Shown piece after piece: positions 1 through 23,239 of a DNA stretch of 23,239 bases; the first letter of the stretch is position 1; every line of letters begins with the position of its first letter. The stretch is from a virus: positions 1 to 23,239 of IMG/VR virus record IMGVR_UViG_3300035698_005558. One strand, written 5' to 3'. Under the pieces are notes generated by a model. That model was given only the letters and a program-made list of their open reading frames with translations, did not search any database and was not told the origin of the DNA. Position numbers and translations under genes: made by a program.

Positions 1-28
1 GTTTACTGTCTAATCTTTCTTTATCCAT
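1..28 (-). CDS. start of an unidentified gene (5' end only)
   Basis: The first nine codons of a gene are visible, reading M-D-K-E-R-L-D-S-K from an ATG at 28. The start is preceded by AAGGAGAGG with a five-base gap, a strong ribosome-binding site. It begins three bases after the stop of the primase-helicase, so it is probably the next gene of the same operon. Nothing can be said about its function. Confidence 0.6.
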
Positions 29-30
29 AA

Positions 31-2334
31 TTACCTCTCCTTTCTTCTCAATGCTTTTTTTCTGTACTCATCTTGTTCATCTATAGTACACTCTTCAAAT
101 TTACTATATGAATTATAAAATCTATAATAGATTTTCCCTCTTGCATCATTAGTTTTATTCTTAGAAACTTGTAGCTCTATTATAGGTTTTGCTCTATCAT
201 AATCTCCTTCATCATAGAAAAATAATTTATTAGAACTTCCACCTATAGAATCTGAGAAGTCAGTTGTTAATAGGTAGATATTTTGTGCCTGATATGCTGT
301 TGTAACACTTCCTTTGATATCCTCATCCCTTGGATTAGTGTTAGACCCTGACTTTATTCTCTCTGCTGTACATAGAATTGGTACTTGATACTTAGCAGCT
401 AAATAACTTAGTTGTTCTGCTCTATTACTTTCTAACTGTAACTGGTCTTTTACTTTATCCATACGTATCATATTTAAGAAATCAATTGTAACAAATAATT
501 GTTTATCTTCTGATAATACCTTCCACATTTTTATATAACGTTCCACACATTTTAACTCTCTTCCATCATCTACTCCCTTAATACCTATTCTACCTTTTAA
601 TGAGTAGTATGTTTTTATTGCATCTTCTCTAGCTGTAATAAATTTGGTTTTTTCTGCTTCTGTATAGTTATCATTTTCTAAAATTCTATGTTTAGGATTC
701 TTTATATCATTGATGTGCATAGATGCCATACTACCTAATAGTCTTGGTAGAAAAGCCTTTTCCTTATTATCATCAAATGAGAAACATAATGCAGCAGATT
801 CGTCATTTTGTAGTAATATGTTTTTAGTAAGAGATTGTAAAAAAGCACTCTTACCCATTTGCCACTTCCCACATATAATATGAACTCCCGGTTGTAATCC
901 ATCAATCATAGTGTCAAAAATAGGAAACCCTGTTTGAAGTCCAATTAATTTACCCCTATTCCATGCCCATTCCTCAAAACTTTGCATTAATAGTTCCATA
1001 TTCTCTGATTCTTCCATTAACTCTGATGTAGTAAATTCACTACTGATTCCCCTATTGCCCTCATATTTTTTCAAATCTTCCAAGAATGATGTCTTGGTTG
1101 TCTTTAAAATTTCTGTAGCACTTACTACCATTCTATCCCTATCTATACTATTTGGGTTAGATAAGATTAAATTAAATAAAATATCTTTTATTTCATCTGT
1201 CTCTTCCTGATTAAGTAAATTCAAAATGTAATCATAAATAGATATCTCTGGGATCTTCTTAAAGAAATTAATTCCTACATTTCTTATAACATCATCTGGT
1301 CCATCCTTCTCTACTGAGTTAGATGTATTTAATAATTTAATAAATACCTTTATCTCTGGTCTTTCTTTAACTGTATTTATTGCTGTTAATAACCCCTCTC
1401 TCCCACTTGCATCATTATCTAAGCATATTATAACTTTCTTTACCTTATTTTTAACTAGGATATTATATTTGATCTCTTTAAAAAATGGTCCCATTAGAGA
1501 TACTACATTTGTTATACCTTGTTCATACATTGTAAATACACTAGCATAGCCCTCTACTAAATATAATGTATCTGACTTACTGACTACATCTAAATTATGT
1601 ATTCCACTCCCTGTTGGTAATAATGATAATAGGTGGTGTTTGTATCTTGATTCACACTTCTCTTCTAAACTTCTTGTACCTATTCCTATTACTAACCCTG
1701 ATGAATTTCTAATTGGGAAAATTAGTTTATTTATTAATGATTCTTCAGATAGTTTAATACTATCTTTATACTCTCTGCATTTGTCTACTTGTTCTTTTAA
1801 AAACTTTCTTGACTTTTCAGTATCGGGAAAATACCCAAATTTAAAATGCTTACTAGATATATTCCAATCCCTTTCAGTAATATACTTCATTGGTAACTCA
1901 GGAGACTTAGAGAAAAGGTAAGAGTGTCCAGCATTTATTATAGTTTCTAAAGTTTTAGTTAATGTAAGATAAATCTTCTCTTCTTCTGATATCTCCTCTA
2001 TCTCGTAAGGTATGTTAAATAAGTCACAAAGATATATAACATTCTCCGTAACAAATTTACCACCTTCCAATGGTTTTCCTTCAAATAAATTAGCACTGCT
2101 GAAAATATCACCACTACAACCGCAAGAAAAACATTTGAATTTTGTATCATCTGGAAAGAAATTACATGAAGGGTCTTGATCTTCGTTCTGATGGAATTGT
2201 TTTCGATTAGGGCATGTAAAGAACTCTTTATAACCCTTCTTAATAAACTTAGCCTTAGTAATTTCTTTAAGATACCTTTTTAAGTATTTTGTTTTTAACT
2301 CATTCTTTAGTGCTTCTAAGTTTTTTATCTTCAT
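31..2334 (-). CDS. fused DNA primase-helicase
   Basis: This 767-residue protein probably makes primers and unwinds DNA at the phage replication fork. From M1 at 2334 it has a CHC2-type zinc finger (C41, H48, C68, C71), then a TOPRIM primase core with the catalytic Glu near residue 261 in LVEGYASV and the acidic LDNDASG motif near 305-311, then a RecA/DnaB-like helicase with Walker A GKWQMGKS at about 489-496 and Walker B in FVTIDFLNMI. This is the T7 gp4 / phage primase-helicase architecture. The frame is open up to 2385, but the start at 2334 is preferred because AAAGGAA precedes it and the ATG overlaps the methyltransferase stop as TAATG, implying translational coupling. Domain order and motifs are seen; the role is inferred from the family. 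Confidence 0.92.
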   Translation of the reverse strand: MKIKNLEALKNELKTKYLKRYLKEITKAKFIKKGYKEFFTCPNRKQFHQNEDQDPSCNFFPDDTKFKCFSCGCSGDIFSSANLFEGKPLEGGKFVTENVIYLCDLFNIPYEIEEISEEEKIYLTLTKTLETIINAGHSYLFSKSPELPMKYITERDWNISSKHFKFGYFPDTEKSRKFLKEQVDKCREYKDSIKLSEESLINKLIFPIRNSSGLVIGIGTRSLEEKCESRYKHHLLSLLPTGSGIHNLDVVSKSDTLYLVEGYASVFTMYEQGITNVVSLMGPFFKEIKYNILVKNKVKKVIICLDNDASGREGLLTAINTVKERPEIKVFIKLLNTSNSVEKDGPDDVIRNVGINFFKKIPEISIYDYILNLLNQEETDEIKDILFNLILSNPNSIDRDRMVVSATEILKTTKTSFLEDLKKYEGNRGISSEFTTSELMEESENMELLMQSFEEWAWNRGKLIGLQTGFPIFDTMIDGLQPGVHIICGKWQMGKSAFLQSLTKNILLQNDESAALCFSFDDNKEKAFLPRLLGSMASMHINDIKNPKHRILENDNYTEAEKTKFITAREDAIKTYYSLKGRIGIKGVDDGRELKCVERYIKMWKVLSEDKQLFVTIDFLNMIRMDKVKDQLQLESNRAEQLSYLAAKYQVPILCTAERIKSGSNTNPRDEDIKGSVTTAYQAQNIYLLTTDFSDSIGGSSNKLFFYDEGDYDRAKPIIELQVSKNKTNDARGKIYYRFYNSYSKFEECTIDEQDEYRKKALRRKER

Positions 2335-3890
2335 TAAATTTCCTTTATATTTTTTAATATGTGTGCTATTACATCTACTGTCCATCCATTGCCTAGACTC
2401 TTATATCTTTGTGTATTAGAAATGCCTTCTGTATAAGGTATTACATATCTTAGCAATATACTCTTTCTTATTATTTTGTTTGCTGTGAATCCAGTTATGA
2501 CATTTTTTGCATACCAATAACAAATTATTAAAATCTGTTCTAAACGCTTTATATTTAAACGATTTAATGTGGTGTAAATGAAATTGTTGTCCTTTTTTGT
2601 GAGAAAACCTTTCTCCACATCTTTTACACGTTGCATTATCTCTTTTCCATATAATTTTAATAAGAACTTTCCATTCTGTAGAGGAATAGAAAGCTGATCT
2701 TTCTGTGGTAATTCCTCCACGCCATTGTGCGGAATTTGATCCTTTGTTGTATTTATAAAAACATGCCCGTGAACAGAACTTGCCTCTTGCTCGTGATTTT
2801 GCAATTTTGCATGTTTTTCCGCATTGTCTACAAGAATATTTAATTCTTCTTTCTTGTAATTTGTGTGTAAGTTTATTTGTATAGGTATCTGCATATCTGC
2901 ATTTTTTGGAACAGTAAATTTTATTAATTGACGGTTTACAAGCATATTCTCTTTTACAAAATTTACAAGTTCGTTTAACTTGTATTTTTCTGCATTCCCA
3001 ACAAGTTTTAGCAATTTGGGATTTCGGTTTACCACATCTACATAGTTCTTTGCTTGCTCTAAACATAAGTTTACCTCCAAATCTATTTTCCAAAAAGGTA
3101 ATGTTTGTAGTCTTTCACATTCAATTGGAGTTAACTTCCTATATGATTCATTTTCAAAAACTAGTTGTCTCCTTGATTTATCATAATATGATTTTAAATT
3201 TCCACCTTTATAATAATTAGCATCTATACAAAAACTAGACTCCCTATCTACTATACCCGATTCAACTATTTTTTGTAATGGAACATTATGACCTCCTGTA
3301 CCCATATTAGCTGTTAATGTAGGACAAACACCACTCTTATTCTCTCTCATATACGTTCTTCTATACTGATAATATTTATTATCCCAAGCTGGTCTATCAG
3401 GTATACTACCTATATCTATATTTGTCCAATATAATCTTCTTCTACTTTGACACACAAACCTATCTGAATTAATTTCTACTGGTTCACAACCAAATAAGTT
3501 ACTTATATACTCAATAAATTCTTTCTTCATTTTTACATTCTCAAATAAGAATAGTACGTTTGGATTTACTTCTTTTATTTTTTTCCATATCTCTATTAAG
3601 GGATAAATCAATTGTCCTCTAGGATCACTGTCTCCTTTTTGTTTACCAGCAATAGACCAGGCTTGGCAAGGAAACCCAGCAAATATTAAGTCAATCGAGG
3701 AAAGATCTATATTCCATTCTTGCCACTTAGTTATATCCCCTAATTGTATAGTATTAGGATAATTTTTCTGTGCAACCTGAATAGCGTACTTGTCTATTTC
3801 ACTAGAATAGTATTTATCTACTTTTATTCCTACTCTCTCTAATGCTACTTGTCCACAACTAATACCATCAAATAAGCTTAATACGTTCAT
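2334..3890 (-). CDS. C5-cytosine DNA methyltransferase interrupted by an HNH insertion
   Basis: The gene encodes a cytosine-5 DNA methyltransferase, probably protecting phage DNA from restriction. Motif I (LFDGISCG), motif IV with the catalytic Cys (GFPCQAWS), motif VI (ENV), motif VIII (QSRRR), motif IX (TPIECERLQTLP) and motif X (TQRYKSLGNGWTVDVIAHIL) are all present. Between IX and X, after Pro265, lie about 220 extra codons at 3098-2438, containing an HNH endonuclease gene in another frame. The methyltransferase frame has no stop through this insert, so the ORF is 518 codons instead of about 300. Removing the segment between the two AAGGTA copies would rejoin LP directly to YTEGIS. The start at 3890 has GGGAG upstream and follows the stop of the preceding gene closely. 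Whether the enzyme tolerates the insert, is spliced, or is dead cannot be told from sequence. Confidence 0.85.
   Translation of the reverse strand: MNVLSLFDGISCGQVALERVGIKVDKYYSSEIDKYAIQVAQKNYPNTIQLGDITKWQEWNIDLSSIDLIFAGFPCQAWSIAGKQKGDSDPRGQLIYPLIEIWKKIKEVNPNVLFLFENVKMKKEFIEYISNLFGCEPVEINSDRFVCQSRRRLYWTNIDIGSIPDRPAWDNKYYQYRRTYMRENKSGVCPTLTANMGTGGHNVPLQKIVESGIVDRESSFCIDANYYKGGNLKSYYDKSRRQLVFENESYRKLTPIECERLQTLPFWKIDLEVNLCLEQAKNYVDVVNRNPKLLKLVGNAEKYKLNELVNFVKENMLVNRQLIKFTVPKNADMQIPIQINLHTNYKKEELNILVDNAEKHAKLQNHEQEASSVHGHVFINTTKDQIPHNGVEELPQKDQLSIPLQNGKFLLKLYGKEIMQRVKDVEKGFLTKKDNNFIYTTLNRLNIKRLEQILIICYWYAKNVITGFTANKIIRKSILLRYVIPYTEGISNTQRYKSLGNGWTVDVIAHILKNIKEI
2416..3066 (-). CDS. HNH homing-type endonuclease with zinc-binding arms, inside the methyltransferase gene
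   Basis: This 216-residue protein is a likely site-specific DNA endonuclease. The N-terminal half has several Cys pairs resembling zinc fingers (CRCG...CWEC, CKFC...CSKKC, CRQCG...CSRAC). Then comes an N-S-A-Q-W-R-G-G-I segment typical of phage HNH nucleases, and an HNH core with CKRCG, LHHI and CKKCHNWIH. The start at 3066 is chosen because GGAGG sits seven bases upstream; a TTG at 3093 in the same frame lacks this. The gene lies wholly within the methyltransferase ORF in a different frame, and its last seven codons or so run into the resumed methyltransferase sequence. Such genes are usually mobile in phages. There is too little room outside the ORF for a normal group I intron core. Confidence 0.9.
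   Translation of the reverse strand: MFRASKELCRCGKPKSQIAKTCWECRKIQVKRTCKFCKREYACKPSINKIYCSKKCRYADTYTNKLTHKLQERRIKYSCRQCGKTCKIAKSRARGKFCSRACFYKYNKGSNSAQWRGGITTERSAFYSSTEWKVLIKIIWKRDNATCKRCGERFSHKKGQQFHLHHIKSFKYKAFRTDFNNLLLVCKKCHNWIHSKQNNKKEYIAKICNTLYRRHF
2435..3100. repeat. 6-bp direct repeats AAGGTA bounding the HNH insertion
   Basis: AAGGTA occurs at 3095-3100 and again at 2435-2440, exactly 660 bp apart (220 codons). Collapsing the two copies fuses methyltransferase motif IX to motif X in frame. They may be a target duplication, the homology used in insertion, or chance. Confidence 0.6.
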
Positions 3891-3893
3891 AAT

Positions 3894-4310
3894 TTATCTA
3901 TCTCCCATTGAAATACTTTTTTCAGAATTATATCCATCCATCTGTTTCTTTAGTGTATTAATTGATGTTTCTGTAGACTTAACGTAAGATTCATAAATAT
4001 CTCTTGCTAATCTTAAATCTTTAATAAATAATTTAGCTTCTTGTTCTGCTGTCTTTGCTACAAATTTTTCTTCACAATTAATTTTTAGATATACATATCT
4101 TTTGTTTTCTTCTATTGTCTTGTGAGCTTTTAACTTAAAGTATCTTATAGAAAGAAATGTATAACATCCTGTTAGATGGTTTAATTTTTCTATATAGAAA
4201 GTAATATTTGGTCTTTCAGATAATCTTAACTCTTCCCCTATCTTTTCTACTTGTTCAAATACTTCTTTTCCTTCAACAATAGCTTTTTCTGCATATTCAT
4301 TCATATCCAT
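3894..4310 (-). CDS. hypothetical helical protein
   Basis: I do not recognise this 138-residue protein. It is charged and probably mostly alpha-helical, with heptad-like stretches near the N terminus (residues 5-30) and toward the C terminus (about 85-125), and no visible signal peptide, membrane segment or metal motif. The start at 4310 has GAGGAG six bases upstream, inside the end of the preceding gene. The stop lies only a few bases before the methyltransferase ATG and its ribosome-binding site lies within this gene, so the two are co-transcribed and probably coupled. Context suggests a role near DNA replication or modification, which is only inference. Confidence 0.75.
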   Translation of the reverse strand: MDMNEYAEKAIVEGKEVFEQVEKIGEELRLSERPNITFYIEKLNHLTGCYTFLSIRYFKLKAHKTIEENKRYVYLKINCEEKFVAKTAEQEAKLFIKDLRLARDIYESYVKSTETSINTLKKQMDGYNSEKSISMGDR

Positions 4311-4313
4311 AAT

Positions 4314-4592
4314 TTACTCCTCTTTTCTTATAATGTGTTCTTTTAATAATCTATCTAAGCAATAGACTTGTGTGTCTGTTTCCTTTAGTATTATCCAGCC
4401 TTGTTTCTCTAGTTTCTTACTTAACTTACTCATAACTTTTTTTCCTCTAATATCTTCTTCCCCTTCAATGTACTCCGGGGTTGTTAATTTCTTTCTTGTT
4501 CCCCAGTATGCGTTAGTTACACATACATCAATATTCTTTAGATTGTACTTAGTCTTTAAGAATTTTTCTATCTCTTTCCATGATACTTTCAT
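4314..4592 (-). CDS. hypothetical protein, possible winged-helix-like fold
   Basis: A 92-residue protein with no motif I can name. It is basic and charged. The middle part (KKVMSKLSKKLEKQGWIILKETDTQVYC in short pieces) reads like helix, turn and beta-hairpin, which would suit a small winged-helix DNA-binding protein, but this is a weak guess. AAAGGAA precedes the ATG at 4592, and the stop abuts the next gene's ribosome-binding site. It sits in the same operon as the methyltransferase and primase-helicase. Confidence 0.7.
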   Translation of the reverse strand: MKVSWKEIEKFLKTKYNLKNIDVCVTNAYWGTRKKLTTPEYIEGEEDIRGKKVMSKLSKKLEKQGWIILKETDTQVYCLDRLLKEHIIRKEE

Positions 4593-4638
4593 ATTTTATT
4601 CCTTTCTATTTTAAGTATTCTAAACATAAAAATATAGT

Positions 4639-4821
4639 TTACTTTCTACATTTTAATCTAATTTCTTTTGCTGTAGGATATATTAATACATAATCCCACC
4701 ACTTTGTATATTTTTTAAGTAACTCTTTTGCCCTCTCTACTGTTTCTCTAGAGCAAAGTTCCATGCCATCTGATCTTATACTAACATAACCGTTTCCTTC
4801 TTGTATAATATGCCAAATCAT
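4639..4821 (-). CDS. hypothetical small protein (60 aa)
   Basis: A 60-residue protein without recognised motif. It has AAGGAG in front of the ATG at 4821 with a proper gap, and it sits between two credible genes on the same strand. The middle (about residues 27-41) is a likely amphipathic helix with lysines, followed by a Trp-Trp pair. Two cysteines are present but not as a CxxC motif. Function unknown. Confidence 0.6.
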   Translation of the reverse strand: MIWHIIQEGNGYVSIRSDGMELCSRETVERAKELLKKYTKWWDYVLIYPTAKEIRLKCRK

Positions 4822-4850
4822 ATTATTAGTCTCCTTTTCTTAAATGTCCA

Positions 4851-5468
4851 TTATTTAGTGGACATTACTAATTTTCCATCTTTATAATTATGTTCATAAC
4901 TTACTGTACCGTCCCTATAGTAACTTATATATTTCCCATTTCTTTCTCCATCTTTATAATAACCTTTATATTTCCCATTTCTTTCTCCATCTTTATAACA
5001 ATGTTCATAACTTACTGTACCGTCCCTATAGTAACTTATATATTTCCCATTTCTTTCTCCATCTTTATAATTATGTTCATAACTTACTGTACCATCTTTA
5101 TAATAACCTTTATATTTCCCATTTCTTTCTCCATCTTTATAATAATGTTCATAACTTACTGTACCATCTTTATAATAACCTTTATATTTCCCAGTAAAAG
5201 TCATTCTCTTTTTTAATGTTTTATAACATTCTAACTTATGCCATTCGCTCCACCAATCAGGTTTTCTTTTTTCATCTAATATGAACCTCCACTTACTCAG
5301 TGGTCTAACTGTTTTATCATTATTGGGAGGTACTATCTCTACTCTAGCATAGTTTTCTTCTTTTTCATTTTTTAAATGTTTTTCTATCAAGTCCTCATGA
5401 CTGTCATTTTTAACATCATAATATATATCTCCATTTTTTGTTATTACACTACTGGCGAATTTACACAT
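4851..5468 (-). CDS. MORN/YwqK-like repeat protein with a separate N-terminal domain
   Basis: A 205-residue protein in two parts. Residues 1 to about 92 form a non-repeated domain beginning MCKFASSVITKNGD and rich in Trp near its end (KPDWWSEWHKLE). I have the impression of similar N-terminal segments in front of other repeats in phage proteins but cannot name the family. The rest is tandem repeats of about 24 residues, each made of two submotifs, YYKDGTVSYEH and YKDGERNG. These resemble the MORN_2/YwqK repeats, which form stacked beta-hairpins and often mediate binding. One unit is shorter by 11 residues. The start at 5468 has AAAGGAG in front. The binding partner is unknown. The gene sits in the accessory region with tiny secreted and zinc proteins. 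Confidence 0.8.
   Translation of the reverse strand: MCKFASSVITKNGDIYYDVKNDSHEDLIEKHLKNEKEENYARVEIVPPNNDKTVRPLSKWRFILDEKRKPDWWSEWHKLECYKTLKKRMTFTGKYKGYYKDGTVSYEHYYKDGERNGKYKGYYKDGTVSYEHNYKDGERNGKYISYYRDGTVSYEHCYKDGERNGKYKGYYKDGERNGKYISYYRDGTVSYEHNYKDGKLVMSTK
4870..5191 (-). repeat. tandem 72-bp coding repeats (one shortened to 39 bp)
   Basis: Nearly identical 72-bp units encode K-Y-K-G-Y-Y-K-D-G-T-V-S-Y-E-H followed by a second Y-K-D-G-E-R-N-G half. Two unit flavours occur, one with KYKGYYKDG and one with KYISYYRDG. The fourth unit lacks 33 bp, as expected from slippage between the two internal Y-K-D-G copies. The DNA identity is high enough that recent expansion or ongoing copy-number change is likely. 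Confidence 0.9.
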
Positions 5469-5520
5469 ATTTTTATCTCCTTTCTAGGATTTTATAGATC
5501 AAACATCCTTGTTTTAACTG

Positions 5521-5670
5521 TTATACTTCAACTCTGTCTATTACTTCTTGGATAGGGTCGTTATACCAAGTAAAATTGTATGTCTCAAATTCCTCTAGAT
5601 GACTCTTGTCTACTGCGTAACAATTGAGTGAAAGTAGGCTTAATAAAATAACTGCTAATAAGATTTTCAT
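5521..5670 (-). CDS. tiny secreted protein with signal peptide (49 aa)
   Basis: An open frame of 49 codons begins MKILLAVILLSLLSLNCYA and continues with an acidic tail. The N terminus is a textbook short signal peptide: Lys, an uninterrupted Leu/Val/Ile core, and a C-Y-A that could be a signal peptidase I site. The Cys lacks the small residue before it that a lipobox needs. The start at 5670 has AAGGG ten bases upstream; an in-frame ATG at 5679 lies too close to that site. It starts one base after the stop of the preceding small gene (TAATATG). The mature part would be about 30 residues. Function unknown; superinfection exclusion or envelope modification are only guesses. Confidence 0.6.
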   Translation of the reverse strand: MKILLAVILLSLLSLNCYAVDKSHLEEFETYNFTWYNDPIQEVIDRVEV

Positions 5671-5671
5671 A

Positions 5672-5836
5672 TTATTCATTCCCTTCTACAATACTTTTAC
5701 TTAAATAGAATTCGTGGTTACAATCTCTACATTTACATAGGTATGTATTTAATAGTATTGAATATACTGATTCATAATTTTTGTAGTCTCCATATTTACA
5801 GTTTTCACATATTGTGTGTATTTTAGATTTACCCAT
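5672..5836 (-). CDS. small zinc-ribbon protein (54 aa)
   Basis: A 54-codon frame with two Cys pairs, C-E-N-C near residue 10 and C-K-C-R-D-C near residue 36, followed by a His: a likely single zinc ribbon. The ATG at 5836 has GAGGGG nine bases upstream and lies four bases after the stop of the preceding gene, while its own stop is one base before the next ATG. Such tight packing supports it as a real gene. Role unknown; it belongs to the group of small CxxC proteins in this region. Confidence 0.6.
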   Translation of the reverse strand: MGKSKIHTICENCKYGDYKNYESVYSILLNTYLCKCRDCNHEFYLSKSIVEGNE

Positions 5837-5839
5837 TAC

Positions 5840-6022
5840 TTATTTCCCCTCTACTATTAAGTAATCTCCATTAATAGTTACATTTACTTTATCGACTGTA
5901 ATAAAGGATATTGTATTATTACGCATTCTTACTATACGTTTTACATCATAAACTACATTGCCAGAATAAGTATAGTGCGTAATAGTGATAAATAATAAAA
6001 TGTAAATTAGTTTTTTGTACAT
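5840..6022 (-). CDS. small exported or membrane-anchored protein (60 aa)
   Basis: The 60-residue product begins MYKKLIYILLFITITHYTYS, a basic start followed by a hydrophobic stretch of about 13 residues, which should act as a signal peptide or membrane anchor. The remaining 40 residues alternate polar and hydrophobic positions (NVTINGDYLIVEGK), suggesting a small beta structure outside the cytoplasm. AAGGGGAAG precedes the ATG at 6022. It is followed immediately by two further tiny genes. No family recognised. Confidence 0.65.
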   Translation of the reverse strand: MYKKLIYILLFITITHYTYSGNVVYDVKRIVRMRNNTISFITVDKVNVTINGDYLIVEGK

Positions 6023-6035
6023 GTTACTTCCCCTT

Positions 6036-6131
6036 CTAAGATTTTATAGTAAATATCTTAGAGTGTCTTCTACCACTACCTTTTTTCTTTAATCTCTTCT
6101 TCTTATTCTTACTTCTCTTTTGTTTTTTCAC
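6036..6131 (-). CDS. tiny, very basic peptide (31 aa), GTG start
   Basis: A frame of 31 codons starting at a GTG that overlaps the stop of the preceding gene as GTGA, with AGGTG upstream. The product is almost wholly Lys, Arg, Asn, Ser and Gly (KKQKRSKNKKKRLKKKG), so it would bind nucleic acid or acidic partners. The preceding gene's product is acidic, so the two could neutralise each other; this is speculation. Short length and low complexity keep confidence moderate. Confidence 0.45.
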   Translation of the reverse strand: MKKQKRSKNKKKRLKKKGSGRRHSKIFTIKS

Positions 6132-6388
6132 AGGGTTTCACCTAACCTTTCTAGAATAAGTTCTTTTATATCCTGGGTAAGTTCAATTGTTTCTAATGTA
6201 TAGTTATCTGTTATTGATTCAATTTCAAAGGATTCCACAGTTGTTCTGGAAGTACCACGAAAACCATCTATATCAGATCCATAACTATTATCTTCTAACC
6301 AATTTACAGTTATGTCTATAGATAAGTCCTGTACCTCTTCATTAATTTCTTGTGAAATAAATAAGGTTTCTTGTGTGGTGTAAATCAT
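6128..6388 (-). CDS. hypothetical acidic protein
   Basis: An acidic protein of 86 residues from the ATG at 6388, or 89 from the ATG at 6397. AAAGGGG touches the upstream ATG directly but stands nine bases from the second, so 6388 is the better start. The composition is rich in Glu, Asp, Thr and Ile with an apparent beta-strand pattern, ending in a short helix (IKELILERLGETL). No known motif. It is the first gene behind the promoter at 6419-6447, with a very short leader. It overlaps the following basic peptide gene by four bases. Confidence 0.7.
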   Translation of the reverse strand: MIYTTQETLFISQEINEEVQDLSIDITVNWLEDNSYGSDIDGFRGTSRTTVESFEIESITDNYTLETIELTQDIKELILERLGETL

Positions 6389-6418
6389 TTTACTCATCCC
6401 CTTTCTTCTTACACTTTA

Positions 6419-6447
6419 AGTATAGCATAAAATACTACATTTGTCAA
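6419..6447 (-). promoter_or_regulatory. sigma70-type promoter, TTGACA-17-TATACT
   Basis: On the minus strand the -35 box TTGACA (6447-6442) is a perfect consensus match. A 17-base spacer follows, then TATACT (6424-6419). Transcription should start near 6412, only 15-24 bases before the start of the acidic small protein. Confidence 0.85.
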
Positions 6448-6473
6448 GTAGTTTCCAATATGGAACTAACTTA

Positions 6474-6575
6474 TTATAATTGTATTCTATAATACCATAA
6501 ATTAATAGTTATTTTGTTTTGACTATCTTTAGTAATCCATATTCCTAAGTTATACCTATTTTTAACTGCTCTCAT
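6474..6575 (-). CDS. possible tiny protein (33 aa)
   Basis: A 33-codon frame from an ATG at 6575 with GAAAGG eight bases upstream, 15 bases after the stop of the 126-residue zinc protein. The product (MRAVKNRYNLGIWITKDSQN and so on) is basic and aromatic with no motif. It fills what would otherwise be an empty gap before the next promoter. Codon pattern and ribosome-binding site are fair, but the length makes this uncertain. Confidence 0.4.
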   Translation of the reverse strand: MRAVKNRYNLGIWITKDSQNKITINLWYYRIQL

Positions 6576-6590
6576 GGTATTAGCCTTTCT

Positions 6591-6971
6591 TTATAAAGTT
6601 TTATACTTATATTTACTCATCTCAAACACAAGTCCACACTCAAAGCAGGTGCATACGTACATCTGTAAGTAAGATGAAAATTGAATTCTAAATTTTTTAT
6701 GGTGGCAAACTAGATTGGAGTCACTATTTTTTAATTTTGTTACTGCTCTGTCCACTGATCTGATACTGTCGAGTAAGTCCCAAATAAATCCACATTTTTT
6801 ACAAACTTTATTCTCATAGAGTTGTCCTGATACGAATGTGTAATTACTCTCTGTAATTTTATATATGTGAGGACATCTTATGGACCTTCCTTTATCTATT
6901 AATGCTCCTCGTAATAACTTTGCACAATCCATAAGTATAATCTCTCTAGAATTGTCTAAGTATTGTTTCAT
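6591..6971 (-). CDS. duplicated zinc-binding protein
   Basis: A 126-residue protein with two similar metal-binding halves: CPH...CKKCGFIWDL in the first part and CHH...CFECGLVFEM in the second. Each pairs a Cys-x-His or Cys-His-His with a CxxCG knuckle followed by hydrophobics, so it looks like an internal duplication of one zinc ribbon. This fits a small nucleic-acid or protein adaptor. GGGGAG precedes the ATG at 6971. The promoter at 7001-7029 lies directly upstream. It is the largest of the CxxC proteins in the region. Substrate or partner unknown. Confidence 0.75.
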   Translation of the reverse strand: MKQYLDNSREIILMDCAKLLRGALIDKGRSIRCPHIYKITESNYTFVSGQLYENKVCKKCGFIWDLLDSIRSVDRAVTKLKNSDSNLVCHHKKFRIQFSSYLQMYVCTCFECGLVFEMSKYKYKTL

Positions 6972-7000
6972 CTTAAACTCCCCTTTCTCTCTCTAACTTA

Positions 7001-7029
7001 ATATTACCATAGAATTAATTATTTGTCAA
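7001..7029 (-). promoter_or_regulatory. sigma70-type promoter, TTGACA-17-TAATAT
   Basis: The minus strand reads TTGACA (7029-7024), a 17-base spacer, then TAATAT (7006-7001). The flank AAACACTTGACAAA is shared with the promoter at 9025-9053. Start expected near 6994, giving a leader of about 20 bases before the zinc protein gene. The -35 box lies just downstream of the previous gene's stop. Confidence 0.85.
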
Positions 7030-7033
7030 GTGT

Positions 7034-7321
7034 TTATTTCTTCTTTTTTGTTGGTTTCTTGTAAGATTCTAGATCATGCATTTCTGCAATCTTCTTACTC
7101 ATCTCTATTAAAGCTTGTTTATAGTCATCAAATAGTCTTTGTTTCATCCTTTTACAATTAACACAAATATATTTTTCGTCTTCTGATCTCTTATTCTTTA
7201 ACTGTGTATCAGTAGCAGTCTTCAATTCAGTATAACTAAATAAATAATTTACTTCTAAAGTAATTTCCTCGTACTCTCTTAATGTAATACCACACATATC
7301 ACAACTTAGTTCTAATCCCAT
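7034..7321 (-). CDS. small zinc-finger protein (95 aa)
   Basis: A 95-residue protein with CDMC near the N terminus and CVNC at about residue 53, enough for one four-Cys zinc site spanning a loop of some 40 residues. The second half is helical and ends in a Lys run (KKPTKKKK), which favours nucleic-acid binding. GAGGAG precedes the ATG at 7321. It belongs to an uninterrupted run of small genes from gmhA downward. Function unknown. Confidence 0.72.
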   Translation of the reverse strand: MGLELSCDMCGITLREYEEITLEVNYLFSYTELKTATDTQLKNKRSEDEKYICVNCKRMKQRLFDDYKQALIEMSKKIAEMHDLESYKKPTKKKK

Positions 7322-7330
7322 TTGGTCTCC

Positions 7331-7561
7331 TCAAGATACTTTGCGTATACATCGCTTACAATAATATCTTTCTTTGTAAAACGTAAATTTTCCACCTTTC
7401 TGACCACATGTTACACAAGTGGCTGGTACTCTTTCTTTTTTACCAAATATGCTAATCCAATTCTTAGCCCATTTAAATAATGAGATAGATCTTGGTCTAT
7501 CACCCTTACCTGCACGACCACCGCCAAAATATGTAGTACCATTATTTTTTAGTAGCTTCAT
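7331..7561 (-). CDS. small basic zinc-ribbon protein (76 aa)
   Basis: The product has a Gly/Arg-rich basic start (FGGGRAGKGDRPRS), a Trp-containing segment, and a C-terminal zinc ribbon of CVTCG and CKRC. The start at 7561 lies within the end of the preceding gene; GAGGT stands eight bases in front of the ATG, supporting coupled translation. Likely to bind RNA, DNA or a host protein, but no family is recognised. Confidence 0.7.
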   Translation of the reverse strand: MKLLKNNGTTYFGGGRAGKGDRPRSISLFKWAKNWISIFGKKERVPATCVTCGQKGGKFTFYKERYYCKRCIRKVS

Positions 7562-7820
7562 CCTTATTTACCTCTTTTTTAATTTGTTTACCATATCTCT
7601 TCTTTAACGACATTCTAATCATTGCCATAATCTTTCCATCTGTTTTAGCATCATGTTCAATTGTTTGTACTATTAGGTCAAGCATGAACTGTTTATAATC
7701 CAGTGCTACGTTCTTTTTACATACTGGACACTTAGCGTACATTCCTTTATTACATACAAATACTTGACCACCATTTTTGTGTATTTCTTCTGAACAAATA
7801 TGTTTCTTCTTTTTAAACAT
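7542..7820 (-). CDS. small Cys/His-rich protein (92 aa)
   Basis: A 92-residue protein with a lysine-rich start, C-x(4)-H near residues 9-14, a single Cys around 23, and CPVC around 31-34, suggesting one zinc site. The remainder is helical and very basic (SLKKRYGKQIKKEV). AAGGAG precedes the ATG at 7820. It overlaps the next gene by about 20 bases. Function unknown. Confidence 0.72.
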   Translation of the reverse strand: MFKKKKHICSEEIHKNGGQVFVCNKGMYAKCPVCKKNVALDYKQFMLDLIVQTIEHDAKTDGKIMAMIRMSLKKRYGKQIKKEVNKDEATKK

Positions 7821-7831
7821 TGTTTACTCCT

Positions 7832-8065
7832 TTATTTTTTCTTTGGTCTATTTCTTCTGGGTTTAAAACAACTTGGACTTTTCTCTAAATGACCCATCCA
7901 TTCTTTATCAATAATAATTTCAGGATATACTTCTGGTAATGCCTTTTTCTCTTTCTTTCTCTTATAAAAAGGTATGCCATCTAACATTTCTTGAATTCTA
8001 TCAAACCACCTATTAACCATTGCATCTATTTCTGTTAAATCTTTGTTATCTATATCTAGTTTCAT
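7832..8065 (-). CDS. hypothetical basic protein (77 aa)
   Basis: A 77-residue protein with an acidic N-terminal helix (about residues 9-30) and a strongly basic C terminus ending PRRNRPKKK. It has no CxxC, unlike its neighbours. The ATG at 8065 is one base after the stop of the previous gene (TAATATG), with AAGGAG ten bases upstream. The charge split suggests an adaptor or nucleic-acid-binding tail; no family recognised. Confidence 0.68.
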   Translation of the reverse strand: MKLDIDNKDLTEIDAMVNRWFDRIQEMLDGIPFYKRKKEKKALPEVYPEIIIDKEWMGHLEKSPSCFKPRRNRPKKK

Positions 8066-8066
8066 A

Positions 8067-8234
8067 TTATCTTAACTCCTTCTCTAATTTTTGTAGTATT
8101 TTTTCAGCTAATTTGAATCTATCTGAGCAATATATATGTATTGGTGTGTCCCCTATCTTTTCTAGCTCTTCTTGCCAATCTAGGATTATATTGTACATAA
8201 CAGCTATCATAGCTAGTCTTTTTAAGTTATCCAC
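8067..8234 (-). CDS. small helical protein (55 aa), GTG start
   Basis: A 55-codon frame from a GTG at 8234, with AAAGGAG seven bases upstream. The overlapping ATG at 8236 leads into a stop after four codons, so GTG is the sensible start. The product (starting MDNLKRLAMIAVMYN) looks fully alpha-helical and charged. It sits between gmhA and the next small gene with one base to its follower, filling an otherwise empty interval of about 180 bases. Confidence 0.6.
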   Translation of the reverse strand: MDNLKRLAMIAVMYNIILDWQEELEKIGDTPIHIYCSDRFKLAEKILQKLEKELR

Positions 8235-8248
8235 ATTACTTCTCCTTT

Positions 8249-8812
8249 CTATAAACTTAATTCAAATTCTAAGTAATCACAAATAGAATGTATTAATACT
8301 AATGTGCTTTCCTGTATCGTTGGTGTATTATCTGATGGTATATTAAAGGTAATACCACATAGTTTATTTAATTTAGTTTTCTTAGTACCTATAATGGCAA
8401 TAGTTGTAATTCCCATCTTCTTAGCTTGCTTCACAGCTTGGATTAAATTCTTTGATTTTCCACTAGTAGATAGTACAATTAAACAATCCCCTGGTAATCC
8501 CAATGCTTCCACTTGACGTGAGAAAATCTTATCATATTTGTAATCATTGCCTAAAGCTGTCAGTATGGACGTGTCTGTGTTTAAGGCTATAGCAGCATAC
8601 CCTTTTCGTTCTCTTTTGAACCTACCCACCAACTCAGCGGAAAAATGGGATGCCTGTGCAGCACTGCCACCATTACCTACTATCATAATTTTGTGTTTAC
8701 TTTTTAAACAGAGTAGTAATAAGTCTGTTATAATATTCCAGACATGGCAATATTCAGTATCTTCTAATAATTGTAATACATTAGCTAGTTTATTTAATGA
8801 TCTATAATACAT
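8249..8812 (-). CDS. gmhA: GmhA-type sedoheptulose-7-phosphate isomerase (SIS domain)
   Basis: A 187-residue SIS-domain protein close in length to bacterial GmhA (about 190). GmhA turns sedoheptulose 7-phosphate into glycero-manno-heptose 7-phosphate, the first step of ADP- or GDP-heptose synthesis. Visible marks are the phosphate-binding GNGGSAAQASH, the expected metal-site residues H56 and E60 (SHFSAELVGRF) with Q167 and H175 (TIQESTLVLIH), and the LSTSGKS loop. The frame extends to an ATG at 8824, but GGAG lies six bases before the ATG at 8812, so that start is preferred. Upstream is a structured leader and a strong promoter. With the GT9 and sulfotransferase-like genes nearby, it suggests that the phage remodels a heptose-containing glycan. 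No gmhB, hldE or related genes are in the window. Confidence 0.9.
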   Translation of the reverse strand: MYYRSLNKLANVLQLLEDTEYCHVWNIITDLLLLCLKSKHKIMIVGNGGSAAQASHFSAELVGRFKRERKGYAAIALNTDTSILTALGNDYKYDKIFSRQVEALGLPGDCLIVLSTSGKSKNLIQAVKQAKKMGITTIAIIGTKKTKLNKLCGITFNIPSDNTPTIQESTLVLIHSICDYLEFELSL

Positions 8813-8828
8813 ATTATTCTCCATTAGT

Positions 8829-9018
8829 GTAAGTTAAAGTTAGGTGAGGATTTGCACCTCACACTGTAGCATGTCAACTCGCCTAAAATAGGTATCCCTA
8901 TTTCGGGTTAACTCAAGCTACTCATTACTTGTCCCCAGTAAGAAGTTCTCTCCTAGGATAGCTGAGAGCGACTCAGCAGTTTGTTAGCATTACCTATTCT
9001 GCCACTAACCTTTCTTAC
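8829..9018 (-). ncRNA. 190-nt structured RNA leader upstream of gmhA, class unknown
   Basis: The RNA would start near 9018, seven bases past the -10 box. Its two ends pair in a 13-bp closing helix: 9018-9014 with 8833-8829, 9013-9011 with 8838-8836, 9009-9005 with 8843-8839. Inside lie a 6-bp hairpin (8977-8972 with 8966-8961), a 5-bp hairpin (8941-8937 with 8929-8925), a 56-nt long hairpin (8921-8866) with helices GTAGC/GCTAC, a 9-bp helix with one mismatch and one G-U pair, and a 7-bp helix capped by a GATA tetraloop, and a 6-bp hairpin with a TGCAAAT loop (8862-8857 with 8849-8844) like a tRNA T-arm. No ORF of note is present. It ends seven bases before the gmhA ribosome-binding site. It could be a riboswitch-like leader or a separately processed RNA. 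Confidence 0.7.
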
Positions 9019-9024
9019 AGTATA

Positions 9025-9053
9025 AGTATACCATATTGATAGTACTTTGTCAA
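9025..9053 (-). promoter_or_regulatory. sigma70-type promoter, TTGACA-17-TATACT
   Basis: The minus strand has TTGACA (9053-9048), a 17-base spacer and TATACT (9030-9025), close to a perfect consensus. It sits just past the end of the connector gene, and the predicted start coincides with the 5' base of the structured RNA. Confidence 0.88.
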
Positions 9054-9061
9054 GTGTTTAC

Positions 9062-9658
9062 TTAAAATAGTTCAAAATAATCCGTTTCTTCATAGTTCTG
9101 TAATACTTTGTCAATTTCTTCATCAATTAATTTTGGTTGTGTTTTAAAATCCGTTAAATTCCACTCTACCCCATAGTCTCCCATGTTTTCTCTGATCATT
9201 TCTTTTGGAACTAATGAAGGTTTTGTCAATAATACTAACTTTAAATAAAAAAGTGAAATAATCAATTTGTCTATTGCACCTACACTGCTTTGATTATATG
9301 TATAAACTGCTACAGCCTTAGTTAAATTAGAAAAAGTACTTGCATAATATATAATACCTTCTTCTACGTATAATGTATAGGCTGTATTGGCTACTACAGT
9401 AGCTGTCTCATTATCTCCGTTACCTGAATAAGTTGTTAAAGTTGTTACTGCATTGATATCTACTTTAGATAATCTAAGATACTTCTTTGATGAAAATAAC
9501 CTTACTGTGTCAGTCTGTGTACCAGAAGCATAGTTTTTACCTAATTTAGTTGCTGCCTGTATCTTAGAGGCATTCACTAAATTTGTGTCTAGGTTTGCTT
9601 CCACTATTCCCGTTAACGCTGCTAATTCTGCATTTGTGATTACTGTTACATCCGCCAT
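9062..9658 (-). CDS. probable head-tail connector/adaptor protein
   Basis: A 198-residue protein. The opening (ITNAELAALTGIVEANLDTNLVNASKIQAATKLG) resembles the short helical pair at the start of gp6-like head-completion/connector proteins, and the C-terminal third is again helical with an acidic aromatic end (NYEETDYFELF). The middle is beta-rich and Thr-rich. The function is inferred from this pattern and from lying downstream of the capsid gene, though the glycan genes stand between. GGAGG precedes the ATG at 9658. It could instead be a minor capsid or decoration protein. Confidence 0.55.
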   Translation of the reverse strand: MADVTVITNAELAALTGIVEANLDTNLVNASKIQAATKLGKNYASGTQTDTVRLFSSKKYLRLSKVDINAVTTLTTYSGNGDNETATVVANTAYTLYVEEGIIYYASTFSNLTKAVAVYTYNQSSVGAIDKLIISLFYLKLVLLTKPSLVPKEMIRENMGDYGVEWNLTDFKTQPKLIDEEIDKVLQNYEETDYFELF

Positions 9659-9670
9659 AATATATTCCTC

Positions 9671-10114
9671 CTACTTAATTATAAACCCTCTTATTTGTCT
9701 ATCTTTTAATAAATCTTTTAATAACCTTTGTAATGTTGAGTATTCCTTAATACTTATATCACTCTTTTTTCCTCCGAATATGTATATTCCCAAGTCCATG
9801 TACCTTTTTTTAATACAATTACAAACATTTTTTTCTTTGTCAAATTCGTATAATAAAATATTTGAGTCTTTAGTTATATTCTTATAAATAGATGTACAAA
9901 ATAAACTGTGATTTACATGGTATTTAACTAATAAATCTAAGTCCAATTCAGTAAGATTACTTGGTGATTTACAAATTATTATAATGCCCTGTTCAAAATC
10001 ACACTCTTTCACTTCGTCAAATATTTCCTTATTTGTTTTAAAAGTAGTACACATATAAGTATATTTAGTTTTTAGTCCTTGTATAGTTTGTAATGAATAA
10101 CATTTGATAGCCAT
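9671..10114 (-). CDS. hypothetical protein (147 aa)
   Basis: I do not recognise this 147-residue protein. It has six or so scattered Cys residues, a hydrophobic strand (GIIIICKSP) followed by helix, then a second half with a basic helical end (LQRLLKDLLKDRQIRG). No signal peptide or membrane span. AAGGTGA precedes the ATG at 10114. It lies between the sulfotransferase-like gene and the connector gene. An alternating strand-helix pattern would allow a Rossmann-like fold and a role in the glycan block, but that is inference from position. Confidence 0.68.
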   Translation of the reverse strand: MAIKCYSLQTIQGLKTKYTYMCTTFKTNKEIFDEVKECDFEQGIIIICKSPSNLTELDLDLLVKYHVNHSLFCTSIYKNITKDSNILLYEFDKEKNVCNCIKKRYMDLGIYIFGGKKSDISIKEYSTLQRLLKDLLKDRQIRGFIIK

Positions 10115-10122
10115 AGTTCACC

Positions 10123-10395
10123 TTATATTAGTTTTTTCTTTCTTAAGTACCGTAGTACTTTATTTACACTCTCTTCAACTGTTTCATTATCAGTATTTAA
10201 AACAATCTCTGGATTTAAAGGTTGCTCATATTTTTGTGAAATTCCAGTAAAATTTGGTATAATTCCTGCTTTTAATATATACGTTCCCAATTCCGAACTC
10301 ATAAATATGTCAGGATGATTACTTAACATTTCAGCTAATATAGTTGTTCCCGATCTATATATTCCGCAGATAACTAAATCCCTTATATTATCCAT
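10123..10395 (-). CDS. short sulfotransferase-like protein, probably truncated
   Basis: A 90-residue protein that begins like the sulfotransferase family: a strand, then GIYRSGTTILAEMLSNHPDIF, which matches the 5'-phosphosulfate-binding loop that contacts the PAPS donor. Full sulfotransferases run to about 250-300 residues and need a later 3'-phosphate loop, which is absent here, so this is either a remnant or a small P-loop protein of other function. The start at 10395 has a perfect AAGGAGGT and overlaps the end of the GT9 reading frame by a few bases. The C-terminal part (TDNETVEESVNKVLRYLRKKK) is helical. It may once have modified the glycan made by its neighbours. Confidence 0.6.
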   Translation of the reverse strand: MDNIRDLVICGIYRSGTTILAEMLSNHPDIFMSSELGTYILKAGIIPNFTGISQKYEQPLNPEIVLNTDNETVEESVNKVLRYLRKKKLI

Positions 10396-11284
10396 TAGTA
10401 CCTCCTTCCAGTATTTCTATAGACATTTCTATTATACTATCACTAGAAATAGCTTCCATACATTCTGCACCTATTCTCTCAATATCCTGATTTTCTATAT
10501 CTTTTTTATACTTACAATTATTCATAAATACTCCTCTATCAAAACAAATACAATCTGGTTTACTCCACAATACCTTAGTTAAATCATAATAAGAACATCT
10601 AGTAATAGGATTAATGTTTCCAAATAAAGCAATACAAGGCTTTCTTAAAGCATGAGCAACATGTAGAAACCCAGAATCAGGAGTAATTAATAAATCTACC
10701 GAATTAATTATAGATATCGCTTTTCGTAAATTAGTTCTACCTACTACATCTAATACTTGTGGGTTCTTCTCAATAAATTCTAAATACTTTGTAGTAAATG
10801 GGCGGTGATCCCAACATCTGGTAGCAGTTCCTAAAACTACTATATTATAGTTGTCTTTTAAACTGTTGATAACATTCAATGTACCTTTTATTGTGTAGGT
10901 TCTTACAGGAGAAATGGAATTTAAAACAATTCCTATAGTTTTCTTATTTTTATCAAATGATTTACAGATATCTTTAGCTACTTTCTCTTCCTCGGTAGTA
11001 ACAAAATATTTAAATCTTACTAGGTCTGGTACTTCTAAATTAAATAGTTTAAAAAACATATCTATTCTTGGTTTAGTAGTATATTCGCTCTCTGTTAACT
11101 GTCCTCGTGGGTTAATACTCTTTGATTCCACACCAAAATCTAAATCTATAACTATATCATATGTGTTTCTTTCATTGTCCTGTAATTTATCTCCAAATTC
11201 TACTTTTATTACCTCACTTATATCATTGTTACCTTGAAATAACTCTGGATAGTTAGTTCTATATGCTATATGAGCATCTGGGTA
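10388..11284 (-). CDS. third GT9 domain, cut off from its parent by an in-frame stop
   Basis: This stretch is in the same reading frame as the 802-residue glycosyltransferase upstream and continues it directly after the TAA at 11285-11287: ...LAELRR-stop-YPDAHIAYRTNYPELF. Its 299 codons complete a third GT-B domain of the ADP-heptosyltransferase type, with ITPDSGFLHVAHALRKP and IALFGNINP matching the second-half motif of domains one and two, and a Cys cluster (CICF...NCKY...ECME) in the same place. The first usable start downstream is a GTG at 11131 with no ribosome-binding site, so independent translation looks poor. It is therefore a disrupted domain, or one expressed by readthrough. Confidence 0.75.
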   Translation of the reverse strand, partial: YPDAHIAYRTNYPELFQGNNDISEVIKVEFGDKLQDNERNTYDIVIDLDFGVESKSINPRGQLTESEYTTKPRIDMFFKLFNLEVPDLVRFKYFVTTEEEKVAKDICKSFDKNKKTIGIVLNSISPVRTYTIKGTLNVINSLKDNYNIVVLGTATRCWDHRPFTTKYLEFIEKNPQVLDVVGRTNLRKAISIINSVDLLITPDSGFLHVAHALRKPCIALFGNINPITRCSYYDLTKVLWSKPDCICFDRGVFMNNCKYKKDIENQDIERIGAECMEAISSDSIIEMSIEILEGGTNG

Positions 11285-13693
11285 TTATCTTCTTAACTCA
11301 GCTAGTGGGGAGGTAGTCATTAAAATATCACCTAATCCAGAGCTTCTGTTTATTAAAATTCTCTTTTGTATTGGTATATTATTCACCACTCTATAAACCT
11401 CCCCAAATATTTGCTTAGTTGTTATACCCTCCATACATCTTGACCCTATTTTTGGAGTACATCCATAAGATTTCCATTTAACATCTCCACATTTATCCTT
11501 ACACTTTAATGTATGATTTCTTATTGGTGTTACATATTTATAATCATGAACTCTCAAGCTTGGATTTATTGCTCCAAATAAAGCTATACACTTTACTCCC
11601 AAGGCTTCACACATATGTATTACTCCTGTATCTGGTGCTATTACTAAGTCCGCATGATGTAATATTCCTAGTAGTTGTCTTATTGTTGTAGTATTACAAA
11701 AATTAAATATGTTCTTTTTAGGTAAAAATTTCCCTAAAAATCTAGGTAATCGCTGATTTGTAAACCACCAACCACTAGTGAATTTTCCAACTAACAATAT
11801 ATCAAAATCTTCTTTTAATTCTAACAGTAATTCTGTAACTTTTTCTAATGGATAAGTTCTTAATGGTGTAGATGCATTCATTACGTACACTAATTTTTTT
11901 CTAGTTGATCTTTTAAATATATTCCAAAACTTCTTCCCTTGTTTCATCTCTGCTTTATTTAAAATTATTTGTGGGTTAAATCCTTCGTAAGTTATGTTAG
12001 ACCTTTGATAAAAAAGTAAGTTTCTAGGAACATTAAAGTAATCGTAACTATTATAACCCTCTTCTACAACTTGATTTAGATTTAGTATTGAGTCATACTG
12101 TTCATCAATGGGTTTCTTTGTATACAGTATATCTATATCTGTATTAAATTTAAATATCTCTACATGGTTAGTTAACAACCCTAATTTAGTAATATTAGGA
12201 TATCTAGTTCTTATATCATGTAATACTGATGATAACATAATTAAATCACCTATTCCACTTTGTCTAACAATTAATAATGATTCTACTGCACCATAATCTA
12301 TTACTGCTTCTGAATTATTACTATAAAATAGTGACTCTAATTTAGTAAAATATTTGTTATCTTTATTTAATTTTGGAATTAATAATCTTATAGCTTCTAA
12401 TACATCGTCAACCTTAATATGATACATACATTTATAGATGTTTCCTATTCTACAATCTGGACTCATTTTTGGTTCGTTCTTAGACTTATAATAGCATGGA
12501 CTACATGATAATGGTGATTGAATTGGTACACAGTTATCATAGTAACTGGTTCTCCAAGAGGCTGGTATAATACTAAATAGTGCTATTGTAGGTTTTTTAA
12601 ATGCTGCTGCTATATGCAATGCTAAACTATCTACTGTAAGTACTAAGTCTGAGGAATAAATTAAAGAGCATACTTCTCTTATAGTGTTCTTTCCAGTTAA
12701 ATTAAATACATCTTTATAATCACTTGCTATTTTTCTCTTTCCAACTAGGATTATATTAAACTTCATTAAATTTAATTTATTTATGATTTCCCCTACATAA
12801 GTTTCTGGATACCTTCTTGCTGGTGAATTTGAGTCAACATTAATTACTAAGTTAATTTTTTGGTCTTTTATATAATTACTTGCGTATGCTATTTCTTTCT
12901 GTGTTAAATGTAACTGTGGTAATTTATCTTCCACTTTTATCTTAAAAAATTCAGCAATAGAATCTACTCTTGGTTTATGTGTAATAGGATTTTGTGTATC
13001 TTCTAAAAAGCTTCCTAAACAGTAATAATTATCAAAGCATCTATTACTTTGGTAATATTTTGATTCTGCGTAAGACCCTACAATCTCATCTAAATCGGGG
13101 TTTTGTTTTAATACTTCATTGGCTGGCTGATTACAAACGTAAGTAATAGTAGAAAATGGGTGATTTAGTTTTAACTGTTTTACTATGGCTGTAGTTATTA
13201 GTATATCTCCTATTCCTCTATCTCCACAATCAGTTATTGAATCGAATACTATATGATTAATTTTTTGATCCTTTATTTCTATCTCACATAAATTACCTAA
13301 TTGTTTTAAATCTAGATTTAAGCAATTTGTTTTTGTTCTAAAATTCTTTGCTACCAATTCTCCTCTAGTATTATGTCCATGAACTGCCGAAATAACATCA
13401 GTTTCCCTTAATATACGCTCATTAAAGAACTTATTTGTTGTTTCAACATATATAATACTCTTATTATTAATAAATTGATTGGGGAATTTATTACAAAAAT
13501 AAATAATAAATGTATTGTTAGATAATAATTTTTTGAGAATTTGTTGTGGTGGAAGTAAGTCCTCTGATAACTCATGAGAACCATAGACTAATACATACTT
13601 CTTACTGCTTTCTGGTACAGTAAAAGATGCTGTGCTTTGTGGGATATTAGAACTGTCTGTTCTTATTTTACATATTGCGTTTAAGTGTAGCAT
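11285..13693 (-). CDS. multi-domain GT9 (heptosyltransferase-like) glycosyltransferase
   Basis: An 802-residue protein, likely transferring heptose or another sugar to a surface glycan. Residues 1-145 form a separate N-terminal region of unknown kind. Then come two complete GT-B/GT9 domains: about 148-435 (RGIGDILITT; LTVDSLALHIAAAFKKP) and 472-770 (SGIGDLIMLSS; IAPDTGVIHMCEALGVK). Each has a four-Cys cluster after the sugar-nucleotide motif. A third domain begins at about 778 (SGLGDILMTT) and is stopped by TAA at 11285. GT9 enzymes are usually single-domain, around 350 residues, so tandem domains are unusual and could build an oligosaccharide. AGGAG precedes the ATG at 13693. It lies directly downstream of the capsid gene and a strong hairpin, and shares context with gmhA. 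Confidence 0.85.
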   Translation of the reverse strand: MLHLNAICKIRTDSSNIPQSTASFTVPESSKKYVLVYGSHELSEDLLPPQQILKKLLSNNTFIIYFCNKFPNQFINNKSIIYVETTNKFFNERILRETDVISAVHGHNTRGELVAKNFRTKTNCLNLDLKQLGNLCEIEIKDQKINHIVFDSITDCGDRGIGDILITTAIVKQLKLNHPFSTITYVCNQPANEVLKQNPDLDEIVGSYAESKYYQSNRCFDNYYCLGSFLEDTQNPITHKPRVDSIAEFFKIKVEDKLPQLHLTQKEIAYASNYIKDQKINLVINVDSNSPARRYPETYVGEIINKLNLMKFNIILVGKRKIASDYKDVFNLTGKNTIREVCSLIYSSDLVLTVDSLALHIAAAFKKPTIALFSIIPASWRTSYYDNCVPIQSPLSCSPCYYKSKNEPKMSPDCRIGNIYKCMYHIKVDDVLEAIRLLIPKLNKDNKYFTKLESLFYSNNSEAVIDYGAVESLLIVRQSGIGDLIMLSSVLHDIRTRYPNITKLGLLTNHVEIFKFNTDIDILYTKKPIDEQYDSILNLNQVVEEGYNSYDYFNVPRNLLFYQRSNITYEGFNPQIILNKAEMKQGKKFWNIFKRSTRKKLVYVMNASTPLRTYPLEKVTELLLELKEDFDILLVGKFTSGWWFTNQRLPRFLGKFLPKKNIFNFCNTTTIRQLLGILHHADLVIAPDTGVIHMCEALGVKCIALFGAINPSLRVHDYKYVTPIRNHTLKCKDKCGDVKWKSYGCTPKIGSRCMEGITTKQIFGEVYRVVNNIPIQKRILINRSSGLGDILMTTSPLAELRR

Positions 13694-13716
13694 TACTATG
13701 CTTCTCCTAGGGATAT

Positions 13717-13742
13717 ACCTGGGGATCTTTGGATCCCCAGGT
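13717..13742 (-). terminator. strong hairpin after the capsid gene (possible terminator or processing site)
   Basis: A perfect 11-bp inverted repeat (ACCTGGGGATC and its complement, 13717-13727 with 13732-13742) has a 4-base loop. It lies 37 bases after the capsid stop and just before the GT9 ribosome-binding site. It is GC-rich in an AT-rich setting. No T-run follows on the minus strand, so it may act by stabilising or separating the capsid mRNA rather than as a full intrinsic terminator. Confidence 0.6.
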
Positions 13743-13778
13743 TATCTTAGACTATACCGACACTAGGTCAGTACCATT

Positions 13779-14744
13779 CTACGTATTCGTTTTTTGTACA
13801 TATACAATTGCATCATAATTAGATCCAGTCATGTGAGAAAGTTTAAAATCAAATCTTTCTGTTGCTACAAATCTGGTGTTATCTGATGTAATATCTTCAT
13901 CTGTCTTTACCCTAAAGTCTCTACCATATCCTAAATAAGCTTCTTTAGCTGGCATAAGAACCGCTTTATTAGCTGGAATTCTGGTAGATTCATAGATTGT
14001 AACGCCATAATACTTAGGTAAGTCGGCGTTTTTTACTAAAGGAGAAATATTACCAACCATATCTCCTCTTGTTGCTCTATCAATACGAAGATCGTGAGCG
14101 ATTTCTGGTGAACAGAAAAATACTAATTCTCCCATATCCTTGTAAACACCTAAGTTTTTGATTGCTTCTGATATTGCATTACTAGCACCGAAGTCAGTTG
14201 CTGATGTATAACTAACTGCTGTAGCTGTTGCTAAATTAGCTGCTAAATAAAATAGTCCATCTACAACTCTAGTTTTACCTGAACTTGTTCTATCTTTTAG
14301 AGTTGTTGCAAATACATTGTCTAATTCTGCTAATGCAAATCCAACAGCAAAATTTTCCATAATGAGATTCCCAACTTCATAACTAGAATCCTCAATAGTA
14401 TCGTTTGCAACATATACCCTAGCTGCTAATTTACCAGGTTGTAATACAACTGAACCTGCTGTAAATCCATCATTAACTGTTACTGTACTTGGTGCCGCAT
14501 CTGTAGCTAGCTGGTATACATTAGTAGTATCCCATGCCGTTGTAGGTAGAGATAAACTTCCACCCTTTCTTACTTCTGCTACATTAAAGATCTCTCTTAA
14601 AGGATTGATTTCTGTAATCTGTTTAACCAAATCACTTGAAATTTCTTTAGGGAGAATATCTACTCCATTACGCTGTCCTACTTCATCAGGAAGTATTAAC
14701 CCCTTGACAAATACAGAAAGCATATCTTTTTTTAATTTATCCAT
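13779..14744 (-). CDS. major capsid protein, HK97 fold
   Basis: A 321-residue protein with the composition and pattern of HK97-family major capsid proteins: helical N terminus, a REIFNVAEVRKGGSLSLPT stretch typical of the E-loop/N-arm region, long Ala/Thr-rich middle, and a C-terminal P-domain/A-domain pattern (VFFCSPEIAHDLR, KYYGVTIYES, RIPANKAVLMPAKEAYLGYGRDF, TERFDFKLSHMTGSNYDAIVYVQ). It forms the icosahedral shell. GGAGG precedes the ATG at 14744. It stands directly after the prohead protease/scaffold gene, the usual order, which strengthens the call. The short N terminus suggests that scaffold function is supplied by the neighbour's C-terminal region. Confidence 0.9.
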   Translation of the reverse strand: MDKLKKDMLSVFVKGLILPDEVGQRNGVDILPKEISSDLVKQITEINPLREIFNVAEVRKGGSLSLPTTAWDTTNVYQLATDAAPSTVTVNDGFTAGSVVLQPGKLAARVYVANDTIEDSSYEVGNLIMENFAVGFALAELDNVFATTLKDRTSSGKTRVVDGLFYLAANLATATAVSYTSATDFGASNAISEAIKNLGVYKDMGELVFFCSPEIAHDLRIDRATRGDMVGNISPLVKNADLPKYYGVTIYESTRIPANKAVLMPAKEAYLGYGRDFRVKTDEDITSDNTRFVATERFDFKLSHMTGSNYDAIVYVQKTNT

Positions 14745-14779
14745 TTTTGTTCATCCTCCAAATAATTGTGTTTAAAATA

Positions 14780-15970
14780 TCATTTTCTTGTTTTAAAATA
14801 GTTATTTAAATATGCACTCTTAATTTCTTTTTTTGTTTCTTCATCTACTTCCGGGTCAGCTAATACATCCGAAATAGTCATATTTTTAATTTTTTCTATT
14901 TCGCTTTCTACTTCTTTAGCGTTATCATCAATAGTAGCTTTTCTTTTAGGTACTTCCGCTTTCTTTTCTCCTTCAACTACTACTTCTTTTGGTTCTACTA
15001 CTTCTTCTTTCTTTGTTAAAGATTCTACTAAAGATTTTAATTCTGTTTTTAATCCTTCTACAGCTTCTTTAACTATTTCTTTAACAATATCAAGTGTTAC
15101 TACTTCACTTTTTACTTCTTCAGTTGTTTCTTCTTTAGTTTCTTCTTTAGTTTCTTCTTTAGTTTCTTCAACTTTCTTTTCTTCTTTTGCAGGTTCCACT
15201 ACTTCTTTTTTAGTCTCTTCAACGACTTCAACAGATTTAGTTTCTTCTACAGCAGGTGTTTCAACAATAGTGACTTCTTCTACTGTTTTAACTTCTTCTA
15301 CTTTTTTTACTTCTACTTCTTCTACTTTTTTCTCTTCTACTTTCACATTCAGCCCTCCTTTTATATCGGAATTAGCTTGCGTTTTTGTTTGTATATATTC
15401 ATCAAAGCTTTTTAAAGCTAATTGTGCTATTTGTTTAACTCCATCATTTTCAGTCTGTAACATATTTTGTAAAGCATCTTTATTACATGGAACAGTAACA
15501 TGAGAAATCTCTAATAATTCTACATCAGTATATGTTCTCCATACTCCAGTTTCAGCAAATTTTTCTTCAGAAGAATCCTCCCAACCATGTGGTATAAATC
15601 CTACTGAATAAGCTGCTAAACCTTTTGATGCTAGAAAATATGCCCAATCTGCCTCATCATTGCCCTTTCCTACGAAATATTCAAAATCTGCTATAACTTC
15701 TCCATCTTTAACATGGATATCTAAAGCTTGACCAATTGTCTTTCTTAGATCTCCAATTGAAAATGCACCTCCACCAGTTTCATGTGAGGATACTAAAATA
15801 GGATGTTTCTTATAACTTTCTATTCTCTTCTCCCATGCATCCGTTTTAATTATTTCCTGGGTTCTATCTACTCCATTAGTAGATATAGTAGCAGAAACTA
15901 CATTTTCAGCCTTACTAAGTTTATCAACTTTTACACTACTTTGAAAAAATTTTCTCTTCATATCAGACAT
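14780..15970 (-). CDS. nested short form: prohead protease plus scaffold
   Basis: Initiation at the ATG at 15970 would give MSDMKRKFFQSS and the usual N terminus of a prohead protease, 396 residues in all. GAGGTGA lies seven to eight bases upstream. The preceding residues (NIMCLYKRGEKA) look like linker. The C-terminal region includes a 12-base tandem repeat coding EETK at about 15122-15169. Whether the long form, the short form or both are made is an inference from the ribosome-binding site. Confidence 0.6.
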   Translation of the reverse strand: MSDMKRKFFQSSVKVDKLSKAENVVSATISTNGVDRTQEIIKTDAWEKRIESYKKHPILVSSHETGGGAFSIGDLRKTIGQALDIHVKDGEVIADFEYFVGKGNDEADWAYFLASKGLAAYSVGFIPHGWEDSSEEKFAETGVWRTYTDVELLEISHVTVPCNKDALQNMLQTENDGVKQIAQLALKSFDEYIQTKTQANSDIKGGLNVKVEEKKVEEVEVKKVEEVKTVEEVTIVETPAVEETKSVEVVEETKKEVVEPAKEEKKVEETKEETKEETKEETTEEVKSEVVTLDIVKEIVKEAVEGLKTELKSLVESLTKKEEVVEPKEVVVEGEKKAEVPKRKATIDDNAKEVESEIEKIKNMTISDVLADPEVDEETKKEIKSAYLNNYFKTRK

Positions 15971-16666
15971 AGCTTTCTCACCTCTTTTATATAGACACAT
16001 AATATTGTTAAATGTTCTTTTATTATTTTCTATATTTATTATTTGTCCCGCTTTTATAATATTATTACTAAACTTATTCTCCATATACGTACTTGAACCT
16101 AAAATGTGTATGTTTTTCGCACTAAATTTATCTAAATCTGTAATAGATTGATTAATTGGTTGTAATTTTTTGTATTCCCACTTCAAACTAGTGATAATAT
16201 CATCACAAGAGGTGATAACTTGTAAACTTTTCTCTGATAAATCCTCTATTGGTGTAATAAATGCTGTTGTTTTCTTATAAATAAATCCAAAACTATCACA
16301 AATAGTTGGTTTATCGTGTATTGTAGGTACAGAATGGAAATTAGTATGAAATTTTTTAAACATTTTAATAGGTATAAATGCCAAGTACTCATTCATTACA
16401 GGGTATCTATCTAAACATATCTTTTCAAACGACTTAGTACAGAAACATCTTATTAAACTATTTGGTCGAATATGAGATTTTACCTTTTCTATATCCATAA
16501 AATTTAAATGGTGTGTATGGGTTACAATTAAACTGTCAATAAAACCTTCTCCCCACTCTTTGTCCCAATCTTTAGGACAGTTGACCAATATATTAGACCG
16601 TTCTTCTAATATCTTAATTGAGGGTTCTTGTCTATCTATACTGTGTGTTAGTACTTTAAATTTCAT
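14780..16666 (-). CDS. MBL-like domain / HK97 prohead protease / scaffold-like fusion
   Basis: A 628-residue ORF in three parts. Residues 1 to about 230 look like a degenerate metallo-beta-lactamase fold: LTHSIDRQEPSIKIL start, LIVTHTHHLNFMD where HxHxDH is expected (the usual Asp-His is replaced), a later HSVPTIHDKP and HILGSS. Residues 233 to about 400 are an HK97-type prohead protease with the catalytic His in VSSHETGGG and Ser in AAYSVGF. The remainder is a Glu/Lys/Val-rich coiled region with EETK repeats, resembling a scaffold. A strong internal start at 15970 (GAGGTGA then ATG) sits exactly before the protease, so a 396-residue short form is likely made too. The ATG at 16666 has AGGAG upstream. 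The protease matures the capsid shell of the next gene. Confidence 0.82.
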   Translation of the reverse strand: MKFKVLTHSIDRQEPSIKILEERSNILVNCPKDWDKEWGEGFIDSLIVTHTHHLNFMDIEKVKSHIRPNSLIRCFCTKSFEKICLDRYPVMNEYLAFIPIKMFKKFHTNFHSVPTIHDKPTICDSFGFIYKKTTAFITPIEDLSEKSLQVITSCDDIITSLKWEYKKLQPINQSITDLDKFSAKNIHILGSSTYMENKFSNNIIKAGQIINIENNKRTFNNIMCLYKRGEKAMSDMKRKFFQSSVKVDKLSKAENVVSATISTNGVDRTQEIIKTDAWEKRIESYKKHPILVSSHETGGGAFSIGDLRKTIGQALDIHVKDGEVIADFEYFVGKGNDEADWAYFLASKGLAAYSVGFIPHGWEDSSEEKFAETGVWRTYTDVELLEISHVTVPCNKDALQNMLQTENDGVKQIAQLALKSFDEYIQTKTQANSDIKGGLNVKVEEKKVEEVEVKKVEEVKTVEEVTIVETPAVEETKSVEVVEETKKEVVEPAKEEKKVEETKEETKEETKEETTEEVKSEVVTLDIVKEIVKEAVEGLKTELKSLVESLTKKEEVVEPKEVVVEGEKKAEVPKRKATIDDNAKEVESEIEKIKNMTISDVLADPEVDEETKKEIKSAYLNNYFKTRK

Positions 16667-16674
16667 AATATCTC

Positions 16675-17559
16675 CTATGTTCTTATTATTCCTGCTACTG
16701 CTAAAAATGATGGCACATTATTATGTGCTGTATCTCCACCTGTATTACCTAGCGTACCTGATAATATATTAAGTGGAGAACCTGTGGAATTTCCAACTAC
16801 ATAGCCACCACTTCCAGGGGAATATGAGTAACTTCCAATATATATTGCACCACCAGTATGAATATGTGGTGCTATCTCAGAAGTAATTAAAGTATGTGTT
16901 GCATTTCCACCACTTTGAGTTAAAGCTCCACTAATGTTTGTTTTAGGTACTCCACTATCATCCTGCTTTGCTCCAACTACAAATTTATCTACTAAATTTG
17001 GTAAATTAAATGTGGTTGATCCATCTCCAACTCCATAGATAGTTCCTATAGCACTAAATAAACTTGCATATGTTACCCTACTAATAGCCGAACCATCACA
17101 AAATATCCACCCAGTTGGTACACTTGCTATAGTACCTGCCCAATCTAAAACCATACCTGTAGAGAATGCCTGTGGACTTTCCCATGATGGGTCTGCACCA
17201 ATACCATTAGTTGTTAAGGATTTACCTGCTGTACCAGCTACTAATTCTACCCAACCTGAACCATCTCTTATTAGTATATCTCCTTGTGCTGATCCTGAGG
17301 GTGTTTCTATATAATCAGCATATTGTTTTCCACTATCTTGTAAATTTAGTGAAGCATCTAATGAGATTAAATTATCTTGAGTTCCACCTGTACATTTTAA
17401 CTTAGAACCTTCTATATTAGCAGAAGCACTAACTTTGTCATTATCTATTATTAGTACTGGATCTGTTGCTAATGCTATAGCATCCCAGTTAGCTCTTATT
17501 AAAGCTGGTGCATCCTGTAGTAACTCATTATTTGATGGTACTAATTTGTTCCAAGCCAT
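16675..17559 (-). CDS. tail collar-domain fibre protein, paralogue 3
   Basis: A 294-residue tail protein of the phage tail-collar family. The N terminus (MAWNKLVPSNNELLQDAPALIRANWDAI in pieces) is shared with the next two genes and should attach to the virion. The collar domain is at about 135-205 (GTIASVPTGWIFCDGSAISR, TIYGVGDGSTTFNLPNL). The C-terminal tip begins with a HIHTG metal-binding-like HxH and is Gly/Ser/Tyr-rich, differing from its paralogues. Such proteins trimerise and bind host surfaces. AGAGGTG precedes the ATG at 17559. It is last of the three, directly before the protease gene. Confidence 0.85.
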   Translation of the reverse strand: MAWNKLVPSNNELLQDAPALIRANWDAIALATDPVLIIDNDKVSASANIEGSKLKCTGGTQDNLISLDASLNLQDSGKQYADYIETPSGSAQGDILIRDGSGWVELVAGTAGKSLTTNGIGADPSWESPQAFSTGMVLDWAGTIASVPTGWIFCDGSAISRVTYASLFSAIGTIYGVGDGSTTFNLPNLVDKFVVGAKQDDSGVPKTNISGALTQSGGNATHTLITSEIAPHIHTGGAIYIGSYSYSPGSGGYVVGNSTGSPLNILSGTLGNTGGDTAHNNVPSFLAVAGIIRT

Positions 17560-17570
17560 TATTTACACCT

Positions 17571-18455
17571 CTAGGTTTTAATTAAAATTGACATAGCCAA
17601 ATATGGTGGTATGTTGTCATGGCTTCCACCACCCAAACTTCCTGTAGAGCCAACAATTGCTTGCTTTGTTGCTCCACTACTAGCTATATTACCCCCACCA
17701 CCTGCATGACCAGCACGATCCATATATTCTACTAAAACATTAGAAGTATCATGAGTATGGTTAGGTAATTCAGCTTCAACTAATGTATGTGTTGCATTTC
17801 CACCACTTTGTGTTAAAACTCCTGTTATGTTAGTCTTTGGTACTCCACTATCGTCTTGATAAGCTCCAACTATAGAATTATCTCTTAAATCAGGTATATT
17901 AAAAGTAGTAGTTCCATTACCTACTCCGTAAATAGTTCCTATAGTTGCAAATAAATTTGCATATGTTGTTCTGTCTATTGCACTTCCATCACAAAATAAC
18001 CAACCTGATGGTATTGATGCAATTGTTCCTGCCCACTTAATTTGAAATCCACTATCTAATACGGATGATAAATTATCCCATTCTGGGTTAGCACCTGGAC
18101 CAGTAGATAGTAATACCTCTCCACTAATTCCTACTGGTAATCTTGTATATGTACTACCATTATAATAAGTTATATCCCCCTGTGCTGAACTAGATGGAAC
18201 TGATAAAAAATCAGTATCTTTTAATCCACTTGTTTGGAAATTCAAGTTTGCATCTAAAGTTATATAATCTCCACTAGCTCCACCAGTACATTTAAATTTA
18301 GAGATTTCTATATTAGCAGTTGGAGATACCATAGCGTTAGTTATCTGCAATGCTGCATCTAACCTAGTTTCTAATTGATTCCAGTTTTCTCTAATAACTG
18401 CTGGACTATCTATAAGATATGCTGAATCTTCTGGTTTAAGCTTTTCCCACGCCAT
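17571..18455 (-). CDS. tail collar-domain fibre protein, paralogue 2
   Basis: Same layout as its neighbours: an N-terminal attachment region beginning MAWEKLKPEDSAYL, an ISKFKCTGGASGDYITLDANLNF segment, a collar domain with IPSGWLFCDGSAIDRTTY and GVGNGTTTFNIPDL, and a variable C-terminal tip after LPNHTHDTSN. The tip is Gly-rich (DRAGHAGGGGNIAS) and unlike the other two. 294 residues. GGAGG precedes the ATG at 18455. A likely receptor-binding or short fibre subunit. Confidence 0.85.
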   Translation of the reverse strand: MAWEKLKPEDSAYLIDSPAVIRENWNQLETRLDAALQITNAMVSPTANIEISKFKCTGGASGDYITLDANLNFQTSGLKDTDFLSVPSSSAQGDITYYNGSTYTRLPVGISGEVLLSTGPGANPEWDNLSSVLDSGFQIKWAGTIASIPSGWLFCDGSAIDRTTYANLFATIGTIYGVGNGTTTFNIPDLRDNSIVGAYQDDSGVPKTNITGVLTQSGGNATHTLVEAELPNHTHDTSNVLVEYMDRAGHAGGGGNIASSGATKQAIVGSTGSLGGGSHDNIPPYLAMSILIKT

Positions 18456-18469
18456 TGAAATTCCTCCGA

Positions 18470-19372
18470 TTAAGTTTTAATTATATATGATGAAACTTTA
18501 TAAGGGTGTATATTATTATGTCCTGTATCCGAACCAGTATTATTAATATATGCAACACCAGCTATAAATTGTCCACCACCCTCCTTTAGGAGTTTTAACC
18601 CAGTTCCTCCTGGGGTTGCACAAAAATATTGAGAAAAGATTGTTGCTTCCATACTCCCTAACGTATGTGTATGTGCTGGTAATTCAGCAGTTGTTAATAC
18701 ATGTGTTGCCTCTCCGCCAGTCTGTAGTAAACTTCCTGTAATATTAGATTTTGGAATACCTGAGTCATCTTGTTTAGCACCTACTACTAAGTTATCTACA
18801 AGATTGGGTAAATTAAATGTTGTTACTCCATCCCCTACTCCATATATTACACCTACAATTGCAAATAAAGCAGCATATGTTCCCCTACTAACCTGACTTC
18901 CATCACATAGTAACCATCCTGAAGGTATACCAGCTATTGTTCCTGCCCAAGGTAATATTAATGCAGATAATAATGTAGTATCTTTTGGGTCTTCCCATGT
19001 AGGATTAGCTGCTGCACCATTTGTTGTTAAAACATAACCATCTGTTCCTGCTGCAAGTCTTACGTAAGCTGATCCACTATAATACATTACATCACCTTGA
19101 ACCTTTGTAACAGGTAATAATACTATATCATTAATATCCTCTCCGCTACTTTGAAGATTTAAGGAAGCATCTAAAGAAACTATATCGTCTTCTGTTTCTC
19201 CAGTTATCTTACATTTAGAACATTCTATATTAGCAGAAGCAGATACTTTTGCATTTGTATGTAACAAACTTGCATCTGTTCCCAGTTCTATAGCTGCCCA
19301 GTTATCCCTTATTTCTCCAGGAGCATTTATTAATAAGCCATCGTTTTCAGGCTTTAGCTCGTTCCATGCCAT
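18470..19372 (-). CDS. tail collar-domain fibre protein, paralogue 1
   Basis: A 300-residue member of the same tandem family, starting MAWNELKPENDGLL. It has the ANIECSKCKITGE segment, collar domain (IPSGWLLCDGSQVSRGTY; GVGDGVTTFNLPNL), an LPAHTHTLGS HxH motif, and its own C-terminal tip (FSQYFCATPGGTGLKLLKEG). The shared end HNNI/SYIIKT is also seen in the siblings. AGGTGA precedes the ATG, and the start overlaps the stop of the preceding Cys/His protein, so translation is coupled. Probably a receptor-binding fibre. Confidence 0.85.
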   Translation of the reverse strand: MAWNELKPENDGLLINAPGEIRDNWAAIELGTDASLLHTNAKVSASANIECSKCKITGETEDDIVSLDASLNLQSSGEDINDIVLLPVTKVQGDVMYYSGSAYVRLAAGTDGYVLTTNGAAANPTWEDPKDTTLLSALILPWAGTIAGIPSGWLLCDGSQVSRGTYAALFAIVGVIYGVGDGVTTFNLPNLVDNLVVGAKQDDSGIPKSNITGSLLQTGGEATHVLTTAELPAHTHTLGSMEATIFSQYFCATPGGTGLKLLKEGGGQFIAGVAYINNTGSDTGHNNIHPYKVSSYIIKT

Positions 19373-19626
19373 TACTTAGTCACCTCATTAATTACTCTTG
19401 TTCTAAATCCTTCTTTATCTCTCTCTACTTTTCCTCTAACTTGCATGTAATCTAAAAAGCATGTATCATGAAAATATAGTCTTGTCTTGTATGCTTGTCT
19501 TTGTTGCTCATTTCTAAATAGATGTTTATGACATACGTTAGTTACTCTTTGTGTAAATCTAACTCTTGGTTTAAATTCTATATAAGCTAATGAAGTTATT
19601 TCTTTTCCGCAATGGTCACATTTCAT
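19372..19626 (-). CDS. small Cys/His zinc-binding protein (84 aa)
   Basis: An 84-residue basic protein with CDHCG at the N terminus and later CHKHLF and HDTC, enough ligands for one zinc finger. AAGGAG precedes the ATG at 19626. Its position between a two-TM protein and the fibre genes does not reveal a role. It might be a transcription or assembly factor, but no family is recognised. Confidence 0.7.
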   Translation of the reverse strand: MKCDHCGKEITSLAYIEFKPRVRFTQRVTNVCHKHLFRNEQQRQAYKTRLYFHDTCFLDYMQVRGKVERDKEGFRTRVINEVTK

Positions 19627-19637
19627 AATTTTCTCCT

Positions 19638-19859
19638 TTATGTCTTATAATTATATACTACTGTTGCTAACCATAGAATAAAAAATCCTATGACAGTAAG
19701 CCAACTACCTAAACTAATATATATAAAAAATAAATATAAATAAATATTCTCTTCTAAAAATATTTCAGGTAGATTTCGTATAATAGAAAATATACTTATA
19801 CTTGCAAAAAAAGATATCATCAGTAAGAAACCTATTAACCAAATATAAAATAATATCAT
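19638..19859 (-). CDS. two-TM membrane protein, possible holin
   Basis: A 73-residue very hydrophobic protein with one segment at about 2-28 and another at about 41-68, joined by a short polar turn (RNLPEIFLEENIY). Size and topology fit a class II holin, and phage holins often sit near tail fibres, but no endolysin gene is seen in the window, so this is only a possibility. The ATG overlaps the stop of the preceding gene as ATGA. Confidence 0.6.
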   Translation of the reverse strand: MILFYIWLIGFLLMISFFASISIFSIIRNLPEIFLEENIYLYLFFIYISLGSWLTVIGFFILWLATVVYNYKT

Positions 19860-20110
19860 GATCTCAAGCCCTCCATTTCTTCTATTTGTTGTACGTAATT
19901 CTTTATTCTGTTTTCTAACTTAGTTATGTCTACTACATTTCTTAACGTTATACTACAATTAGGAAATGCTACTACACCATTAGAATCTATTTGATCATAT
20001 AGTGCTATTACATCTTTAATAGTATCGTCTTTATTAAACTTTATTATTAATTGTTTAAGTTCAATCTTAACTACTTCTTTTACTACCTTTTTAACTTTCT
20101 TCTTAGTCAT
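19856..20110 (-). CDS. hypothetical protein with Lys-rich N terminus (84 aa)
   Basis: An 84-residue protein starting with a run of Lys/Val (TKKKVKKVVKEVVKIE), followed by a mixed alpha/beta part and a C-terminal helix (LENRIKNYVQQIEEMEGL) that could form a coiled coil. GGGGA precedes the ATG at 20110. Its stop overlaps the two-TM gene. No family recognised. Confidence 0.68.
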   Translation of the reverse strand: MTKKKVKKVVKEVVKIELKQLIIKFNKDDTIKDVIALYDQIDSNGVVAFPNCSITLRNVVDITKLENRIKNYVQQIEEMEGLRS

Positions 20111-20119
20111 AGTATTCCC

Positions 20120-20448
20120 CTATTTAGTATTTTCATTAATTAATATCATCATTAATAAACCAAGTACATCTTGATCCATAATATTAAACCCCTTTTTAAG
20201 GAGTTGCTTTTTTATTTCATCTATATCCAACTCTTTATTTTTATATTGCTCCCTTATTAATAACACTTCTTTTTCTAGTTTATTAAACTTTATTTTAGCT
20301 TTATCCTTTAAATTTTCCTTTTTAAACTCCTCTAATGCACCTTTTAAAGCTCTCTTTACCTTTATTTTGTAATTTTATGCTTTATGAAGTACCAATAATT
20401 AGAGCATTCATTCCTAATACTACCTAAAAAATTAACAAATTTATTCAT
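20120..20448 (-). pseudogene. small gene broken by a -1 frameshift (or programmed slip)
   Basis: The first frame starts at an ATG at 20448 with AGGAGG in front, and reads MNKFVNFLGSIRNEC onward for 28 codons to a TAA at 20362-20364. In the -1 frame the sequence then continues for about 80 codons as a well-formed charged helix (KVKRALKGALEEFKKENLKD, then KKQLLKKGFNIMDQDVLGLL) to TAG at 20120, but that frame has no start of its own. The two join at an A run on the minus strand (20365-20368). Together they would make a protein of about 110 residues. A one-base error in the run, a mutation, or frameshifting by slippage all fit. Confidence 0.5.
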
Positions 20449-20462
20449 AATTTTCCTCCTCA

Positions 20463-22679
20463 TTAATACCCATGTATTTGATAACTAAAATCTCCTGTTG
20501 TTACTGCGTGTGCTATATCATATAATTTTACTGTGAATCCAGTTATAGTTGGATTAACTGAGTATAAATAGTAAATTCCTGTTCCTGAAAGTATACTTAT
20601 AGCAACAGATGGTGTTACTGTGAAACCTTTGGCATATGTTACTGCTTTTCCTGTTGCTGCTACTGCTACTGTATCACTTCCAAATTCATCTACGTCTGGT
20701 GCATCTACTTTAATAGTTAATGCTGATACTGTTGTTACTTCATCAAGTGTCTCTTTATTAAGAGTCATTCTTATCTCGAAATATCGCATTTTATAATCCA
20801 CTGAATGAAATTCTACCCAATCTTCCCATGTTATATTATCTTCTGAGGTTCTTATTTCAAGTGTAGCACCATTTGGGTAATCCCTTCCTGACCACCTTAA
20901 ACTAGGATCATCATCAAATGCTGCTGTAGCTGATGAATTCCATGCTAATGAACTTGAGGCAGATGTTACAGTATATTCAAGTATTACTCGTGCCGTTAGT
21001 ATATAAGTTAAATCTATAATTGCTGTTGTATATGTTCCTGTTAACTTTCCTGTGTCTAATATTAAGTTATTACCACTTACTACTGTATCAACCTTAGTTC
21101 CTGTCCATGCTGTATGTTCATTTTGACTATGATCTATGTTTGAAAATGGTATCTCATCTACTGTTACTGTTCCACTTATTGCTGCATCACAATATATACC
21201 ACTTGTAGATACTGACTTAATCCAATACGTCTGAGACCCTAATACAATATCACTTAATCTATAAGGGTGGGGTGGTAACTTAGTTGCTACTACTTCTCCT
21301 GCTCCCCATGTACTTCCTCTACGTATTTCATAGAAATATACATCTGCATCCCCTATTTGGTCCCAATAAAAAATGATTCTGTTCTGGTATCTATTTACTA
21401 GAAAGGTTGTTACATCATCAGGTACTGCTAACTTACCCTCTGTTATTATTTCATCATATGTTGCTTCGGGTATTGGTTGTTTTTCTCCACTATCTGTTAT
21501 TACCCTTACTGCTACTCTATATGTAACTTTTGATTCAACATTACGGATTGTATAAAATGTTTTATATGACAATCCCTGATACTCCCAAGAACTTCCACTA
21601 TCTAATGATGTCCATATTTCATAATGATCTACTTTCTTTACGAATCTTTGATCAAACTCTGGTGGTTGAAATGACACTTCTATAGCACTTGCTACTGTAC
21701 CATCTTTTTGTGTGTATAATACTTCTCCTAGATCAACACTCAGTACTGCTGGTATATCTAGTAATAATAGTGAGTAATTATCTTCTGGCATAACAATAGT
21801 ACCATCTGTATATATAGCTGATGTATGTTCTAATCCTGTTATCTCTACTTCACCTTGCTTTGTTCTTTTAATTGAGAGTATTCTATACTTTTTATTCACA
21901 CTTCCTTGAATACCTATGTTCCATAAATCATATGCTGTTGGAGTAAAGCCAAATGCTGAAGATACTGTTACAGAAGTGTGTGTACCTGCTCCAGTAGTTA
22001 TAGTTTGTGTTTCCAATGTATCATTTGTATTGTCTCTTAATTCTATATCGTATGTTGTTCCACTAGACAATGTAACTGAATCATCTAACTGTATTACTGT
22101 AGTTGTTGATCCTGATGCTACTCTTCCACCAAATCCCCATTGTGGTACATCATGTTGAAAACCTATAATGTCTCCTGCTTGACTAGTTACTGCATCAATA
22201 CCTGTTCTAAACATAATCATTCTTATATTATTCTTAGCTGAGTTAAGCATAAAATCTCCATCTCTTAATATCTGTGATACTCTAGTACATCCAAAATAAG
22301 GTATTGTTTTCTTACGTACTTCTTCTGTTTCTAATGCAGTTGCATCAGCTATTTCTATTTGATCTCTTTCATAGTTCTTATTCTTATTAGTGAACTGGAA
22401 TTCAATTAAGTTAGGTCTTTGTTTGTTCGTTACATATTGAACTGAGAATGAATCTTTTATAATGTTTCCCATTGTAAATAACTGTACTGGTGTATCATCC
22501 TTATCTAATATTAATCTAATTGTATTTCCTTGAAATATTGGTATACCTCTAAAGGTTGTGCTAAGTTGTGATAGTAGGTCTATTAAAGATGAAGAACTAT
22601 CTACAACAATATCCAGTCTAAATCTTTTCTCATAATTACCATCAGAGTTTAATACTTTTTCTTCACAATACTGTGACAT
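20463..22679 (-). CDS. tail tip / central fibre protein (J-like), 3' fragment
   Basis: This 738-residue frame is the C-terminal bulk of a lambda gpJ-type tail tip protein. The early part has the conserved hub pattern (IPIFQGNTIRLILD, RPNLIEFQFTNKN, YFGCTRVSQILRD, DAVTSQAGDIIGFQHD, GLEHTSAIY). It continues with fibronectin-III-like repeats (VDHYEIWTSLDSGSSW... YTIRNVESKVTYRVAVRVITDSG; then a second), and a beta-rich C terminus. The ATG at 22679 has no ribosome-binding site, and the upstream codons (ITDLDLPTLVE) still read as protein, continuing back to a frameshift near 22720. It is therefore the rest of the gene that enters from the window edge. The protein would cap the tail and contact the host. 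Confidence 0.82.
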   Translation of the reverse strand: MSQYCEEKVLNSDGNYEKRFRLDIVVDSSSSLIDLLSQLSTTFRGIPIFQGNTIRLILDKDDTPVQLFTMGNIIKDSFSVQYVTNKQRPNLIEFQFTNKNKNYERDQIEIADATALETEEVRKKTIPYFGCTRVSQILRDGDFMLNSAKNNIRMIMFRTGIDAVTSQAGDIIGFQHDVPQWGFGGRVASGSTTTVIQLDDSVTLSSGTTYDIELRDNTNDTLETQTITTGAGTHTSVTVSSAFGFTPTAYDLWNIGIQGSVNKKYRILSIKRTKQGEVEITGLEHTSAIYTDGTIVMPEDNYSLLLLDIPAVLSVDLGEVLYTQKDGTVASAIEVSFQPPEFDQRFVKKVDHYEIWTSLDSGSSWEYQGLSYKTFYTIRNVESKVTYRVAVRVITDSGEKQPIPEATYDEIITEGKLAVPDDVTTFLVNRYQNRIIFYWDQIGDADVYFYEIRRGSTWGAGEVVATKLPPHPYRLSDIVLGSQTYWIKSVSTSGIYCDAAISGTVTVDEIPFSNIDHSQNEHTAWTGTKVDTVVSGNNLILDTGKLTGTYTTAIIDLTYILTARVILEYTVTSASSSLAWNSSATAAFDDDPSLRWSGRDYPNGATLEIRTSEDNITWEDWVEFHSVDYKMRYFEIRMTLNKETLDEVTTVSALTIKVDAPDVDEFGSDTVAVAATGKAVTYAKGFTVTPSVAISILSGTGIYYLYSVNPTITGFTVKLYDIAHAVTTGDFSYQIHGY

Positions 22680-22714
22680 TTCTACTAATGTTGGTAAATC
22701 TAAGTCAGTTATTT

Positions 22715-23239
22715 TTACATATCCCCTGCTCCATATCTATCATTAATCATTAAATCTTTTAAACACCATACTGGATTACCTGACCAGGCATTTATATATG
22801 TTGTTCCATCCCATGTTAATGATGAGTCATCACTTAGTAATCTATATTCATCATTGTCTTCATTCCAATAATATAAGTCCCACTCTACAGGATCGGTAGA
22901 TACATCCCTAACATCTGGCGTTAATACCTTTGTTCCCTTTACTACAAATGTAAAGTTTGGCATACTTCCAGATATATGTTCTGTTGCTAGTATCTTAACT
23001 CCTGCTAATGCAGTATGTGGATATGATAAACTATTATCTTCTATTTCATCTATTGAGTAAAGATAAAAATTACCTATTTTAGTTTGTGAAGGATCATTTG
23101 ATGTCTTAGTTACCTTAATATCATATTTTGACTTAGCTAATTTATCGCTTTTAAAGAATCTTCTTACTGTTGAATATGTTTTCTCAGTTATAGTGTGTGT
23201 TCCTAGATCAACGTATTCTCCATCCCCTTCTGTAGTTAA
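22715..23239 (-). CDS. tail tip / central fibre protein (J-like), upstream fragment, partial
   Basis: The frame is open from the window edge to a TAA at 22715-22717, 174 codons. It contains segments of the J family: YPHTALAGVKILATEHISGS, then MPNFTFVVKGTKV, and SGNPVWCLKDLMINDRYGAGD, the last being the hallmark before the next J region. The following residues (YVKITDLDLPTLVEM) are found only if the frame moves by -1 around 22718-22723. An ATG at 22963 exists but is internal to the family's conserved region and lacks a ribosome-binding site. The true start lies outside the window. Confidence 0.8.
   Translation of the reverse strand, partial: LTTEGDGEYVDLGTHTITEKTYSTVRRFFKSDKLAKSKYDIKVTKTSNDPSQTKIGNFYLYSIDEIEDNSLSYPHTALAGVKILATEHISGSMPNFTFVVKGTKVLTPDVRDVSTDPVEWDLYYWNEDNDEYRLLSDDSSLTWDGTTYINAWSGNPVWCLKDLMINDRYGAGDM

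Follow-up and report, generated by a model that had tools for sequence, protein, structure and literature searches.

A probable family of tRNA-like phage RNAs with a variable middle domain and no obvious anticodon arm

Skipping-rope RNA (RF02924) is the closest known class to the phage RNA described here, and by model it is a separate class. It has an 8-bp acceptor-like closing stem, a 2-nt junction, and a variable middle, features that recur in the RNA family of this study, and a pseudoknot is reported for it (PMC7779021). A second point of comparison is the bacterial Y RNA YrlA (RF02553), a known tRNA mimic that binds Ro60/Rsr and whose mimicry of the D, T, and acceptor arms of tRNA is set out in PMC8394870. 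The third is tRNA itself, the model of which (RF00005) is a cloverleaf with an anticodon arm and a TTCRANY T loop. Judged from its sequence, the RNA analyzed here belongs to a large group of phage RNAs that lacks annotation and very probably is a tRNA-like structured family.

This member lies in IMG/VR virus record IMGVR_UViG_3300035698_005558, of which positions 1 to 23,239 were analyzed (23,239 nt; the window). All of its features are on the minus strand, and the basis for each is given in parentheses:

9053 to 9025, minus strand: sigma-70 promoter TTGACA-17-TATACT with TG before the -10 (11/12 match; +1 expected near 9018)
9005 to 9018, minus strand: 5' strand of the acceptor-like stem, GTAAG A AAGGTTAG (fold; family acceptor covariation)
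8987 to 9004, minus strand: TG junction and D arm, GCA-GAATAGGTAA-TGC (family model match; conservation)
8961 to 8977, minus strand: hairpin GCTGAG/CTCAGC at the anticodon-arm position (fold)
8933 to 8957, minus strand: additional hairpin of the variable domain (fold)
8866 to 8921, minus strand: S2 "variable arm", 56 nt, with GTAGC/GCTAC closing an inner arm with a GATA tetraloop (fold)
8844 to 8862, minus strand: T arm GTGAGG-TGCAAAT-CCTCAC (shared exact 20-mer; best family-model match in the window)
8829 to 8843, minus strand: 3' strand of the acceptor-like stem, CTAACTTT.. CTTAC (fold; joint score for D motif and acceptor)
8249 to 8824, minus strand: SIS-domain gene, GmhA/DiaA-like, cotranscribed with or downstream of the RNA (PF13580, 3.4e-25)

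A sequence-only reading of this DNA had proposed a multibranched RNA that starts at a strong promoter and ends at the ribosome-binding site of a gmhA gene, and the later analysis bore this out. On the minus strand, 8829-9018 has a predicted minimum free energy of -61.3 kcal/mol, compared to -46.0 +/- 4.3 for shuffled sequences (z = -3.58; 0/200 shuffles as good); the plus strand folds more weakly (z = -2.1). The minimum-free-energy structure is also the centroid; it is closed by the helix GTAAG/CTTAC plus AAGGTTAG/CTAACTTT and has five hairpins inside, two of them on the loops GAAUAGGUAA and UGCAAAU, and both the 56-nt GATA arm (8921-8866) and the T-arm-like TGCAAAT hairpin (8862-8844) of the earlier reading are present. 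The 3' end at 8829 directly precedes the Shine-Dalgarno GGAG (8822-8819) of the SIS-domain gene, for which the ATG at 8812 is the likelier start. Two glycosyltransferase family 9 (heptosyltransferase-like) proteins adjoin this gene at 10388-13693, which suggests that the phage carries a sugar-decoration module.

Searches with known models and with the window itself recovered little. Rfam 15 returned nothing relevant, either at gathering over the whole window or at E ≤ 10 over 8750-9100, in line with the earlier remark that the sequence matches no familiar riboswitch consensus, and neither ARAGORN nor the tRNA model RF00005 recognized the element. A blastn search of the whole 190 nt against phages gave no match, and the exact 19-mer of the D half is absent from IMG/VR. 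No relatives of the SIS, major capsid, 198-aa, and primase proteins of the window were found in IMG/VR, nor was any relative of the capsid protein found in the phage collection; because close relatives of the window proteins were not found, the window's own middle domain is without comparative support.

The T arm opened the way to the family. Its 20-mer, GTGAGGTGCAAATCCTCACC, occurs in at least 119 IMG/VR stretches and in 27 bacterial genome contigs, mostly of Firmicutes, and the surroundings of these matches have in common an upstream half resembling the D arm of tRNA-Leu (GCGGTGGCGGAATAGGTAGACGC), followed by a variable stretch. An independent scan that used the D-arm motif alone as the query gave at least 112 unique sites; among the 112 listed, 71 have an exact TGCAAAT hairpin 42 to 211 nt farther on, with a 3' flank that pairs with the acceptor, and 8 have the loop variant TGCGAAT, TGTAAAT, CGCAAAT, or TGCAGAT. 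Many of the remaining sites resemble real tRNAs, and some are real tRNA-Leu. At least 219 unique elements were collected in total, and no Rfam 15 family matches them, nor did the literature searched describe a comparable tRNA-like RNA of phages.

Members follow one order: an acceptor-like stem, TG, a D arm with the loop GAATAGGTAGA (consensus TG GCG-GAATAGGTAGA-CGC), a variable domain of 0 to 190 nt that often forms an H-type pseudoknot or a long variable arm, and a T arm with a 6-bp stem and the loop TGCAAAT. There is no obvious anticodon arm, and as a rule no CCA is encoded at the 3' side. The conserved letters are T8, a GG like G18G19, AAT-A, and the T-loop letters T54 G55 C56 A57/G A58 A59 T60, the TGCAAAT loop being nearly invariant. 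Some members depart from this plan. In 32 of the 219 elements (e.g., L021, L027, L092, and L104), a structured insert between AATAG and GTAGAC splits the D loop, and in 9 (L009, L020, L028, L032, L088, L100, L111, L135, and L228; 0.02 expected in shuffles), a canonical tRNA T-arm hairpin with a TTCRANY loop is nested in the variable domain. The Enterococcus phage phiFL2A has, between ArpU and terS (L286:2478-2530), a minimal form of ∼55 nt with an acceptor, a short D arm, and a T arm, almost without a middle domain.

When one covariance model with a collapsed variable domain was used, many members split into two half-matches, and the window RNA is among them, owing to its long variable domain. 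Its T half (8914-8837) is the best family-model match in the window (23.8 bits; E = 4e-5), and its D half (9011-8955) is the second best (18.7 bits; E = 0.0013), with order and strand both correct. With the T arm as anchor, D motif and acceptor pairing reach a joint score of 18; the maximum among 8000 random window anchors was 17. The window element has the TGCAAAT-loop T arm on a 6-bp stem with the exact shared 20-mer, the TG and D arm (loop GAATAGGT), and an acceptor complementary to the 3' flank. The 3' strand of its S2 arm stops 3 nt short of the T stem, and the family scan has signal at 2 and 3 nt. The promoter just upstream is not a family feature and is special to the window, since only 7 of 213 members have a full upstream promoter.

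Pairing was assessed in 132 elements picked by the D and T motifs alone, without a pairing criterion. Acceptor positions 2 to 7 are paired in 130, 129, 129, 124, 123, and 109 of these elements (55 to 82 after shuffling), all four Watson-Crick pair types are used at positions 2 to 6, and T-stem positions 3 to 6 show the same pattern. In a core alignment of 47 sequences, 99.0% of cells are paired compared to 70.4% in shuffles, double changes occur at 18 of 21 pairs, and the signal is gone when the partner is shifted by 1 to 3 columns; S2 was picked by pairing in this alignment, and its counts there are not evidence. The closing helix drawn in the sequence-only reading therefore covaries across the family in both data sets. 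A further possibility is that the elements are decayed tRNA-Leu genes, as the tRNA-Leu-like D-arm motif and its matches in real tRNA-Leu might suggest, but we give this next to no credence, because decay would not preserve a nearly invariant TGCAAAT loop together with acceptor and T-stem covariation in such diverse sequences. The earlier reading holds on this point as well: the RNA is not a decayed tRNA.

The middle domain is less uniform. Helices of at least 6 bp whose S2 3' strand stops exactly 2 nt short of the T stem occur in 59% of elements, compared to 15% after shuffling of the upstream part. The S2 partner can be located in the loop of a preceding hairpin, and the result is an H-type pseudoknot; a crossing helix of this kind is moderately enriched across the family (mean z = 0.68; 21% above 2) and is clear in L095 and in SPP1, where the pairings are CCTC/GAGG and GTACGGG/CCCGTAC. 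A self-hairpin in the linker between the D arm and S2, as a general "anticodon arm," is weakly above shuffles (mean z = 0.29).

The family resembles tRNA in its tRNA-Leu-like D-arm sequence, its U8-like T, G18G19, C56, and an acceptor plus T stem of ∼13 bp, and it differs from tRNA in the missing anticodon arm, the G55 of the T loop, the 6-bp T stem, and the usual absence of an encoded CCA. A G at position 55 would block the usual pseudouridine 55. Compared by eye with the printed consensus of skipping-rope RNA, the family has the same arm order (acceptor, D-like AAxxGGxAG, variable domain, T-like arm). The D-like loops are alike (AAAgGGcag in skipping-rope RNA, AATAGGTAG in the TGCAAAT family), and in both an AU stands just before a T-like arm that starts with G, whereas the T-like loops are unlike (AaagGCcgc and TGCAAAT). 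RF02924 had no match at gathering in the window and 20 loci, nor at E ≤ 10 in 8750-9100 or at the element in 12 further loci, and the TGCAAAT-family model R1 gave no family match on the loci of the phages Goe14 and SPR. Because neither model recognizes the other, we keep the two separate despite the common layout.

Identity with YrlA, which mimics the same three arms of tRNA, is extremely improbable. YrlA has another sequence, and the 5' and 3' ends of the TGCAAAT family form an acceptor and not a Ro-binding stem; the Rfam scans gave no YrlA match at the element, and a dedicated search of five carrier contigs had none over the cutoff. Moreover, no Ro60/TROVE gene was found among the 135 neighboring proteins scanned, and TruB needs U55, where the family has G.

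Named carriers include the Bacillus phage SPP1 (with the element between genes 9 and 11), phi3T, SPbetaL1, KLEB27-1, and Leuconostoc phage Ln-9 and its relatives, and further carriers are phages of Lactobacillus, Latilactobacillus, Listeria, Enterococcus, Aerococcus, and Paenibacillus and one thermophile phage; in the carrier records that we read, the element has no RNA annotation. Large phages have 1 to 7 copies of GGTGCAAATCC, on one strand throughout and often among tRNAs, with no match in the control. By simple calls of open reading frames of at least 80 codons, which are not curated gene models, the upstream gene is codirectional in 132 of 150 loci and the downstream gene is on the opposite strand in 49 of 150. 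The first same-strand downstream gene is very diverse, as no family accounts for more than 4 of 65 cases, and among these 65 other members it is never SIS/gmhA.

Such varied or opposite-strand downstream genes argue against a gmhA-specific leader and for an RNA transcribed in its own right. The earlier reading had suggested a riboswitch or protein-binding leader of the heptose gene that switches between two folds, in which GTTAG pairs with one of two mutually exclusive CTAAC partners. The element does adjoin the ribosome-binding site of a gmhA-like gene and has its own promoter, and both pairings exist, but the switch is unsupported: pairing with the nearer CTAAC (8987-8983) takes up the final base of the D-arm stem, and an alternative comparable to that of the window is not conserved, occurring in 10 of 178 members compared to 16.1 expected. 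With unrelated genes downstream of other members, the leader interpretation did not survive, and we regard it as very improbable. The other suggestion of that reading, a stable RNA processed from the leader, may still apply, as may a protein-binding RNA.

The main rival is a different cis-acting role, in which the tRNA-like fold, as the first RNA made after the late promoter, serves as the leader of the late operon, either by acting on RNA polymerase (antitermination, put-like) or as an RNase P/III site that sets the 5' end of late mRNA. In seven smaller phages (LP-101, vB_LmoS_188, JNU_P10, TMW 1.1365 P3, D6E, EG-TP1, and phiFL2A), the element comes after the late activator or a counterpart of it (RinA, ArpU, sigma-like), and HNH/terminase genes come next where the record reaches them, some records ending before terminase. 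Such placement directly ahead of the late operon in temperate phages would also suit a cis-acting leader, and in vB_LmoS_188 the Listeria rliG model stops close to the start of the element. Likewise, in phi3T and SPbetaL1 the element lies in the yonN-yonK interval, where the SPbeta late region begins. The late YonO transcript of SPbeta is reported to start upstream of yonK and of an unannotated noncoding RNA (PMC5467207). This RNA may be the element, which would also favor the explanation that we prefer, but DUF3800-VIII lies in the same interval. We nevertheless consider a late-operon leader unlikely, as the element is also found in tRNA clusters and in 1 to 7 copies per phage, the next gene is on the opposite strand in about a third of loci, and the window copy is in midgenome before a SIS gene.

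The explanation we prefer, with moderate confidence, is a phage-encoded, trans-acting, tRNA-mimic noncoding RNA, action in trans being fairly probable from the genomic context. The acceptor stem, D arm, and T arm form a tRNA-like upper half that keeps the elbow nucleotides G18G19 and C56, with T-loop U55 replaced by G (U54-G55-C56), and a hypervariable folded domain, often a pseudoknot, takes the place of the anticodon arm. In the window, transcription would run from the RNA's own promoter and start at the acceptor end; elsewhere, tRNA-processing enzymes may cut the element from late or tRNA-cluster transcripts. The tRNA-like half could then make the RNA stable and let a host tRNA-binding protein recognize it, and the variable domain would carry the specific activity. 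Our best guess for that activity is that a host tRNA-binding factor (a translation factor, tRNA nuclease, or defense effector) is occupied or blocked in late infection, a decoy or blocker role that we put forward tentatively and hold to be rather unlikely.

Skipping-rope RNA recurs at the SPbeta-type locus. In the sister phage Goe14, a skipping-rope RNA fills the slot after hup/yonN in place of the element (annotated by its depositors; 31.3 bits, under Rfam's 36.7), and SPR has a closely similar sequence in the same slot. A bolder and quite doubtful proposal would unite the TGCAAAT family and skipping-rope RNA in a single superfamily of phage tRNA mimics. In these mimics a pseudoknotted effector domain that evolves fast would have replaced the anticodon arm, and the RNAs would be produced chiefly late in infection, to disable host defenses aimed at tRNA or to reprogram translation. 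The family, missed by Rfam 15 and ARAGORN and unannotated in hundreds of phages, typically sits at the start of late transcription or among tRNAs and connects the orphan skipping-rope RNAs with tRNA mimicry. Its carriers include laboratory models (SPP1, relatives of phi3T/SPbeta, and Listeria and Lactobacillus phages), and it raises a question directly testable in B. subtilis, a genetically tractable host, namely, what use phages make of anticodon-less tRNAs.

Several other RNAs are found near the element. Two tmRNA genes (L045:3203-3612 and L117:173-595) share phage contigs with it, and short tRNA-like structures with canonical T loops share its intergenic region in SPP1 (L266:3540-3590) and JNU_P10 (L273:2265-2325 and 2735-2812). 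In the Listeria phages LP-101 and vB_LmoS_188, rliG (RF02415), rli62 (RF01486), and mcrA RNA (RF03010) lie beside the element: rliG and rli62 map immediately upstream (L271:2749-2896 and L270:2718-2850), and mcrA RNA maps downstream in LP-101. We rejected identity of the element with rliG, as the Listeria small RNAs are flanking sequence; the three may be parts of a single late-leader transcript. Finally, FelixO1 has between tRNA-Asn and tRNA-Tyr (L285:1392-1450) a structure with the loop TGCAAGT and an acceptor-like ATTTAGG/CCTGAAT stem, which is possibly a distant relative of the family, and many FelixO1-like phages have the T-arm match as well.
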